A stretch of DNA of 64,000 nt from an uncultured Verrucomicrobiota bacterium (GTDB lineage Bacteria > Verrucomicrobiota > Verrucomicrobiia > Opitutales > Opitutaceae): positions 1 through 64,000 of the forward strand of contig CAIRBK010000082.1 of assembly GCA_903876795.1 (NCBI GenBank), given 5' to 3'. The position numbers were made by a program, and so were the translations under genes. The notes below the pieces were generated by a model, which saw only the letters and a program-made list of their open reading frames with translations, was not told the DNA's origin and did not search any database. Within the stretch, counting starts at the first letter, position 1, and each line of letters starts with the position of its first letter. This document shows positions 1 through 64,000 of the stretch, piece after piece.

Positions 1-654
1 ACCGGTCTCCGTGCTGGGTCAACGACTCCAGCGCTGCGTGATCCCCAAAGAATGTATATTGATTCAGGCTCATTGAGATACAGCCTATGCACAATTTATG
101 CCATTGTTAATCAATGATATGCTAAATTTAGGAGTCCCCATAATGTTCTAATTGTAATCTAGTATGATTTAGCATTACTATATGTCTGGATTTGCCCAAC
201 GTTGTTTGTTTGGACTTCTGTTAGTTTAGGCTGGGACCTTGCCGGCCTTGATGGAAACTGTTGGACTGTTTAGGTATCAGTCGGGCTTCCAAGTACAGGT
301 ATAATGCGGTTTTTTCCATTTGGGTGTCCACGGATTGGGTTCGAGAAAAAATGGGAAAGTGACGTCTTTTAAGGAAACCGGCCTATCGCGAAAGCTCCCC
401 GAGGGCATCGAGCAGGGGAACTGGCCGGCGTTGGTCTCGGCGGCTCGGGCCGCTGGCCGGCCTCCGTGTTTATCGCCTTGGTCAAGCGCCCTTGCTCGCT
501 CCCGCTGGCCCGGTTTCTTTTACAGAGCAGCCTAAAACGATTCATTGGCAGCAGTCTTGGCTATAGGTTGGTTTTGGTTCGGCTTTGTGTCGTTAAACCT
601 TTGTTTGAAGGAGACGGGAGGACCGGAAGTTTCCAAGTTTCGTGATGGACGGCC
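1..654. other. AT-rich left-edge region without a supported gene
   Basis: The first 300 bases are clearly richer in A and T than the rest of the window and are stopped in all frames at short intervals. A perfect 9-base inverted repeat (ATGCTAAAT at 119-127, ATTTAGCAT at 167-175) and a consensus-like TATAAT at 300-305 are visible. The TATAAT has no good -35 box at 17 bases (TCAGTC). From about 310 to 640 the DNA is more GC-rich, but its only open frame (320-535) has no recognisable protein character. It may be an insertion scar or a degraded gene region at the window edge. Confidence 0.4.
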
Positions 655-810
655 ATGCTGCTGAAGCTACGCGAAAGAGATGCTGCACAGTGGGATGAAG
701 TTGCTGCGTCGGTTGTCGCCATCGGATACACAGACGAGAATGTGAAAGCCTTGCGCAATGCAAGCGGAGTATTCAGCAAATCCTTATCCAAATGTTTTGA
801 TGCGCTCTAA
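655..810 (+). CDS. Small hypothetical protein, 51 aa, possibly a gene remnant
   Basis: ATG at 655 to TAA at 808-810 encodes 51 residues with ordinary globular composition: mixed acidic, hydrophobic and small residues, one Trp and one Cys, and a middle stretch reading VVAIGYTDENVKALRNAS. A TGA at 643-645 closes the frame just upstream, so it could be the C-terminal end of a longer gene broken by a frameshift. The codon use differs from that of antisense shadow frames, which are rich in Arg, Pro and Ser. No family is recognised. It ends 52 bases before the next gene on the same strand. No clear ribosome-binding site lies in front of the ATG. It may not be expressed. Confidence 0.35.
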   Translation: MLLKLRERDAAQWDEVAASVVAIGYTDENVKALRNASGVFSKSLSKCFDAL

Positions 811-862
811 AATGGCGTTGCCCCGCACACATCGGCTCGGCTGTATGCGCTCCTTTTAAACC

Positions 863-2284
863 ATGTCTAACCCCACGCTGATCGAAGAATTTGAACGCGC
901 CGGCCAAGGGCACGTTTTTGCTTTCTACAACGAGCTCGCGCCGGCGGCGCGACAGGCCCTTCTCGCGGAGGCCACCGAGATCGACCTGGCCGAGGTCGCC
1001 GAACTCACCCGCACGCTGCTCGCCAAGGGCGCGTCGACCGGACTCGACCTCGTCGGCCTGGCGCCCGCTCCCTATGAGCGCCGGCCTGAAAACGGCGGCG
1101 ACTCCTCCGCCTGGGCCTCCGCCAAGATGGCCGGCGAGGCCGCGTTGCGCGCCGGTCGCGTGGCGGCCTTCACGGTCGCGGGCGGGCAGGGGACCCGTCT
1201 TGGCTACGACGGTCCCAAGGGCACGTTCCCCGTCACTCCGATCAAGCGGAAGACCCTTTTCCAGGTGTTTGCCGAAAAGATCCGCGCCGCCGGCGTGCGC
1301 TACGGCCGGCCGCTCCACTGGTTCATCATGACGAGCCATGCGAACCACGTCGCCACCGAGACTTTCTTCAAGGATCACGGCTACTTCGGACTCGCCCCGA
1401 CCCAAGTCCATTTCTTCCGCCAGGGCCGCATGCCCGCCGTCACCCCCGAGGGTAAAATCCTGCTCGAAACCAAGGGCTCCATCGCCATGTCCCCCGACGG
1501 GCATGGCGGCTCGCTCCGAGCCCTAGATCGCAGCGGCGCCCTCGACCTCATGGAAAAGGAGGGCATCGACATCCTCAGTTATTTCCAGGTGGACAATCCG
1601 CTCGTGCGCGGCATCGACCCGACGTTTATCGGCTGGCATGTGCTGCGCGGCTCGGAGATGTCGAGCAAGATGGTCGCCAAGGCCTATGCCGGCGAGAAGG
1701 TCGGCCACTTCTGCGCCCAAAACGGCCGCACCGTGGTCATCGAATACTCCGACCTGCCCAAGTCCTACCAGGAAGAGGTCGATCCCGCGACCGGCGTCCT
1801 GCGCTACATCGCCGGCAGCATCGCGATCCATGTGCTCGACACGAAGTTTATTCGTCGCATGGCCCGCGGATCCGATTCGCTGCCCTTCCATCGCGCCGAC
1901 AAGAAAATCCCCACGATCGACGCCTCGGGCAACCCGGTGAAACCCGACAAGGCCAACGGCGTGAAGTTCGAGATGTTTGTGTTCGACGCCCTGCCGTTCG
2001 CCAGGAATCCGGTCGTGATCGAGACGCGCCGCGAGGACGATTTCTCGCCGGTGAAGAACGCGGAGGGCCTCGACTCGCCCAAGACCTGCTCCGACGACCA
2101 GCTTAGGCAGTTCGTCCGCTGGTTCGCGACCAACGGCGCGGCCGTGCCCGCCGACGCCACCGGTCTGCCGCCCTTCGCCATCGAGGTATCGCCGCTCTTC
2201 GGCTACGACGAAGATTCTTTCGCCGAGGCCTGGAGCAAGATCAGTCCGAAGCCCGCCGTATCCGCCGGTCTCTATCTCGAATAA
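863..2284 (+). CDS. UDPGP-family UTP:sugar-1-phosphate uridylyltransferase (UAP/AGX-like)
   Basis: The 473-residue protein belongs to the UDP-sugar pyrophosphorylase family that includes eukaryotic UDP-GlcNAc pyrophosphorylase. It should join UTP and a sugar-1-phosphate to give a UDP-sugar and pyrophosphate in the cytoplasm. The nucleotide-binding loop GGQGTRLG lies near residues 106-113, followed by PKGTFPVTPIKRKTLFQ, the family's second uridine/phosphate segment. YFQVDNPLVRGIDPTFIG is the UAP-type substrate signature, and VVIEYSDLP follows. Length fits the family. It is very different from bacterial GalU and GlmU. The next gene downstream is a phosphosugar mutase 20 bases away, which would supply the sugar-1-phosphate, so a two-gene operon is likely. 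Whether the substrate is glucose-1-P or GlcNAc-1-P cannot be decided from sequence alone. Confidence 0.88.
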   Translation: MSNPTLIEEFERAGQGHVFAFYNELAPAARQALLAEATEIDLAEVAELTRTLLAKGASTGLDLVGLAPAPYERRPENGGDSSAWASAKMAGEAALRAGRVAAFTVAGGQGTRLGYDGPKGTFPVTPIKRKTLFQVFAEKIRAAGVRYGRPLHWFIMTSHANHVATETFFKDHGYFGLAPTQVHFFRQGRMPAVTPEGKILLETKGSIAMSPDGHGGSLRALDRSGALDLMEKEGIDILSYFQVDNPLVRGIDPTFIGWHVLRGSEMSSKMVAKAYAGEKVGHFCAQNGRTVVIEYSDLPKSYQEEVDPATGVLRYIAGSIAIHVLDTKFIRRMARGSDSLPFHRADKKIPTIDASGNPVKPDKANGVKFEMFVFDALPFARNPVVIETRREDDFSPVKNAEGLDSPKTCSDDQLRQFVRWFATNGAAVPADATGLPPFAIEVSPLFGYDEDSFAEAWSKISPKPAVSAGLYLE

Positions 2285-2304
2285 CCCGCCAGTCCCGCCT
2301 CTCC

Positions 2305-4266
2305 ATGACCACCATTCCCGCCATCCAAACCGCCGGTCAGGCCGGCAAGCTGCTCCCCGAGACCGTCACGAACCTGACCGACTGGCTCGGCGCATCGCTC
2401 CCGTCCTGGGCGGTCGCGAGTATCGACGAGCTCGTCGCCAAGCAGGCGTGGGACGAGTTGAACAACCGTTTCTACCGCGACCTCGAGTTCGGCACCGGCG
2501 GCATCCACGGCCGCACCATCGGCCACTTGCCGACTTCCATCGAGGCCGGCGAACCCGGCCCGCAGGGCTCGCCCGCCTACGCCGCCATCGGCAGCAACAT
2601 CCTCAACGACTTCACGCTCACCCGCGCCACCATCGGCCTCTTTCGCTACACCAAGAAATACCTGGCCGATTCCGGCCGCGCCGACATCCCCGCGCTGGTC
2701 ATCGCCCACGACGTGCGCCACTTCTCCCGCCACTTTTGCGAACTGGCCGCCTCGACCTGGACGAAGCTCGGCGGCAACGCCTACATTTTCGAGGGGCCGC
2801 GCTCGACTCCGCAGCTCAGCTTCACCGTGCGTCACCTGCGCGCCCACGCCGGCGTGGTTATCACCGCCAGTCATAATCCGCCCCACGACAACGGCTTCAA
2901 GGCCTACTTCGAGGACGGCGCGCAGGTCGTCGCCCCGCACGACAAAGGCATCGTCAACGAGGTCAACGCCGTGCCGCTCGCCGATCTGGCGGCGTTTCTC
3001 TCCAAGGATATGTCCCGCGTGATCACGCTCGGCCGCTCCACCGAAGACGCTTATCTTGGCGTCGCCACCAAGGCCGCCATCGATACGTCCGTTTTTCACA
3101 AGACCCGGCTCAGGGTTGCGTTCACCAACATCCACGGCACCGGCGGCGTCGTGTCCGTCCCGCTCCTCATCCATGCCGGCGCCGAGGTGCACGAGGTGCA
3201 CGAGCAGGTGACGTTCGACGCGCGTTTCCCGACGGTCAAGTCGCCCAATCCCGAGAATGCCGAGGCGCTCGCGCTCGCCGTGCAACTCGCCGAGAAACAG
3301 CACCTCGACGTCGTGCTCGCCACCGATCCCGACTGCGACCGCATGGGCGTGGCCGTGCGCGGCCCCGACGGCAAGATGCACCTGCTCACCGGAAACCAGA
3401 TCGGCGCGCTGCTGGCCGAGTACCGGCTCTCGAAATACAAGGAACTCGGCATCATCCCCGCGGGCGGCTCCGACCGCGTGGCCATCATCAAGACCTTCGT
3501 CACCACTTCGCTGCAGGACGCCATCGGCCGCGGCCACGGAGTGAAAGTCATCAACACCCTCACCGGTTTCAAGTGGATCGCCGCCAAGATCAAGGGCTAC
3601 GAGGACCGGCTGAAGACCGCCCTCCTGGCCAAGCAGGGCATCGCCCTCAACTACGACTCCACGCCGTTCGACAGCCGCGCCAGGCTCCTCCAGCAGCACA
3701 GCACGTTCTATGCGTTCGGTTGCGAGGAAAGTTACGGCTACCTGCCCAACGACTATGTGCGCGACAAGGACGGCAACGCCGCCTGCCTCATGTTTGCCGA
3801 GCTCTGCGCCGCCGTGAAGGCCCAGGGCAAGACGGTCATCGATTATCTCGACGAGATCTACCTCAAATACGGCTTCTACCTGGAAGGCGTGGTCAACCTC
3901 TACTACGAGGGCGCCAGCGGCGCGGCCAAGATCAAGCGCATCCTGGAGACTTACCGCTCGTCTCCGCCCAAGGCGTTCGGCGACGTCGCGGTGGCCAAGT
4001 TCCAGGATTTTGGCGTCGAGGTGTTCAAGGACGCCGACGGCGAGTCGATCCCGAAGCAGGACCTCTACCTGGTCACGCTGGCCAACGGCTTCAGTTTCGC
4101 CGCGCGCGGCAGCGGCACCGAGCCGAAGATGAAGTTCTATGTCTTCGCCAGCGCCCCGGTGAGGACCGCCGCCGAGCTGGCGGCGGTGAAGACCCAGGTG
4201 AAGGCCGAGCTCGACCGAGTGAAGGCGTTGATCGAGGCCGACGCGCAGAAGCGCGCTGAGGGCTGA
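2305..4266 (+). CDS. Phospho-sugar mutase (phosphoglucomutase/phosphomannomutase family)
   Basis: This 653-residue alpha-D-phosphohexomutase interconverts sugar 6-phosphate and sugar 1-phosphate. All four family signatures are visible. The catalytic phosphoserine loop ITASHNPPHDNGFK has its Ser near residue 189. The magnesium loop ATDPDCDRMGV begins near residue 340. The sugar-selectivity loop is GCEESYGYL. The phosphate-binding loop is RGSGTEPK near residue 602. A length above 550 residues fits the larger PgcA/PGM2-like branch rather than ManB or GlmM. It follows the UDP-sugar pyrophosphorylase by 20 bases and probably feeds it. A REP-like palindromic element begins 11 bases after its stop codon. 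Exact sugar specificity is inferred, not shown. Confidence 0.9.
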   Translation: MTTIPAIQTAGQAGKLLPETVTNLTDWLGASLPSWAVASIDELVAKQAWDELNNRFYRDLEFGTGGIHGRTIGHLPTSIEAGEPGPQGSPAYAAIGSNILNDFTLTRATIGLFRYTKKYLADSGRADIPALVIAHDVRHFSRHFCELAASTWTKLGGNAYIFEGPRSTPQLSFTVRHLRAHAGVVITASHNPPHDNGFKAYFEDGAQVVAPHDKGIVNEVNAVPLADLAAFLSKDMSRVITLGRSTEDAYLGVATKAAIDTSVFHKTRLRVAFTNIHGTGGVVSVPLLIHAGAEVHEVHEQVTFDARFPTVKSPNPENAEALALAVQLAEKQHLDVVLATDPDCDRMGVAVRGPDGKMHLLTGNQIGALLAEYRLSKYKELGIIPAGGSDRVAIIKTFVTTSLQDAIGRGHGVKVINTLTGFKWIAAKIKGYEDRLKTALLAKQGIALNYDSTPFDSRARLLQQHSTFYAFGCEESYGYLPNDYVRDKDGNAACLMFAELCAAVKAQGKTVIDYLDEIYLKYGFYLEGVVNLYYEGASGAAKIKRILETYRSSPPKAFGDVAVAKFQDFGVEVFKDADGESIPKQDLYLVTLANGFSFAARGSGTEPKMKFYVFASAPVRTAAELAAVKTQVKAELDRVKALIEADAQKRAEG

Positions 4267-4277
4267 TGCCTAGGGTT

Positions 4278-4478
4278 GTGAATTAAGACTATCCGGACGA
4301 AACGGCTCCGCCGTTCCGCTACGAATATAACGGCTCAGCCGTTCCGCTACGAATTGTACGGCACCGCCATTCCGCTACGGATTCAACGGTTCCGCCATTC
4401 CGTTACGAATTTCCAAAGTAGCGGAATCGCGGCGCGATTTCGGTTTGGAGATCGTTCAGTCTAAAAGCATCCAGCCAG
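4278..4478. repeat. REP/BIME-like palindromic element, copy 1 (four tandem units plus one inverted unit)
   Basis: This lies in the convergent intergenic space after the phosphosugar mutase. Four units of 27-30 bases (4301-4328, 4329-4357, 4358-4384, 4385-4414) each hold an AACGGC-TCC-GCCGTT-like palindrome followed by CCGCTACG. Read on the minus strand, units 1-3 are GTAG followed by a hairpin, the layout of REP sequences. From 4418 an inverted unit reads GTAGCGGAATCGCGG and pairs with the preceding ones. Inside it AATCGC/GCGATT replaces AACGGC/GCCGTT, so the pairing is kept by matched changes. The outer flanks (GTGAATTAAG at 4278 and CCAGCCAG at 4471-4478) recur at 42796-42911, which has only one unit. 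Confidence 0.85.
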
Positions 4479-4546
4479 AGGTATGAACCCAGGATTTGGC
4501 CAAGCCTTGCCCGCGCCGGGCGGTTCTCCGTTCCGCGCCGGCGGCT

Positions 4547-4882
4547 TCAATACCGCGGCACCGACGGATCAATCGCCAGCGACCAGGCTTCGATCCCGCC
4601 GGCGACGTTGCTGACGGCGTCGTAGCCGTTCGCGCGCAGGTATTGCGTCACCCGTAGGCTGCGTCCGCCGTGGTGGCAGTGGATGAGAAGGTGTTTGTCC
4701 TTGGGCAACGCGCCGAGGTGCTCGGGGATCTGGCGCATCGGGATGTGCTCGGCGCCGGCGATGCGGCACAACGCGACCTCGTGCGGCTCGCGCACGTCGA
4801 TCAGCAGGACCGCATCGGGCGTTTCCTTGAGCAGGCGGTGGGTTTCCTCGACGGAGAGTTCCAGCGGATGGGATTCGGGCAT
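4547..4882 (-). CDS. Single-domain rhodanese-like sulfurtransferase
   Basis: A 111-residue protein consisting of one rhodanese domain, probably cytoplasmic because no signal peptide is seen. The motif LLIDVREPHEVALCRI is the usual N-terminal rhodanese segment. IHCHHGGRS is the active-site loop with the catalytic Cys and CxxxxR spacing, and GYDAVSNVAGGIEAW is the C-terminal signature. Such proteins move sulfane sulfur between small thiols and protein acceptors, like GlpE or PspE. The start ATG at 4882 was chosen because the rhodanese fold begins directly after it; the frame stays open upstream only as the antisense of manC. It is divergent from manC (79 bases apart) and convergent with the phosphosugar mutase. 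Its physiological partner is unknown. Confidence 0.85.
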   Translation of the reverse strand: MPESHPLELSVEETHRLLKETPDAVLLIDVREPHEVALCRIAGAEHIPMRQIPEHLGALPKDKHLLIHCHHGGRSLRVTQYLRANGYDAVSNVAGGIEAWSLAIDPSVPRY

Positions 4883-4960
4883 GGCTCGAAAACACCCGTT
4901 CGGGAGGCGTCCGCAAATGGAAATTGCCCCGGGCTCCGCGATCTTTGCACACTCACCGCG

Positions 4961-6049
4961 ATGTCCCAACCCTTCATCGTAATCATCGCCGGCGGCAAAG
5001 GTGAGCGTTTCTGGCCCCAGAGCCGTGCGGCCAAACCCAAACACCTCCTGCCCGTGGTCGGAGAAAAGCCGCTGCTCGCCCAGACGATCGACCGCGTAAA
5101 AGCACTCGCGCCGAAGAAGAACATTTTCGTCATCACCAGCGCCGTGCAGGAGAAGGCCGTGCGGGCAGCCTGCAAGGCGCTCCCCCCGGCCAACATCATC
5201 GCCGAGCCGGTGGGCCGCGACACCGCGGCCGCCGTCGGCCTGGCCGCCGCCATCGTGGGAGCCCGTGATCCTCGGGGCGTGCTGGCCGTGCTGCCCGCCG
5301 ATCATGTCATCCATGACGGCAAGGCCTACACGGCCGATCTCAAGGCGGCCTTCGCCGCCGCCGCGGCCGACGACGTCATGGTCACCATCGGAATCACGCC
5401 GACCGAGCCGGCCACCGGTTTCGGCTACATCCAGCGAGGCGAGGAGTGGGGGCGTTTTGCCCGCCGTCCGGTTTATCGCGTGAAGCGTTTTGTAGAGAAG
5501 CCGAAGCTGGAGATCGCCCAGGGTTATCTCGCCTCGGGAGACTACTCCTGGAATGCCGGCATGTTTGTGTGGAGCGTGCCCGTCGTCGAGAAAGCGCTCG
5601 CGCAGCACGCGCCGGAGCTGGACGCCGCGCTCAGGCCCATCCGAACCGCGCTGGCCAGGAAGCGTCCGCTGGCGGGTGTTTTGAAGAAAGTTTACCCGAC
5701 CTTGCCCAAGATCTCGGTCGATTACGCGCTCCTGGAGAAATCCACCAACGTGGTGATGCTGCCCTCGTCGTTCGACTGGGACGACGTGGGCGCGTGGCCG
5801 GCGGTCTGCAAACACTTCAAGTCCGATGTTGCGGGCAACGTCTCCCGTGGTCTCGCCCTGGTGGAGCAGGGGAGCAACAACCTCGTGTTCAGCGAGGGCG
5901 GCCATCTCGTCACCGTGCTGGGCGTAGATGACCTGATCGTCGTGCATACTCCCGACGCGACGCTGGTGTGTCCCAAGTCGAAATCCCAGGACATCAAGGC
6001 GCTGCTCAAGCGCGTCGAGGTGCTCAAGGGCGGCTCGAAGTGGCTCTGA
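4961..6049 (+). CDS. manC: Mannose-1-phosphate guanylyltransferase
   Basis: The 362-residue protein makes GDP-mannose from GTP and mannose-1-phosphate. The N-terminal nucleotide loop IIAGGKGERFWPQSRAAKPK and the sugar-binding segment KRFVEKPKLEIAQGYLA with SWNAGMFVW are characteristic of the bacterial enzyme. ISVDYALLEK and FDWDDVGAW follow as expected. It lacks the C-terminal phosphomannose isomerase domain found in the bifunctional AlgA/ManC form, so it is the short, monofunctional type. ATG at 4961 directly precedes the family N-terminus. The rhodanese gene is divergent upstream. ruvX begins 18 bases downstream, so it probably heads the forward run manC-ruvX-truA-comF-accD. Confidence 0.92.
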   Translation: MSQPFIVIIAGGKGERFWPQSRAAKPKHLLPVVGEKPLLAQTIDRVKALAPKKNIFVITSAVQEKAVRAACKALPPANIIAEPVGRDTAAAVGLAAAIVGARDPRGVLAVLPADHVIHDGKAYTADLKAAFAAAAADDVMVTIGITPTEPATGFGYIQRGEEWGRFARRPVYRVKRFVEKPKLEIAQGYLASGDYSWNAGMFVWSVPVVEKALAQHAPELDAALRPIRTALARKRPLAGVLKKVYPTLPKISVDYALLEKSTNVVMLPSSFDWDDVGAWPAVCKHFKSDVAGNVSRGLALVEQGSNNLVFSEGGHLVTVLGVDDLIVVHTPDATLVCPKSKSQDIKALLKRVEVLKGGSKWL

Positions 6050-6067
6050 GCCGCAGCCTTCCCAACC

Positions 6068-6505
6068 ATGCGATTCCTCGGCATCGACTACGGCACGCGG
6101 CGCATCGGCCTCGCCTACGGGGACGAGCTCGGGATCGCCACGCCATTGCAGGCACTCACCGACGCCGACCCAAAGAAGCGCCGCGAGGGCCTGGCCCAAG
6201 TCGTCAAGCAGCGACGCGTGACCGAGTTGGTCGTGGGTTTCCCCTACAACATGGACGGCTCGGTCGGTTTCAAGGCCAAGGAGGTCGAGGGCTTCGCCGA
6301 AAGTCTGAAAAAGGAGTTCGGGCTGCCCGTGCACTTTATCGATGAGCGGCTCACCTCGCACATGGCCGAGGCGGGCATGAATCAGAAGCAGCTCCGGGAA
6401 ATCCGCGGCCAAGGGATCGTGGATTCCCGTGCGGCGGCGATCATCCTCCAGGACTATCTTGACCAGCGTTTCCCGCCGCCTTTGCCGGGCGTCGAGCCCG
6501 CATGA
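6068..6505 (+). CDS. ruvX: YqgF/RuvX family RNase H-fold protein (pre-16S rRNA processing, putative resolvase)
   Basis: This 145-residue protein begins MRFLGIDYGTRRIGLA, the family's first RNase H-like beta strand with its acidic residue. VVGFPYNMDGSVG and FIDERLTS follow, the latter with the conserved DERLT motif, and a late acidic site lies in GIVDSRAAAIILQDYL. The family is annotated as a Holliday-junction resolvase homologue, while E. coli YqgF has been linked to 16S rRNA 5-prime maturation. The stop codon overlaps the start of truA (ATGA at 6502-6505), so the two are translationally coupled. Length is typical. Confidence 0.92.
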   Translation: MRFLGIDYGTRRIGLAYGDELGIATPLQALTDADPKKRREGLAQVVKQRRVTELVVGFPYNMDGSVGFKAKEVEGFAESLKKEFGLPVHFIDERLTSHMAEAGMNQKQLREIRGQGIVDSRAAAIILQDYLDQRFPPPLPGVEPA

Positions 6506-7263
6506 AGCCGCCGCCCGACCCTTCCCGCTGGAAATGCACCGTCGCCTACGACGGCACGCACTTCGCCGGCTGGCAGATCCAACCCAACGCCGAAACCGTC
6601 CAATCCGTGATCGAGCGGCGGCTGGCCGAGGTGCTCAAGACCCCGGTCGACATCACCGGGAGCGGCCGCACCGACTCGGGCGTGCATGCGCGCGGGCAGG
6701 TATTCCACTTCGACGCCCGTTGGCCGCACGCGCCCGCCAAGCTCCTTACGGCGCTGCGCATCGGGCTGCCTCCGACCATCCAAATCATGTCCGCCCGCCG
6801 GGTTCCGGCGACCTTCCACGCGCGGTTTTCCGCCAAGGGCAAAATCTACCACTACGACCTCTGCCACGGCGGGTATGCCGACCCGTTCGCGCAGGCCTAC
6901 ACCTGGTCGATGCCGCGCACCCTCGATGTGGACGCCATGCGCGCCGCCGCCGCGCTGCTGGTGGGCACCCATGACTTCCGCGCGTTTACCGCCATGCCGG
7001 GCAACGGCGTCGAAAAAGAGGACACGGTGCGCACCGTCAAACGTCTCGACCTTGTCGCACGCGGGCGGCGGCTGCGCATCGCCGCCGAGGGCAACGGCTT
7101 TCTCTACAAGATGGTGCGCAGCCTGACCGGCGCGCTGGTCGATGTCGGCCTAGGGCGCATCACGCCGGCCGACATCGCGGATATCCTCGCGAGCCGCACG
7201 CGCACCGAACGGGTGTTCACCGCGCCCCCGCAGGGACTGTGTCTGGTGAAGGTGTTTTACTGA
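6502..7263 (+). CDS. truA: tRNA pseudouridine(38-40) synthase
   Basis: The 253-residue protein modifies uridines 38-40 in the tRNA anticodon arm. VAYDGTHFAGWQIQP at the N-terminus and GSGRTDSGVHARGQVFHFD, holding the catalytic Asp of the RTD motif near residue 57, identify it as TruA. The C-terminal parts NGFLYKMVRSLTGALVDVG and GLCLVKVFY also match. It overlaps ruvX by four bases. comF starts 13 bases after its stop, so it lies inside a continuous forward operon. Length and domain order are normal. Confidence 0.95.
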   Translation: MKPPPDPSRWKCTVAYDGTHFAGWQIQPNAETVQSVIERRLAEVLKTPVDITGSGRTDSGVHARGQVFHFDARWPHAPAKLLTALRIGLPPTIQIMSARRVPATFHARFSAKGKIYHYDLCHGGYADPFAQAYTWSMPRTLDVDAMRAAAALLVGTHDFRAFTAMPGNGVEKEDTVRTVKRLDLVARGRRLRIAAEGNGFLYKMVRSLTGALVDVGLGRITPADIADILASRTRTERVFTAPPQGLCLVKVFY

Positions 7264-7276
7264 ACCGGACCCGACC

Positions 7277-8008
7277 ATGAGCACACTGAAGGAATGCCTG
7301 CGCGGATTGACCGACATGGTGTTTCCCCCGGTGTGCGTGCAGTGCGGCGGGCTGGTCGAGGGAGGGCGGTTGCGCCATGTGTGCCCGGCCTGCGAGCCGC
7401 TCATCCACCTCGTGGAGCCGCCGCATTGCACCACCTGCGGGAGCCCGTTTTTTGGCGACGTGGAAGGCGAGCGGATGTGCCCGCATTGCGAGGGTCTCCA
7501 GCCGCTTTATGGCGAGGGACGGACGGTGACGTTGTTCAAGGGACCGGCGCGCGCGCTCGTCCATGAGTTGAAATACCACAAAGGCCACCACGTGGTGGCC
7601 GACCTGTCCGAGGTCGCACGCAGTTCGGAGCATGTCATCGGGTTCATTCGCGATGCGGTGCTGGTGCCGGTGCCCCTGCACCCGCGCAAGGAACGCGAGC
7701 GCGGTTACAACCAGACCGTGCTGCTCGCCGAAGCGCTGGCCCGGGCGGCGGGTGGCGCGACTCGGGTGGAGTGTGCGTTGCGCCGGGTGGTGGACACCGC
7801 TTCGCAAACCGCCTTCGACCGCAAGGCTCGCCGGGCCAACCTAAAAAATGCCTTTGCACTGACCTCCGGCGTGACCATAAACCCCCTTTCACCCTATATT
7901 CTCGTCGATGATGTTTTCACCACAGGCTCCACACTTAATTCCTGCGCCGGCGTCCTCCGCCGCGCCGGTGCGTTGAGCCTGAACGTCGTCACGTTTTGTC
8001 ACGGTTAA
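7277..8008 (+). CDS. comF: ComF family protein (double zinc finger plus phosphoribosyltransferase fold)
   Basis: The 243-residue protein has two cysteine-pair zinc sites at the N-terminus (CVQCGG...CPAC and CTTCG...CPHCEG). A phosphoribosyltransferase-like domain follows, with the PRPP-binding loop YILVDDVFTTGSTLNSCAG. VPVPLHPRKERERGYNQ is the ComF hallmark. In naturally competent bacteria ComF helps move single-stranded DNA into the cytoplasm, and it is conserved in many others, where its role is not settled. The type IV pilus motor genes and a ComM-like ATPase in the same window make a link to competence possible but unproven. accD starts nine bases downstream. Confidence 0.9.
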   Translation: MSTLKECLRGLTDMVFPPVCVQCGGLVEGGRLRHVCPACEPLIHLVEPPHCTTCGSPFFGDVEGERMCPHCEGLQPLYGEGRTVTLFKGPARALVHELKYHKGHHVVADLSEVARSSEHVIGFIRDAVLVPVPLHPRKERERGYNQTVLLAEALARAAGGATRVECALRRVVDTASQTAFDRKARRANLKNAFALTSGVTINPLSPYILVDDVFTTGSTLNSCAGVLRRAGALSLNVVTFCHG

Positions 8009-8017
8009 TTCCCTGCT

Positions 8018-8881
8018 ATGTCGATTTTTAGCAAACCGAAGTATTCCACGGTGGTCGTTAAGAAGAAGGATATCCCCAAGGGTATGTGGACCAAGTGTCC
8101 CATCTCGGGCGAGATCGTCTTCAACAAAGAACTGGAGGACAACCAGATGGTTGTCCCCAAGTCCGGCTACCACTTCCCCATCGGGGCACGCCAGCGCATC
8201 GCCGGGTTGTTTGACGAGGGCACCTTTGTCGAGATCGACGCCGGCATCCGCTCGGCCGACCCCTTGCACTTTGTCGATTCCCAGAAGTATCCTGATCGCA
8301 TCAAGAAATATGAAAAGGAAAGCGGCCTGACCGAGGCCGTGGTTTGCGGCACCGGCGAGATCCACGGTATCCCGGTCGCGGTGGCGGTGATGGACTTCCG
8401 TTTCTGCGGTGGAGCCATGGGATCGGCGGTCGGTGAAAAAATCACCCGCGCCATCGAGGTGGCGCTGAAAAACAAGACCCCGTGCCTCATCTTCAGCGCC
8501 TCCGGGGGAGCGCGCATGCAGGAGGGCATCTTCTCGCTGATGCAAATGGCCAAGACCAGCGCCGCGCTGGGTCGCCTTTCCGAGGCCAGGCTGCCCTACA
8601 TCTCCATCCTTACGCACCCGACCATGGGTGGAGTCACCGCCAGCTTCGCGGTGTTGGGCGATGTCAATATCGCCGAACCCGGCGCCCTGATCGGCTTTGC
8701 TGGCGCCCGCGTCATCAAAGACACGGTCAAGCAGACGCTCCCGCCCGGGTTCCAGACCGCCGAGTTTCTTCAAAAACACGGTTTGATCGACCGCATTGTC
8801 GGCCGCCTGGAGCTGCGCGACGAGCTGCGCGACATCTTGAGCGCGCTGCATTTGAAAAAACTGCCCGCGGCCAAGAAGTGA
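8018..8881 (+). CDS. accD: Acetyl-CoA carboxylase carboxyltransferase, beta subunit, with degenerate zinc ribbon
   Basis: The 287-residue protein pairs with AccA (not in this window) to transfer CO2 from carboxybiotin to acetyl-CoA, the first step of fatty-acid synthesis. The crotonase-fold core is intact: [55 protein letters not shown] and [10 protein letters not shown] are all present. The usual N-terminal four-cysteine zinc ribbon is not. It reads KCPISGEI then [10 protein letters not shown], so only Cys27 remains and the other three positions are Ser30, Val46 and Ser49. The fold around these sites (MWTKCP, YHFPI) is otherwise kept. It ends the forward run from manC and is followed, after 110 bases, by folC, a common neighbour of accD. 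Confidence 0.95.
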
Positions 8882-8991
8882 GTGGGCTGCATTGAGGCAG
8901 GACCCCGATTACGGACGATGCATGGCGCGAGAAAACGTTAACGCATTCGACCATCCACCATCGCCCGTGAACGGGCACCTCCTTACAGCCC

Positions 8992-10284
8992 ATGTCCACC
9001 GACTACGTCGCGACGCAGGAGTACCTCTTCTCGCTCAAGGCCAAGGGCGTGAAGTTTGGCATCGACCGCATGCGCCTGCTGGTGGCCGGTCTCGGGCACC
9101 CCGAGCGGGCTACACCGGTCATCCACATCGCCGGCACCAACGGCAAGGGCTCCGTCGCCGCCCTGCTGGAGTCGATCTTCGCGGCCGCCGGCTGGCGCAC
9201 CGGCCTGTACACGTCGCCCCACTTGGTGAAGCTGGGTGAACGCGTGCAGGTGGATCGGCGGATTTTGACCGAGGCGGAAATCGTCGCCTACACCCGGGAA
9301 TTGCTGCCCGTCGCGGAGCAGGTGAGCCGGGGCAGCCCGGAAGATCATCCGAGCTTTTTTGAGTTCATGACCGCGATGGCGTTTTTGCAGTTTGCCCGGA
9401 AACGCTGCGACATCGCGATCATCGAGACCGGCCTGGGCGGCCGCCTCGACGCGACCAACGTGGTTGAACCGGAGGTGGCCGTGATCACGTCGATCGGGCT
9501 CGACCATTGCGAGATGCTCGGCGACACGCTGGAAAAAATCGCGGCCGAGAAGGCGGGCATCATCAAGCCGGGAAAACCGGTCGTGATCGGGCGACTGCCG
9601 GCCGAGGCCGAGGCGGTCATCCGCCGCATCGCCGCCGAGCGCGGCGCGCCGGTCCACTCGGTGACCGCAGTCTTTGGCGAAGAGGTGGCGAACTACCCGG
9701 CGACGGTCTTTGAGGGCGATTACCAGCGCTGGAATGCCGCCACCGCCGTGCTGGCCACGCGCTGCCTGGATGCCCGCTGGAAACTCTCGGCGGACACCGT
9801 GGCGAGGGGCCTGCTGGCGGCGCGCTGGCCGGGTCGCTGGCAACGCACCCGCATAGGCGGGCGGCCGCTCATCCTCGACGCCTCCCACAATCCCGAGGGG
9901 GCCGGAGTGCTTGATGCGCATCTGGCCCGGCTGGTGGCGGAGACCGGCCGCAAGCCGGTGGTTGTCACCGGTGTGCTGGGCGCGGCCCGGGCCCGGCCCT
10001 TGCTGGAGACGATCAGCCGCCATGCGGCGGAGATCCACTTGGTCATGCCGCAGCAGTCCCGCGCGAGCAGTTTTGAGGAACTGGAGGCACTGATACCCCA
10101 AACCTATTCCGGCCAGGTGAGGCGCACGACGGTGGCGTCGGTGTTTCCCGACGCGCGGACCTGCACGGTGGGCGGCCCGGGCGACACGGTGGTGGTGACC
10201 GGATCGATTTATCTTTTGGGCGAAGTCATGGCCCGCATCGAACCGGAGCGCGGAGCCATCGAGAACCGCCTGCAGGACTTTTGA
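8992..10284 (+). CDS. folC: Bifunctional folylpolyglutamate synthase/dihydrofolate synthase
   Basis: The 430-residue Mur-ligase-family enzyme adds glutamate to dihydropteroate and to folates. The ATP-binding loop VIHIAGTNGKGSVAALLES near residue 45 and TSPHLVKLGERVQV are diagnostic. ETGLGGRLDATNVV, TSIGLDHCEMLGDTLEKIA and the C-terminal ILDASHNPEG also match FolC. The start ATG at 8992 follows a 110-base gap that contains a CGTTAACG palindrome but no clear promoter. It lies downstream of accD on the same strand. It converges with the helicase gene, only 13 bases separating the two stops, and no terminator hairpin is visible between them. Confidence 0.94.
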   Translation: MSTDYVATQEYLFSLKAKGVKFGIDRMRLLVAGLGHPERATPVIHIAGTNGKGSVAALLESIFAAAGWRTGLYTSPHLVKLGERVQVDRRILTEAEIVAYTRELLPVAEQVSRGSPEDHPSFFEFMTAMAFLQFARKRCDIAIIETGLGGRLDATNVVEPEVAVITSIGLDHCEMLGDTLEKIAAEKAGIIKPGKPVVIGRLPAEAEAVIRRIAAERGAPVHSVTAVFGEEVANYPATVFEGDYQRWNAATAVLATRCLDARWKLSADTVARGLLAARWPGRWQRTRIGGRPLILDASHNPEGAGVLDAHLARLVAETGRKPVVVTGVLGAARARPLLETISRHAAEIHLVMPQQSRASSFEELEALIPQTYSGQVRRTTVASVFPDARTCTVGGPGDTVVVTGSIYLLGEVMARIEPERGAIENRLQDF

Positions 10285-10297
10285 TTCCCCGGGGCGC

Positions 10298-11638
10298 TCA
10301 ACGGCCCTGGCGGGTGCGCCAGTGGGCGCCGGGTTTGCCCTTGGAGTGCCACTTCGGGTTGCCCCCCCCGAAGGCCTTTCCCTTGTAGGTTTTGTCCTGG
10401 TTGCTGCCGGAGTCGCCCTTCTGCTTGCCGCCTTTGCCGAAGGATTGCTGGTGCCCGGGGCGTTTGGGTGAGTTGGCCAGCGGGTTGGCCGGATCGATGC
10501 GAGGGGCCGCGCCGCCTTCGTAGGCAAAACCCTCGACGGGCACGACCGGGATGGGTTGGCCGATGAGTTTCTCGATGGCGACGATCTCGTTGGCCTCCTG
10601 CGGGGTGACCAGCGTGACGGCATCGCCGGTGGCGGCGGCGCGGCCGGTGCGGCCGATGCGGTGCACGTAATCCTCGGCGTGGAGGGGCACGTCGAAGTTG
10701 ATCACATGTGACACGCCGGCCACGTCGATGCCGCGGGCGGCGATGTCGGTGGCCACCAGCACGCCGACGCGGCCGGTCTTGAATTTATCGAGGGCCTCGA
10801 CGCGCTGGCCCTGGGAGCGCTCGGCGTGGATCACGGCGCAGGCGTGGTTGTCGAGGCGCAGCTGGTGGGCCACGCGGTCGGCGCCTTTGCGCGTGCGGGT
10901 GAAGACGATCACGCTCTTGAAATCGTCGCGCCCGAGCAGTGCGTGGAGCAGGTCGAGCTTCTGGTTCTCGGTCACCGGGTGGATGACGTGGTTGACCGAC
11001 GCGGTCACCGGCTTCTCGCGGGCGATCTCGATGCGTTGAGGGTCGTTGAGCGCGAATTTGGCGACCTCCTCCAGCTTGGCGGGGAGGGTGGCGGAGAAAA
11101 GCAGCGTCTGCCGCTTGGGCGGGCAGAGCTTCACGATGGCTTTGACGTCGTCGATGAAGCCCATGTCCAGCATGCGGTCCACCTCGTCGAGCACCAGGAC
11201 CTCGATGGTGTCGGGGTTGATGAGTGTGCCGTCGAGAAATTCGCGCAGGCGGCCGGTGGTGGCGATGATCACGTCCACGCCGGCGCGAAGGGCGTTGCGT
11301 TGCGGGCCGAGGGTGACGCCGCCGTGGAGGACGACGGACTTGAAATCGGTGAAGCGGCCCAGTTTCTGGAACGAGTCATCGACCTGGACGGCCAGTTCGC
11401 GGGTGGGTTCGAGCACCAGCACGCGGGGGCCGGTGTTGCGGTGGGGGCCGAGCCGGTTGAGCACGGGAAGGGCGAAGGCGGCGGTCTTGCCGGTGCCGGT
11501 CTGGGCCGAGGCCACCAAGTCGCGTCCCGAGAGCACGGCGGGAATGGCCCGGGCCTGGATCGGGGTGGGTTCGGTGTAGCCCAGCGCCTGGGCGCCGCGG
11601 ACGAGGCTGGAATAGAGACCGAGTTCGGAAAAGGACAT
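10298..11638 (-). CDS. DEAD-box ATP-dependent RNA helicase (motif II is DEVD)
   Basis: A 446-residue superfamily-2 RNA helicase. Motifs in order: the Q motif region (YTEPTPIQARAIPAVL), motif I SAQTGTGKT, Ia LEPTRELAVQ, motif II VLDEVDRMLD, motif III SATLP, IVFTRTRKGAD, ATDIAARGIDV, and motif VI HRIGRTGRA. Motif II reads DEVD rather than the canonical DEAD; the codons are GAC GAG GTG GAC, so this is clear in the DNA. After the core comes a basic, Gly/Lys-rich tail of about 60 residues suited to RNA binding. The ATG at 11638 was chosen over an in-frame TTG nine bases upstream. Members of this group act in ribosome assembly or mRNA decay; the exact substrate is unknown. Confidence 0.93.
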   Translation of the reverse strand: MSFSELGLYSSLVRGAQALGYTEPTPIQARAIPAVLSGRDLVASAQTGTGKTAAFALPVLNRLGPHRNTGPRVLVLEPTRELAVQVDDSFQKLGRFTDFKSVVLHGGVTLGPQRNALRAGVDVIIATTGRLREFLDGTLINPDTIEVLVLDEVDRMLDMGFIDDVKAIVKLCPPKRQTLLFSATLPAKLEEVAKFALNDPQRIEIAREKPVTASVNHVIHPVTENQKLDLLHALLGRDDFKSVIVFTRTRKGADRVAHQLRLDNHACAVIHAERSQGQRVEALDKFKTGRVGVLVATDIAARGIDVAGVSHVINFDVPLHAEDYVHRIGRTGRAAATGDAVTLVTPQEANEIVAIEKLIGQPIPVVPVEGFAYEGGAAPRIDPANPLANSPKRPGHQQSFGKGGKQKGDSGSNQDKTYKGKAFGGGNPKWHSKGKPGAHWRTRQGR

Positions 11639-11818
11639 GCGGACCAACAGTGGTCACAACCCGGGCCGAAAGGCGAGGCATGGCTTGGGCTGGAACGGAA
11701 AAGCCCGAGCGGGGTCCATCCCTCCGCCGCCGCCCGATCCGGGTGTTTTGACGACCACGCGGAATTCGTCATTGGTCATTCGACATTCCGCCGCCCACCT
11801 TTGATCGTTCGCTCCGCC

Positions 11819-13246
11819 ATGCCCGACCTCGCCTACGCCGATCTGCAATCGACCTTTGCCGCCACGCCGTTGTTTGAGGACAAATCCTGGCAACTCTCGC
11901 CCGAGGCATGGGCGCTCACGCCCGCGCAGGCCACCGAACTGGCCGACATCGGCGCGGCGTGTCTCGAATACCACCAGGCCCTCGAGGCGCTTTACCTCCG
12001 TTCGGCCGCCGGGAAAAACCTCCTGCGCAACAAGCCCCTGCTCGCCCCCTGGGTCGCCGACTACCTTGATCGCGGCAAGCCGGCCGATCTGGTCGCCCAT
12101 GCGCGCGAACCGAAAAATCGCGGAGCCTTCCCGACCGTGCTACGTCCTGACCTGCTGCTCACCGACGAGGGCTTCACGATGACCGAGCTCGACTCCGTGC
12201 CCGGCGGCATCGGGCTCACGGCGTTTCTCAACCGCATCTATGGAGGGGACCCGGCCGAGGGGGTGATCGGCGAGGGCGACGCCATGATCCGCGGTTTTTA
12301 TGACTCCCTGGCGGCGCTTCGCCCCGAAATCCGCAATCCACTCATCGCGCTGGTCGTCTCCGACGAGGCCGCGACCTACCGGCCCGAAATGCGCTGGCTG
12401 GCCGAGCAGCTCCAGTTGCAGGGCAAGCGGGTGTTCTGCCTGGCTCCCGACGACGTGTTTCCGCTGGGGGCGTCGCTCTGTTTCGACGTCGAGGGCAACC
12501 CGGAGAAGATCGACATCATCTACCGTTTTTTCGAGCTGTTCGATTTGGCCAACATCCCTACGGCGCACTATTTCTTCGAGTCCTGGGCGGCCGGCGAGGT
12601 GGTCATCGTGCCGCCCATGCGTCCCTACCAGGAGGAGAAACTCGGCCTCGCGCTCTTTCATCACCACCTGTTGCAGGACTACTGGGCGGAGGTGCTGGGT
12701 GGCCGCACGCTCAAGCTGCTGCGCAAACTCATCCCCCTGTCCTGGGTGATCGACGCCACGCCGCTGCCGCCCGGCGCGGTGCTCGACGGGCCCAAGGTCG
12801 GCGGGCGCCCGCTGACCGACTGGCGCCAGCTCGCCGGCGCGTCGCAGAAGGAACGCGATCTCATCATCAAGATCTCCGGTTATCACGAAAGCGCCTGGGG
12901 CGCGCGCAGCGTGGTGCTCGGCAGCGACTGCTCGCGCGAGGAGTGGCAGGGCGGCATCGACGTGGCCATCGATGACGCGCCGCGCAATCCGCACATCCTC
13001 CAAGAGTATAAAAAACCGCGCCGGGTGAAACACCGCGTCTACGACCGCGCCGGCCAGGTGCGGGAGGTGGACGGGCGCCTGCGGCTGTGTCCGTATTATT
13101 TTGTCAGCGGGGGCAAGGCGGTGCTGAGCGGCGCGCTGGCGACGTTTTGCCCGCCGGATAAAAAGATCATCCACGGAATGCAGGACGCGGCGCTGCTGAC
13201 GAGCCGCGTCAAGCAGCCGGTCGCTGATCCGGTGGGCGCGACGTAG
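11819..13246 (+). CDS. Uncharacterised protein, probable circularly permuted ATP-grasp fold
   Basis: The 475-residue protein is not a family I can name with certainty. Several segments resemble circularly permuted ATP-grasp proteins and the glutathionylspermidine-synthase group: VLRPDLLLTDEGFTMTELDS (substrate/metal-like strand), KIDIIYRFFELFD, VVIVPPMRPYQEEKLGLAL and, later, LIIKISGYHESAWGARSVV followed by HILQEYKKPRRV. This is the order expected for that fold. No signal peptide or membrane segment is seen. It diverges from the helicase (180 bases) and converges with the DHOD-like gene behind nifJ. A perfect CCGGGGCCCCGG palindrome at 13253-13264 lies just after it. An amide-bond-forming ligase activity would be a guess. 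Confidence 0.55.
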   Translation: MPDLAYADLQSTFAATPLFEDKSWQLSPEAWALTPAQATELADIGAACLEYHQALEALYLRSAAGKNLLRNKPLLAPWVADYLDRGKPADLVAHAREPKNRGAFPTVLRPDLLLTDEGFTMTELDSVPGGIGLTAFLNRIYGGDPAEGVIGEGDAMIRGFYDSLAALRPEIRNPLIALVVSDEAATYRPEMRWLAEQLQLQGKRVFCLAPDDVFPLGASLCFDVEGNPEKIDIIYRFFELFDLANIPTAHYFFESWAAGEVVIVPPMRPYQEEKLGLALFHHHLLQDYWAEVLGGRTLKLLRKLIPLSWVIDATPLPPGAVLDGPKVGGRPLTDWRQLAGASQKERDLIIKISGYHESAWGARSVVLGSDCSREEWQGGIDVAIDDAPRNPHILQEYKKPRRVKHRVYDRAGQVREVDGRLRLCPYYFVSGGKAVLSGALATFCPPDKKIIHGMQDAALLTSRVKQPVADPVGAT

Positions 13247-13272
13247 CCCGCGCCGGGGCCCCGGGCTGGTGG

Positions 13273-14265
13273 TCAGATTTTCCAGCTCTGGAGGATCTTG
13301 ATGTAGTTGGCGCGCTCGTGGGCGGCCGGGTCGGGGCAACGCTTGAGATTCAGGGCGCCGCGCACCGTGGACAGATCCTCGTGCTCGTGGTCGTGCATCC
13401 AGCCGCGCAGGCCGTCTAGCAGCAACGGGATGGCGCGCGGGCCGCTTTCCAGCAGCACCGAGACGAGCTGCACGGCATGGGCTCCCGCCAGCAGGGCTTT
13501 GATGAAATCCTCGGGAGTGTGCACGCCCCCGCTGCACGCGAGCGACCCCCTGATCGTGGGCGAGAGGATGGACAGCCAGCGCAGGCGAAGCAGCAACTCG
13601 GAGGAGTAGGAGAGCTTCAACCGGGGGACGACGTCCATCTGGTCGATGTCGAAATCGGGTTGGTAAAACCGGTTGAAAAGCACGAGGCCTCCCGCGCCGT
13701 GTTCGTCGAGGAGCTTGGCGAAATGCGTGAGCGAGGCGTGATAGGGCGAGAGCTTGACGGAGACGGGGATGTTGATCGTTTCGGTCACGCTCCGAACGAT
13801 CTGCAGGATGTCGCCCTCGACGTCCTCGCCGGAGAGCGAGGGATCGGTGGCGAGTTGGTAGGTGTTGAGTTCGAGGGCATCGGCGCCGGCCGATTCGATG
13901 CGGCGGGCGTAATCCACCCAGCCGCCGGGGCGTCGGCCGTTGAGCGAGGCGATGACGGGTATGCCCAGGGAGGATTTCAGGCGCTCAATGGTGCGCAGGT
14001 AATTGCCCGGAGTGAGGTGGTAGTCGTCATAGTGGGGGAAGTAGGACGTGGCCTCGTAGTTGCTCTCGGCCGGGGTTTCCAGGTGGTGCATCAGCGCCTG
14101 TTGTTCGAGGTCGATCTGTTCCTCGAAGAGCGAGTGCATGACGATCGCGGCGGCGCCGGCCTCCTCCAGCCGGCGCGCGGTGTCGATGTTGTCGCAGAAG
14201 GGTGAGGCGCCGACCACGACGGGGTTTTTCAGGGTCAGGCCGAGGTATCGGGTTTCGAGATTCAT
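13273..14265 (-). CDS. Dihydroorotate dehydrogenase-like flavoprotein
   Basis: The 330-residue protein has the DHOD TIM-barrel pattern: LTLKNPVVVGASPFCDN at the start, IPVIASLNG, DALELNTY, NIPVSVKLSPY and a glycine-rich phosphate/FMN loop around ACSGGVHTPEDFIKALLAGA. The substrate loop differs from true PyrD, so orotate synthesis is doubtful. Homologues of this branch often sit beside pyruvate:ferredoxin oxidoreductase, as here: the start lies 11 bases after the nifJ stop on the same strand, so the two are almost surely co-transcribed. A redox role tied to ferredoxin or the pyruvate oxidoreductase is plausible but not shown. Confidence 0.85.
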   Translation of the reverse strand: MNLETRYLGLTLKNPVVVGASPFCDNIDTARRLEEAGAAAIVMHSLFEEQIDLEQQALMHHLETPAESNYEATSYFPHYDDYHLTPGNYLRTIERLKSSLGIPVIASLNGRRPGGWVDYARRIESAGADALELNTYQLATDPSLSGEDVEGDILQIVRSVTETINIPVSVKLSPYHASLTHFAKLLDEHGAGGLVLFNRFYQPDFDIDQMDVVPRLKLSYSSELLLRLRWLSILSPTIRGSLACSGGVHTPEDFIKALLAGAHAVQLVSVLLESGPRAIPLLLDGLRGWMHDHEHEDLSTVRGALNLKRCPDPAAHERANYIKILQSWKI

Positions 14266-14276
14266 GGCGGGGCCTT

Positions 14277-17876
<3,600 letters not shown>

Positions 17877-18252
17877 GGGACTTGGAGCGGGCGGCCATAA
17901 AGGGCCGACCGGGCAATCCCGATGATGTCAAAACACGCGCACTAAGACTGCGCACCGGTTGGCGGAGCGTGCGCGGATATTGCGCGGAGAAACGGATCTG
18001 TAACGATCAGGCGCGCGCGAACGAAGACGGAAAGGAAGGTTTTGAACGGCGGTTTGGATAACGGTGCCAACGCCCCTTGGCGTTCAGTTTTCCGGGATGT
18101 CGCTCAGTGCGAGCCTTCCTCAGCCGGTTTTGAGGCTGCGCTGGCCGAGCGGCTCACTCTGTGCGCCAGGTCCGGGGGGGACGAGATCAACCCCCGGTTG
18201 GCAAGAAACTCAAACGTTGACATATCAACAATAGCTATCGCAGCGTTCAATT
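17877..18252. other. Divergent intergenic region between nifJ and marR
   Basis: No gene is supported in these 376 bases. They must contain the promoters of nifJ (minus) and marR (plus). Short hairpins are visible, for example AACGCC-CCTT-GGCGTT near 18070-18085 and CCTCA/TGAGG in the stretch around 18117-18135. A near-palindromic GTTGACATATCAAC sits 23 bases before the marR start and is listed separately. Confidence 0.5.
18216..18229 (+). promoter_or_regulatory. Palindromic operator/-35 element upstream of marR
   Basis: GTTGA-CATA-TCAAC is a perfect 5+5 inverted repeat and contains a consensus -35 box, TTGACA at 18217-18222. No good -10 box lies 17 bases downstream. Its size and AT-rich centre fit MarR-family operators, which usually overlap their own promoters, so autoregulation is the likely reading. 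Confidence 0.45.
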
Positions 18253-18702
18253 GTGAAGTCTGAACTTGCCCATGAAGTCGTGCGCCAGGTGCTCCTCACG
18301 GCGGATATTTTTCTGCGGGAGAGCCGGCGGTTGTTTCGCCGGCACGGCTTGACCGCCGCGCAATACAACGTGCTCAACCTTCTCGCCACCGAGGCCGGCG
18401 GGCTCAGCCAGCGCCAACTTGGCGATCTCTTGGTGGTGGATCGGTCGAATGTGACCGGCCTGGTGGATCGCCTGGAGAAGGCGGGTTGGGTGCGCCGGGA
18501 AGACGATCCCGGGGATCGTCGGATATACCGGGTGTCACTGACGCCGGTGGGTCGGCGCCTGTGGGAAAAAATCGCACCGGATTACGGCCGGGTGGTCCGT
18601 CTGGTGTCGGCCAAGGTACGCGACCAGGACGCACGGACCGCACTCGGGACGTTGCGTGCATTGCAAGCCGGAGCCGTCGGCTGGCGGCTCCCGGACGCGT
18701 GA
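18253..18702 (+). CDS. MarR-family transcriptional regulator
   Basis: The 149-residue winged-helix protein starts at GTG 18253. Features in order: an N-terminal dimerisation helix, the DNA-recognition part LSQRQLGDLLVVDRSNVTGL around residues 55-75, and the wing VRREDDPGDRRIYRVSLTPVG, the classic MarR signature with the conserved Asp and Arg residues. Homologues repress genes for efflux, stress or lipid handling and are released by small phenolic or oxidising ligands. It lies 58 bases ahead of the acyltransferase/acyl-ligase gene and probably forms an operon with it. A palindrome just upstream may be its own operator. The ligand is unknown. Confidence 0.92.
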   Translation: MKSELAHEVVRQVLLTADIFLRESRRLFRRHGLTAAQYNVLNLLATEAGGLSQRQLGDLLVVDRSNVTGLVDRLEKAGWVRREDDPGDRRIYRVSLTPVGRRLWEKIAPDYGRVVRLVSAKVRDQDARTALGTLRALQAGAVGWRLPDA

Positions 18703-18760
18703 GTGGACGCAGCGACGGTGTTTCCCCGGTGGTTATTACTCCAACGATCATTTTGTCACC

Positions 18761-21019
18761 ATGTCCCAAGAAGCTTTTTTTCCCCGTTCCTATGTGCCGT
18801 GGTTATTGAGTTGGCCGGTGGCGGTGTTGAGCCGGCTGCTTTATCGCTTGCGCGTGCTTCACGGGGAGCGTGTGCCCGGCAAAGGCGGGGCGCTGCTGGT
18901 CGCCAATCATCTCTCGTATGTGGATGCGGTGGTGCTGCAGATGGCATGTTCTCGCCCGATCCGGTTTGTGGGGCACGAGGCTTTTCTGAGCAACGGCTGG
19001 TTTTTTAAATTGGTTTTCCGGCTCACCGGGACGGTGCCGGTTTCGTCGGGGAACGCTCTGGAAACGGTCCGCCGCGTCACCAGGGCACTGGGCGCGGGCG
19101 AACTCGTGTTGATCTTTCCCGAGGGCGGCATTTCGCGCACGGGCCAGTTGATGAAACTGGAGCGCGGCTTCGAACTCATGGCCAGGCGCGCCGGAGTGCC
19201 GGTGGTGCCGGTGGCTCACGACGGCCTGTGGGGTTCGGTGTTTTCGTTTTCGGACGGCCAATACCTGTTCAAGTCGCCGCGTCTCATGCGCACCGCAGTG
19301 TGCGTTGCGTGGGGGGAGCCGATTCCGGCGGAGCGGGCCGACACCGGCACGGTCCGCGAAGCGCTGCTCGATCTCGGGTGCGCGGCCTACGCGCAACGCC
19401 CGCAATTGCAACGAAACCTGGCGGGCGAGATCGTGCGCCGACTGGGGCGTAATCCGGGCCGGCTGCTTTTGGTGGACCGCACGTCGGGACGCCGCGAGAT
19501 CCACGCCGCCGAACTCTTCGCGGCGGCCGCGGCCCTTTCCCGGCATCTGCGCCGGTCGGTGCCAGAGGATCGCGTGGGGATCGTGCTGCCGCCTGGCGCC
19601 GGGGCGACCATTGCGAATCTCGCCGTGTTGTGCGCGGGCAAGGCACCGGTGAATCTTAATTTTACGGCGGGTCCGGCCGCGACCGAGGCCAGCCTGCGGC
19701 TATCGGGTGCCAAAACCGTTCTTACCGCCGGCGCCGTGCGAGCCAAAGTCCCGGATTTTCCCTGGCCCGAGCTCACCCTGGATTTGGCGGAAACAATCCG
19801 GTTAATCGGGGGTAAACGCGCGTTGTTGCCTTGGCTTTTGGCGGCTTGGTTGCTGCCGAATCAGGCGCTGCCTTGGCTGCTGGGGTTACCCAGGCTGGGC
19901 AATCGAACCGAAGCCGGTCTGCTCTTCACCAGCGGCAGCTCGGGCGCCCCCAAGGGTGTCGCCTACAGCCATCGGAACATCCTGGCCAACTGCTGGCAGT
20001 TCTCGACCACGTCGATCTTTCCGCCGACGGCCGTCATGCTCAGTTGCCTGCCGGTTTTTCACAGCTTCGGCTTCACGGTGAACATGTGGTATCCGTTGCT
20101 GCGGGGGTGTCGCTCGGTTACCGTGCCCGGCCCGCTCGATACGAAGAAGATAATCGAAGCCATACGCGAAGAGGAAGTCAGCGTGATGGTGGGGGCGCCC
20201 ACATTCATGCGACCGTTGCTTAAAAAGGCCGAGACCGGGGATATACGTTCGTTGCAAGTTCTGGTCTCCGGCGCCGAAAAACTGCCTGCGGATCTTCATG
20301 CGGGGTTCCTGGAGAAGTTCCACCTCGATATTCTGGAGGGCTACGGCATGACGGAAGCCTCCCCGGCCACCAACGTTAACCAGCCGGACCCGCCCGCCTG
20401 CACCGAAACCGCCTCCGAACAACCGGGCAAACGACGGGGTTCGGTCGGCCGGATGATGGCAGGCATGACTGCCCGCGTGCTCGACCCGGAGACGCACGAG
20501 TCGCTGCCGTTTGGATCGACCGGGGTGGTCGCCTTCCGGGGTGCCAACATCTTCGGCGGCTATCTCGGCGATCCGAAACGGACCGCCGAGGTTTTTCACC
20601 GCGGCTGGTATGTGACCGGCGATCTCGGGCGGTTCGACGAGGACGGGTTTCTTTTTATCGAGGGCCGGCTTTCGCGGTTTTCCAAGATCGCCGGCGAGAT
20701 GGTGCCTCATGGAACCATCGAGCAACGGCTCGTCGAGCTGCTGGCCATCGACACCGGGGAAGGCTACCCCCTGGCCGTCACCGGCGTGCCTGATCCCGCC
20801 AAGGGCGAGCAACTCGTGCTGCTGACGGCGGTTGTCGCGGTGACCCCCGAATTGGTCAATCAGAAGCTTTCCGCCGCCGGAGTGCCCAATCTCTGGATAC
20901 CCAAAACGGTGGTGTGCGTGGAAAAAATCCCGGTGCTTGCCACCGGGAAACTCGACCTGAAGGGGTGTCGCGACCTGGCGTTGGCGGCGGTCGCCGCCGA
21001 ACGGATGGGCACGGGGTAG
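18761..21019 (+). CDS. aas: Acyltransferase/acyl-ACP(CoA) ligase fusion, Aas-like
   Basis: The 752-residue protein carries two enzymes. Residues 30-220 are a PlsC-type acyltransferase with the HX4D catalytic motif in NHLSYVDA (His near 49) and FPEGGISRTGQLMKLERGFE. From about residue 230 an adenylate-forming ligase follows, with FTSGSSGAPKGVAYSHRN near 390, GYGMTEASPATN, VTGDLGRFDEDGFLFIEGR and the late lysine in PVLATGKLDLKG. This is the arrangement of E. coli Aas, which re-acylates lysophosphatidylethanolamine at the inner membrane. It lacks the transporter domain seen in some fusions. The start ATG at 18761 is the first one aligned with the acyltransferase fold. It follows marR and is probably controlled by it. 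Confidence 0.85.
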   Translation: MSQEAFFPRSYVPWLLSWPVAVLSRLLYRLRVLHGERVPGKGGALLVANHLSYVDAVVLQMACSRPIRFVGHEAFLSNGWFFKLVFRLTGTVPVSSGNALETVRRVTRALGAGELVLIFPEGGISRTGQLMKLERGFELMARRAGVPVVPVAHDGLWGSVFSFSDGQYLFKSPRLMRTAVCVAWGEPIPAERADTGTVREALLDLGCAAYAQRPQLQRNLAGEIVRRLGRNPGRLLLVDRTSGRREIHAAELFAAAAALSRHLRRSVPEDRVGIVLPPGAGATIANLAVLCAGKAPVNLNFTAGPAATEASLRLSGAKTVLTAGAVRAKVPDFPWPELTLDLAETIRLIGGKRALLPWLLAAWLLPNQALPWLLGLPRLGNRTEAGLLFTSGSSGAPKGVAYSHRNILANCWQFSTTSIFPPTAVMLSCLPVFHSFGFTVNMWYPLLRGCRSVTVPGPLDTKKIIEAIREEEVSVMVGAPTFMRPLLKKAETGDIRSLQVLVSGAEKLPADLHAGFLEKFHLDILEGYGMTEASPATNVNQPDPPACTETASEQPGKRRGSVGRMMAGMTARVLDPETHESLPFGSTGVVAFRGANIFGGYLGDPKRTAEVFHRGWYVTGDLGRFDEDGFLFIEGRLSRFSKIAGEMVPHGTIEQRLVELLAIDTGEGYPLAVTGVPDPAKGEQLVLLTAVVAVTPELVNQKLSAAGVPNLWIPKTVVCVEKIPVLATGKLDLKGCRDLALAAVAAERMGTG

Positions 21020-21058
21020 TCGATGACCGCGCGTGTGCGGCGACCCGCCTAAGCCGTT

Positions 21059-21313
21059 TTATTTTTTCCCGGCGAGGAGGGTGGCGAGGGCGGCCTCGTC
21101 CACCTGGCCCTGCACGGCGTGGAGGTGATGGAGCACCCCCATGCGGTCGTCTTCCCCGGAGGTGGAGATGTCGAGCATCCAATCCTCGGTTTTTTCGGCG
21201 GCGACGATGACCTCGTCGGCCCATTTGATCACCTCGGCGGCGGTGACGAAGCCTTGGGTGAGGCCTTGGATGTAGAATTCGGCTAAGGTGCGGTGATTGG
21301 GCGTGGAGGACAT
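21059..21313 (-). CDS. Small conserved hypothetical protein, 84 aa
   Basis: An acidic 84-residue protein with no signal peptide or membrane segment. The composition is that of a small helical soluble protein (TLAEFYIQGLTQGFVTAAEV near the start, HHLHAVQGQVDEAALATLLA at the end). I do not recognise a family. The ATG at 21313 was preferred to one 63 bases upstream because the longer N-terminus is basic and low in protein-like character. It converges with the aas-like gene, 39 bases apart, and no terminator hairpin is seen between them. Confidence 0.6.
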   Translation of the reverse strand: MSSTPNHRTLAEFYIQGLTQGFVTAAEVIKWADEVIVAAEKTEDWMLDISTSGEDDRMGVLHHLHAVQGQVDEAALATLLAGKK

Positions 21314-21369
21314 GGCGGATAAAAGGGCCCAGTGTCCGATGCTCCTAGCCCTGCGGCGAGCGGGAATTA

Positions 21370-21690
21370 TCAACAAATCTGCGGCGCGGGCATGTATCCC
21401 GGAATATCCGTCCGCCTTGCGGTTTCCGCGGATCGGGGCGCGGCGCGGGGCGACTGACCGGTTGTTTCGGCGCCCGGGGAGTTATCTTCGTTTTCATCAA
21501 GTATAACGGTGTCGGGGGAGCCCGTTAGCTCGCGTTTGGCCTGCTCGTAGTCGCTCTGCGTAACGTAAGGCGGCAGGCGCCCGGCACGGCGGGCTATGGC
21601 GCACGTGCGTTCATGAAGCATCTGGCGGGTTACTCGCGCTTGAGAGCTGGAGACACGGCCCGGGCAAACCGGAGAGGCGGTCGGACTCAT
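21370..21690 (-). CDS. Small hypothetical protein downstream of PRC-barrel gene
   Basis: A 106-residue protein of which residues 20-60 (RQMLHERTCAIARRAGRLPP then QSDYEQAKRELTG) look like a short helical domain resembling the DUF2934-type pattern. The rest is Pro/Ser/Thr-rich and probably unstructured. The ATG at 21690 lies one base after the TAG of the PRC-barrel gene, so the pair is likely translated together. Its function is unknown; the neighbourhood of small proteins suggests a stress-related group. Confidence 0.55.
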   Translation of the reverse strand: MSPTASPVCPGRVSSSQARVTRQMLHERTCAIARRAGRLPPYVTQSDYEQAKRELTGSPDTVILDENEDNSPGAETTGQSPRAAPRSAETARRTDIPGYMPAPQIC

Positions 21691-21691
21691 G

Positions 21692-22375
21692 CTAGGCGAC
21701 CTCCGTTTCATGCAGGTTTTGGAGTTCCGCCTTGGAGATTTTTAAGAAAACCATCGAATCTTCATAGCGCAGGCGTGTGACCAGGCTCGTGGGGACGAAA
21801 ACCTTTTTGTGGGCATACCAATGGCCGGTCTCGACGGCGAGGGACTCGATCACCCAGCTGCGGTCGTTGACCATGAAACCGCTCACCGAACCTATCAGAG
21901 AGTCGGTGGCCTGAAGGTGGTAGCCTCGCACCGCGACGGTGCTGTGCAGGTGGATGTCGTCGCGCTGATTGTGCCCGTGGTGGGGGCGCGTTTTGGTGGC
22001 GGGTGCGGGGGTGACCACGGGGAAGCCCATGGGACCCCAGATGCCACCGCCTTCCCAATAAACCGGCCAGCCGTAATAACGATAGTAGTCCTCTTCGTAT
22101 TGGCGCGAAACCGGACGGTGCGCGGCGATCGAAGGGCTGTTCTCTATTTGTTGGCGGGAAAGGTTTACGTGGAGAATCTTTCCGGTGCTATCCAGCCGCC
22201 CAAACGAATGCGGCGAGAGCAGCACCAGCCGGCCGGTCAGCCACGAGCCGGTGTTTACCACCAGGTAGCGCACCGCCCAGCTTTTGTCGTCGAAGTAGAA
22301 GTCTTTCACATGCCCGATGTCGCCGTCTCGGGCTATGAGTTTGTGTCCATAAAGTTCCTTGATATTTTGCAGCAT
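21692..22375 (-). CDS. Double PRC-barrel domain protein
   Basis: The 227-residue protein has two PRC-barrel-like repeats. The first, near residues 5-80, includes KLIARDGDIGHVKDFYFDD and WAVRYLVVNTGSWL. The second, near 145-220, includes LQATDSLIGSVSGFMVNDRS and WVIESLAVETGHWY. A Tyr/Trp/Gly- and His-rich linker separates them. Such proteins are common in soil and freshwater bacteria, and few have a known role. A good ribosome-binding site (AGAGGAC) lies nine bases before the ATG. A small downstream gene is coupled to it. It diverges from dodecin across a 226-base gap. Confidence 0.85.
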   Translation of the reverse strand: MLQNIKELYGHKLIARDGDIGHVKDFYFDDKSWAVRYLVVNTGSWLTGRLVLLSPHSFGRLDSTGKILHVNLSRQQIENSPSIAAHRPVSRQYEEDYYRYYGWPVYWEGGGIWGPMGFPVVTPAPATKTRPHHGHNQRDDIHLHSTVAVRGYHLQATDSLIGSVSGFMVNDRSWVIESLAVETGHWYAHKKVFVPTSLVTRLRYEDSMVFLKISKAELQNLHETEVA

Positions 22376-22601
22376 GGGTAGGTCCTCTTAGAGATTAATG
22401 GCGAACGCACGGGTGGGGTTTCCGTCATGTCGTTTCCGTTGTGATTATTACCACGGGAACTGCCTGTGGGCATGGGGTCTTACCCGATCAAATTTCGCGC
22501 GGATGCTCCTGCGAGGCAGTAGTAATGGAGCCTTGCCGTCATCCTTGGGCGATCACCCCATGCCATTTTCCTAGCGCATGGCGTAGTGTCCGCTCATACC
22601 C

Positions 22602-22811
22602 ATGAACGATCACGTCTATAAGCACATCGAACTCACCGCGACCTCGTCCCTGAATATCGAGGACGCGGTTCGTCGAGCGATATCCCGCGCCCACAAAACG
22701 GTCAAAAATCTCAGTTGGTTTCAAGTTGTCGAAACACGAGGCAATATCGATGAGGGTGCCGTGAGACATTGGCAGGTGACGGTCAAAATCGGCTTCCAGG
22801 TTGATGAGTGA
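22602..22811 (+). CDS. Dodecin (flavin-binding dodecameric protein)
   Basis: The 69-residue protein matches dodecin over its full length. VYKHIELTATSS forms the first strand, IEDAVRRAISRAHKTVKN the helix, LSWFQVVETRGNI carries the Trp that stacks on the flavin, and RHWQVTVKIGFQVDE is the last strand. Dodecins store or buffer riboflavin, FMN or CoA in a hollow 12-mer in the cytoplasm. The ATG at 22602 gives the standard length. The gene is single and diverges from the PRC-barrel gene. A strong hairpin lies 32 bases downstream, but it carries a T run only on the other strand. Confidence 0.93.
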   Translation: MNDHVYKHIELTATSSLNIEDAVRRAISRAHKTVKNLSWFQVVETRGNIDEGAVRHWQVTVKIGFQVDE

Positions 22812-22837
22812 CCGGCGACGTTTGAGTCGCTAGGAAC

Positions 22838-22871
22838 ACAAAAAAGGCCCCGATCTTGCGATCGGGACCTT
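22838..22871 (-). terminator. Intrinsic terminator of tRNA-Asp
   Basis: On the minus strand AAGGTCCCGATC (22871-22860), a GCAA loop and GATCGGGGCCTT (22855-22844) form a 12-bp stem with one G-T pair, followed by a T run (22845-22838). It starts eight bases after the tRNA CCA end. Confidence 0.9.
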
Positions 22872-22878
22872 AAAAAAC

Positions 22879-22955
22879 TGGCGGGATGGACGGGACTCGA
22901 ACCCGCGACCTTCTGCGTGACAGGCAGACGCTCTAACCAGCTGAGCTACCACCCC
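22879..22955 (-). tRNA. tRNA-Asp (anticodon GTC)
   Basis: The 77-base sequence folds as a standard tRNA. The acceptor stem GGGGTGG pairs with CCATCCC. The D arm contains AGCTCAGCTGGTTAGAGC. The anticodon stem TCTGC/GCAGA closes the loop CTGTCAC, so the anticodon is GTC. The T arm contains GGTTCGAGTCC. The 3-prime CCA is encoded, with discriminator G, the identity base for Asp tRNAs. Confidence 0.97.
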
Positions 22956-22975
22956 GAATGGGAAAGAGGGGCTGA

Positions 22976-23002
22976 ACTTAAAACCCGAAGGCCGACTGTC
23001 AA
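22976..23002 (-). promoter_or_regulatory. Probable sigma-70 promoter of tRNA-Asp
   Basis: On the minus strand a perfect TTGACA (23002-22997) is followed after 15 bases by TTAAGT (22981-22976). The tRNA begins 21 bases further on. The spacer is short, so the -10 box could be one or two bases later. Confidence 0.55.
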
Positions 23003-23069
23003 GCGTCCTTTAGGCAGGTTTCTTTTTCTTTTTTAACCGGCCGATAACGTTGATCTCAAGGGGACGCGC

Positions 23070-23822
23070 TTAGCCCGCTTTGCGCAAACCGAGCAGAAAC
23101 TCCCGGTTGCCGTCGGTGCCGGTGATGGGACTGTCCATGGTGCCGACAAGCACCGAACCGGGCAGTTGGGTCAGCGCGAAGTCACGGATATCGGCCAGCA
23201 CCGCGTCCTGGACGGCAAGGTCGCGGATGATGCCCCGGCCTTTGTCCACCTCGGCCTTGCCGGCCTCAAACTGGGGTTTGACCAGCGCCACCAGGAACCC
23301 ACCGCTCCGCAGCAGCGGCCATACGGCGGGCAGCACGCTTTTGAGGGAGATGAACGACAGATCCATCACGACGGCGTCAAAATCGGCGTGCGGCAGATCC
23401 CCGGTGCGCAGGGTGCGGGCGTTGATTTTTTCCAGGTTGGTGACACGCGGATCGGCGCGGAGCCTGGCGTGAAGCTGCGCCCGTCCGACATCGACGCAGA
23501 CCACATTGGCGGCGCCGGCTTGCAACGCGCAATCGGTGAAGCCGCCGGTGGAAGCCCCGACGTCGAGCACACGAGCGCCCCGCAGATCGACCGAGAATTT
23601 TTCGATCCAGCCCTGGAGTTTTTCGCCGCCGCGGGAAACAAAGCGCGGCGGTTGCTCGACGATGAGCTCGATGTCGCCGGCGAACTCCTTGCCGGGCTTG
23701 TCGAGGCGTTCGGTGCCGTGGAGCACGCGACCGGACATGATCAACGCCTTGGCCTGCGAGCGCGAATCGGCGAGACCCCGGGCGACGAGGAGTTCGTCGA
23801 GGCGTTGGCGTTTGGCGGACAT
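23070..23822 (-). CDS. tlyA: TlyA-family rRNA (cytidine-2-prime-O)-methyltransferase
   Basis: The 250-residue protein starts with an S4 RNA-binding domain ([20 protein letters not shown]) and continues with an FtsJ-like methyltransferase. [17 protein letters not shown] is the SAM-binding motif I, and [15 protein letters not shown] with ALVKPQFE supplies the later conserved segments. In mycobacteria TlyA methylates 16S and 23S rRNA; older databases call it haemolysin A. It starts two bases after the stop of the SGNH hydrolase gene on the same strand, so they form an operon. Length and start are typical. Confidence 0.93.
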
Positions 23823-23824
23823 GC

Positions 23825-24475
23825 TCAGAGGGCGCCCAGGGCCTTGAGAAAGGCGCGGGCGAGGATCAGGTGGCCGGTGGTGTTGGGATGAATCCGATCC
23901 CAGGCGAGCGTCATCGGGTGGGTGTGCGCGAGCACTTCGTCAAAGGCGGCCTGCGTGTCCACAAAAACGGCTTCGTATTGCCCGGCGAGTTCGCGAACGA
24001 CGGAGCCGTAGTCGTCCATGCACCGGCGCATGGGATCGGCGCGGTTGGACTCGATCATGTAAGGCGTGGCGAGGACGAGTCCCTTGACCAGCGGACGCGT
24101 CCGCTCGACGAGCGACGAGAGGGTGCGGCGGTATTCGTCGATCGGCACCTGGATGTCGGTGCGAAGCGGGGTGTCGAACTGGCGCCAGACGTCGTTGATG
24201 CCGATCATGACGGAGAGCCAGTCGGGCTGATGGGCGATCACTTCGGCCTGCCACCGGGCGGCCAGGTCGCGCACCGTGTGGCCACTGGTACCCCGGTTGA
24301 GGATACGGATCCGGTCGGCGGGACGGGTGGCGCCGAGCCAGGCCTCGATGAGGCCAACGTAGCCGCGCCCGACGCCGGGAGCGCCCCACGGCGTGGCTTC
24401 ACCGGACGGATCGCGGCCGGCGTCGGTGATGGAATCGCCGATGAAGAGAAATTTGGTGTGGGCGGGGAGTTTCAT
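23825..24475 (-). CDS. SGNH/GDSL-type hydrolase
   Basis: The 216-residue enzyme has SGNH blocks in order: block [11 protein letters not shown] (nucleophile Ser), the block II Gly in [14 protein letters not shown], block [11 protein letters not shown] (Asn) and block [12 protein letters not shown] with the Asp-His pair. No signal peptide is visible, so it is probably cytoplasmic. The family splits esters of lipids, sugars or acylated peptides; the substrate here is unknown. The ATG at 24475 was chosen because the first SGNH strand starts directly after it. It is co-directional with mutM upstream (19-base gap) and tlyA downstream (2-base gap). Confidence 0.9.
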
Positions 24476-24494
24476 GACCGGGTGTGTTTTAACC

Positions 24495-25304
24495 TTAAAG
24501 TTTTTGGCGCGCGGGCGACCAGCACGTCGTGCGGCCACCGATTTCTTCACGAAGCAGCCTGGCGCCGGTTTTGGGACAGCGGCCACCGTCGGTCCATCGA
24601 TGGGGAAACAACCAGCTCTTGGGCGGATCCACGAGGACGGGGGTTTGGGCGGCACCGATGAGTTTAAGGGCGCGGTCGGCGACCCAGCGAACCTCGCGGT
24701 GGAGGAGTTTGATTTCCTCCGGCGCGAGCGATCCTGCGGGTCGTTTCGGATGAATGGCCGCTCGCCAGAGGATCTCGTCGGCCATCCAGTTGCCGATGCC
24801 GGGAAAGCGCTGCTGCATGAGCAAGACCGGTTTGATGGGTGTGCGGGCGCGCCGGCTTAAGAACGCATCCACGGCGCCGACGGTGAACGCTTCGGAAAGC
24901 ACGGGTGGCGCGATTTGCGTCCACCAGGAGGGCGGCTCGGGGCCGATGTGCAACTGCACCCGGCCAAACATGCGCGGATCGCTGAACACGAGGGCGTGCT
25001 CCCGCTGGATGAGGACGAGGTGGTCGCTCTTGCGCGGCGCGTGGTCGGCCGGTTGCAGCGAGAGTTCGCCGGTCATTCCCAGATGGATGCCCAGCCAGGC
25101 GTTGTCACCGGCGCGGAACAGCATCTGTTTCGCCGCCGCCTCGGAGGAAACGAGCGTCGCCTCGGTGAGCGTTTTGACGATCTGTCCCGGGTCACTGGTT
25201 TTGAAGACGCCGGCTTTCGGATGGACGTGGACACGCTCGATGCGGGCGCCGAGCCCGGGATTCCAGCGCTGGCGGAAGTATTCGACCTCGGCGAGTTCCG
25301 GCAT
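24495..25304 (-). CDS. mutM: Fpg/Nei-type DNA glycosylase with degenerate zinc finger
   Basis: The 269-residue protein belongs to the formamidopyrimidine-DNA glycosylase family, which removes oxidised purines from DNA and nicks the strand. The N-terminal MPELAEVEYF gives the catalytic Pro2 and Glu3. AAKQMLF holds the conserved Lys and IHLGMTGEL follows. FPGIGNWMADEILW is the helix-two-turn-helix. The C-terminal zinc finger is broken: it reads GGRCPKTG then GGRTTCWSPARQKL, so only two of four cysteines are left. The fold may be kept without zinc, as in known zincless relatives. It starts two bases after the M24 peptidase stop, in the same operon. Confidence 0.88.
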   Translation of the reverse strand: MPELAEVEYFRQRWNPGLGARIERVHVHPKAGVFKTSDPGQIVKTLTEATLVSSEAAAKQMLFRAGDNAWLGIHLGMTGELSLQPADHAPRKSDHLVLIQREHALVFSDPRMFGRVQLHIGPEPPSWWTQIAPPVLSEAFTVGAVDAFLSRRARTPIKPVLLMQQRFPGIGNWMADEILWRAAIHPKRPAGSLAPEEIKLLHREVRWVADRALKLIGAAQTPVLVDPPKSWLFPHRWTDGGRCPKTGARLLREEIGGRTTCWSPARQKL

Positions 25305-25306
25305 GA

Positions 25307-26443
25307 TCAGCGGATTTCCCAGTCGTAGGGCGCCGACGAGAGCATTTTCGGTTTTCCGTCGGTGATCTGCACGACGTCCTCGATGCGGCAGCCGCCGAGT
25401 CCGGGGTAATAGAGGCCCGGTTCGACGGTGACGACCGAGCCTTTTTTCAAGATGCAGTCGACGGTGCTCATGCGAGGCGCTTCGTGGACCTCCAGGCCCA
25501 GGCCGTGACCGGTGCCGTGAAAAAAGCCGACGGAGCCCTTCGGCGTGCGCTTCGTTTCAAAGCCGTGGCGCTCGAAAACATTGAGACATTGCTGGTGGAC
25601 ATGGCGGCCGTTGACACCCGCGCGCGCGGCGTCGAGTGCGGCGATCTGGGCGGTGCGCACGGCGGCCACCAGGTGGCGTTGTTGTTCGCTGGCCCGGCCC
25701 TTGAGAAAGGTGCGCGTCATGTCTCCGTGGAAACCGGTGGCGGTCACACGGGGGAAAACGTCCACGATGATCAGTTCGCGGGCGCGGAGCGGGCCGTGGC
25801 CGCGCTCGTGCGGGTCGCAGGCCTGGTCGCCGCCGGCGGCGATGGTGTCGATGGAGAGAGCGCCGGCTTCCAGGCAGGCGATCTCGATGGCGGTCTTGAG
25901 ACGTTCCGAGGTCAGCGGCTTCGCGTCGAGCACGAGTTTGCCCGCCTTGATCTTGCTGCGGCGCAGGAGTGCCTCGGCGGCGGCGATGCCGGCGGCGCTG
26001 GCGCGATTGCCCTCGCGGATCGCGGCGGCATCGGCGGGGGTCTTGATCTCGCGCTCGGGGAAGAGAGCGGGCACGGCGGTGAGCTTAACTCCGAGGGCGC
26101 GCAGCCGGTCGGCGAGGCCGACGGGGAAATCGTTGGAGACGGTAAACCCGCGGATTTTGTAGTGGCGGGCCAACAGGGCGATGACCTCGGCGGTCCCGAC
26201 CTTGGTGGAGGGATGTTGGGCGCGGGCGCGGTCCAGCCAAGGCTCCAGCGCGAGCACGGTGTCGAAGCCGGAGGATTTGTTGGCGCGGCCGAATTCGAGG
26301 GCGTTGAGAACGGCGATTTTTTTTCCGCGCAGGCCGAAGGCTATGAAGGGGTCTGGCACGCTGAAGCGGCCGAAATGGAGCATGTCGGCGCTGCGGCTGG
26401 TGTCGGCGTAGAGAAGCGGAGAGGGGGCGGTGAGGGCGGCCAC
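25307..26443 (-). CDS. M24-family metallopeptidase (Xaa-Pro aminopeptidase-like)
   Basis: The 378-residue protein has the creatinase-like N-terminal half and the pita-bread catalytic half. The metal ligands are seen as Asp in LIIVDVFPR and Asp in GFHGDMTRTF, His in FFHGTGHGLGLEVHEAPRM, Glu in VVTVEPGLY and Glu in GCRIEDVV. Such enzymes remove N-terminal residues before proline. The N-terminus has no signal peptide. It is divergent from the DUF192 lipoprotein (44 bases) and leads a minus-strand run M24-mutM-SGNH-tlyA. Assignment to PepP versus PepQ is not certain. Confidence 0.85.
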   Translation of the reverse strand: MAALTAPSPLLYADTSRSADMLHFGRFSVPDPFIAFGLRGKKIAVLNALEFGRANKSSGFDTVLALEPWLDRARAQHPSTKVGTAEVIALLARHYKIRGFTVSNDFPVGLADRLRALGVKLTAVPALFPEREIKTPADAAAIREGNRASAAGIAAAEALLRRSKIKAGKLVLDAKPLTSERLKTAIEIACLEAGALSIDTIAAGGDQACDPHERGHGPLRARELIIVDVFPRVTATGFHGDMTRTFLKGRASEQQRHLVAAVRTAQIAALDAARAGVNGRHVHQQCLNVFERHGFETKRTPKGSVGFFHGTGHGLGLEVHEAPRMSTVDCILKKGSVVTVEPGLYYPGLGGCRIEDVVQITDGKPKMLSSAPYDWEIR

Positions 26444-26487
26444 GATGAAGTTGTGTTCGAGTTGGAAAACGATCAGTCACGTCCTGA

Positions 26488-27033
26488 GTGAAAAACGCAA
26501 ATCCGGTTTCGATCCTACTTCGTGCTCTCGTGCTGATGGCGGCGTTGTCGTTTGCGGCCGGCTGCGGACGGGGTGACGCGCCGTTGCCCGCTGCGGCGAC
26601 CAAGACGGCGGCCGATTTTTTCACCATCCCGGTAGACGGAAAGCCGGTGAGAATGCAGCTGGCGATCAAGCGCGGCGAAATGGAACGGGGCCTTATGGGG
26701 CGCACCGATCTGAAATCGGACGAGGGTATGCTCTTCATTTACGAAGCACCCCAGCGGATGAGCTTTTGGATGCGCAACACGCCGACGCCGCTCGACATCG
26801 GTTTTTTTTCGCCCGACGGGACGTTGAGGGAAATTTACCAGATGTATCCCTTTGACGAAACGCCTGTCCCCTCACGTGGATCCGACCTGCAGTTTGCGTT
26901 GGAGATGAAACAGGGCTGGTTTGAGTTCAACGACGTGAAGCCGGGCGCGAAACTCGATTTGGAGGCCTTGGCGAAGGCCGTTGCCGCCCGCGGGTTGACC
27001 CCCTCTTCCTTCGGCATGAAGAGTGGAGGTTGA
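26488..27033 (+). CDS. DUF192 lipoprotein
   Basis: The 181-residue protein begins with a lipoprotein signal: a basic start, a hydrophobic stretch and the lipobox LSFAAGC with Cys26. A DUF192 domain follows, with MERGLMGRTDLKSDEGMLFIY, MSFWMRNTPTPLDIGF, the segment IYQMYPFDETPVPSRG and FALEMKQGWFE. It is a small beta-rich fold that occurs in archaea and bacteria, and its role is unknown. The start is GTG at 26488. It overlaps the wide frame of priA, whose chosen ATG lies 42 bases after this gene's stop. Confidence 0.88.
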   Translation: MKNANPVSILLRALVLMAALSFAAGCGRGDAPLPAAATKTAADFFTIPVDGKPVRMQLAIKRGEMERGLMGRTDLKSDEGMLFIYEAPQRMSFWMRNTPTPLDIGFFSPDGTLREIYQMYPFDETPVPSRGSDLQFALEMKQGWFEFNDVKPGAKLDLEALAKAVAARGLTPSSFGMKSGG

Positions 27034-27074
27034 GGTCCGCTTCTGCTGATTCCCCGGCCTCTCAGCCAGCCATC

Positions 27075-29312
27075 ATGACAGTCGGCGTGCATCCCCTCGC
27101 GGGCTTCGACAAGATCCTGCACTACAGGGTGCCGGAGTCGCTCGGCACGCAGGTGGCGGTCGGTTCGCTCGTGCGCATCCCGATCCTGAACCGCCTTCAT
27201 CTGGGCATCGTGGCGGAGTTTGGCGAACCGGTGGGATTTCCGGTTAATCGCCTCAAGCTGCTCGCCGAGGTGGTGTATCCGTTTCCGGCGTTGCCACCCG
27301 ATCTGCTCGCGCTGGCGCGCTGGATGTCGAGCTACTACGCCACCAAACACGACGGCATCGTGGAGGCAATGCTGCCTGCGGCCGTGCGCAACGCCGCCAG
27401 CCTCAAGCAGGAAAAACTCCTCTCGGTCGCCCGGGCGATCTCGGACGAGGAACTCGCCGCGCTCGTCAGGCGGGCTCCGGCGCAGGCGAAACTATTCCAA
27501 TTCCTCGCCCAGCAGTTTAAGCCGCAGAAAAAGTCCCTAGTCATCGGCCGCCTCGGCGTGACCGCCGCCGTGGTCTCGGCGCTTGTGAAGCGCGGGCTCG
27601 TCCGCGAGGAAATCCGCCGCGTCGAGCGCATTGCCTACGCCGACAACTGGTCCACCGGCGAAGTGGTCGCCTCGCAGCCGCACGCGCTCAACCTCGGACA
27701 GCAGGCGGCCGTCGATGCCATCGCGGCGACCCTGGCCGAAGACAAGTTCGTGGTGACGCTGCTCCACGGCGTGACGGGCTCGGGCAAGACCGAGGTTTAC
27801 CTGCGCGCCATCCATGATGCGCTGGCCGCGGGCGGAGGCGTCGTTTTCCTTGTGCCCGAGGTCGCGTTGACGCCGCAGACCGTGGCGCGGTTGCGCGGGC
27901 GGCTCGAAGCCATCGCCCCCGGCCACAAATGCGTGGTCTGGCACAGCCACCTGAGCGAAGGCGAACGCCTCGACGGCTGGCTCTCGCTGGCCACGGGCGA
28001 GGCTCGCGTCGTCGTGGGCGCGCGCTCGGCGGTTTTCGCGCCGGTGCGCAACCTCAAGCTCATCGTCGTCGATGAGGAGCACGAGCCCGCCTACAAGCAG
28101 GACGAGACGCCGCGCTATCACGGACGCGACGTGGCGGTGATGCGGGCAAAGTTGAACAACGCGCTCTGCCTGCTCGGCTCGGCCACGCCCTCGCTGGAGA
28201 GTTTCGCCAACGCCCAGGCCGGCAAATACCGGCTGTTGCGCCTGCCCGAGCGCGTGGACGCGCGCAAACTGCCGCACATCGACATCGTGGACATGCGCAT
28301 CGAGATCGTGCGCCAGCGGGGCTTCACGTCGCTGTCGCGCAAGCTGGTCGATGCGATGCATGCCCGCTTCGAAAAACGCGAGCAGACGATCCTCTTTATC
28401 AACCGCCGAGGCTATTCGCCGTCGATGCAGTGCACCAAGTGCGGGCACGTCGAGGAGTGTCCGCATTGCAGCATCACGATGACCTACCACCGCAGCGACG
28501 AGCGGCTGCGCTGCCACCTGTGCGGCCACGAGGCGGCGGCGCCCGCGCGGTGTCCGGCCTGCGGCGCCCCGGAAATTCGCTGGAAAGGCATGGGCACGCA
28601 GCGGGTGGAAGAGGCGGTGCACCGCGTGCTGCCCAAGGCCCGACTCGAGCGCATGGACACCGACACGATGTCCAAGAAAAACCGGTTTCGGGAGATACTC
28701 ACCGACTTCCGTGCGGGCAAAATCGACGTGCTCATCGGCACGCAGATGATCGCCAAGGGCCTGGACTTCCCCAACGTCACGCTGGTCGGTTTGATCGACG
28801 CCGACATCTCGATGCACATCCCGGATTTCCGGGCCAACGAACGCACGTTCCAGTTGCTCGTGCAGGTGGCGGGCCGGGCCGGCCGCGGCGACCGGGCGGG
28901 CGAAGTCGTGGTGCAGACCTTCACGCCGCAGGCGGAGGCGATCCAGTTTTCACGGCACGCCGACTTCGAGGGCTTCGCGGAAAGCGAGCTGAAGATGCGG
29001 AAGGATTTTCGGTATCCGCCGTATCGGCACCTGATCCACCACCTGTTTCGCGGACCGAACGAGGAGAAGCTAAAGTTTTTCACCGAGCAATGGGCGCGTC
29101 ACGCGGAGAAAGAACTGGCCGGGCGCGTGGAGTTGCGCGGCCCGTCGCCGTCGCCGATCGAGAAAATCAAGGATGAGTATCGCTATCAGGTTTGGTATTT
29201 CACCAACGGGGTGACTCGGGTGATCGCGGATTTGAACGCCTTGCGAACGGCGTTTGCCTGGCCCGACGACATCACCCAGGTGCTCGACGTGGATCCGGTG
29301 AACCTGACGTAG
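27075..29312 (+). CDS. priA: Primosomal replication-restart helicase PriA
   Basis: The 745-residue protein reloads the replicative helicase at stalled forks. An N-terminal 3-prime DNA-binding part (GVHPLAGFDKILHYRVPE) is followed by the helicase core with Walker A LLHGVTGSGKTEVY near residue 232, Walker B LIVVDEEHEPAYKQDE and SATPSLESF. A zinc module of eight Cys follows (CTKCGHVEECPHC, CHLCGHE, CPACGAP, about residues 452-500), and motif VI is in QVAGRAGRGDRAGEV. Length is normal. ATG at 27075 was preferred over an in-frame TTG at 27030, which would overlap the previous gene. It probably follows the DUF192 gene in one transcript and converges with yifB. Confidence 0.95.
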   Translation: MTVGVHPLAGFDKILHYRVPESLGTQVAVGSLVRIPILNRLHLGIVAEFGEPVGFPVNRLKLLAEVVYPFPALPPDLLALARWMSSYYATKHDGIVEAMLPAAVRNAASLKQEKLLSVARAISDEELAALVRRAPAQAKLFQFLAQQFKPQKKSLVIGRLGVTAAVVSALVKRGLVREEIRRVERIAYADNWSTGEVVASQPHALNLGQQAAVDAIAATLAEDKFVVTLLHGVTGSGKTEVYLRAIHDALAAGGGVVFLVPEVALTPQTVARLRGRLEAIAPGHKCVVWHSHLSEGERLDGWLSLATGEARVVVGARSAVFAPVRNLKLIVVDEEHEPAYKQDETPRYHGRDVAVMRAKLNNALCLLGSATPSLESFANAQAGKYRLLRLPERVDARKLPHIDIVDMRIEIVRQRGFTSLSRKLVDAMHARFEKREQTILFINRRGYSPSMQCTKCGHVEECPHCSITMTYHRSDERLRCHLCGHEAAAPARCPACGAPEIRWKGMGTQRVEEAVHRVLPKARLERMDTDTMSKKNRFREILTDFRAGKIDVLIGTQMIAKGLDFPNVTLVGLIDADISMHIPDFRANERTFQLLVQVAGRAGRGDRAGEVVVQTFTPQAEAIQFSRHADFEGFAESELKMRKDFRYPPYRHLIHHLFRGPNEEKLKFFTEQWARHAEKELAGRVELRGPSPSPIEKIKDEYRYQVWYFTNGVTRVIADLNALRTAFAWPDDITQVLDVDPVNLT

Positions 29313-29335
29313 GGCCAACGAGTGGGTTCCCAGAT

Positions 29336-30880
29336 TCAATAGAACAGATTCCGGTCGAGGCTGCGGTATTGGATGGCTTCGAGGAGGTGGGGCGACTCGA
29401 TGCGGTCGGAGCCGGCGAGGTCGGCGATGGTGCGGGCGACCTTCAGGATGCGGTCAAAGGCGCGTGCCGAGAGGGAGAGCTGTTCCATGGCCTGCTGCAA
29501 GAGGTCGCCCAGAGAGGAGTCGATCGCGCAATGGGCGCGGATCTGAGCGTGGGTCATGCGGGCGTTGGCGGTGGTGCGCGTTCCGGCGAAGCGGGCGAGC
29601 TGGCGCCGGCGGGCGGCCTGCACGCGGGCGCGGATGTCGGCCGATGATTCGGCGGGTTGCTCGGTGCGCAGTTCATTGATGGAAAGTGCGGGCGCCTCGA
29701 TGTGCAGATCGATGCGGTCGAGCAGCGGTCCGCTGATCCGGGCGCGGTAGCGTTGAATCTGTGACGGTGAGCAGCGGCACTCGTGTTTCGGGTCGCCGAG
29801 GTAGCCGCAAGGGCAGGGGTTCATCGCCGCGACCAGCATAAAGCAGCACGGCAGGGTGACCTTGCCGGCGCTGCGGGAGATGGTGACGTGGCCGTCTTCC
29901 AGCGGCTGGCGGAGAACCTCGAGCGCGCTGCGCTTGAACTCGGGCAACTCGTCGAGGAAGAGCACGCCGTGGTGGGCGAGGGAGATTTCGCCGGGGCCGG
30001 GTATGGTGCCGCCTCCGAGCAGGCCTACATCGGAAATCGTGTGGTGCGGTGAACGCACCGGCCGGCGTCCGAAGACATGCGCGCCTTGCCCGCTCAGTGT
30101 CTGGCCGGCGGCGGAGTGGATGCTGAGAATCTCCAGCGACTCGTCGAGAGTGGGAGAGGGGAGGATGGTCGGGATGCGTTTCGCGACCATGGATTTGCCG
30201 CTGCCGGGCGGCCCGATCATGACGAGGTTGTGGCCGCCGGCGGCGGAGACCTCGATGGCGCGCCGGAGCGCGTGTTGGCCTTTGATTTCCGCGAAGTCGC
30301 CGGCGGATACGTCGGGCCGCGTGTCAAAGGCGAGGGCGGTGGAGTGGGGGACGGGCTGGATCACCAAGTCTCCTTCGAGGAAACGCACCGCCTGATCGAG
30401 TGATTGAACCGGGTAGGCCGCGATGCCCTCAACCAGGGCGGCCTCCTCTGCCGAGACCGGGGGAAGGAGGACTCCGCGTTTGCCGAGTTGTTTGGCCAGA
30501 CGGGCCAGGGCGAGCGCGCCGCGCACGGGGCGGGTGGCACCGGAGAGGCTGAGTTCGCCCGCTATGAGGAAGTCGTCGATGCCGGGTGCCTGCATCTGCT
30601 CGGTGGCGAGCAGGATGCCGAGCGCGATCGGCAAGTCGTAGAACGGGCCCTCCTTCCGCAGATGACCGGGGGCTAGATTGATGGTGGTGCGGGTGCGGGG
30701 TGATTGGAAGCCGCTGTTGCTCAGGGCGGAGACGACACGGTCGTCGGATTCCTTCACGGCGGCGTCGGGGAGCCCGACCAGGATCAGCTTGGGGTCGCCG
30801 CTTTCGCCTGAATTAACCTCCACGTGAACCAGTTCGGCATCGATGCCTTGCAGGGCGGCGGACGAGAGGGTGGCAAGCAT
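29336..30880 (-). CDS. comM: YifB/ComM family Mg-chelatase-like AAA+ ATPase
   Basis: The 514-residue protein has a Lon-like N-terminal domain ([50 protein letters not shown]) followed by the AAA+ domain with Walker [16 protein letters not shown] near residue 223, [20 protein letters not shown] and a C-terminal helical part. In competent bacteria ComM is a branch-migration helicase that helps integrate transformed DNA; elsewhere its role is less clear. With ComF and the pilus motors in this window it would fit a competence set. It starts six bases after the stop of the HD-domain gene upstream on the same strand. Confidence 0.92.
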
Positions 30881-30886
30881 GGCGGG

Positions 30887-31735
30887 TCAGGAGGTCGTGG
30901 GGGCAGCATGACGGCGTGCGATTACGCCGAGGTTGAATTCAATCGCGTCGAGGTAGGGGTTGGAACCGTCGGGACGGGTCAGAAAGCGGTAAACACCGAG
31001 GAAATCGTGATCGAGTTTGGGCTTAACGACTTTTTCCCAGAAAACCCGGGTGCCGGCGATGAGTTGTCCGGGAGATTTGAAAAGACGTTTCGAGGAGGGC
31101 AGGCCAAGGAAGGCGTCGGATTCGGCGAATTCGTTAAAGAGAAGCTCCAGTTCGTCGGGGTAGTCCGTTGCGGACATTTGCCCGAGATAATCGGCCGAGG
31201 CTACCATGCTGGCCAAGATTTGGTCCTCTTGGCGGTTAAAACGCATTTTCATGCCCGTGGTGGATGGACCGGTTAAGCGTATGGCACCCAGGATAATGTC
31301 GATTTCGTCGATGCGCAGGCCAAACTGGGGCAGGTAAGCGGCGGCGAGTGCGCAGCTGCGCAGAACGTGGCAGAACGAGTATTTGGCGCCGGTTCCCGCA
31401 TTGTCCGAGCGAAGTTTCAAATAGCCGCTGTCGTGGAGCAGCGCGCTGGCCAAGCCTAGTTCAAATTGGCGTTGGGAAAAGGCGGGGGCGCCCGAGTGCT
31501 GGCGTGCCGCAAACATATCCATGTAGGCCACCGTCACTTGCAGGGTATGTTGGAAATCGTGATACCTGAGGTCGTTGGCCTGGTAGTCGAGATATTGGCC
31601 GGTAAAGAGTTTTTCGACGCCCTCAAAAATTTCCCGAATGAAGTCGGTGGAACCGCCGGGGAAGAACTCGGAGACGAGGGAAAGTGCCTCCTCGGAAACA
31701 GGTTCAGCGCTCGTGGTTTCAATCGTGAGAGGCAT
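30887..31735 (-). CDS. HD-domain phosphohydrolase (PDE-like metal site)
   Basis: The 282-residue protein contains an HD domain. RYHDFQHTLQVTVAYMD supplies the first His ligands, and LASALLHDSGYL is the central His-Asp pair. The YHxxxH and LLHD spacing looks like class I cyclic-nucleotide phosphodiesterases. The part after residue 180 includes FNRQEDQILASMVASADYL, which continues the metal-site helices. No signal or membrane segment is visible. The ATG at 31735 leaves a short acidic N-terminus. The substrate is unknown. It leads a two-gene minus-strand operon with comM (6-base gap) and diverges from coaE. Confidence 0.82.
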   Translation of the reverse strand: MPLTIETTSAEPVSEEALSLVSEFFPGGSTDFIREIFEGVEKLFTGQYLDYQANDLRYHDFQHTLQVTVAYMDMFAARQHSGAPAFSQRQFELGLASALLHDSGYLKLRSDNAGTGAKYSFCHVLRSCALAAAYLPQFGLRIDEIDIILGAIRLTGPSTTGMKMRFNRQEDQILASMVASADYLGQMSATDYPDELELLFNEFAESDAFLGLPSSKRLFKSPGQLIAGTRVFWEKVVKPKLDHDFLGVYRFLTRPDGSNPYLDAIEFNLGVIARRHAAPTTS

Positions 31736-31859
31736 GTCGGGCTTCGGTTCGTTTATGCGGCCAAAGGCTGGCGCAAGACGGGAGAAAAACGAGTTTCGAG
31801 TAATGATTTGCGCAAATTTGGGGCAAGCCCAATCTCCCTCGGATTCGCGTAAAAAAAAC

Positions 31860-32441
31860 ATGATTCTTGGCATCACAGGCGGCATGGGCGGGGGGAAATC
31901 CACGGCTTCCCGTTTTTTCGAGGCAGCGGGTTTTCGGCGAATCGATTCCGATCGGATCGTCCGGGATGAGCTGTTGACCTCGCCGGAGGTGGTCGCGCGG
32001 ATTGCGGGCCGGTTCACTGATGCGGTGACGGCGGGAGGCGAGGTGCAGCGGCCGGTGTTGGCGGCGCATATTTTCGCCAATGATGCGGATCGGGTGTGGT
32101 TGGAAGAGTTGTTGCATCCGCTGGTTTACGAACGCTGGCGAATTCTTCTGGAATCTGCGCCAGCGGCCAACTGGGTGGTCGAGGCCCCGCTGCTTTTTGA
32201 GCAGAATTTGGAAAATTGGTTTGATTTCACGGTCTGCGTGGCGACAACGTACCACCAACAGTTTGCTCGGTTGATTGAGCGCGGAATCCCCCAATCGCTC
32301 GCCGAGCAGCGCATTTCCAAGCAATTGCCCTTGGCTCAGAAAATAGAAAAAGCCGATTTTGTCCTGTCCAACGACGGCACGCCCGAGTTTCTGCGTATGC
32401 AGGTGAACGCATTGGCTGAACGGCTGTCCGGTGCTCGTTGA
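31860..32441 (+). CDS. coaE: Dephospho-CoA kinase
   Basis: The 193-residue protein performs the last step of CoA synthesis. It begins MILGITGGMGGGKSTASRFF, a P-loop for ATP, then RRIDSDRIVRDELL, the CoaE motif with the conserved Asp. VVEAPLLFEQNLENWFD and CVATTYHQQFARLIERG match the lid and the C-terminal part. The ATG at 31860 directly precedes the P-loop. The same frame continues upstream only as the antisense of the HD gene. It is followed after 38 bases by rho. Confidence 0.95.
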   Translation: MILGITGGMGGGKSTASRFFEAAGFRRIDSDRIVRDELLTSPEVVARIAGRFTDAVTAGGEVQRPVLAAHIFANDADRVWLEELLHPLVYERWRILLESAPAANWVVEAPLLFEQNLENWFDFTVCVATTYHQQFARLIERGIPQSLAEQRISKQLPLAQKIEKADFVLSNDGTPEFLRMQVNALAERLSGAR

Positions 32442-32479
32442 GGGCCGGTAAGAGTCAGGTTTTAACTTTTTCCCCTCCT

Positions 32480-34495
32480 ATGGATGAATCCGATTTGAAC
32501 GCCGTCCCTTCCGGCTCTCCGAAGCCCAAGAAAACCACCCGCCGCGCATCACCCCGCGTCGCCGGGGAGGCCGCAGCCAAGAAGAAGCCCCGGGTGTCCC
32601 GGAGTCGTGCGGCAAAGTCTTCCGGTGAGGCCGACCCAGCATCGGCTCCCGAGCCCACGTTGTTTGAGTCTGCGCCCGCTCCCGAGGCGAATGTTCAGGT
32701 TGTAACGGAGCCCGTGCGCGAGGAGCGTGCGCCCTCCCTTCCGCCCGTCTCCTACGAGTCGGTGGCTCCGGAACGGCCGGTCTTCGTTCCTTCATCGGAA
32801 AAGCCCCCCGTAAACGATGGCGCGGGCGATTTTTCGGTCTCAGGGGTGGTTGCAGGCGGATCCGCACCCGATCCAGTGGCGCCGACGCCCCCCCCCTCTT
32901 TGAATGAGGCTCCGGCGGTGGACCCATCTTCTGCTCAACCGGGTGGTGCCCAGCACGGCGGTGGCGGGCATGACGATGATCGCGGCCCTTGGTGGAAGCG
33001 CAAAAAGGACAAGAAAAACCGCTGGAAGGAAAAGCATCAGAATGGCGGCGGACATAGCGGTGGCCCGGGCGGCGGACATGGGGGAGGGCGCCATGGCGGC
33101 CCCCAGCATCCACCTCAACCCCCTCCACCGGTGCTTGCCCCGAAACACTACGGCGACCTGCCCGATCCGGCGCGTTTTGCCGACCTCGCGGCCTTGGATA
33201 CGCTGGCGGCAGCACTGCAGGCGGGCAATGGCGACGCCCCCATCCAAGTTGACCAAATCTACGCGCTCAATCTGTTCGACCTCACCGGGCTTGCCCGCAG
33301 GCTCGGCATGGTCTTCGACGTGACGCCCAATCGTCTCCAAGCGCTAGAGGCGATCTTTGTCCATGCCGCCCAGAAGCAGATACCGCTGCTGGAGCGCGGT
33401 CTGGTCGATCTCACGGACAACGGCTACGGTTTTGTCGTTCACGAGCAGGCCAACTACCGTCTTTATCCCGAGAGCACTTACCTGCCCGAGGCTCTCATCA
33501 AGCGTTATGCCCTCAAGCGCGGCCACCATGTCGAGGTGGTTGTGCAGTCACCGCAGCCCGGCGACCGTTGCCCGGCCGTCGTCGGCGTCAAAGCCGTCAT
33601 GGGCAAGACGCCCGAAGAGGTCTCGAAGCTGACGCCCTTCGAGGAGTTGGTGCCCTACTATCCTTTGCAACGCATCCTCTTGGAGGCGCCAGAGATTCAT
33701 AAAGACGTCTCCATGCGGGCAGTGGACCTGCTCACGCCGATCGGCTTCGGCCAGCGCGGGCTGCTGGTGGCGCCGCCTCGCACCGGCAAGACTGTGCTGC
33801 TCCAAAACATCGCCAACTCCATCTCGCACAACTTCCCGGAGAAAAAGCTCATCCTCCTGCTGATCGACGAGCGACCCGAGGAAGTGACCGATTTTAAGCG
33901 CCACACCAAGGGCGAGGTGGTCAGTTCCACATTTGACGAGGCCCCGGAAAGCCACGTGCATGCCGCCGAGATGGTGATCGAGAAAGCCCGCCGCCTCGTC
34001 GAGCAAGGCGAGCACGTTGTAATCCTCCTCGACTCGATCACCCGGCTGGCCCGCGCCTACAACGCGCTTGCGGCCAACTCCGGCAAGATCATGTCGGGCG
34101 GCGTCGAGGCCACCGCACTCCAAAAGCCCAAGCGCTTCTTTGGTTCCGCCCGCAACATCGAAGGCGGCGGCAGCATCACCATCATCGGCACCGCGCTCAT
34201 AGACACCGGCAGCCGCATGGACGAAGTCATCTTCGAAGAGTTCAAGGGCACGGGCAACATGGAGCTGCACCTCGACCGGGGCCTTTCCGACAAGCGTATT
34301 TTCCCGGCCATCAACATCGACCGCTCGGGCACGCGCAAAGAGGAGCTAATCTATCACCCCGAGGAGATGCTGCGCGTCTACGGACTGCGCCGGGCCATGC
34401 AGGGCATCCCGCCAGTTGAGGCGATGGATATGTTTATTCAGCGCTTGAAGAAAACCAAAACAAACGCGGAATTCTTGCTGAGTCTGAACCGCTAG
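32480..34495 (+). CDS. rho: Transcription termination factor Rho, long form (paralogue 1)
   Basis: The 671-residue ATP-driven RNA translocase ends transcripts in the cytoplasm. Residues 1-260 are an added, disordered region: Lys/Ala/Pro-rich at first, then basic with WWKRKKDKKNRWKEKH and His/Gly repeats around 155-210. From about 263 the normal core begins, with a Rho_N helical segment (LFDLTGLARRLGM), the cold-shock RNA-binding domain (DNGYGFVV, YRLYPESTYLP), Walker A VAPPRTGKTVLLQ near 428, LLLIDERPEEVTD and the R-loop SARNIEGGGSITIIGTALID. SGTRKEEL is present near the end. Long insertions of this type occur in high-GC bacteria. A second, short Rho is encoded at 55386-56615. Confidence 0.96.
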   Translation: MDESDLNAVPSGSPKPKKTTRRASPRVAGEAAAKKKPRVSRSRAAKSSGEADPASAPEPTLFESAPAPEANVQVVTEPVREERAPSLPPVSYESVAPERPVFVPSSEKPPVNDGAGDFSVSGVVAGGSAPDPVAPTPPPSLNEAPAVDPSSAQPGGAQHGGGGHDDDRGPWWKRKKDKKNRWKEKHQNGGGHSGGPGGGHGGGRHGGPQHPPQPPPPVLAPKHYGDLPDPARFADLAALDTLAAALQAGNGDAPIQVDQIYALNLFDLTGLARRLGMVFDVTPNRLQALEAIFVHAAQKQIPLLERGLVDLTDNGYGFVVHEQANYRLYPESTYLPEALIKRYALKRGHHVEVVVQSPQPGDRCPAVVGVKAVMGKTPEEVSKLTPFEELVPYYPLQRILLEAPEIHKDVSMRAVDLLTPIGFGQRGLLVAPPRTGKTVLLQNIANSISHNFPEKKLILLLIDERPEEVTDFKRHTKGEVVSSTFDEAPESHVHAAEMVIEKARRLVEQGEHVVILLDSITRLARAYNALAANSGKIMSGGVEATALQKPKRFFGSARNIEGGGSITIIGTALIDTGSRMDEVIFEEFKGTGNMELHLDRGLSDKRIFPAINIDRSGTRKEELIYHPEEMLRVYGLRRAMQGIPPVEAMDMFIQRLKKTKTNAEFLLSLNR

Positions 34496-34561
34496 GCCAA
34501 AACCAGCCGTCCACTCTCAGGATACCCGCCCTGATCACCCCCTTAGCCCCAATCCCCCCAC

Positions 34562-36292
34562 GTGACTCCCGCCGACGATTTCGTCCTCCAACTCGCCCTC
34601 GACAAGGGCGTGCTCACCCAAGCCCAGATCGACGCAGCCAATGCGAAAATCGCCGCGCACACCGATCTGACGACCCCGCCGCCGAAGCTGGTGGAGACAC
34701 TGATCTCGAGTCGCGTGGTTGCGGCCCGCCAGCTCAGCAAGCTGCTGGCGGACGAGTTTGGCATGCCCCTGGTGGACTTGACCGCGTTGCGTGTGCCCAG
34801 TGCCGATGCGCTCGCCTTGGTGCCTCGCGCCCTTGCGGTCCGGTATAACGTGTTTCCAGTCGCCAAGGAGGGCGGCGTGCTCAAGCTGGCCGTCGCCGAT
34901 CCACTGGATGTGGATGCGATCGACAGCATCGGCCATGTGGTCAAGTTGACCGTCGAGCCGTCGGTTGCGCCGCTCGATGAGATCAAGCATGCCATCGACC
35001 GGTTCTACGGCAAGGACGCCAACGAGCTGGACGCCATGCTCAACGACTTCTCCGTCGGCGGCGCCGAGGCCAGCACCGTGACCACGGTGCCGGGCGACGG
35101 TGCGGCCTCCGCCGAGGACGGCGATGCCCCGATCATCAAGCTCGTCCACCAGATCATTCTCGAAGCCATCCAGCGCCGCGCCTCGGACATCCACTTGGAG
35201 CCGCTGGAGAAGCGTTTCCGGGTGCGCTACCGCATCGACGGCGTGCTGCTCGAGGTGGAAAATCCCCCCAAGCGCCTCCAACTCTCCATGATCTCCCGCT
35301 TGAAGATCATGGCCAACATCTCGATCGCCGAGAAACGCATTCCGCAGGACGGCCGCATCCAGATCAACATGACCGGAAAGCAGATCGACTTGCGTGTGTC
35401 GTCCCTGCCCACCGCGCACGGCGAGAGCATCGTCATGCGTATTCTCGACAAGGAGGGTCTCCAACTCGGCCTGCCCGAGCTCGGCTTTTTCAGCGACGAT
35501 CAAGCCGTAGTCGAGCGGCTCATTTCGCTGCCCGACGGCATCATGCTCGTCACCGGCCCGACCGGTTCGGGCAAGACCACCACGCTGTATTCGTGTCTCC
35601 ACTTCATCAACAAGCCTGACCGCAAGATCATCACCGTGGAAGATCCGGTCGAGTATCAGCTCGGCGGCATCAACCAGGTTCCGGTTCGTCACGACGTCGG
35701 CATGACGTTCGCCTCGGCCCTCCGCGCCATGCTGCGTCAGGCTCCCAATATCGTCATGGTGGGCGAAATCCGCGACTTGGAGACGGCGGAAATCGCCATT
35801 AACGCCTCGCTTACCGGCCACATGGTGTTTTCCACCCTGCACACCAACGACGCCCCCGGCGCCATCACCCGTCTGATCGACATCGGAGTGAAACCTTTCC
35901 TCGTTTCCACTTCGTTGCGGGCCGCCGTGGCCCAGCGCCTTGTCCGCAAGATCTGCAAGCAGTGCAAAAAGCCCTACGCGCCCGAGCCCAACGAGCTGCG
36001 CTCGCTTAACATCACTCCCCAGCAAGCCGCCACCGCCACGTTCATGCGCGGCGAGGGCTGCCCGAATTGCAATGGCACCGGCTATCGCGGCCGCGCCGGC
36101 ATCTTCGAGATGTTCGTGGTCAACGAAGAGATCCAGCGCATGATCTACGACAACGTCGGCACCGCCAAATTGCGCGACAAGGCCCGCTCGCTCGGCATGC
36201 GCACCATGCGCGAAGACGGAGTTCGCAAGGTCCTGGCCGGTCAGACCTCCATCGACGAAGTCGTTTCGATCACCGTCGGCGACGCCAGTTAA
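34562..36292 (+). CDS. pilB: Type IV pilus assembly ATPase, PilB/GspE family
   Basis: The 576-residue hexameric motor drives pilus extension on the cytoplasmic face. MshEN/T2SE N-terminal domains span about residues 1-150. The core has [20 protein letters not shown], Walker [14 protein letters not shown] near 334, Asp-box and Walker B segments ([31 protein letters not shown]), the His box [11 protein letters not shown] and a tetracysteine zinc loop (CKQCKKPY, then [12 protein letters not shown]). The start is GTG at 34562, with no clear ribosome-binding site in front. It follows rho (66 bases) and precedes pilT (20 bases). A second family member is encoded two genes later. Confidence 0.93.
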
Positions 36293-36312
36293 GTTTGGCC
36301 CTTCCTCCTGCG

Positions 36313-37395
36313 ATGAGCTACGAAATGAACGATTTGCTGGAGCTGGTGGTGGAGCAGGGCGCATCGGATCTCCACCTGCAAGTCGGCCAACCGCCGACGC
36401 TTCGCCTGAGTGGCACGATGGTCCCGATCGACGGTCCCGCCCTTACACCGGCCGACACCGAGAAGCTCATGCTCTCGATAACACCGGATAGCCATCAGCA
36501 GAACTTGAAACTCAACGGCGGCTCCGACTTCGGTTTCGCCTACATGGATAAGGCCCGTCTCCGCGTGAGCGTGCTCAAGTCCAAGAGCAATTACGGCCTG
36601 GTGCTGCGCCAGATCCCCAACAAGATGTTCAGCCTTAGAGAAATCGGGCTGCCGGACAAGATCCGCGAGCTTCTTTACCGTCCCCGCGGGCTCATTTTGG
36701 TGACTGGCCCGACAGGCTCCGGTAAATCAACCACGCTCGCCTCGATGATCAATTACATCAACGAGACTCGCGACGGACACATCATCACCATCGAGGATCC
36801 GATCGAGTATTATCACACGCACAAGCACTGCATCGTCACCCAGCGGGAAATCGGTGTGGACGTGCCGAGCTTCTCGGAGGCCATCCGCCGTGCCCTGCGC
36901 CAGGACCCTGACATCATCTTGGTGGGCGAAATGCGCGACCTTGAGACCATCGAGGCGGCGATCAGCGCGGCCGAGACCGGCCACCTTGTGTTCGGCACCC
37001 TTCATACCAACGGCGCGGCCAAGACGATTGACCGCATCGTCGATGCCTTCCCCGCCAACATGAAGGACATGATCCGCACCCAGCTCGCATCCTCCATCGT
37101 CGCGGTGATCTCCCAGGTGCTTTGCAAAAAAATCGGCGGCGGACGCATCGCCGGCTACGAGATCATGGTCAACACGACCTCGATCGCCTCGCTCATCCGC
37201 GAGAACAAGACCTTCCGCATCTCCTCCGACATCCAGACCGGGGCCAGCCTCGGCATGATAACCATGGACGCCCACCTCATGAGCCTGGTCAATCGCGACC
37301 TGATCACCCCCGACGAGGCCCTCGACAAGGCTCAGGATCCCCTCGTGATGCGTGAAAAACTCCTCGCGATGGGCGCCCACCTCCGCCAGCTTTAA
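36313..37395 (+). CDS. pilT: Type IV pilus retraction ATPase PilT
   Basis: The 360-residue protein has the PilT layout. The N-terminal PAS-like part begins [20 protein letters not shown]. Walker [14 protein letters not shown] lies near residue 131. [30 protein letters not shown] and [15 protein letters not shown] follow, with the PilT-specific [11 protein letters not shown]. There is no zinc-cysteine loop, as usual for PilT. Retraction allows twitching motility and DNA uptake. It sits between two extension-type ATPase genes, with 20 and 46 bases of spacing, so the block pilB-pilT-gspE-pilC is probably one operon. Confidence 0.94.
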
Positions 37396-37441
37396 CCCTA
37401 AGTATCCGCTTTTCCCCACAGCGCCGTCCGCTACCCCATTT

Positions 37442-39142
37442 ATGTTCGAAAGCCACAGTCAGGCCATTCTGGAACTTTGCCGCGATCAGCACCTGGTCGC
37501 GCTACCCACGCTCAACGATATCAACGAGGAACACAAGGCCACCGGCAAACCGATCGCCGACCTCCTGGTCGAGATGGGGCTCCTCGAAAAAGAGACGTTG
37601 CTTCGCAAGATCGCCGAGCATCTCGGCTGCGAATATCTTGAGGGTCAGGCGGGCGACATCCCCGCCGACGTCGTCAACGCCGTCCAAGGCAACCTCGCCC
37701 GCATGTATGGCGTGGTCCCGCTGAGAGCCGACGCCCAGAGCATCGACCTCCTGGCCGTTGACCCCTTCAACAGCCAAGTCATCGACGACCTCACCTTTGC
37801 GCTTGGCAAGGACGTGCGACTGGTGGTTGCGGATCCGGGCCGCGTGGACGGCCTGCTCAAGCTCCACTACGGCGAGGACGACGCCACCATCGACGATCTG
37901 CTCAAACAGATGTCGAGCGACGACCACGATGGCGCTCCCGCGAGCGACAAGGAGTTGTCCGAGCATGACCTGGAGTCGATGGCCGGGCAGACGCCTATTA
38001 TCCGTTTCGTCAACCTCGTGATCGGCCAGGCCATCCGTGACAAAGCCTCCGACATCCACTTCGAGCCTTTTGAGCACGAGTTCAAGATCCGCTACCGTAT
38101 CGACGGTGCGCTCTACGAGATGGCGCCACCGCCCAAGCATCTCGCTCTGCCCATTACCTCCCGCATCAAGGTGCTCGCCGCGCTTAACATCGCCGAGCGC
38201 CGCATTCCTCAGGACGGTCGTATCAAGCTGACCCTCGGGGGACGTCCGGTCGATTTGCGCGTCTCGACCCTCCCCACCCAGTTCGGCGAATCCGTCGTGT
38301 TGCGCGTCCTGGACCAATCCGCCGTCCAACTCGACATCACCGCACTGGGCATGCCGACCGACGTTTACGAGGGCATCACCGAAATCATCCGCCGTCCCAA
38401 CGGTATCTTCATCGTTACGGGGCCGACCGGCTCCGGCAAGACCACCACTCTTTACTCCGCGCTGCGCTTAATCAACACGCCCGATCTCAAGCTCCTCACC
38501 GCCGAGGACCCGGTCGAATACGAGATTGAGGGCATCATGCAGGTGCCGGTCAACCACGCGGTCGGCCTGAGCTTCGCCGCCGCCCTCCGCTCCTTCCTTC
38601 GTCAAGATCCCGACGTAATCATGGTGGGCGAGATCCGCGACTTGGAGACCGCGCAGATCGCGATCCAGGCGTCGCTCACGGGTCACTTGGTGCTTTCCAC
38701 CCTGCACACCAACGACGCGCCCGGCGCGGTCACGCGCCTCGTGGACATGGGCGTGGAACCGTTCCTGATCGCCTCTTCTTTGGAGGCGGTGCTGGCCCAG
38801 CGCCTCGTTCGCCGCATCTGCAAGAGCTGCCGCACGCCCTACGAACCGCCGGCGGCTCTGCTCCAGCAGCTCGGCATCGACCCGGTCGATATCGGCAACC
38901 GCGAGTTCTTCTACGGCAAAGGCTGCGACCATTGCAGCAACTCCGGCTACAAGGGACGCATGGGCGTCTACGAATGGCTGCGCATGAGCGAGGCCGTCCG
39001 CGATCTGGTTGTGCAGCGCGCCTCCACCCTTGTGATCAAGCAGAAGGCGCTTGAGCAAGGCATGCGCACCCTTCGCGATGACGGTCTTCGCGCAATCTTT
39101 GACGGTGCGACCTCCATCGAGGAGATCATCAAATACACCTGA
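37442..39142 (+). CDS. Second PilB/GspE-type secretion/pilus ATPase
   Basis: The 566-residue protein is a full second extension-type ATPase. MshEN-like N-terminal segments include [19 protein letters not shown]. Its core has [20 protein letters not shown], Walker [18 protein letters not shown] near residue 326, [48 protein letters not shown] and the zinc loop CKSCRTPY...[14 protein letters not shown]. It resembles the upstream PilB but is clearly a distinct paralogue, for example with a longer acidic linker near residues 150-180. It may drive a type II secretion or a second pilus machine that shares the platform protein encoded next (67-base gap). Confidence 0.88.
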
Positions 39143-39209
39143 TTTAACGTCCTGGTTTTCAGTATCGCCTCCGGTTTTCCATCCCCAAGTTTAAACACCG
39201 CCCCACCCT

Positions 39210-40496
39210 ATGCCAAAGTTCACCTACAGCGCCATCGAGTCGTCCTCGGGCAAAGAAAAGAAAGGCGTCGTCGACAGCGCCTCGTCCGAACAAGCCTCCG
39301 CCGAGTTGAAGGCGATGGGCCTCATCCCCACCTCGCTTGCCCCCGAGGGTTCTGGCTCAGCCGCCGTCAAAAAGGACGTTCGCAAACCCGTCGTCGCCTC
39401 GCCCGCCGCCTCCGCACCCAGGGCCAAGAAAAAAGGCGGCATCACGTTTGGTCGCATCATCAACAACGCCGGCCTCACCGTATTCACCCGCCAGCTGGCC
39501 ACGCTGGTCAATGCCGGCATGCCGATCATGCGCAGCTTGGAGACATTGGCCCGCCAGGAGAAAAATCCCCTCTTCAAGGCGGTCATTGAGTCGCTGGTTG
39601 AGAGCATCCGCTCAGGCGGCAACTTCTCCGACGGCCTTCTCCAGCACCCCAAGGTCTTCGACCGTCTTTACGTCAACATGGTGAAGGCCGGCGAAGCCGG
39701 CGGCGTGCTTGGCACCGTGCTTGAGCGTCTGGCCCGCTTCATGGAAAAAGCCGAGAAGATCAAGGGCAAGGTGAAGTCCGCCATGACCTACCCGATCATC
39801 ATCGTTTTCGTGGCCGTCGCCATCGTGGGCGCTCTGATGGTCTTCGTTATTCCCCAGTTCGAGAAGATTTTCTCGGGCATGCTCAAGGGCCAGTCGATGC
39901 CCGCCCTTACGCTCGCCGTCCTCTCGGTCAGTAATTTCATCAAAAACAATATTCTGGTGACCATCGGCATCGTGGTCGCCTGCTATTTCGCGTTTAAAGC
40001 CTGGCACAAGACCCGCTCGGGCACGCGCGCCGTGGACTGGGTTCTTCTCCATGCTCCCGGAGCCGGTCCGCTCTTTCTGAAGTCCTCCATCAGTCGCTTC
40101 ACCCGCACGCTCGGCACCCTGCTTGCCTCGGGTGTTCCGATCCTGCAGGCGCTGCTTATCACGCGCGACACCTCCGGCAACGTCCATGTGGCCGACGCTC
40201 TCAACATCGTGCACGACCGGGTCAAGGAGGGCGACAACGTGGCTCGTCCCCTCGATTCGACGAAGGTGTTTCCGACCATGGTGACCTCGATGATCGAGGT
40301 GGGTGAGGAAACCGGAGCGCTGCCGGACATGCTCAACCGCGTGGCTGATATCTACGACGAAGAGGTGGACAACTCGGTGGCCGGTCTCACTTCGATCATC
40401 GAGCCGATCATGATCGTGTTCATGGCCGTGGTCGTCGGCACGATCGTCATCGCGCTGTTCCTCCCGATCGTGAAGATCATCCAGAGTCTCCAGTAA
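39210..40496 (+). CDS. pilC: Type IV pilus/type II secretion inner-membrane platform protein (PilC/GspF)
   Basis: The 428-residue protein has two T2SSF domains (near residues 85-210 and 290-415) separated and followed by hydrophobic segments. PIIIVFVAVAIVGALMVFVI and ILVTIGIVVACYFAF are membrane helices, and a third lies at the C-terminus (PIMIVFMAVVVGTIVIALFL). Family motifs are FTRQLATLVNAGMPIMRSLE and FTRTLGTLLASGVPILQALL, plus MIEVGEETGALPDML. An N-terminal MPKFTYSAIESSSGKEKKG is the usual soluble start. It ends the motor block; no pilin, prepilin peptidase or secretin gene follows. A strong hairpin lies 46 bases after the stop. Confidence 0.94.
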   Translation: MPKFTYSAIESSSGKEKKGVVDSASSEQASAELKAMGLIPTSLAPEGSGSAAVKKDVRKPVVASPAASAPRAKKKGGITFGRIINNAGLTVFTRQLATLVNAGMPIMRSLETLARQEKNPLFKAVIESLVESIRSGGNFSDGLLQHPKVFDRLYVNMVKAGEAGGVLGTVLERLARFMEKAEKIKGKVKSAMTYPIIIVFVAVAIVGALMVFVIPQFEKIFSGMLKGQSMPALTLAVLSVSNFIKNNILVTIGIVVACYFAFKAWHKTRSGTRAVDWVLLHAPGAGPLFLKSSISRFTRTLGTLLASGVPILQALLITRDTSGNVHVADALNIVHDRVKEGDNVARPLDSTKVFPTMVTSMIEVGEETGALPDMLNRVADIYDEEVDNSVAGLTSIIEPIMIVFMAVVVGTIVIALFLPIVKIIQSLQ

Positions 40497-40822
40497 CCCT
40501 CGGCGATGCCGCCGGGCACCAGCCCGACTGGGGGTTAGAACGCCAACAGAGAAGGCCGGCTTTGAGAGTCGGCCTTCTTTGTTGGCCCGTTTCTTCGGCG
40601 ATCAATGGAGAATCTGCGCGCCTAAGTTATGAACCCAGAAACCGCATTTGGATCGGGTTCCTGGATCCCCATTCGCCTCAACATCATGCGCGATCCTTTC
40701 CCTCCCATCTGTGGATTCCTGGAAAACAGACCGCTTGGTCTACATCCGCAGTCTGTCGGGCGCTAATGTCAAAAAGTCAGCGTTCTTTCACCAGCCTGGT
40801 CGGCGGTTGGGTGCGGGCGGCC
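40497..40822. other. Convergent intergenic region after pilC
   Basis: The first 90 bases contain the hairpin listed separately. The rest (40587-40822) shows no open frame with protein character, no promoter consensus and no repeat that I can match elsewhere in the window. Confidence 0.5.
40542..40586. terminator. Long hairpin, probable terminator between pilC and yhaM-like gene
   Basis: Arms at 40542-40558 and 40570-40586 (GCCAACAGAGAAGGCCG with its partner) pair over 17 positions with a single G-T pair and an 11-base loop. The T run is short and lies inside the stem, so termination may be bidirectional but weaker than a classic site. Confidence 0.65.
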
Positions 40823-41818
40823 TTATTGCGTTACCCTGAGCGGCTTGGTGAGGAGCACGCTGTTGAGTCCTGGCAGTCGCTCGGAAAATTCGTCGGCGAT
40901 AGTTGCCTGGCGGAGGGTGCGTTGAACCATGCCCATTTTGGCGTCGAGGTTGTCGATCATCGAGACAAAGACCGCCTCGGGCGTCGCCGCATACACGGCC
41001 GCGCCCCACTCGGGTTCACCCTGGTGGCTCAAGATGATGTGTTCGAGTCGCTCCAGACGTTCGGGCTCGAGCCGGGCCTTGATGCCGTGCTTGCGGGCGA
41101 GTTGATAACCCAGCACCACATGGCCTTGCAAGATACCCTTGCGACTGCGCTTGGTGGCCAGCGTTCCTTCGTATTCGGTGGTCTTGCCGGTGTCATGCAG
41201 GAGGATGCCGGCCATCGCGAGATCGGAGTCCACCTCGGGATAGAGGGGCAGAAGCGCCTTGCACGCGCGCGCCATGTGAATCGTGTGTTCCAGCAGGCCG
41301 TGGCGGTAGGCGTGGTGCATGGAAACCGCGGCCGGGCACCACTTGAATACCTCGCCGATTTCCTCGAACACGCCGCGCACGGTCATGCGCAGCTCGTCGT
41401 GGGTGATAACGTCGATGAACGTCTGGAACTCGGCCCACAGCTCAGCCGCAGGCTCCGGGGCGACCTCGACCAGGTTGTCGATCAGCCCGGGCGCGCCGAG
41501 TTCATCCTCTGAAAGGGGCACGACTTTAAGAAGCTTGGGCGAGAGCCGTCCTTGGTAATAGTCGATGCGGCCCTCGACGCGGAGCACGCCGCCCTCGCCG
41601 GCGGTTTTGACCGTGTCGAAAACCGCGCCGTCGCTGAACAGTGTGCACCCGAACGAGCCTGTCCGGTCGCCGAGGTCGAGCGTGAGAAACGGGTTGCCGT
41701 TGGAGGCGGTCTTGGTCGCGAGTTTTTTGACGACCAGCACACTGGCGAAGGGCCTGCCGGCGGCTTCTTCCAGGCTTTTGAGTTCGCGGACGTTGAGCAG
41801 GGGGAGTGTGTCGGACAT
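40823..41818 (-). CDS. YhaM-like 3-prime-to-5-prime exoribonuclease (OB fold plus HD domain)
   Basis: The 331-residue protein has an N-terminal OB-fold nucleic-acid-binding domain (about residues 20-110, with FLTLDLGDRTGSFGCTLF and VLRVEGRIDYYQGRLSP). An HD domain follows (about 160-300) with HHAYRHGLLEHTIHMA and the metal pair in AGILLHDTGKTTEY. This is the arrangement of Bacillus YhaM. ILSHQGEPEWGAAV matches the late histidine segment. It is expected to degrade RNA from the 3-prime end in the cytoplasm. It converges with pilC and diverges from ridA across a 478-base gap that contains a MITE-like element. Confidence 0.88.
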   Translation of the reverse strand: MSDTLPLLNVRELKSLEEAAGRPFASVLVVKKLATKTASNGNPFLTLDLGDRTGSFGCTLFSDGAVFDTVKTAGEGGVLRVEGRIDYYQGRLSPKLLKVVPLSEDELGAPGLIDNLVEVAPEPAAELWAEFQTFIDVITHDELRMTVRGVFEEIGEVFKWCPAAVSMHHAYRHGLLEHTIHMARACKALLPLYPEVDSDLAMAGILLHDTGKTTEYEGTLATKRSRKGILQGHVVLGYQLARKHGIKARLEPERLERLEHIILSHQGEPEWGAAVYAATPEAVFVSMIDNLDAKMGMVQRTLRQATIADEFSERLPGLNSVLLTKPLRVTQ

Positions 41819-42296
41819 GGCGTTGTGGGAACAATGGTTCAGAAGAACCGGCTTTATGTCGCGATGAAACTCGCAGGTTGAGCCCGGCGGCGTAAAGCCG
41901 ATGTCTTATGAATCTGGCTCAATGCCAGCGTCGCCCGGATCACAAAGCGTCGTTCGGGATTTGCTCCAACGAACGCCGGTGTCGCCGACCGTTTATGACA
42001 AAGGCGTCCGTTAGGGTGTGTTTTTGAAATAACTCAGGTCGTCGAACTCTGCGAGTGAGGGGAGCAGCCGGCTGGGCCGGCGTTGCCCTCGACGGCACGA
42101 CCCGCCGGGTCGCCTCCGTCTCTGTCGCCTTGGCTGAGCCCGTTTCTCCTCTCACGCAGACCCGATTTATTTCAGAAACACACCCTAACGGCGTGCTTTC
42201 TTTTCTCCGTAACTCCGGGGGCGGTTTTGCCCGGGTGCGTTGTGCTGCTGCGTGTCCTTGCCTGCGGGAATGATTCCCGATTGAACCAGCGACCAT
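41819..42296. other. Divergent intergenic region with a MITE-like insertion
   Basis: No gene is supported here. The middle 184 bases form the inverted-repeat element at 42008-42191. Flanking it are a CGTTCG/CGAACG inverted repeat (41951-41956, 41970-41975) and a short CGGGAA/TTCCCG hairpin just before ridA. Promoters for both neighbours must lie here, but no consensus boxes stand out. Confidence 0.55.
42008..42191. mobile_element. MITE-like element with 33-bp terminal inverted repeats
   Basis: The left end (42008-42040) and the reverse complement of the right end (42159-42191) agree at 30 of 33 positions, starting with CCGTTAGGGTGTGTTT and continuing through GAAATAA. The 118-base interior has no transposase frame but holds a CGACCC-GCC-GGGTCG hairpin at 42098-42112. 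A CGT lies directly outside each end (42005-42007 and 42192-42194), possibly a 3-bp target duplication. Size, long inverted ends and lack of coding content are those of a miniature inverted-repeat transposable element. The mobilising transposase is not in this window. Confidence 0.7.
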
Positions 42297-42761
42297 ATGT
42301 CCAATCCCGAAGCCAAGCTCGCCGAAATCGGTCTGAAACTGCCCGCCACCGCCGCCGCCGCCGGCAACTACCTGCCTGTCGTGCGCACGGGCAACCTGCT
42401 GTACTGCGCGGGCACCATCTCGATCCTGGATGGCAAGATGACCCACGAGGGTCAGGTCGGCCGGGAGCAGACGATCCAGACCGCCTACGAATCGGCCCGG
42501 GTGTGCACGCTCAATACCCTGGCCAACATCAAGGCCGCCGTCGGCTCGCTGGAGCAGGTGTCACGCGTGGTCATGGTCAACGGCTTCGTCAACGCGGTGA
42601 GCGGCTTCGCCGACAGCCCTGCGGTCATAAATGGAGCGAGTGACCTGCTGGTGGCCGTGTTTGGCGACTCCGGCAAACACGCCCGGGCCGCCGTGGCCGT
42701 GGCCGGCCTGCCAAAAAACTCCACCGTCGAGGTGCAGATCGTGGTCGAACTCCGGGGCTGA
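42297..42761 (+). CDS. RidA/YjgF family protein (enamine/imine deaminase-like)
   Basis: The 154-residue protein matches the YjgF/RidA branch with a slightly longer N-terminus. LPVVRTGNLLYCAGTISI is the first part, VCTLNTLANIKAAVGSLEQV with VMVNGFVNAVSGFADSP the middle, and HARAAVAVAGLPKNSTVEV the C-terminal part with the conserved Arg. RidA proteins hydrolyse reactive 2-aminoacrylate and related enamines formed by PLP enzymes. The ATG at 42297 lies 105 bases after the MITE-like element, so that element may carry or disturb part of its promoter. A REP-like repeat follows 34 bases after the stop. Confidence 0.9.
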   Translation: MSNPEAKLAEIGLKLPATAAAAGNYLPVVRTGNLLYCAGTISILDGKMTHEGQVGREQTIQTAYESARVCTLNTLANIKAAVGSLEQVSRVVMVNGFVNAVSGFADSPAVINGASDLLVAVFGDSGKHARAAVAVAGLPKNSTVEVQIVVELRG

Positions 42762-42795
42762 GCCCCGATCGATTGCGCCATATTCCGGTGGTTGC

Positions 42796-42911
42796 GTGAA
42801 TTAAGCCTATCCGGACGAAACGGCTCCGCCGTTCCGCTATGGATTTCAAACGTAGCGGAATCGCGGAGCGATTTCGGTTTGGAGATCGTTTTTCTAAAAA
42901 CCTCCAGCCAG
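42796..42911. repeat. REP/BIME-like palindromic element, copy 2 (one unit plus one inverted unit)
   Basis: GTGAATTAAG at 42796 and CTCCAGCCAG at 42902-42911 mark the same flanks as the copy at 4278-4478. Between them a single AACGGC-TCC-GCCGTT unit (42819-42847) faces an inverted unit headed GTAGCGGAATCGCGG (from 42852). Together the two units can pair as a 24-base-arm hairpin with 20 of 24 positions matched. Like copy 1 it lies between convergent genes (ridA and argA). Its length is 116 bases against 201 for copy 1; the 85-base difference equals three tandem units. Confidence 0.85.
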
Positions 42912-43009
42912 TGGCATTGCTCGGCGGGTGGGCAGGGCAGCAGCCCGTCTGTGGGTGATGAATCGGGGCCACTCAGTGACGCCCGATTCGCCCATGATGC
43001 GGGTTGTTT

Positions 43010-44347
43010 CTAAAGGGCCAGGAGCTGCTTGATCAGCACTTTCGGATTACGACCGCTCTCCTCGTAGATTTTCAAGCGGGCTTCGGGCAGAACGGTTTTT
43101 TCAGTCTCCTCAAAGCCAAGCACCGACGTGAAGAAGGAGTAGCTCTGCGTGGAGAGCGCCACGATCGTGGTGACACCCTTTTCCTTGGCCCGCAGGCACG
43201 CGTAATCGACCATCTTCCGGCCGACGCCGCGGTTGTGGTAGAAGGGCAGCACGTAGAGCGAGCCGATCTCGGCGAGGTGCGGCTTGTCGGGGTAGAAATA
43301 GAGCGTGACGCAGGCGATGATGTTTTCGTCGATTTCGAAGACGTAAAACTGGTCGATGTTTTTCTCGATCGACTGCTGGGTGCGGTGGATGAGTTCCTCG
43401 CGCTTCACGGCGTTGCGCGTGAGGTTGTAGAGGAAACGCACGTCGCGCTTGGTGGCCTTGCGGATCTGCTGGTAGTCGTTGGCGTAGATGAGCGAGCCCA
43501 CGCCCTCACTGGAGAATATCTCGTTGATAAGCCCGTCGAACGTGCGGCCGTCCACGATGTGTACGCGGGGAACTCCGGTCTCGATGGCGCGGATGGCATG
43601 CGCCGCCTTGCTGCGAGAGAGTTCGTTGATCTGCTCGGGGTGTTCCCTGAGCAGGGCGCGCAGAGAGTCCACCGCGATGTCGCGCTTGATCTCGCCGTTG
43701 ATTTCGAGGCCGGCCTGCGGGGTCAGGTAGATGATCTTGGAGGCGCCGAGCGCCTCGGCGACTTCGGCGGCGAGAAGGTCGGAATTGATGCGCAGGGAAC
43801 GTCCGTCCGGTCCGTAGCCGATGGGTTGGAGGATCGGGATGATGTCGGCGTTGATCAGGTGGGAGATGAAGTCCTTGTCGATACGGTCCACCTTGCCGGT
43901 GAACTGCTGGTCAACGCCCTTGATGATGCCGATGGGCAGGGCGCGCACCGAGTTGGAGATGGCGCACTTGAGGGTGTTTTGGGTGAGCCCTTCGAGGATG
44001 AGGTGGGAGACACGCGAAGAGGCGCGGATGGCCAGGTCCAGCGTGGCGGAGTCGGTCACGCCGGTGCCGTCGGCGTTGGAGATGGCGATGTGGCGAGACT
44101 CGGAGAGTTCAATGATCTGCTGGCCGATGCCGTGCACGAGAACGACCTTGATGCCGAGGGAGCGCAGCACGGCGACGTCCACGGCCAGGTTGCCGAAATT
44201 TTCGTCGGCCACGATCGAGCCGTCGATGGCGAGCACGAATATCTGCCCCTGAAAACGCGGGACGTATTTGAGGATACCCCGCAGGTCGGTGGGCTTGATC
44301 GTTGCAGTGCTGGCCGGGGTGGCCGGCGTGGCGTGGCCGTTGCTCAT
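43010..44347 (-). CDS. argA: Amino-acid N-acetyltransferase (N-acetylglutamate synthase, ArgA type)
   Basis: The 445-residue protein starts arginine synthesis by acetylating glutamate. An N-terminal amino-acid-kinase-like domain (about residues 15-280: FVLAIDGSIVADENFGNLAV, VLVHGIGQQI, LRINSDLLAAEVAEALGASK) binds arginine in homologues and gives feedback control. A C-terminal GNAT domain follows (about 290-440) with IACVTLYFYPDKPHLAEIGS, the acetyl-CoA loop NRGVGRKMV and ALSTQSYSFF. This is the long E. coli-type architecture. The ATG at 44347 was preferred over an in-frame TTG 15 bases upstream. It converges with ridA across the REP-like element. Confidence 0.94.
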   Translation of the reverse strand: MSNGHATPATPASTATIKPTDLRGILKYVPRFQGQIFVLAIDGSIVADENFGNLAVDVAVLRSLGIKVVLVHGIGQQIIELSESRHIAISNADGTGVTDSATLDLAIRASSRVSHLILEGLTQNTLKCAISNSVRALPIGIIKGVDQQFTGKVDRIDKDFISHLINADIIPILQPIGYGPDGRSLRINSDLLAAEVAEALGASKIIYLTPQAGLEINGEIKRDIAVDSLRALLREHPEQINELSRSKAAHAIRAIETGVPRVHIVDGRTFDGLINEIFSSEGVGSLIYANDYQQIRKATKRDVRFLYNLTRNAVKREELIHRTQQSIEKNIDQFYVFEIDENIIACVTLYFYPDKPHLAEIGSLYVLPFYHNRGVGRKMVDYACLRAKEKGVTTIVALSTQSYSFFTSVLGFEETEKTVLPEARLKIYEESGRNPKVLIKQLLAL

Positions 44348-44471
44348 CGTTAGATTGGGCAACGTTAATCGGGGAAGCGGGCGGGCGCGTCAATAGTGGC
44401 GGACCGCGCCGCGATCTTGCTGAACTTGACGGATACAACTGTCCGTCGGGATCCGACTGCCGTTTCCGTGA

Positions 44472-46157
44472 TCAGGCGGGAACGGGGGAGGCGGGGGATT
44501 GGCGTTTAAACTGCCGGGCTGCCAGGCTGCGGATCAGGGAGGTTTGCGCCGGCGTGATGGTGATCTTGCGCGCCAGTTTCCAGCAGACGTAAACAAAGCC
44601 TTCGGACGCGTGTTCGTCGGCGAAGGGGAGAAGCATGAAAGCACCGGGGCGGGCGGCTTTGATTTGCATCCACTCGGGCAGGTAGTTGTCCAAGCTCGCG
44701 TCCGACGCGTCATGGATGAGCACGGTTTCGCGGCGCATCAGGCATACGCCGAAGACCGTTCGGTCGATCGATCGGCAGACGAGGCCCTCGGGGATGTTTT
44801 CAACATAAACTCCCGTCGAGTGCCCCAGGGTTGCCTGTTTGCCCTTGGGTTTGCCCAGGAAGACCGCCGCGTGATCCGCCTGCATGAGTTCCCGCATGGT
44901 TTGAAGGGCTTCGATCCAAGGGTCGGTTGAGGCGGACTCGGGTATGCCCGGCTGAGCGGGCTCCTGCTTGGATTCAAAAGCGGAGGAACGTGCGAGTTGG
45001 GCGGCCCAATCGTCGGTTTCGTCAGGCAGGGGCGGGCTCGCCGGTTCGGCGGGCACCGGCGTCGATTCTGCGATCGGCACCTGCGGGACCGATGCTGAGT
45101 TGGGGATGGCCTCGGGCGTGTGATCGGAGGGGGATTCGCCCGGGGTGGTCGTCGTTTCGGTCGGCGGGGAGTTGGGCGGGGAAGCCGGTGGCACGGCCTC
45201 GGGAGTGGCCGCCGGTTGCGCGGACTTGACGTGCGTGCGGATGAGCAAAAACGCGGCGACCGGGATAAAGCCACCCTGCTTGGTAAGCGTGCCGAGGTGT
45301 TCGTTGGTGTGTTCGAGCGCCGGGTCGATCATGTCGCGGGCGTCGGGCAAGATTCGCTCGAAGCGTCGGGCCAAGGCGCGCGAGTGACGTATGAAGGCAT
45401 CGGCATTGGACTTGGGCGACAGGGCGAGGGTGGCCAGTTGTGAACCGAATTCGCAGATGCCAAGGACGCGTCCATTATGCAGGCTGGCCACGCCGCCCAA
45501 GGTCTCCGGCTGGCAGTCGCGCAGGGCGTAGGTGATCTCTTCAGGCATGCGCAGCAGGGCGGCCAGACGGCGACTCAGCTCCAGAGGCGTCATGCCAAAC
45601 ATACCGCGGAAGGCGATCTCATCCGGCATTTTTTCCCGGCGCACCAAGGCTTCGCGGAAGTGCTCGAGCGAAACGGAGGGCAGGATGACCTTGCCCAGAT
45701 TGCGCAGCGTGCCGCAGGTGAAGAGCAGGTCGGGATCGGCGTAGCCGGCCGAAACGGCGCACGAGCGGGAAATCAGACCGGCGCAAAGTGCTTGGGCGGC
45801 GGCGTCGCGTTGCTCGGGGCTGTTGCCGGCGGCGGCAGCGTTATCCATGAGCATCATGGATACGGCGAGAGTGCGGACCTTATGGAAACCGACTTGGTGG
45901 ACCGCGTGGGTGAGGCTCGTGAGCGGCGTGATGCCGGGATTATGCCGGAGGGTATTGGCGGTCCCGAGGATGCGAGTGACCACCACGGGATCTTTCTCCA
46001 TGATGTCGGTCAGTTCGCCCATCGAGATTTTTTCCAGATCCGTGGACAGGGTCTGGATGATGGCCAGCAATTCGGGCAAACCCGCGCCCTTGCCGGATTG
46101 GATAAAAGTCCGTGCGCGGTCCAGGGTCTGTTGGGAGGTAAGCGGTTGAAGCGGCAC
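44472..46157 (-). CDS. HDOD-domain protein with C-terminal GAF-like part
   Basis: The 561-residue protein begins with an HDOD domain (about residues 20-250): LPELLAIIQTLSTDLEKISM, PVVVTRILGTANTLRHNPG, ITPLTSLTHAVHQVGFHKVR. The middle (about 305-400) is a Pro/Thr/Ser-rich linker. The C-terminal 150 residues (LQTMRELMQADHAAVFLGKP through LPEWMQIKAARPGAFMLLPF) look like a GAF-type sensor fold. No membrane segment is seen. HDOD proteins take part in regulatory and motility circuits, and many are degenerate HD hydrolases. Start is GTG at 46157. It precedes argA on the same strand by 124 bases. The signal sensed is unknown. Confidence 0.78.
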   Translation of the reverse strand: MPLQPLTSQQTLDRARTFIQSGKGAGLPELLAIIQTLSTDLEKISMGELTDIMEKDPVVVTRILGTANTLRHNPGITPLTSLTHAVHQVGFHKVRTLAVSMMLMDNAAAAGNSPEQRDAAAQALCAGLISRSCAVSAGYADPDLLFTCGTLRNLGKVILPSVSLEHFREALVRREKMPDEIAFRGMFGMTPLELSRRLAALLRMPEEITYALRDCQPETLGGVASLHNGRVLGICEFGSQLATLALSPKSNADAFIRHSRALARRFERILPDARDMIDPALEHTNEHLGTLTKQGGFIPVAAFLLIRTHVKSAQPAATPEAVPPASPPNSPPTETTTTPGESPSDHTPEAIPNSASVPQVPIAESTPVPAEPASPPLPDETDDWAAQLARSSAFESKQEPAQPGIPESASTDPWIEALQTMRELMQADHAAVFLGKPKGKQATLGHSTGVYVENIPEGLVCRSIDRTVFGVCLMRRETVLIHDASDASLDNYLPEWMQIKAARPGAFMLLPFADEHASEGFVYVCWKLARKITITPAQTSLIRSLAARQFKRQSPASPVPA

Positions 46158-46451
46158 CGGCGTGTGTCCTGAGATTACGGCTCAATCTCCCCTCGGGTTA
46201 AGTCCTCATTGCCAATATCATTCACCGCGCCCACTCCGCGCTTAAATCAGATGGGTGATGGATCATCACGGCTTTCGGCGGCAGTTCCCGATTTGCAAAC
46301 CCGATGATGAGATCGAGGCCCGTGGGAGTTTCCGCTTGTCACCACCCACGCCCAATTCAGACCCGGGCCAATTCAGGACATCGCCCAACCCAAAACACGC
46401 CCTAGACATTTGCGGCGGCTTTGCCACAACCACGACATAACCATTACCAAC

Positions 46452-46796
46452 ATGCCCGCCACCGTCTATCAACTCATTCACCTCGTTTCCCTTTTTGTGC
46501 TGTTCGGCTACACGTTTTATGCGTTCGCCGCCCCGGCCGAGACGCGCAAGCGAGTTCTCATGGTCACCGGCATCGCCAGCCTGCTGGTATTGATCAGCGG
46601 GTTCGGCCTGATGGCCAAGGTATATCAAAACCAGTTTCAGGGCTGGATGATCGTGAAGCTGGTCGCCTGGCTCGGTCTCTCCGCGCTCGCCGGCATCGGT
46701 TATCGTCGTCGCGGCGCGGTCGGGGTGCTGGCGGTGATAGCCTTGGTGCTGTTGGTGGCCGCAGTGGCGGCCGTGTACATCAAGCCGGCGCTCTAA
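46452..46796 (+). CDS. Small integral membrane protein, four predicted helices
   Basis: The 114-residue protein is almost entirely hydrophobic. Four membrane segments are visible at about residues 8-26 (LIHLVSLFVLFGYTFYAFA), 35-54 (VLMVTGIASLLVLISGFGLM), 65-83 (WMIVKLVAWLGLSALAGIG) and 88-110 (AVGVLAVIALVLLVAAVAAV). Short Arg/Lys loops lie between them. It resembles uncharacterised small inner-membrane proteins and is not clearly a known transporter or subunit. The ATG at 46452 removes a polar N-terminal extension. The polymerase gene begins 19 bases after its stop, so the two may be co-transcribed. Confidence 0.75.
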   Translation: MPATVYQLIHLVSLFVLFGYTFYAFAAPAETRKRVLMVTGIASLLVLISGFGLMAKVYQNQFQGWMIVKLVAWLGLSALAGIGYRRRGAVGVLAVIALVLLVAAVAAVYIKPAL

Positions 46797-46815
46797 GTTG
46801 GCCGAAGCGGACCCG

Positions 46816-48987
46816 ATGAGCGGCTCCCTCTGCGGCGTCTGGGTCGATGACGCCGGTGGCGTGCATACCTGTTTGGCCACGCCCGACGGCGGGAGGGTCA
46901 CTCAGCGCGCGGGGCTCCGGCCCTTCGCCTGGCTCAATGCATCCGTCACCGCCACCGCCGACGGCGTGACCTGCGAGCCGCTGAAAGGCGCGGGACCCTT
47001 CAACCGACTCGCTCATGCCGACACGTTGGGTGTCTTTGACGGCTTTGTGAAGGCGGCCAAGGACAAGGGAGGCGTCGATGTGGTGCGCCCGCTTGAAAGC
47101 CAGTTTCTTCTTCAACACCGCGAGCGCCTCTACCGCCACCTGGGTTTTGCCCAACTGCGCCGCTGCCAGCTGGACATCGAGACCGCCTCGGCCGACGGCG
47201 CGTTCAGCGACGCAGCCAAGCCCGGCGACCGCGTGCTCGCGGTCGGCCTGCGCTTTGGCGAGCGCAACCGTCTCCTCGTCCTCGACGAGCTGAGCGACGC
47301 CGGAGAGAAACGGCTTCTTGAGGCTCTCAACGTCGCGCTGGCCGAGGAAGACCCCGACGTCCTCGAGGGTCACAATATCTTCAAGTTCGATCTCGATTAC
47401 CTGCGGCAACGCGCGAAAAAACTCAAAGTCTCCTGCTCCTGGGGCCGCTTTGGCCAGAAGGCCGTTTTCCGCAACAGCCGCCTCAAGGTCGCCGAACGTT
47501 GGATCGATTTTCCCCGGTGCGACCTGCCCGGCCGCACCGTGATCGACACTTACCTGCTGGTGCAGCAATACGACATCACCACCCGCGAACTTACTTCGTA
47601 TGGTTTGAAGGAGGTCGCGGTTTATTTCGGCATCACCGACGAGAACAGCGAGCGCACCTACCTGGCGGGGGACCGCATCCAGGCGGCGTTCACGACGGAT
47701 CGCGAGCGATTCCTCGCCTACCTGGCGGACGACCTTCGCGAGACCCGGGGCATAGCCGATCTGTTGTTGCCCACGTATTTCGAGCAGGTGCGCACGTTTC
47801 CGATACTCCTTCAGGACGCCGCGCTGCGCGGCACCACCGGCAAGATCGACCTGCTCTTCCTGGAGCACTACTACCACGCCCGGCAGGCCTGCCCGGTGCC
47901 GCCGGAGGTGTTGCCGTTTGAAGGCGGCTACACGCGCAGTTTTGAGGAAGGGGTTTTTCGCCACGTCCTCCACTTCGACGTCGCCTCGCTTTACCCGAGC
48001 CTGCTGATGTCGATCGGGCGCAATCCCCGCAATGACACGCTTGGCGTGTTCATGCCGCTTCTCGCCGAGTTGCGCGAATATCGCCTGCGCTACAAGCAGC
48101 TCGCCAAGACCGCCGCCACCGCCGACGAACGCGCCGAGGCGCAGGCGCGCCAGACGAGTTTCAAGATCCTCATCAATTCCTTCTACGGCTACCTCGGTTT
48201 TTCCGGCGCGCGCTTTGGCGACGGAGAACTGGCCGCCGAAGTCACCCGTCGCGGACGCGAGTTGCTTCAGTCGCTCATCGACGCCTTCGCCCGAAACGGC
48301 TGCCGGCTGCTGGAGGCCGACACCGACGGCATCTACCTCTCGTCCGAGGAGTTTTTCGACCGGCCCGAGACGCTGCTCGAAAATGTAACCGGCGTGCTTC
48401 CGGCCGGCATCGAGTTGGAATACGACGGGCGCTACGACACCATGTGGTGTTACAAGGCCAAGAACTACGCCCTCTACGACGGGAAAAAGGTCACCATCCG
48501 CGGCAGCGCGCTGCGTTCACGCGGCATCGAGCCTTATCTGAAAAAACTGGGCGACCGGCTCATTCGTTTCCTGCTCGGTGCGAGCAACGACTCGCCGTTG
48601 GTCTTGCTCGACCACTACCGGGCCCGGCTCGCCGACGGAACGCTCCCGGTTGCCGAGGTGGCCAAGGCCGAGGTGCTCGGCATGAACCCCGATGCTTACG
48701 AGCGCTTCGTTGCCGAGGGGGGCAAGCCCCGCCGCGCCTCGGCCGAGGCCGCCCTCCTGATGAGCCCCCGACCGCGTATGGGCGAGCGGGTCGCCTATTA
48801 CATCACGCCCAAACAGAAGGGACAGACCAGCGACTGGCAGCGCGCCCGCCCTGTCGCGCTCCATCACAGCGTCAACTCGCCTTATGACACCGGCTTTTAT
48901 GCCGCCAAACTCGACGACTGGTTGGACCGCTATGGTTCTTTTTTGGGTATCAACCCCGCCGGCGGCACTCAGGAGGAATTGTTCTGA
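46816..48987 (+). CDS. Family B DNA polymerase with 3-prime-to-5-prime exonuclease
   Basis: The 723-residue protein shows the standard B-family motifs. The exonuclease sites are Exo I CQLDIETASAD near residue 120, Exo II GHNIFKFDLDYL and Exo III YLADDLRET. The polymerase sites are motif A FDVASLYPSLL near 387, motif B KILINSFYGYLGF and motif C EADTDGIYLS near 501. All catalytic carboxylates are present, so it should be an active proofreading polymerase. It is not E. coli-like throughout; such bacterial family B enzymes are known in several phyla and are thought to act in repair or lesion bypass. The ATG at 46816 was preferred to an in-frame TTG at 46798. cysI follows after 91 bases or more. 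Confidence 0.9.
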   Translation: MSGSLCGVWVDDAGGVHTCLATPDGGRVTQRAGLRPFAWLNASVTATADGVTCEPLKGAGPFNRLAHADTLGVFDGFVKAAKDKGGVDVVRPLESQFLLQHRERLYRHLGFAQLRRCQLDIETASADGAFSDAAKPGDRVLAVGLRFGERNRLLVLDELSDAGEKRLLEALNVALAEEDPDVLEGHNIFKFDLDYLRQRAKKLKVSCSWGRFGQKAVFRNSRLKVAERWIDFPRCDLPGRTVIDTYLLVQQYDITTRELTSYGLKEVAVYFGITDENSERTYLAGDRIQAAFTTDRERFLAYLADDLRETRGIADLLLPTYFEQVRTFPILLQDAALRGTTGKIDLLFLEHYYHARQACPVPPEVLPFEGGYTRSFEEGVFRHVLHFDVASLYPSLLMSIGRNPRNDTLGVFMPLLAELREYRLRYKQLAKTAATADERAEAQARQTSFKILINSFYGYLGFSGARFGDGELAAEVTRRGRELLQSLIDAFARNGCRLLEADTDGIYLSSEEFFDRPETLLENVTGVLPAGIELEYDGRYDTMWCYKAKNYALYDGKKVTIRGSALRSRGIEPYLKKLGDRLIRFLLGASNDSPLVLLDHYRARLADGTLPVAEVAKAEVLGMNPDAYERFVAEGGKPRRASAEAALLMSPRPRMGERVAYYITPKQKGQTSDWQRARPVALHHSVNSPYDTGFYAAKLDDWLDRYGSFLGINPAGGTQEELF

Positions 48988-49105
48988 AACTTTTGCCCAT
49001 GAAGGCATTGATAGGATGACCGAGACTTATCAGCAGTAAATCACCCAACAAACTTGTTTTCCACCTTGATGAAGGCCGATGCAAGTTTCAGGTTTTCACT
49101 TCACC

Positions 49106-50866
49106 ATGACCACCGACTCCGCCGCTCCCAAGCCCCTCGTTGCCAATGAAGGCATCAAGACCGCCTCGCGTCGCCTGCGCGGCAATCTCAAGGCGGAGTT
49201 CGCCGACGCGTCCACGCCGCACGTCAGCACCGACGCCGAGCAGCTCATCAAGTTTCACGGCACCTACATCCAGGACGACCGCGACCAGCGCATCGCCTTG
49301 AAGAAGGCCGGCAAGGACAAGGCCTGGTCCTTCATGCTGCGCGTGCGTCTGCCCGGTGGCAAAGCCACGCCCAGGCAGTGGCTGGTCCTCGATCAACTCG
49401 CCGGCCAATACCAGTTTCCCTCCCTGCGCCTGACCACCCGCCAGACGTTCCAGTTTCACGGCGTGCTCAAGGCCCAGATGAAACCGCTCATCCAGACCAT
49501 GCACCAGGTGCTGCTGGATTCCATCGCCGCCTGCGGCGACGTGAACCGCAACGTCATGGCTCCGGTCAACCCCGAGCAATCACCCGTGCAGGAGCTCGTC
49601 TATCAGGACGCCAAGGGCTGGTCCGATTACGCCCTGCCCAAGACCCGCGCCTACCACGAGATCTGGCTCGACGAGGAACTCGTTGCCGGCGGCGAACCCG
49701 AGCAGGAGCCCATGTATGGCGACACCTACCTGCCGCGCAAATTCAAGACCGGCTTCGCCGTTCCGCCGTCCAACGACGTGGACGTTTACTCGCAGGATCT
49801 CGGCTACATTGCCGTGATCGAGAACGGCCGGCTGGCCGGTTACGATGTGACGGTCGGCGGCGGTCTGGGCATGAGTCATGGCAACGAGGAAACATTCCCG
49901 CGTATCGCCGACACGCTCGGCTTCATCACCCGCGACCAGGTCAACGCCGTGGGCCATGCCGTGATCACCACACAGCGCGATTTCGGCGACCGTACCAATC
50001 GCAAGCACGCCCGCCTCAAATACACCATCGAGGATCGCGGCATCGCCTGGTTCAAGGCCGAGGTCGAAAAGCGCGCCAGTGTCACCTTCGGAGCCCCGCG
50101 CGCCGGCAAATTCATCACCATCCAGGACCAGCACGGCTGGCACCAAAACGCCGACGGCTCCTGGTTCTACGGGCTGCACATCCTTTCCGGCCGCATTATC
50201 GACCGCGCCGGCTGGCCCATGAAGACGGCGCTGCGCGAGGTCGCCCAGCTCCTCGAAGGCACCCGCGGCGACTTCCGCCTCACGCCTTCGCAGAACCTCA
50301 CCATCTCCGGTGTCTCCGCCGAGCTTAAGCCGCAGGTCGAGGCCATCCTGGCCAAGCATGGCCTCGACAAGGAAAACGAGCGCTCCGGCCTGCGTCTCAA
50401 CGCGTTGTCCTGCGTCGCCCTCCCGACCTGCGGACTGGCCCTCGCCGAAAGCGAGCGCGCTCTGCCCGACATCCTCGCCAAATTTGAAAACGTCCTCGAC
50501 GAAGCCGGCCTGCGACATGACGCCATCAGCCTCCGCGTGACCGGCTGCCCCAACGGTTGCGCCCGCCCGTATCTCGCGGAGATCGGTTTCGTCGGCAAGG
50601 CGCCCAACAAATACGCGCTGTACCTCGGCGCCGCTTACAACGGCACGCGACTCAATCGCCTCGTTTCCCCGAGCATCACCATCGACGACGCGGTCAAGCT
50701 TCTCGATCCCGTGATCAAGCGTTACGCCAAGGAGCGCGCCGTCGGCCAGACGTTTGGCGACTGGTGCAACACCGTTATCCTGCCCGCCGACGCCACCACC
50801 CACAAGGTCGGCACCGGCGGTCTCGTTCCCGCCGCCGCAGCCAAGCCCGCCGCCCCGTCCGCCTGA
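49106..50866 (+). CDS. cysI: Assimilatory sulfite reductase hemoprotein (CysI type)
   Basis: The 586-residue protein reduces sulfite to sulfide. The N-terminal siroheme-domain segment FHGTYIQDDRDQRIA is followed by RLTTRQTFQFHGVLK, and the 4Fe-4S/siroheme cysteines lie in SCVALPTCGLA (near residue 435) and GCPNGCARPY (near 484). YGLHILSGRI and DFRLTPSQNLTISGV are the second repeat. An in-frame ATG at 49079 would add nine residues; its GAAGG is only three bases away, too close for a good ribosome-binding site, so 49106 is given. An AACAA-AC-TTGTT palindrome at 49047-49058 upstream could be a regulatory site. A bidirectional terminator follows the gene. CysJ is not in the window. Confidence 0.93.
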   Translation: MTTDSAAPKPLVANEGIKTASRRLRGNLKAEFADASTPHVSTDAEQLIKFHGTYIQDDRDQRIALKKAGKDKAWSFMLRVRLPGGKATPRQWLVLDQLAGQYQFPSLRLTTRQTFQFHGVLKAQMKPLIQTMHQVLLDSIAACGDVNRNVMAPVNPEQSPVQELVYQDAKGWSDYALPKTRAYHEIWLDEELVAGGEPEQEPMYGDTYLPRKFKTGFAVPPSNDVDVYSQDLGYIAVIENGRLAGYDVTVGGGLGMSHGNEETFPRIADTLGFITRDQVNAVGHAVITTQRDFGDRTNRKHARLKYTIEDRGIAWFKAEVEKRASVTFGAPRAGKFITIQDQHGWHQNADGSWFYGLHILSGRIIDRAGWPMKTALREVAQLLEGTRGDFRLTPSQNLTISGVSAELKPQVEAILAKHGLDKENERSGLRLNALSCVALPTCGLALAESERALPDILAKFENVLDEAGLRHDAISLRVTGCPNGCARPYLAEIGFVGKAPNKYALYLGAAYNGTRLNRLVSPSITIDDAVKLLDPVIKRYAKERAVGQTFGDWCNTVILPADATTHKVGTGGLVPAAAAKPAAPSA

Positions 50867-50912
50867 TCCCCGGGGTTCGTCCGAACGGCCGGCCTCACTT
50901 GCGGCGACCAGA

Positions 50913-50950
50913 AAAAAACCTCGCGGTCCCGACGGTCCGCGAGGTTTTTT
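50913..50950. terminator. Bidirectional intrinsic terminator between cysI and ilvD
   Basis: AAAAAACCTCGCGG (50913-50926) and CCGCGAGGTTTTTT (50937-50950) are perfect 14-base partners around a 10-base loop. Runs of six A and six T on the two sides give a strong terminator for both convergent genes. Confidence 0.93.
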
Positions 50951-50972
50951 GCGACTCAAGCGAGCCGTATGC

Positions 50973-52691
50973 TTAGAGATATTTGTCCGTGACGGCGCCT
51001 TCGGAGGCGCTGGCGACGAGCTTGGCGTATTTGGCCAGCACGCCGCGGGTCTCGCGGGGCGGGCGGGGCGTGTAGGCGGCCATCCGGGCCGCGTAGTCGG
51101 CGTCGGAGACAAGCAGGCTGATGGTGTTGTTGACCGCATCGATCTCGATGGTGTCGCCGGAGCGCACGATGCCGATGGGGCCGCCCTTGGCCGCCTCGGG
51201 AGTGATGTGGCCGACATCGAAGCCGTGCGAGCCGCCGGAGAAACGACCGTCGGTGATGAGGGCGACGTCCTTGATGAGGCCGCGACCGGCCACGGCGGAG
51301 GTGGGGGAAAGCATCTCGCGCATTCCGGGGCCGCCGACGGGGCCCTCGTTGCGGATGACGACCACGTCGCCCTTGACCACATCGCCGCGGAGGATGCCCT
51401 GGAGCGCGTCTTCCTCGCCCTCGTAAACCTTGGCCGTGCCCTTGAAGTAGAGGCCTTCCTTGCCGGTGATTTTGCCGACGGCGCCGCCGGGGGCGAGGTT
51501 GCCGCGGAGGATGCGCAGGTGGGTCTCGGTCTTGATGGGCTGGTCGAAGGGACGAATGATGTCCTGCTCGGCCGGGTAGGCGGGGTAGGGCTTCACGTCC
51601 TTGAGGGTCTCGGCGAGCGTCTCGCCCGAGACGGTGAGGCAGTCCCCGTGGAGGAGGCCGCGGTCGAGCAGCATCTTCATGAGCGGGCGGATGCCGCCGA
51701 TGCGGATGAGGTGGGCCATGCCGTATTTGCCGAACGGTTTGACGTCGGCCAGGAGGGGCACGCGGGCGCCGATGGTCTTGAAGTCCTCAAGGGTGAGGGG
51801 AACCTCGGCCGAGTGGGCGATGGCCAGTAGGTGGAGCACCAGGTTGGTCGAGCCGCCGAGTGCGGTGCACACGGTGATGCAGTTCTCGAAGGCTTTGCGC
51901 GTGAGGATGTCGCGGGGTTTGATGCCCTTTTGGAGCATGGCCATGACGGCGGCGCCGGCGCGTTCGCAGTCGTCGCGCTTTTCCTTGCCGATTGCGAGCT
52001 GGGCGGAGCTGTTGGGCAGGCTCAGGCCGAGGACCTCGATGGCGGATGCCATGGTGTTGGCGGTATACATGCCGCCGCAGGAACCGGGGCCGGGGATGGC
52101 GCATTCCTCGACCTGCTTCAAGCCGGCGTCGTCGAGCTCGCCCTTGGCGTGTTTGCCGACGGCCTCGAATACCGAAACGATGTCGAGGGGTTTCTTTTTC
52201 TCGGTGTCGTGGGGCAGGAAGCCAGGGAGAATGGTGCCCCCGTAGATAAAGACGGCCGGGCGGTTGAGGCGGGCGATGGCGATGAGGGCGCCGGGCATGT
52301 TCTTGTCGCAGCCGCCGATGGCGACCAGGCCGTCGAAGCCTTCGGCGGCTACGGCGGTCTCTATCGAGTCGGCGATGACGTCGCGCGAAACGAGCGAGTA
52401 GCGCATGCCGAGCGTGCCCATGCTGATGCCGTCGGTGACGGTGATGGTGTTGAAGTAGACGGCCTTGCCACCGGCGGCGGTGACTCCCTTGCGCGCGTGG
52501 TCGCTGAGGTCGCCGAGGTGGACGTTGCAAGGCGTCATATCGCTGGCGTTGGAGACGACGGCGATCTGCGGCTTTTTGAAGTCTTCGTCGGTGAAGCCCA
52601 CGGCGCGGAGCATGGAGCGGGCTGGAGCCCGGTCGTTGCCATCAACAACGACGGAGGAGTGCGGACGAGGAACGGGGAAGGATTGGCACAT
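50973..52691 (-). CDS. ilvD: Dihydroxy-acid dehydratase
   Basis: The 572-residue Fe-S enzyme makes 2-keto acids for valine and isoleucine synthesis. Cluster and metal residues are visible in SNASDMTPCNVHL, IGGCDKNMPGAL and GSCGGMYTANTMA. The carbamylated-Lys region precedes these, with TDGISMGTLGMRYS. The C-terminal half contains GPVGGPGMREML and TDGRFSGGSHGFDVGHITPE. The ATG at 52691 was chosen over an in-frame start 27 bases earlier. It diverges from scpB across 136 bases. No leader peptide or riboswitch is seen. Confidence 0.95.
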   Translation of the reverse strand: MCQSFPVPRPHSSVVVDGNDRAPARSMLRAVGFTDEDFKKPQIAVVSNASDMTPCNVHLGDLSDHARKGVTAAGGKAVYFNTITVTDGISMGTLGMRYSLVSRDVIADSIETAVAAEGFDGLVAIGGCDKNMPGALIAIARLNRPAVFIYGGTILPGFLPHDTEKKKPLDIVSVFEAVGKHAKGELDDAGLKQVEECAIPGPGSCGGMYTANTMASAIEVLGLSLPNSSAQLAIGKEKRDDCERAGAAVMAMLQKGIKPRDILTRKAFENCITVCTALGGSTNLVLHLLAIAHSAEVPLTLEDFKTIGARVPLLADVKPFGKYGMAHLIRIGGIRPLMKMLLDRGLLHGDCLTVSGETLAETLKDVKPYPAYPAEQDIIRPFDQPIKTETHLRILRGNLAPGGAVGKITGKEGLYFKGTAKVYEGEEDALQGILRGDVVKGDVVVIRNEGPVGGPGMREMLSPTSAVAGRGLIKDVALITDGRFSGGSHGFDVGHITPEAAKGGPIGIVRSGDTIEIDAVNNTISLLVSDADYAARMAAYTPRPPRETRGVLAKYAKLVASASEGAVTDKYL

Positions 52692-52827
52692 GGGATTTAA
52701 AAACGGTGACGAAACCAACGGGGCGCACGGGCGGCAAGTGGAGAGTGCGCGGTATGGAATTGCCCCGGGTGATTTCCAATGTTGCGTCGGCTTCCGGCGA
52801 CCGCATCACTCTCGGGTTTCCCACCGC

Positions 52828-53772
52828 ATGGCGTTCAACCTCAAAAAAGTGCTCAAGGCGCTGCTGTTTTCCTCCAGCCAGTCCCTTTCGGTTAAGGACA
52901 TCCAGACGGCGTTTGCGCGCTATCACGACCAGGCCGCACTGCCGTTGGCGGTGATCGATTCGAGCGCAGAAGGCTCCGAGCCGGTCGAGGCACCCGCCGG
53001 CGAAGCCCCTGGTCAGCCGAGTTACGCGACTGCGCCCGTTGCCATCGAGGGGGAAGCCATGGAAGCCGCCCCTGCGGCGCCCGTTGAGACGGATGCGGAA
53101 CTTTATCAAGACGTGCCTTCGCTGATCACCGCCACACAGATACGCGAGGCGATGGACGAGCTCGCCGCCGAACTGCGTGCGGCCGACGATATTTACCTGC
53201 TGATCGACGGAGCGAGCGGCTACCGTCTGGTGACGCATCCCCGGTTCGCCCGTTGGATTCGCATCCTCCGGGACGAGCCCGCTCCTGCGAAGCTCACCCA
53301 GTCGGCTTTGGAAACACTCGCAATCGTGGCCTATCGCCAGCCAGTCACGCGCACCGAAATCGAGACCATCCGCGGCGTGTCTTGCGAGACCGTGATGAAC
53401 CGCCTGCTTGAGCGGGAATTGGTCTACGTCGTGGGACGTGCCGATCTCCCTGGGCGGCCACTGCAATACGGCACAACCGACAAATTCCTGGAATTCGTCG
53501 GAGTGAAGTCTCTGGTCGAGTTGCCCGCGTCCGACGTGCTTTCGCCGCGCCAGATTGACGAATGGCTTAAAAACGCCACCAACGCCACGCCGCCTGCCGA
53601 CGCCGAGATGGGACTGCCGCTTGAGGAAGGTGAGGGCGAATCGCCCAACCTCGCTCCGGTCGAGGTCGAGCACGTCGAGGCGTCCTCCGCCGAGAGCGTC
53701 GATGCTGCTGTCGAGACGCTGTCCGCGCCCGAAACTCCCCTGGCCGACGACGAAAAACCTGTTTCCGCCTGA
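52828..53772 (+). CDS. scpB: Segregation and condensation protein B
   Basis: The 314-residue protein is a partner of SMC and ScpA in chromosome compaction. The first winged-helix domain starts FNLKKVLKALLFSSSQSLSV, and the second holds LTQSALETLAIVAYRQPVTR with GVSCETVMNRLLERELVYVV and LPGRPLQYGTTDKFLEFVG. Two features differ from the usual 180-200 residues. An Ala/Pro/Glu-rich insertion of about 50 residues sits inside the first domain (near 34-85), and an acidic tail of about 60 residues ends the protein. pheA starts two bases after its stop, so the two are coupled. It diverges from ilvD. Confidence 0.9.
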   Translation: MAFNLKKVLKALLFSSSQSLSVKDIQTAFARYHDQAALPLAVIDSSAEGSEPVEAPAGEAPGQPSYATAPVAIEGEAMEAAPAAPVETDAELYQDVPSLITATQIREAMDELAAELRAADDIYLLIDGASGYRLVTHPRFARWIRILRDEPAPAKLTQSALETLAIVAYRQPVTRTEIETIRGVSCETVMNRLLERELVYVVGRADLPGRPLQYGTTDKFLEFVGVKSLVELPASDVLSPRQIDEWLKNATNATPPADAEMGLPLEEGEGESPNLAPVEVEHVEASSAESVDAAVETLSAPETPLADDEKPVSA

Positions 53773-53774
53773 CC

Positions 53775-54860
53775 ATGTCCGACCCGCTTCAACCCATCCG
53801 GGAGAAAATCGACGCTCACGACCGCCAGATCGTCGAACTGCTCAACAGCCGCCTCACGCTTGCCGCCGAGATTGGCAAACTCAAGCGCAGCTCGGGCGGC
53901 CAGATTTACGTGCCCGAGCGTGAAGACGCCGTGTTTCGCAAGGTCACCGCGCTCAATCAGGGGCCGATCAAAAACGAGGCGCTTCAGGCCATCTATCGCG
54001 AGATCATGTCGGCCGCCATCGCACTCGAAAAACCGCTGCTTATCGCCTATCTGGGGCCGGAGGCGACCTACACGCACGCCGCAGCGATCAAGAAATTCGG
54101 CGCCAGCGTCGATTACACGGCTATCGCGACCATCACGGATATTTTCACGGCTGTTGAAAAGGGCGAGGCCGACTACGGCATCATCCCGATCGAGAACTCC
54201 ACCGAGGGTTCCGTGCGGGAGGCGTTGGACAGCTTCGTCGAGAGCGAGCTTAAGGTCGTCGCCCAGGTGGTGTTGGAGATCAACCACGCGCTGATCTCGG
54301 CCACGCCGCTGGAGAAAATCGAAAGAGTTTACTCCAAAGATCAGGCGCTTGCGCAGTGCCGCCACTGGCTGCAGCGGCACCTGCCGCATGCACAGCTTAT
54401 CGACGCGTCGAGCACCGCCAAGGCGGTGCAGATAGCCAAGGATACGCCCGGCGCGGCCGCCATCGCCGCCGAACTGGCCGCGCAAGTGCAAGGCGTGCCG
54501 GTCGTCGCCCGCAACATCCAGGACCAGTCGGACAACACCACGCGTTTTTTCGTTATCGGCAAAAAGGCATCAGGCCCGGTCGGCGGCGGCCGGGATCTCA
54601 CCAGCCTGGTGATCTCGCTGGGCGACGAGGCGGCGTCCCATTCGGGCTCGCTGCTCAAAATGCTCATGCCTTTCGGCCAGCGAGGCATCAATCTTTCAAA
54701 GGTCGAGTCGCGTCCGAGCAAGCGGCGTCCCTGGGACTACCTGTTCTTTATCGACGTGACCGGCCACCACGAAGACGCGCCCATGAAGGAAGCCATCGCG
54801 GAACTGAAGAAATTTTGCCCGCTGGTGAAGTGGCTCGGCAGTTATCCGGCGGTGCAGTGA
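53775..54860 (+). CDS. pheA: Bifunctional chorismate mutase/prephenate dehydratase (P-protein)
   Basis: The 361-residue enzyme turns chorismate into phenylpyruvate. Three domains are visible. An AroQ-type chorismate mutase covers about residues 1-88 (IREKIDAHDRQIVELLNSRL). The prephenate dehydratase domain runs about 90-270 (IAYLGPEATYTHAAAIKKFG, YGIIPIENSTEGSV, DNTTRFFVIGK with the catalytic Thr). A C-terminal ACT domain (about 275-355) contains INLSKVESRPSKRRPWDYLF, the phenylalanine-binding ESRP motif, so feedback control by Phe is expected. It starts two bases after scpB, and together they form an operon. Confidence 0.96.
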   Translation: MSDPLQPIREKIDAHDRQIVELLNSRLTLAAEIGKLKRSSGGQIYVPEREDAVFRKVTALNQGPIKNEALQAIYREIMSAAIALEKPLLIAYLGPEATYTHAAAIKKFGASVDYTAIATITDIFTAVEKGEADYGIIPIENSTEGSVREALDSFVESELKVVAQVVLEINHALISATPLEKIERVYSKDQALAQCRHWLQRHLPHAQLIDASSTAKAVQIAKDTPGAAAIAAELAAQVQGVPVVARNIQDQSDNTTRFFVIGKKASGPVGGGRDLTSLVISLGDEAASHSGSLLKMLMPFGQRGINLSKVESRPSKRRPWDYLFFIDVTGHHEDAPMKEAIAELKKFCPLVKWLGSYPAVQ

Positions 54861-54884
54861 AAGGCGAGCTTTCACAGACGAGTT

Positions 54885-55286
54885 TCACAGTCCTGTTATA
54901 TTCATTGCCCTGGCGGAGAGCCGCGCTGCCATCACATAGGCCGGCAGGAGCAAGGCAGTGACGAACCAGAACGCCGCACGGGCGATGGATCTATCCTCGA
55001 ACTCAGCTTCGTGCAAATCACGGTGTACCTCGAACGCGTCCCAGCTCAAACTGGCCACCAGCCAGGGAATGATGGCGTGACCGACGGTGGTGATGAGCTC
55101 GGGCCGGTGATAAATGATCACAAACGCAAGGGTGCTGGACATCGCAAATAATTGCCCGAGGACAAACCACCATGGTTCGCGTTCCCGGATGTCGATGGCG
55201 AGACCGGCCAGTCCAAGGAGCAACAGCAGCCCCGCGTAGCACCAGGCCCACCAAGGCAGGGTGAATTCAGCTATGGCTTCAATCAT
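54885..55286 (-). CDS. Small predicted membrane protein
   Basis: The 133-residue protein has about four hydrophobic segments: WWAWCYAGLLLLLGLAGLAI (residues 12-31), FVLGQLFAMSSTLAFVIIYH (near 41-60), AIIPWLVASLSW (near 71-82) and FWFVTALLLPAYVMAARL (near 107-124). A charged loop (HRDLHEAEFEDRSIA) lies between the last two. No family is recognised. It follows the second rho on the same strand after 99 bases and converges with pheA, 24 bases apart. The gene is supported mainly by its length and membrane-like pattern. Confidence 0.65.
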   Translation of the reverse strand: MIEAIAEFTLPWWAWCYAGLLLLLGLAGLAIDIREREPWWFVLGQLFAMSSTLAFVIIYHRPELITTVGHAIIPWLVASLSWDAFEVHRDLHEAEFEDRSIARAAFWFVTALLLPAYVMAARLSARAMNITGL

Positions 55287-55385
55287 GGCGGCAGTGAAAT
55301 CTCCACGCGAGCGCGCAGCAGCGGGGTCGGCTTAGAATGCAGCGTTGGCCGACATTCCGACCAGGCACTTTGGCAAACGTTGAGC

Positions 55386-56615
55386 TTACCGCGCGATCAG
55401 CTTCAGGAACTCCTCGTTGTTTTTCGTCTTCGACAGGCGGGCGATCATCGTGTCGGTGGCTTCCTCGATTTTCTGGGCGACAAGGGCGCGGCGGAAGAAG
55501 TGAATCGCGTCGAGCTTCTTGGCGTCGATGAGCAGCTCTTCCTTGCGGGTGCCGGAGGACTGGATGTTCATCGCGGGCCAGAGGCGCATCTCGGCGCATT
55601 TGCGGTCGAGGACCAGGTCGCTGTTGCCGGTGCCTTTGAACTCCTGGAATATCACGTCGTCCATGCGGCTGCCAGTCTCGACGAGCACGGAGGCCACGAT
55701 GGTGAGCGAGCCGCCCTCCTCGACGTTGCGGGCGGCGGCGAAGAGCTGGCGGGGTTTTTCGAGGGCACGAACGTCGAGACCGCCGGAACCGGTGCGGCCG
55801 GAGTTTTTGAGCGTGTTGTGGGCGCGGGCGAGGCGGGTGATCGAGTCGATGAAAAGCACGACGTCCTTGCCGACCTCGACGAGACGTTTGGCGCGCTCGA
55901 TGGCCATGTCGGCGATGCGCACATGGCTGTCCACGTTTTCGTCGTTGGAAGAGGCCCAGATCTCGGCGGGGACGCTGCGGCGGAAATCGGTGACCTCCTC
56001 GGGACGCTCGTCCACGAGCAGAATCATCACATGGCACTCGGGATGGTTTTGCAGAACGCCCAGAGCCATGTCGCGGAGAAGGGTTGTCTTGCCGGTGCGA
56101 GGCGGTGCGACGATGAGGCCGCGGGTGCCCTTGCCAACGGGGCAGAACAGATCGACGGCGCGGGTGGTCATGCGGCCGTCCTTGAGCTCCATCTTGAGCT
56201 GTTTGTCGGGCGACATGCTCGAGAGCGCGATAAAGTCGGGTTTGTCACGACGTTCTTCTATGGTGAGGCCGTCCACGGTCTCGACGAATTTCATTTTGGG
56301 GTTGGGGAAGCGCCCCTCTGCCGGCCAGGCCGTGCCGGTGATGCGACTGCCGGCGCGCAGCTTGAAACGTCGGATAAGCTCCTTGGGCACAAAGGTGTCG
56401 GTCGGGCGGCGTTTGCCGTAGCGCGTGAGTTCGAGGAGCTGTCCGTTGCCGCCCTTCTGGAGATCGATGTCGAGGATGCCTCCGACTTGGATGACGTTTT
56501 CGGGTCTCTCCATCGGCGGAGTTGCTACCGTCGTGGAGACGGGAGCCACTTGGGCTGCGGGGGAAGCCTCCGACGGATTGGATTCGGCGGGCGGTTGAGC
56601 GTGGTTATTAGCCAT
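55386..56615 (-). CDS. rho: Transcription termination factor Rho, short form (paralogue 2)
   Basis: This 409-residue protein is a second complete Rho. It lacks the Rho_N helical domain and has a short disordered start (residues 1-38). The cold-shock RNA-binding domain follows (GILDIDLQKGGNGQLLEL, TDTFVPKELIRRFKLRAGS), then Walker A VAPPRTGKTTLLRDMALG, LLVDERPEEVTDFRRSV, DSITRLARAHNTL, and the R-loop region AARNVEEGGSLTIVASVLVE. TRKEELLI is present at the end. All catalytic and RNA-contact segments look intact, so it should be active. It differs enough from the long Rho at 32480 to be an old duplication or a separately inherited gene. It diverges from acs across 68 bases. Confidence 0.94.
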   Translation of the reverse strand: MANNHAQPPAESNPSEASPAAQVAPVSTTVATPPMERPENVIQVGGILDIDLQKGGNGQLLELTRYGKRRPTDTFVPKELIRRFKLRAGSRITGTAWPAEGRFPNPKMKFVETVDGLTIEERRDKPDFIALSSMSPDKQLKMELKDGRMTTRAVDLFCPVGKGTRGLIVAPPRTGKTTLLRDMALGVLQNHPECHVMILLVDERPEEVTDFRRSVPAEIWASSNDENVDSHVRIADMAIERAKRLVEVGKDVVLFIDSITRLARAHNTLKNSGRTGSGGLDVRALEKPRQLFAAARNVEEGGSLTIVASVLVETGSRMDDVIFQEFKGTGNSDLVLDRKCAEMRLWPAMNIQSSGTRKEELLIDAKKLDAIHFFRRALVAQKIEEATDTMIARLSKTKNNEEFLKLIAR

Positions 56616-56683
56616 GTTGGTAAAATGTTGTAGCGGAATGGATGCGGTGCTTGACGCAACGATCAGCCGACGAAATAAGGACC

Positions 56684-58687
56684 ATGAAAATACGTGCGGT
56701 GGCGCACGTCTTGCGAATCCCCAACGAAAGCCTCTACGTGTCGGACCAAAAGATTACCTCATCAGCCCGCGAGAAGCGGGTGTTTAAGCCTTCGGCCGAG
56801 TTTCAACGTCAAGCCAATCTCGGGAGTCTTGCCTCTTATAAGAAGCTCCACTCCGAGTCTGTCAAGAGTCCAGAAAAGTTCTGGGGACGGCAGGCCAAGG
56901 AGTTGCTCTTATGGCGCAAGCCGTTTAAGGAGGTGCTCAAGTGGCAGCCTCCGCACGCGCGGTGGTTCACCGGCGGCAAGCTGAATGTTGCCGAGAACTG
57001 CCTCGATGTGCACCTAGGCACCGTTCGCGAGAACAAGGCCGCGATCATTTTCGAGGGTGAGCCTGGTGATGTGCGCACGATCACCTACAAGCAGCTTTCG
57101 ATGCATGTGGCCCGGCTGGCGCATGTGTTTGAAAATCTGGGGATCGCTGCGGGCGATCGCGTGGCGATCTATCTGCCGATGGTGCCGGAGGCCATCGTGG
57201 CCATGCTCGCCTGCGCCCGCATCGGCGCGGTCCATACGGTTATCTTCGGCGGTTTCAGTTCGGAGGCCATCAAGGACCGTATCAACGACTGCAAGGCCAA
57301 ACTCGTCATCACAGCCGACGGCGGCTGGCGCCGCGGCAAGGTCATCGAACTCAAGCCGGTCGTGGACCGCGCGCTTGAGGGCGCGCCCAGCGTGCAGACA
57401 GTGATCGTGCTCAACCGCACCGACACGCCGGTGAAAATGAGCGAGGGACGCGACATCTGGTGGCACGATGCATGGAAGGGCGGGCCAAACCAGCACACGG
57501 CCAAAGCCTTCGACAGCGAGCATCCTCTCTTCATCCTCTACACCTCCGGATCGACCGGCAAACCGAAGGGCGTTTTGCATACCAGCGCGGGCTACCTGCT
57601 CGGCGCCAAACTGTCCTCCCACTACATTTTCGACCTGAAGGAAAACGACCGCTACTTCTGTTCCGCCGACATCGGCTGGATCACCGGCCACAGTTATGTT
57701 GTTTACGGTCTGCTCTCCAACGGGTCGACCGTCTTTCTCTACGAGGGCGCGCCCAACCAGCCCGAACCCGACCGGTTCTGGCAGATGATTGACCGTCACG
57801 CTCTCACCATCCTCTACACGGCGCCCACGGCCATCCGTGCGTTCATGCGCTGGGGTGACAACTATGTCCTCCGCCACCGTCTAGACTCGTTGCGTCTGCT
57901 TGGCTCTGTCGGCGAGCCGATCAGCCCCGAGGCGTGGCGTTGGTATCACAAGATGATCGGCAAGGGTCGTTGCCCGATCGTGGATACTTGGTGGCAGACT
58001 GAAACCGGTTCCATCATGATCGCCCCCATCCCTGGCGCGGTGCCGCTAAAGCCCGGTTCTGCCAGCTTGCCGTTCTTCGGTGTGTCTCCGAAGGTCGTGG
58101 ACGATAAAGGCAAGGAGGTGCCTCGCGGCACCGACGGCAAGATGGTGATCACGAAGCCTTGGCCCTCGATGCTCCGCACCCTTTGGGGGGATGACGAGCG
58201 TTTCCAAAAGACCTATTTCGGCGACTATCCCGGCCTGTATTTCACCGGCGACGGCGCCAAGCAGGACAAGGACGGCTATTTCTGGATATCGGGGCGCGTG
58301 GATGATGTGCTGAACATCTCCGGCCATCGCATCGGCACGGCCGAGGTCGAGGCCGCCCTCGCTTCCCATCATGCCGTGGCCGAGGCTGCCGCCGTGGGTC
58401 GCCCCGATGACCTCAAGGGACAAGCACTGGTGGTCTTCGTTTCTCTCAAAACCGGCACCGTCGCCGACGATAAACTCAAGGATGAGCTGCGCGCCCACAT
58501 CGGTCGCGAGATCGGCTCGTTTGCCAAGCCCGACATGGTTCGTTTTGCAGCGGGACTGCCCAAGACCCGTTCGGGCAAGATCATGCGCCGTATCCTGAAG
58601 GAAATCGCGGCGGGCCGCGAGGTGAAGGGCGATACGACGACGCTGGAGGACTTCTCCGTGATTGCGGCGCTGCAGGCCGAAGATTGA
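56684..58687 (+). CDS. acs: Acetyl-CoA synthetase (AMP-forming)
   Basis: The 667-residue enzyme activates acetate to acetyl-CoA through acetyl-AMP. Motifs in order: ILYTSGSTGKPKGVLHTSAG (P-loop), ADIGWITGHSYVVYG, TWWQTETGSIM, LYFTGDGAKQDKDGYFW with DVLNISGHRIGTAEVE, and near the end PKTRSGKIMRRILKEI with the lysine acetylated in homologues. The ATG at 56684 gives a typical length; another ATG 42 bases upstream is possible. A TTGACG box lies 17 bases before AATAAG next to the start, so the transcript may be almost leaderless. It diverges from rho2. Confidence 0.93.
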   Translation: MKIRAVAHVLRIPNESLYVSDQKITSSAREKRVFKPSAEFQRQANLGSLASYKKLHSESVKSPEKFWGRQAKELLLWRKPFKEVLKWQPPHARWFTGGKLNVAENCLDVHLGTVRENKAAIIFEGEPGDVRTITYKQLSMHVARLAHVFENLGIAAGDRVAIYLPMVPEAIVAMLACARIGAVHTVIFGGFSSEAIKDRINDCKAKLVITADGGWRRGKVIELKPVVDRALEGAPSVQTVIVLNRTDTPVKMSEGRDIWWHDAWKGGPNQHTAKAFDSEHPLFILYTSGSTGKPKGVLHTSAGYLLGAKLSSHYIFDLKENDRYFCSADIGWITGHSYVVYGLLSNGSTVFLYEGAPNQPEPDRFWQMIDRHALTILYTAPTAIRAFMRWGDNYVLRHRLDSLRLLGSVGEPISPEAWRWYHKMIGKGRCPIVDTWWQTETGSIMIAPIPGAVPLKPGSASLPFFGVSPKVVDDKGKEVPRGTDGKMVITKPWPSMLRTLWGDDERFQKTYFGDYPGLYFTGDGAKQDKDGYFWISGRVDDVLNISGHRIGTAEVEAALASHHAVAEAAAVGRPDDLKGQALVVFVSLKTGTVADDKLKDELRAHIGREIGSFAKPDMVRFAAGLPKTRSGKIMRRILKEIAAGREVKGDTTTLEDFSVIAALQAED

Positions 58688-58698
58688 GTCAACGTTGG

Positions 58699-58736
58699 AA
58701 AACGCCGGGCCTCTCATCAGCGGGTCCGGCGTTTTT
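58699..58736. terminator. Intrinsic terminator after acs
   Basis: AAAACGCCGG (58699-58708) and CCGGCGTTTT (58726-58735) form a 10-bp stem with a 17-base loop, followed by T bases on the plus strand. It may also act for the convergent methyltransferase gene. Confidence 0.85.
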
Positions 58737-58765
58737 GGGGCACATGGGAGCTGCCGTCAGGCGCC

Positions 58766-59698
58766 CTAGGGTTTGAGCCCGCTGGCGAGCAAGGTTTCGA
58801 AAAACGGCTCCGTTTCCTCCCTTGCGACCGTGTTGACCTCGACCTGCTGGAAGCCGGACTTTTTCAGAAACCCGTGCAGCGTGCTTTCCTTGAAGCCGAG
58901 CCAGACGTCTGCGTAGAGCTCGCGGGCCTTTTCAAATGCGTGCTCTTTGAGGTCCAGGATGAGAATCTGTCCGCCGGGCTTGAGGATTCGGCAGGCTTCC
59001 TTGACGGCGGTTTCGGGATGTCGGGCGTGGTGGAGAGCCTGGCTGAGGATGGCGAGATCGACAGACTTGTCGGGCAGGGGGACGCTTTCGATGTCACCGA
59101 GCTTGTAGCTGAGATTGGCGAGTCCGTTTTTGACGGCGAGCTCGATGCCGACCTCGACCATGCGCGGGGAGTTGTCGATGCACCAGACCCTGCTGGCCCG
59201 GCGGGCCAGCAACTGGGAAAGCAGGCCCTCGCCGGCTCCGAGATCGGCGATGACGATGTGCGGGGTTAACCGAAGTGCCAGGTGGCCGATGGCTTCCCAG
59301 GATCGGCCCGGGCAGTAGTTTTTTCCAAGCTTGCCGGCAATGAGGTTGAAATACTGCTCCTGATGGTCGCGGCGTTTTTTCAGGATGCGGTCAAGATTGG
59401 CTCCGTCCTCGGCGAGTTCGGGCAGGTGGGCCACGGAATCACAGGCTGCGTGGAGCAATGCGATGGTGCGCTGGTCCAGCGCCGGGCGGAGAGAGTAGAA
59501 GGCTTTTTTGCCGTCACGGCGATCATTGACGAGTTCGGTCTGCCGAAGGAGCGCCAGCTGGGAGGAGATACGCGACTGGGCCATGCCGAGGATTTCCTGA
59601 AGCTCGGCCACGGAGAGTTCCTCACGGAGCAGGAGGGCCAGCAGGCGCAGGCGGGTGGGATCGGAGAGGAGCTTGAGCGTGTCCCAGGATGCGTTCAC
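58766..59698 (-). CDS. ArsR-type HTH fused to SAM-dependent methyltransferase
   Basis: The 310-residue protein has an ArsR-type winged helix (residues 1-95: LKLLSDPTRLRLLALLLREE, LSVAELQEILGMAQSRISSQ) and a class I methyltransferase (about 120-300: VIADLGAGEGLLSQLLARRA, VWCIDNSPRMVEVG, LAILSQALHHARHPE). Metal-sensing cysteines are not obvious. Proteins of this design are often linked to methionine or SAM metabolism, and the methyl acceptor is unknown. It starts at GTG 59698, one base after the rpoN stop, so it is the third gene of a tight operon kinase-rpoN-ArsR/methyltransferase. Confidence 0.88.
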   Translation of the reverse strand: MNASWDTLKLLSDPTRLRLLALLLREELSVAELQEILGMAQSRISSQLALLRQTELVNDRRDGKKAFYSLRPALDQRTIALLHAACDSVAHLPELAEDGANLDRILKKRRDHQEQYFNLIAGKLGKNYCPGRSWEAIGHLALRLTPHIVIADLGAGEGLLSQLLARRASRVWCIDNSPRMVEVGIELAVKNGLANLSYKLGDIESVPLPDKSVDLAILSQALHHARHPETAVKEACRILKPGGQILILDLKEHAFEKARELYADVWLGFKESTLHGFLKKSGFQQVEVNTVAREETEPFFETLLASGLKP

Positions 59699-59699
59699 T

Positions 59700-61166
59700 T
59701 CAGATGTATTCGCGGCGCAGATTGCTGGGCAGCAGCCCGAGTTCCTCCCGGTATTTGGCGACGGTGCGGCGTGCGATGTTGATGCCCTTGTCCTGAAGTT
59801 TGGCGACGATCTCTTGGTCGCTTAGCGGCTGGCTGCGGTCCTCGCCCTCGATCAGGTCATTTATCATGTCCTTCACGCTTGTGTTGGACACGGAGTCGCC
59901 GCTTTCGGACTGATAACCGGGAGTGAAAAAGAATTTAAAATCGAAGACGCCGTGGGGGGTTTTTATGTATTTGTTGGCGATGGCGCGACTGACGGTGGTC
60001 TCGTGCACACCGACGACGTCGGCAATCTGCGTCATGGTGAGCGGGCGCAGTTTGGAAACGCCCGCTTCGAAGAACTCGTGTTGGACCTTGAGGATCTCCC
60101 GGGTGATGCGCTCAATCGTCTGCTGGCGCTGGTCGATGGAGTTGATGAGAAACTTGCCGGAGCGGATGCGCTCGCGAAGGTAGTCACGCTCTTGTTTGGA
60201 GAGGGCGCCCTTTGCAATGAGGTCCTTGTAAGTGGTCGAGATTCGCAGGCGGGGTATGTAGTCGCTGTTGAGGTGAATCTTCCACTCTTCACCGTCCTTT
60301 TCAACGGTGACATCGGGGACGACCACGCGATTGCTGTCGTCGGCGAAGCGACGACCGGGCGCGGGGTCGAGCGTGCCGATTTCCTCGATTGCTTCCTGGA
60401 CGTCGTCTATGTGGACGCCGAGTTTACGGGCGATCTCGGGGATGCGACGACGCGTGAGGAGGTTGAAGTGTTCCCGAATGATGCGGGCCGCAAGCCCGTC
60501 GGCCCTGCCCTTGGCGGCGAGTTGAAGGATGAGGCATTCGCCGAGACTGGCCGCGCCGATGCCTGCGGGCTCGAAGGTTTTAAGCTGACGCGCGGCCTCT
60601 TGCACGGAGGCAAGGGCGATGCCGGTCTGGAGGGCCACATCCGAAGGGCCCTGGGTGAGAAAACCACGGTCGTCGAGGCTGCCGACGAGGTATCGCATGG
60701 CGTTGAGCACGTCTTCAGGCGTGTCGGCGAGTTCCGCCTGTCGCATCAGGTGCTCTTGCAGAGAGGTCTCGTTGACGAGGGAGTCAAAGAAGTGCTGGCG
60801 GCGTTCCGCGTCTTCGGCGGTATAAGGCTGTGCCCCGCCGGCTTGTGACATGTAGTCCTTCCAGTCGTCGTCGAGCTTGGTGAGAATGTCGTATTCCTTG
60901 GAGAAATCCATTTCCTCCCGGTTGTCGGCGCCTTCGCCGCTCTCATTGTTTTCGGCGGCGCTTTCCTGCTGTTCTTTGTCCAAGCTGACTCCTTCCATGG
61001 GCAGCTCTTCCAGGGTAGGGTTGTTTTGAAGTTCCTCCTGGATTACGGAACGGAGGTCGAGGGCGGCCACCTGCAGGATTTTGAGCGAGTGGCGGAGCTG
61101 CGGCGCCAGAACCAAGGACTGGTTCTGGCGTTGGCGTAGGTCTTGGCTGAAGCCGGAGCCGCTCAT
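59700..61166 (-). CDS. rpoN: RNA polymerase sigma-54 factor
   Basis: The 488-residue protein is a full sigma-54. Region [21 protein letters not shown], with Gln/Leu-rich helices, is followed by an acidic region II (about residues 60-100). The core-binding domain comes next, then the HTH ([19 protein letters not shown]) and the C-terminal RpoN box [11 protein letters not shown] near residue 460. Sigma-54 needs an ATP-driven activator at -24/-12 promoters; no such activator is encoded in this window. It overlaps the upstream Ser/Thr kinase gene by four bases (ATGA at 61163-61166), which suggests translational coupling. The gene after it starts one base downstream. Confidence 0.95.
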
Positions 61167-62137
61167 GATTTGGCCCGCAAGGAGGCAATCTCGGTGGCAT
61201 GCGGGGGATCGGCCATGATGGCCTTCAGGTAAGCGCCGAGCTTTTCGTTGGTGGGGCCGTAGCCGTCGCTGTAAAGATAAACCTCAAGATCGTGAAGCAT
61301 CTCAAAGGCGCTTTGGTAACGCTTGTCTCGGTCGCGCTGGAGGGCTTTCAGGATGATTGCCTCAAGCCTCGGGTCTATCTCGGGCCGGAGCGCCGAAAAC
61401 TTGGGGATCGGCATGGAAAGGATGTTTTGTCGGGAGACCAGTCGGTCCGCGTCGCGGAATAAATTACGCCCGAGCAGAAGCTCGGTGAGCACGATCCCCA
61501 GGGGGAAGAGATCCGCGCGGGCGTCGGTAACAGCATAGCTCGCCTGTTCGGGTGAGAGATACTCGTCCTTTCCGGCGATCACCTTGCCTTCCTCATTGTA
61601 CATGAGGTCCAGTGCCTTAGCGATTCCGAAGTCGGTCAGCTTCACGTCGCCTTCGTAGGCGATCATGACATTTTTGGGTCCAATGTCCCGGTGCACGATC
61701 CCCAAGAGACGTCCTTCGCGGTCGCATTTTTGATGGGCGTAGGTCAGCCCGCGAGCTATGCGAGATACGATGAAGGCGGCGATATCGACGGGCATCAACC
61801 GCCCGATCACGGCCTGGCGCTCAATCAGTTGCTCGAGATTAATGCCCGATACATACTCCATCACCATGAAATACTGACCGCCGATTTGTCCCAGGTGGTA
61901 GGTTTGGACGATGTTGGTGTGGATCAAATTGGCGACGAGGCGGGCCTCACCGATGAAGTTTTTTTGAAATTCGGGAATCGTTGAGTATTCCTCGCGGATC
62001 AATTTTACCGCCACCACTTTGGTGAAGCCACCAGCGCCGCGCTGGACGGCCTCGTAAACCACGCCCATTCCGCCTTCCGCTATCGTGCGGGTCATCTCGT
62101 AGTGGAGTTCGTTGAAGATGTGTTTGATGGCGGCCAC
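61163..62137 (-). CDS. Hanks-type serine/threonine protein kinase
   Basis: The 324-residue protein is a single kinase domain with no membrane helix or sensor domain. Motifs in order: the glycine loop [27 protein letters not shown] with the ATP-site Lys, the helix-C Glu in [19 protein letters not shown] (catalytic loop), LTDFGIAKA (DFG), and [13 protein letters not shown] where many kinases have APE. All catalytic residues are present, so it should be active. It starts at GTG 62137. Overlap with rpoN makes it the first gene of a three-gene operon; phosphorylation of RpoN or another partner is possible but not shown. Confidence 0.9.
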
Positions 62138-62247
62138 GACTCGAAATGGAAGGCGAGTCCTGCGGCGCTGGCAAGAGGGTAAATCATCCCTAGCACGGGA
62201 ATTGCTGCACCCGTTGACAGCAGTCTTCCGATGCCTAGCTTGGATTG

Positions 62248-62565
62248 ATGATTTTCCTTAGCCCAAGGGCAGCAGAACAAGTCCGCCGCATGCAAGCCGA
62301 TCTTCCCGACGCCACCCGACCCTTGCGTGTGTTGATCGAGACCGGCGGGTGTTCAGGTTTTCAATACGGGATGTCTTTTGACGAGGCCAAGGCCGAGGAT
62401 GCGCGCTTCGAGAGCGAGGGTGTGCAAATAGTGATTGACCCCACCAGTCTCGCCTACCTCGACGGCTCAAACATCGACTTCGACGACGGGCTTCATGGAA
62501 AAGGTTTCGAAATCAAGAATCCCAACGCCCAGAGCACCTGCGGTTGCGGAAAATCGTTTAGCTGA
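62248..62565 (+). CDS. A-type iron-sulfur carrier (ErpA/IscA/HesB family)
   Basis: The 105-residue protein belongs to the A-type Fe-S carriers. [13 protein letters not shown] starts the domain. The three conserved cysteines are in [11 protein letters not shown] and in [10 protein letters not shown] at the C-terminus. It would transfer Fe-S clusters to target enzymes, of which several are encoded here (NifJ, IlvD, CysI). The ATG at 62248 gives the normal length. It diverges from the kinase gene across 110 bases and converges with ubiE/menG. Confidence 0.92.
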
Positions 62566-62601
62566 TTTCGCAGCGGGGCGACGGGTTGGCAGGTCCGAGG
62601 T

Positions 62602-63300
62602 TCATTTTTTTTCCGCTATGTGCAGCGCGACCGCTCCGAGGGTCATGCGGATGGCGGATGCGGACGAGAAGCCGGCGCGGGTTATTTCGGCCGAGATTTC
62701 TTCATGGCCGGGATATTTTTCTATTGAACCACAGAGGTATTCGTAGGCTCCGCGGTCGCCTGTGACGCCTGAGGCGATGGCAGGCAGAATTCGCTTAAGG
62801 TAGAAAAAGTAGATCGGCCGGAACCATTGAAAGGGCTGGGAAAATTCCAAAAGAAACAGTCGCCCGCCGGGCTTGAGCACACGCCGCATCTCCGTAAGCA
62901 CGCGGTGCCTGTCGGCCATGTTGCGCAGGCCAAAGGAAATCGTGACCGCATCGAAGGTCTCGTCCGCCAGGGGCAGCGCCATGCCATCGCCTTGGGAAAA
63001 AACCACGTTGGGGAAGCGTCCGCTGTTTTCCTGCTTGAGCTTCGCCTCATCCAGCATGGGCTGGCAAAAATCCATGCCGGTTATGGCCGTCGAGGCGGGT
63101 AGGCCCTTGCTGAGGCAGAATGCCACGTCCCCGCTGCCCGTCGCCAAATCGAGCACTTTGGCGGGCCTGAGTTCAGAGACCTTCTGAACCAATCGCCACC
63201 GCCACCATATGTCCACGCCACCACTCAGAAGTCGGTTTGCGACGTCGTAGCGACGGGCGATGCGGGCAAACATCGAGTTGACGGCGGTCGGGTCGGGCAT
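62602..63300 (-). CDS. ubiE: Demethylmenaquinone/ubiquinone biosynthesis methyltransferase
   Basis: The 232-residue methyltransferase performs the C-methylation of the quinone ring. FARIARRYDVANRLLSGGVD at the N-terminus, VLDLATGSGDVAFCLSKG (SAM motif I), FDAVTISFGLRNMADRHRVL and VLKPGGRLFLLEFSQP are the UbiE/MenG signatures. The C-terminal IEKYPGHEE and RAGFSSASAIRMTLG are also usual. Whether it acts on demethylmenaquinone, ubiquinone precursor or both is unclear. The ATG at 63300 was chosen because the family N-terminus starts there. It converges with the Fe-S carrier gene. Confidence 0.9.
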   Translation of the reverse strand: MPDPTAVNSMFARIARRYDVANRLLSGGVDIWWRWRLVQKVSELRPAKVLDLATGSGDVAFCLSKGLPASTAITGMDFCQPMLDEAKLKQENSGRFPNVVFSQGDGMALPLADETFDAVTISFGLRNMADRHRVLTEMRRVLKPGGRLFLLEFSQPFQWFRPIYFFYLKRILPAIASGVTGDRGAYEYLCGSIEKYPGHEEISAEITRAGFSSASAIRMTLGAVALHIAEKK

Positions 63301-63660
63301 GGGAACAAAAGATTTAAAAGAAGGCTGAAATCGAAGCCGTCGCCAGCCTAAAGCCGACCGGTCCCTGGTGCAACCGTCCGCATAAAAACAGAAAATGCGG
63401 GCCGTAGCTATCAACCGACCGTAGATTGTGCCGATAGTGATGTGCTTATACGTTCATTCCGAAATCATTGCGTCTGATTTTAGTTGGAAAATAATCACCA
63501 TGGGAACATTCCTCTGGAACTTAGTTCAATACAGGCAGTTACCTTATCAGAAGGAGTTTTTAAGACTCTTCACGGGTGAAAAAAATGCATCCTTTAATTG
63601 ACGCAATTTGTGACTGGAAAATAACTTATACCACCCATCATTCCACAAACCCAAACAAAC
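63301..63660. other. AT-rich region upstream of the HU-like gene
   Basis: These 360 bases hold no strongly supported gene and are AT-rich from about 63410. A 33-codon open frame (63499-63600, starting MGTFLWNLVQYRQLPY) is too short to call. A TTGACG at 63598-63603 lies 17 bases before ATAACT (63621-63626), a plausible promoter for the HU-like gene. Confidence 0.45.
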
Positions 63661-63969
63661 ATGTCCAACAATCTCACTAAACGAGAAATCGTTTTGGAAA
63701 TCTACGAAAAGACCGCCTTCCCCCAGAAGGAGGTCGTGGCGACTGTACAACTCACGCTTGATATCATCCAAAAAGCCCTGGCTGAGGGGCGTAACGTCGA
63801 GTTGCGCAATTTTGGCGTACTTGAAGTGCAGCGTCGCAAATCGCGCATCGGTCGCAATCCCAACAAGCCGGCGGCCGAGGTGGTGATCCCGGAGCGGGCA
63901 GTTGTGAAATTCAAGGCAGGCAAGGTCCTTAAACAACTGCTCAAGAAAATCGACATAGCCAAGCTCTGA
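63661..63969 (+). CDS. HU/IHF-family DNA-binding protein
   Basis: The 102-residue protein matches the bacterial HU/IHF fold. NLTKREIVLEIYEKTAFPQK forms the N-terminal helices, ALAEGRNVELRNFGVLEVQR the saddle, and SRIGRNPNKPAAEVVIPER the DNA-contact arm with its conserved RNP. It bends and compacts DNA as a dimer. Family length is usually 90-100 residues, so the C-terminal KVLKQLLKKIDIAKL is slightly extended. The ATG at 63661 follows an AT-rich region with a possible promoter at 63598-63626. Confidence 0.95.
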   Translation: MSNNLTKREIVLEIYEKTAFPQKEVVATVQLTLDIIQKALAEGRNVELRNFGVLEVQRRKSRIGRNPNKPAAEVVIPERAVVKFKAGKVLKQLLKKIDIAKL

Positions 63970-64000
63970 TCCGGCCAGCCGCTCAAGGATCTGAGTTTTG

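Follow-up and report, generated by a model that had tools for sequence, protein, structure and literature searches.

A MITE-like element with a REP-type core dispersed in an Opitutaceae genome

The stretch of DNA analyzed here (hereafter the window; 64,000 nucleotides of a contig from an uncultured member of the Opitutaceae) contains a dense group of hairpin repeats, which raises a simple question: are these repeats a REP family dispersed by its own transposase, or do they form part of a larger mobile element? The initial annotation placed a REP/BIME-like element at 4278-4478. The repeat at this position is real, but the element reaches further and occupies 4264-4486 when its flanking repeats are included.

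Five REP-type hairpin units of the form GTAGCGGAA-stem-GGA-stem-TTTCG were found at 4298-4442. Four are on the minus strand with a 28-bp period, three with GTAG heads (ending at 4322, 4350 and 4378) and one with a GTAA head (ending at 4406), and they are followed by one inverted plus-strand unit with GTAG at 4418, so that the 5' foot of the stem-loop reads GTAG in 4/5 units and GTAA in 1/5. The earlier description of a GTAG 5' of each hairpin, on the minus strand for units 1-3 and on the plus strand for the last, is correct for these four, but it omitted the minus-strand GTAA unit. Unit 1 (4298..4322, minus strand; GTAGCGGAACGGC-GGA-GCCGTTTCG) has a full stem and matches the strict family pattern exactly. 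Unit 2 (4329..4350, minus strand; GTAG head, loop TGA), unit 3 (4358..4378, minus strand; GTAG head) and unit 4 (4385..4406, minus strand; GTAA head) are without the foot TTTCG and can therefore form only a shorter hairpin. Unit 5, the inverted or B unit (4418..4442, plus strand; GTAGCGGAATCGCGGCGCGATTTCG), is covered by a covariance model match at 4368-4457. Paired changes that preserve the stem, previously proposed for the units in general, do distinguish the first unit from the inverted one (CGGC/GCCG vs TCGC/GCGA); the four tandem units, compared by eye, differ instead in the loop or on one side. The tandem expansion noted earlier was recovered by tandem repeats finder (TRF) as a single array at 4301-4411 (period 28, 4.0 copies, 83% matches), and independent repeat finding agreed with this 28-bp register and gave inverted arms at 4298-4322 and 4418-4442. 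As single-stranded DNA, positions 4262-4500 fold only moderately better than shuffled sequences (z -1.89; 6/200 equally good). An Rfam search over 4000-4700 returned two matches, both below the gathering scores. A CRISPR-DR20 match at 4153-4192 on the minus strand (25.2 bits vs a gathering score of 42), inside the phosphoglucomutase gene, is probably due to chance.

How widespread are such units? The short pattern CGTAGCGGAA was rejected as evidence for a family, with 61 matches vs 45 for the reversed control; a stricter unit pattern was used instead, which leaves three stem pairs free and is likewise controlled by its reversal. The strict pattern had 31 matches in the same genome and 0 for the reversed control, and it was present in 12/200 genomes of the family (4/49 by genus), with the control at zero in every row. 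The free stem pairs were Watson-Crick in 98, 98 and 94 of the 101 units listed (124 found), compared with shuffled means of 47, 54 and 60; these counts refer to units and not to independent events, as there are 15 distinct stem types and the six fully paired types make up 88/101 units. A covariance model of the element, built from 24 copies, gave 60 rows over both strands of the genome under study (G000), corresponding to 37 distinct places: 33 two-unit elements (both window copies included), 2 half elements (C60:8946 and C87:15288) and 2 dimers on contig C33. In G008, a genome of the same genus, 93 matches were obtained at E 0.001, and in G015 there was no match at this threshold. A separate GTAG REP family with many copies, as the initial annotation had suggested for a verrucomicrobial host, is thus borne out by 37 distinct places, of which the 30 examined are all extragenic, in a genome that does belong to the Opitutaceae (Verrucomicrobiota).

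The next question is whether the genome also encodes a matching transposase. A RAYT-type gene was found at C33:66317-66847; its product is 68% identical to the query protein from G010, a genome of the same genus in which the gene also lies among GTAGCGGAA units (Pfam PF01797, 19.6 bits vs a cut-off of 23). Tail-to-tail dimers of GTAGCGGAA units lie on either side of the C33 gene, and another single unit is found upstream. Matching REPs thus flank the gene on both sides, and its protein has an HUH motif and a downstream tyrosine. MPDHxH and Y...N are conserved without change in 6/6 aligned proteins, yet the copy of the studied genome reads H-G-H, without the hydrophobic residue. The C33 protein had no Pfam match and scored 37.5 bits with NF047646, the NCBI RAYT model (cut-off 80), with which three of its relatives reached 49 to 51.2 bits, also below the cut-off; because it remains under the curated cut-offs, the protein is classified as a RAYT by its anatomy and company and not by model score. 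A PDB sequence search with this protein returned no match. Since the core of the dispersed elements and the units flanking this gene belong to the same type, the core presumably is, or was, a RAYT substrate. Two Pfam Y1_Tnp genes of the same genome were considered as movers and rejected, their flanks carrying other hairpins than GTAGCGGAA: an IS200-like gene at C86:5291-5629 has its own hairpin GGGCCAAAGGCCC, and a gene at C24:126418-126651 (79.2 bits with the NCBI RAYT model vs 80) has the hairpin GGACGGACC-TCCC-GGTCCGTCC. As each of these genes lies beside its own hairpins, several REP-like systems may coexist in G000.

Relatives of this protein are common in the family, with 62/200 genomes matching the G010 query at E 1e-5 or better. 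Among 30 fetched relative loci, GTAGC/GTGGC hairpins were present within about 350 bp on both sides of the gene in 18, on at least one side in 20 and on neither side in 10, and a hairpin was found in 1/57 control windows far from the gene at the same loci. At other Y1 loci such hairpins occurred on both sides in 0/43 and on one side in 3/43, figures that hold only for GTAGC/GTGGC heads, because L118, a locus outside the clade, has uncounted GTAGG hairpins on both sides. The Y1 gene at L118 (G020) is broken by one TGA and is surrounded by seven GTAGG-headed hairpins. The hairpins differ from one RAYT locus to another (GTAGCGGAA..., GTAGCTGGAC..., GTAGCCC..., GTAGCCAAA..., GTGGCCTTGAG...), and each enzyme therefore seems to have its own REP. 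Two further arrangements were seen in passing: at L186 (G002, about 898-2278) a RAYT-type gene adjoins an array of GTGGCCTTGAGCGTGAGCTCAAGG in alternating orientation with a period of ~139 bp, and at G099:C1:723729-725730 three equal-score Y1 matches 836 bp apart represent a tandem triplication. No RAYT of the C33 clade was found within the 126 kb of G008 examined, a genome outside the 200 included in the protein search.

Thus, both the REP family and the RAYT-type gene expected by the initial annotation exist. That annotation had called for a genome-wide copy count and a RAYT search, and it regarded two copies only and no RAYT-like gene as the sign of a local duplication; the many extragenic copies and the RAYT-type gene contradict the latter outcome. 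A REP dimer family alone is nevertheless not supported as a full account of the dispersed copies, and the reason lies in the sequence around the dimers. Alignment of the copies with their flanks gave a ~137-bp consensus, TACCAATGGTTGCGTGAATTAAGACTATCCGGACG - unit A - GGATTCCCAAC - unit B - GGTTTGGAGATCGTTTAGTCTAAAAGCATCCAGCCATTGGTA. It forms an imperfect palindrome around the REP dimer; its ends are inverted (TACCAATGG...CCATTGGTA), and a 3-bp TNA direct repeat flanks them. The terminal inverted repeats are ~25 bp long (TACCAATGGYTG...TTNAGAC; ends of the TACCAATAGCTG type), and the outer arms measure about 30-40 bp. The whole window element (4267..4483, plus strand; ends TGCCTAGGG... and ...CCAGAGGTA) is 217 bp long, compared with ~137 bp in the consensus, because of its tandem units. 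According to the copy alignment, its left (A) arm at 4267..4297 and its right (B) arm at 4443..4483 each include a terminal inverted repeat, and the 3-bp target duplications, read by eye, are TGA at 4264..4266, which is also the stop codon of the gene at 2305-4266, and TGA at 4484..4486. A second copy in the window, with one A and one B unit (42783..42916, plus strand; covariance model 42802-42891, 111.6 bits), is flanked by ATA and TTG, the duplication being decayed or absent, and folds well as DNA (z -3.97; 0/200 shuffles equally good).

The direct repeat was counted in those 23/33 two-unit elements that had both ends above the cut-offs; ten were dropped beforehand (L054, L061, L062, L063, L066, L076, L077, L078, L081 and the window copy at 4267, whose left end scored 10/19). 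The repeat is exactly 3 bp long with the consensus TNA, its positions agreeing in 18, 17 and 17 of the 23 elements, and for lengths of 2 and 4-9 no position exceeded 10/23. The middle base is the same on both sides in 17/23 and complementary in 4, a value of 17 being reached in 0/100,000 permutations; N is unequal in 6/23 copies, and L065 and L069, which share their flanks and represent one insertion, are counted as two among the 23. A longer target duplication of 8-9 bp, suggested by one locus, proved not to be general among the copies. Within the IS5 family, TNA is also targeted by the IS1031 group. The copies thus have terminal inverted repeats, a target duplication, no gene inside and a size of 137-217 bp, as MITEs do; a REPIN would end at or near the REP pair and have no target duplication, and here there are outer arms and a TNA repeat with equal N. 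To our knowledge, target duplications are not expected from RAYT/IS200-type single-strand transposition, so the inverted ends and the 3-bp repeat point to a DDE-type MITE carrying a REP core.

Judging from sequence comparison, we therefore favor, with a probability of about 0.68, the reading that the element is a MITE with a REP core that spread through its ends by means of a putative DDE-type transposase and was locally expanded in tandem. Such an enzyme would have recognized the ~25-bp inverted ends and inserted the element at TNA, duplicating three bases. At the window locus the A-side unit would subsequently have multiplied to four, spaced 28 bp apart; slippage or unequal exchange is the presumed mechanism, with the RAYT as an alternative. 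The A-side unit is multiplied in three elements in all, namely the window copy (28 bp, four units) and those at C58:8808 and C88:44806, which have a 29-bp period and three units each, partly degenerate.

Do such ends exist apart from this core? In stretches of G008, REP units of local types (GTAGCGGGAC..., GTAGCGAGATCGC...) lie between the same ends, and REP clusters without the ends are also present. Among 11 loci of G008 with two readable ends, TNA was equal in 8 (L232, L233, L234, L241, L242, L246, L291 and L292) and not equal or doubtful in L223, L236 and L254, as judged by eye without a permutation test. At locus L221 of G002 such ends, with TAA on both sides, enclose a different hairpin core, GGGCGAGACGCCC. 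Conversely, REP units occur without the element ends in G010, G060 and G066, where the end pattern had no match at two mismatches; the spread of REPs of the same kind thus does not need the MITE. Three contigs of G008 end inside a longer element that begins with TNA-TACCAATAGCTGTATGATTTTAGAC or nearly so. Its first 25 bases agree with the B arm of the G000 element in 22 (the best of 20,000 shuffles reached 15), and it contains an open frame, MGRKLPLLGEDVV..., that is cut by the contig ends. Assemblies typically break in this way at multi-copy insertion sequences, and this end-sharing element, seen in truncated copies, is therefore a candidate parent insertion sequence. The 35-residue start of its frame had no Pfam match and no match in the plasmid collection, and in the genome under study the end pattern at two mismatches revealed no long element among the 20 places listed out of 25. 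The parent transposase was also sought among the DDE_Tnp_1 genes of five genomes, where 0/30 loci fetched (of 124 matches) had an inverted end pair, and an end-pattern match with two mismatches in G081 (L222) had no opposite end within the 290 bases read. DDE_Tnp_1 matches numbered 107 in G002 vs 1 to 7 in four genomes of the same genus, which may reflect recent amplification or higher assembly quality (3 contigs).

Another question concerns the places where the element has settled. At the window locus a phosphoglucomutase/phosphomannomutase gene (2305..4266, plus strand; Pfam PF02878, PF02879 and PF02880) lies to the left, and a gene with a rhodanese-like domain (4547..4882, minus strand; Pfam PF00581, E 2.8e-18) faces the element from the right, so that the element is situated between convergent genes. 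Genes were predicted from codon usage with a finder trained on the window (coding fraction 0.861); it is crude and missed the rhodanese gene at the window copy. By these predictions, 30/30 elements with fetched flanks (L052-L081) were outside genes. With both neighbors predicted, 14/25 elements were found between convergent genes (0.21 expected from the intergenic length in the window, p 1e-4), and 3' ends accounted for 38/50 neighboring gene ends. A gene stops exactly at the left end of the element in 5/30 (L058, L063, L071, L072 and L074), likewise at the window copy. The location between convergent genes, in some cases directly at a stop codon, suggests that the insertions may carry a low cost, and perhaps that the hairpins could act in both directions at mRNA 3' ends.

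The window also contains a second repeat of ~172 bp (42015-42186) with inverted ends GGGTGTGTTTCTGAAAT and 46 matches in the genome; both ends were present in 16/20 fetched copies. At L259 of G012, a genome of the same genus, like ends surround a DDE_Tnp_1/DUF4096 transposase gene in an element of ~0.9 kb, which by its ends is likely the parent of the 172-bp repeat. In 11/30 cases (L053, L057, L058, L059, L061, L062, L063, L066, L068, L073 and L076) the right arm of the REP element is interrupted by this repeat, at about the same position in 10/11; judged by eye, the insertions have both orientations (L057, L058, L068 and L073 being reversed). Thus, a 172-bp MITE seems to prefer one site within another MITE.

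Which other explanations could account for the dispersed element? It might be a long REPIN or BIME moved by a RAYT alone, the outer arms being conserved flanks that were copied along and TNA a mere target preference. The genome does hold a RAYT-type gene with matching REPs, the inverted dimers are dispersed and extragenic, and tandem REP arrays are known for REPINs (PMC3116915). However, a preference for T and A would not make the middle base equal in 17/23, a different core has the same ends in G002 (L221), as has the longer G008 element, and in G010, G060 and G066 REPs lack these ends as a rule, which makes movement by a RAYT alone unlikely. Slightly less likely still is a MITE with inner hairpins that look like REPs but do not serve as RAYT substrates, as might follow from an ancient capture and later decay. 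The GTGG heads in 8/24 B units, the difference in spacer and B stem between the C33 dimers and the MITE cores, and the inner tandem units without a stem foot would fit such a resemblance, but 20/24 A units retain GTAG (read as CTAC on the plus strand), the units beside the C33 RAYT-type gene have the same head, loop and foot, and the cores and free REPs of G008 are of the same local types.

An immobile duplication confined to this locus, or a bidirectional terminator between convergent genes, is what the genes at 2305-4266 and 4547-4882 and the strong hairpin of the second window copy might bring to mind; 37 places in the same genome, the strict unit in 12/200 genomes of the family and inverted ends with a direct repeat contradict it and leave it highly improbable. 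Beyond the MITE with a REP core that we favor, a more far-reaching and more tentative proposal, for which we see a little over one chance in three, is a doubly mobile chimera, which a DDE enzyme would move by its ends and a RAYT by its core, the core being exchanged between species for the local REP type and the ends staying alike. If so, REPs would hitchhike to new sites on MITEs, and their seeding would be independent of RAYT transposition.

Most parts of this system have known counterparts. GTAG-tagged REPs have been published for Opitutus terrae as families GTAG-17, -19 and -20, of which GTAG-20 has mainly GTGG heads (PMC3733652). They resemble the present units in their GTAG/GTGG stem-loops, bacterial family, tail-to-tail dimers and stem subfamilies with complementary changes, a comparison made by description and not by sequence, and inverted ends with a target duplication are unmentioned in the parts of that report available (PMC3733652). 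REPINs and tandem REP clusters are known from gammaproteobacteria (PMC3116915), as are RAYT cleavage in vitro and the role of GTAG (PMC8266576). The inverted REP pairs, the RAYT flanked by its own REPs and the tandem clusters are shared with those systems; unlike the REPINs described there, the dispersed copies here have additional inverted ends and a 3-bp direct repeat (PMC3116915, PMC8266576). Insertion sequences that land in REPs are also known (PMC1525189); both cases involve DDE-type elements associated with REPs, but there the insertion sequence lands in the REP, whereas here, on our reading, the REP is carried inside the element. The small size, the inverted ends and the short direct repeat are those of bacterial MITEs of DDE insertion sequences, and a relative has a candidate parent that shares the ends; in contrast to such MITEs, the core here is a REP dimer, and the putative parent transposase is known from a partial frame. 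A literature search limited to open-licence papers, as far as their available text goes, revealed no report of a REP core inside a MITE. Known parts appear here in an unusual combination, with two unrelated jumping-gene systems apparently nested in one element.

The curated models place the Opitutaceae RAYT-type clade below their cut-offs (2/2 proteins tested with Pfam and 4/4 with NCBIfam), and this clade, with 20/30 fetched members beside locus-specific GTAG/GTGG hairpins, represents a ready set for studies of the co-change of enzyme and hairpin. With regard to how REPs arrive at new chromosomal sites, RAYT cleavage has been demonstrated in vitro (PMC8266576), and dispersal is inferred. The DDE-type ends and the target duplication around a REP dimer would offer a second, testable dispersal route for REPs.
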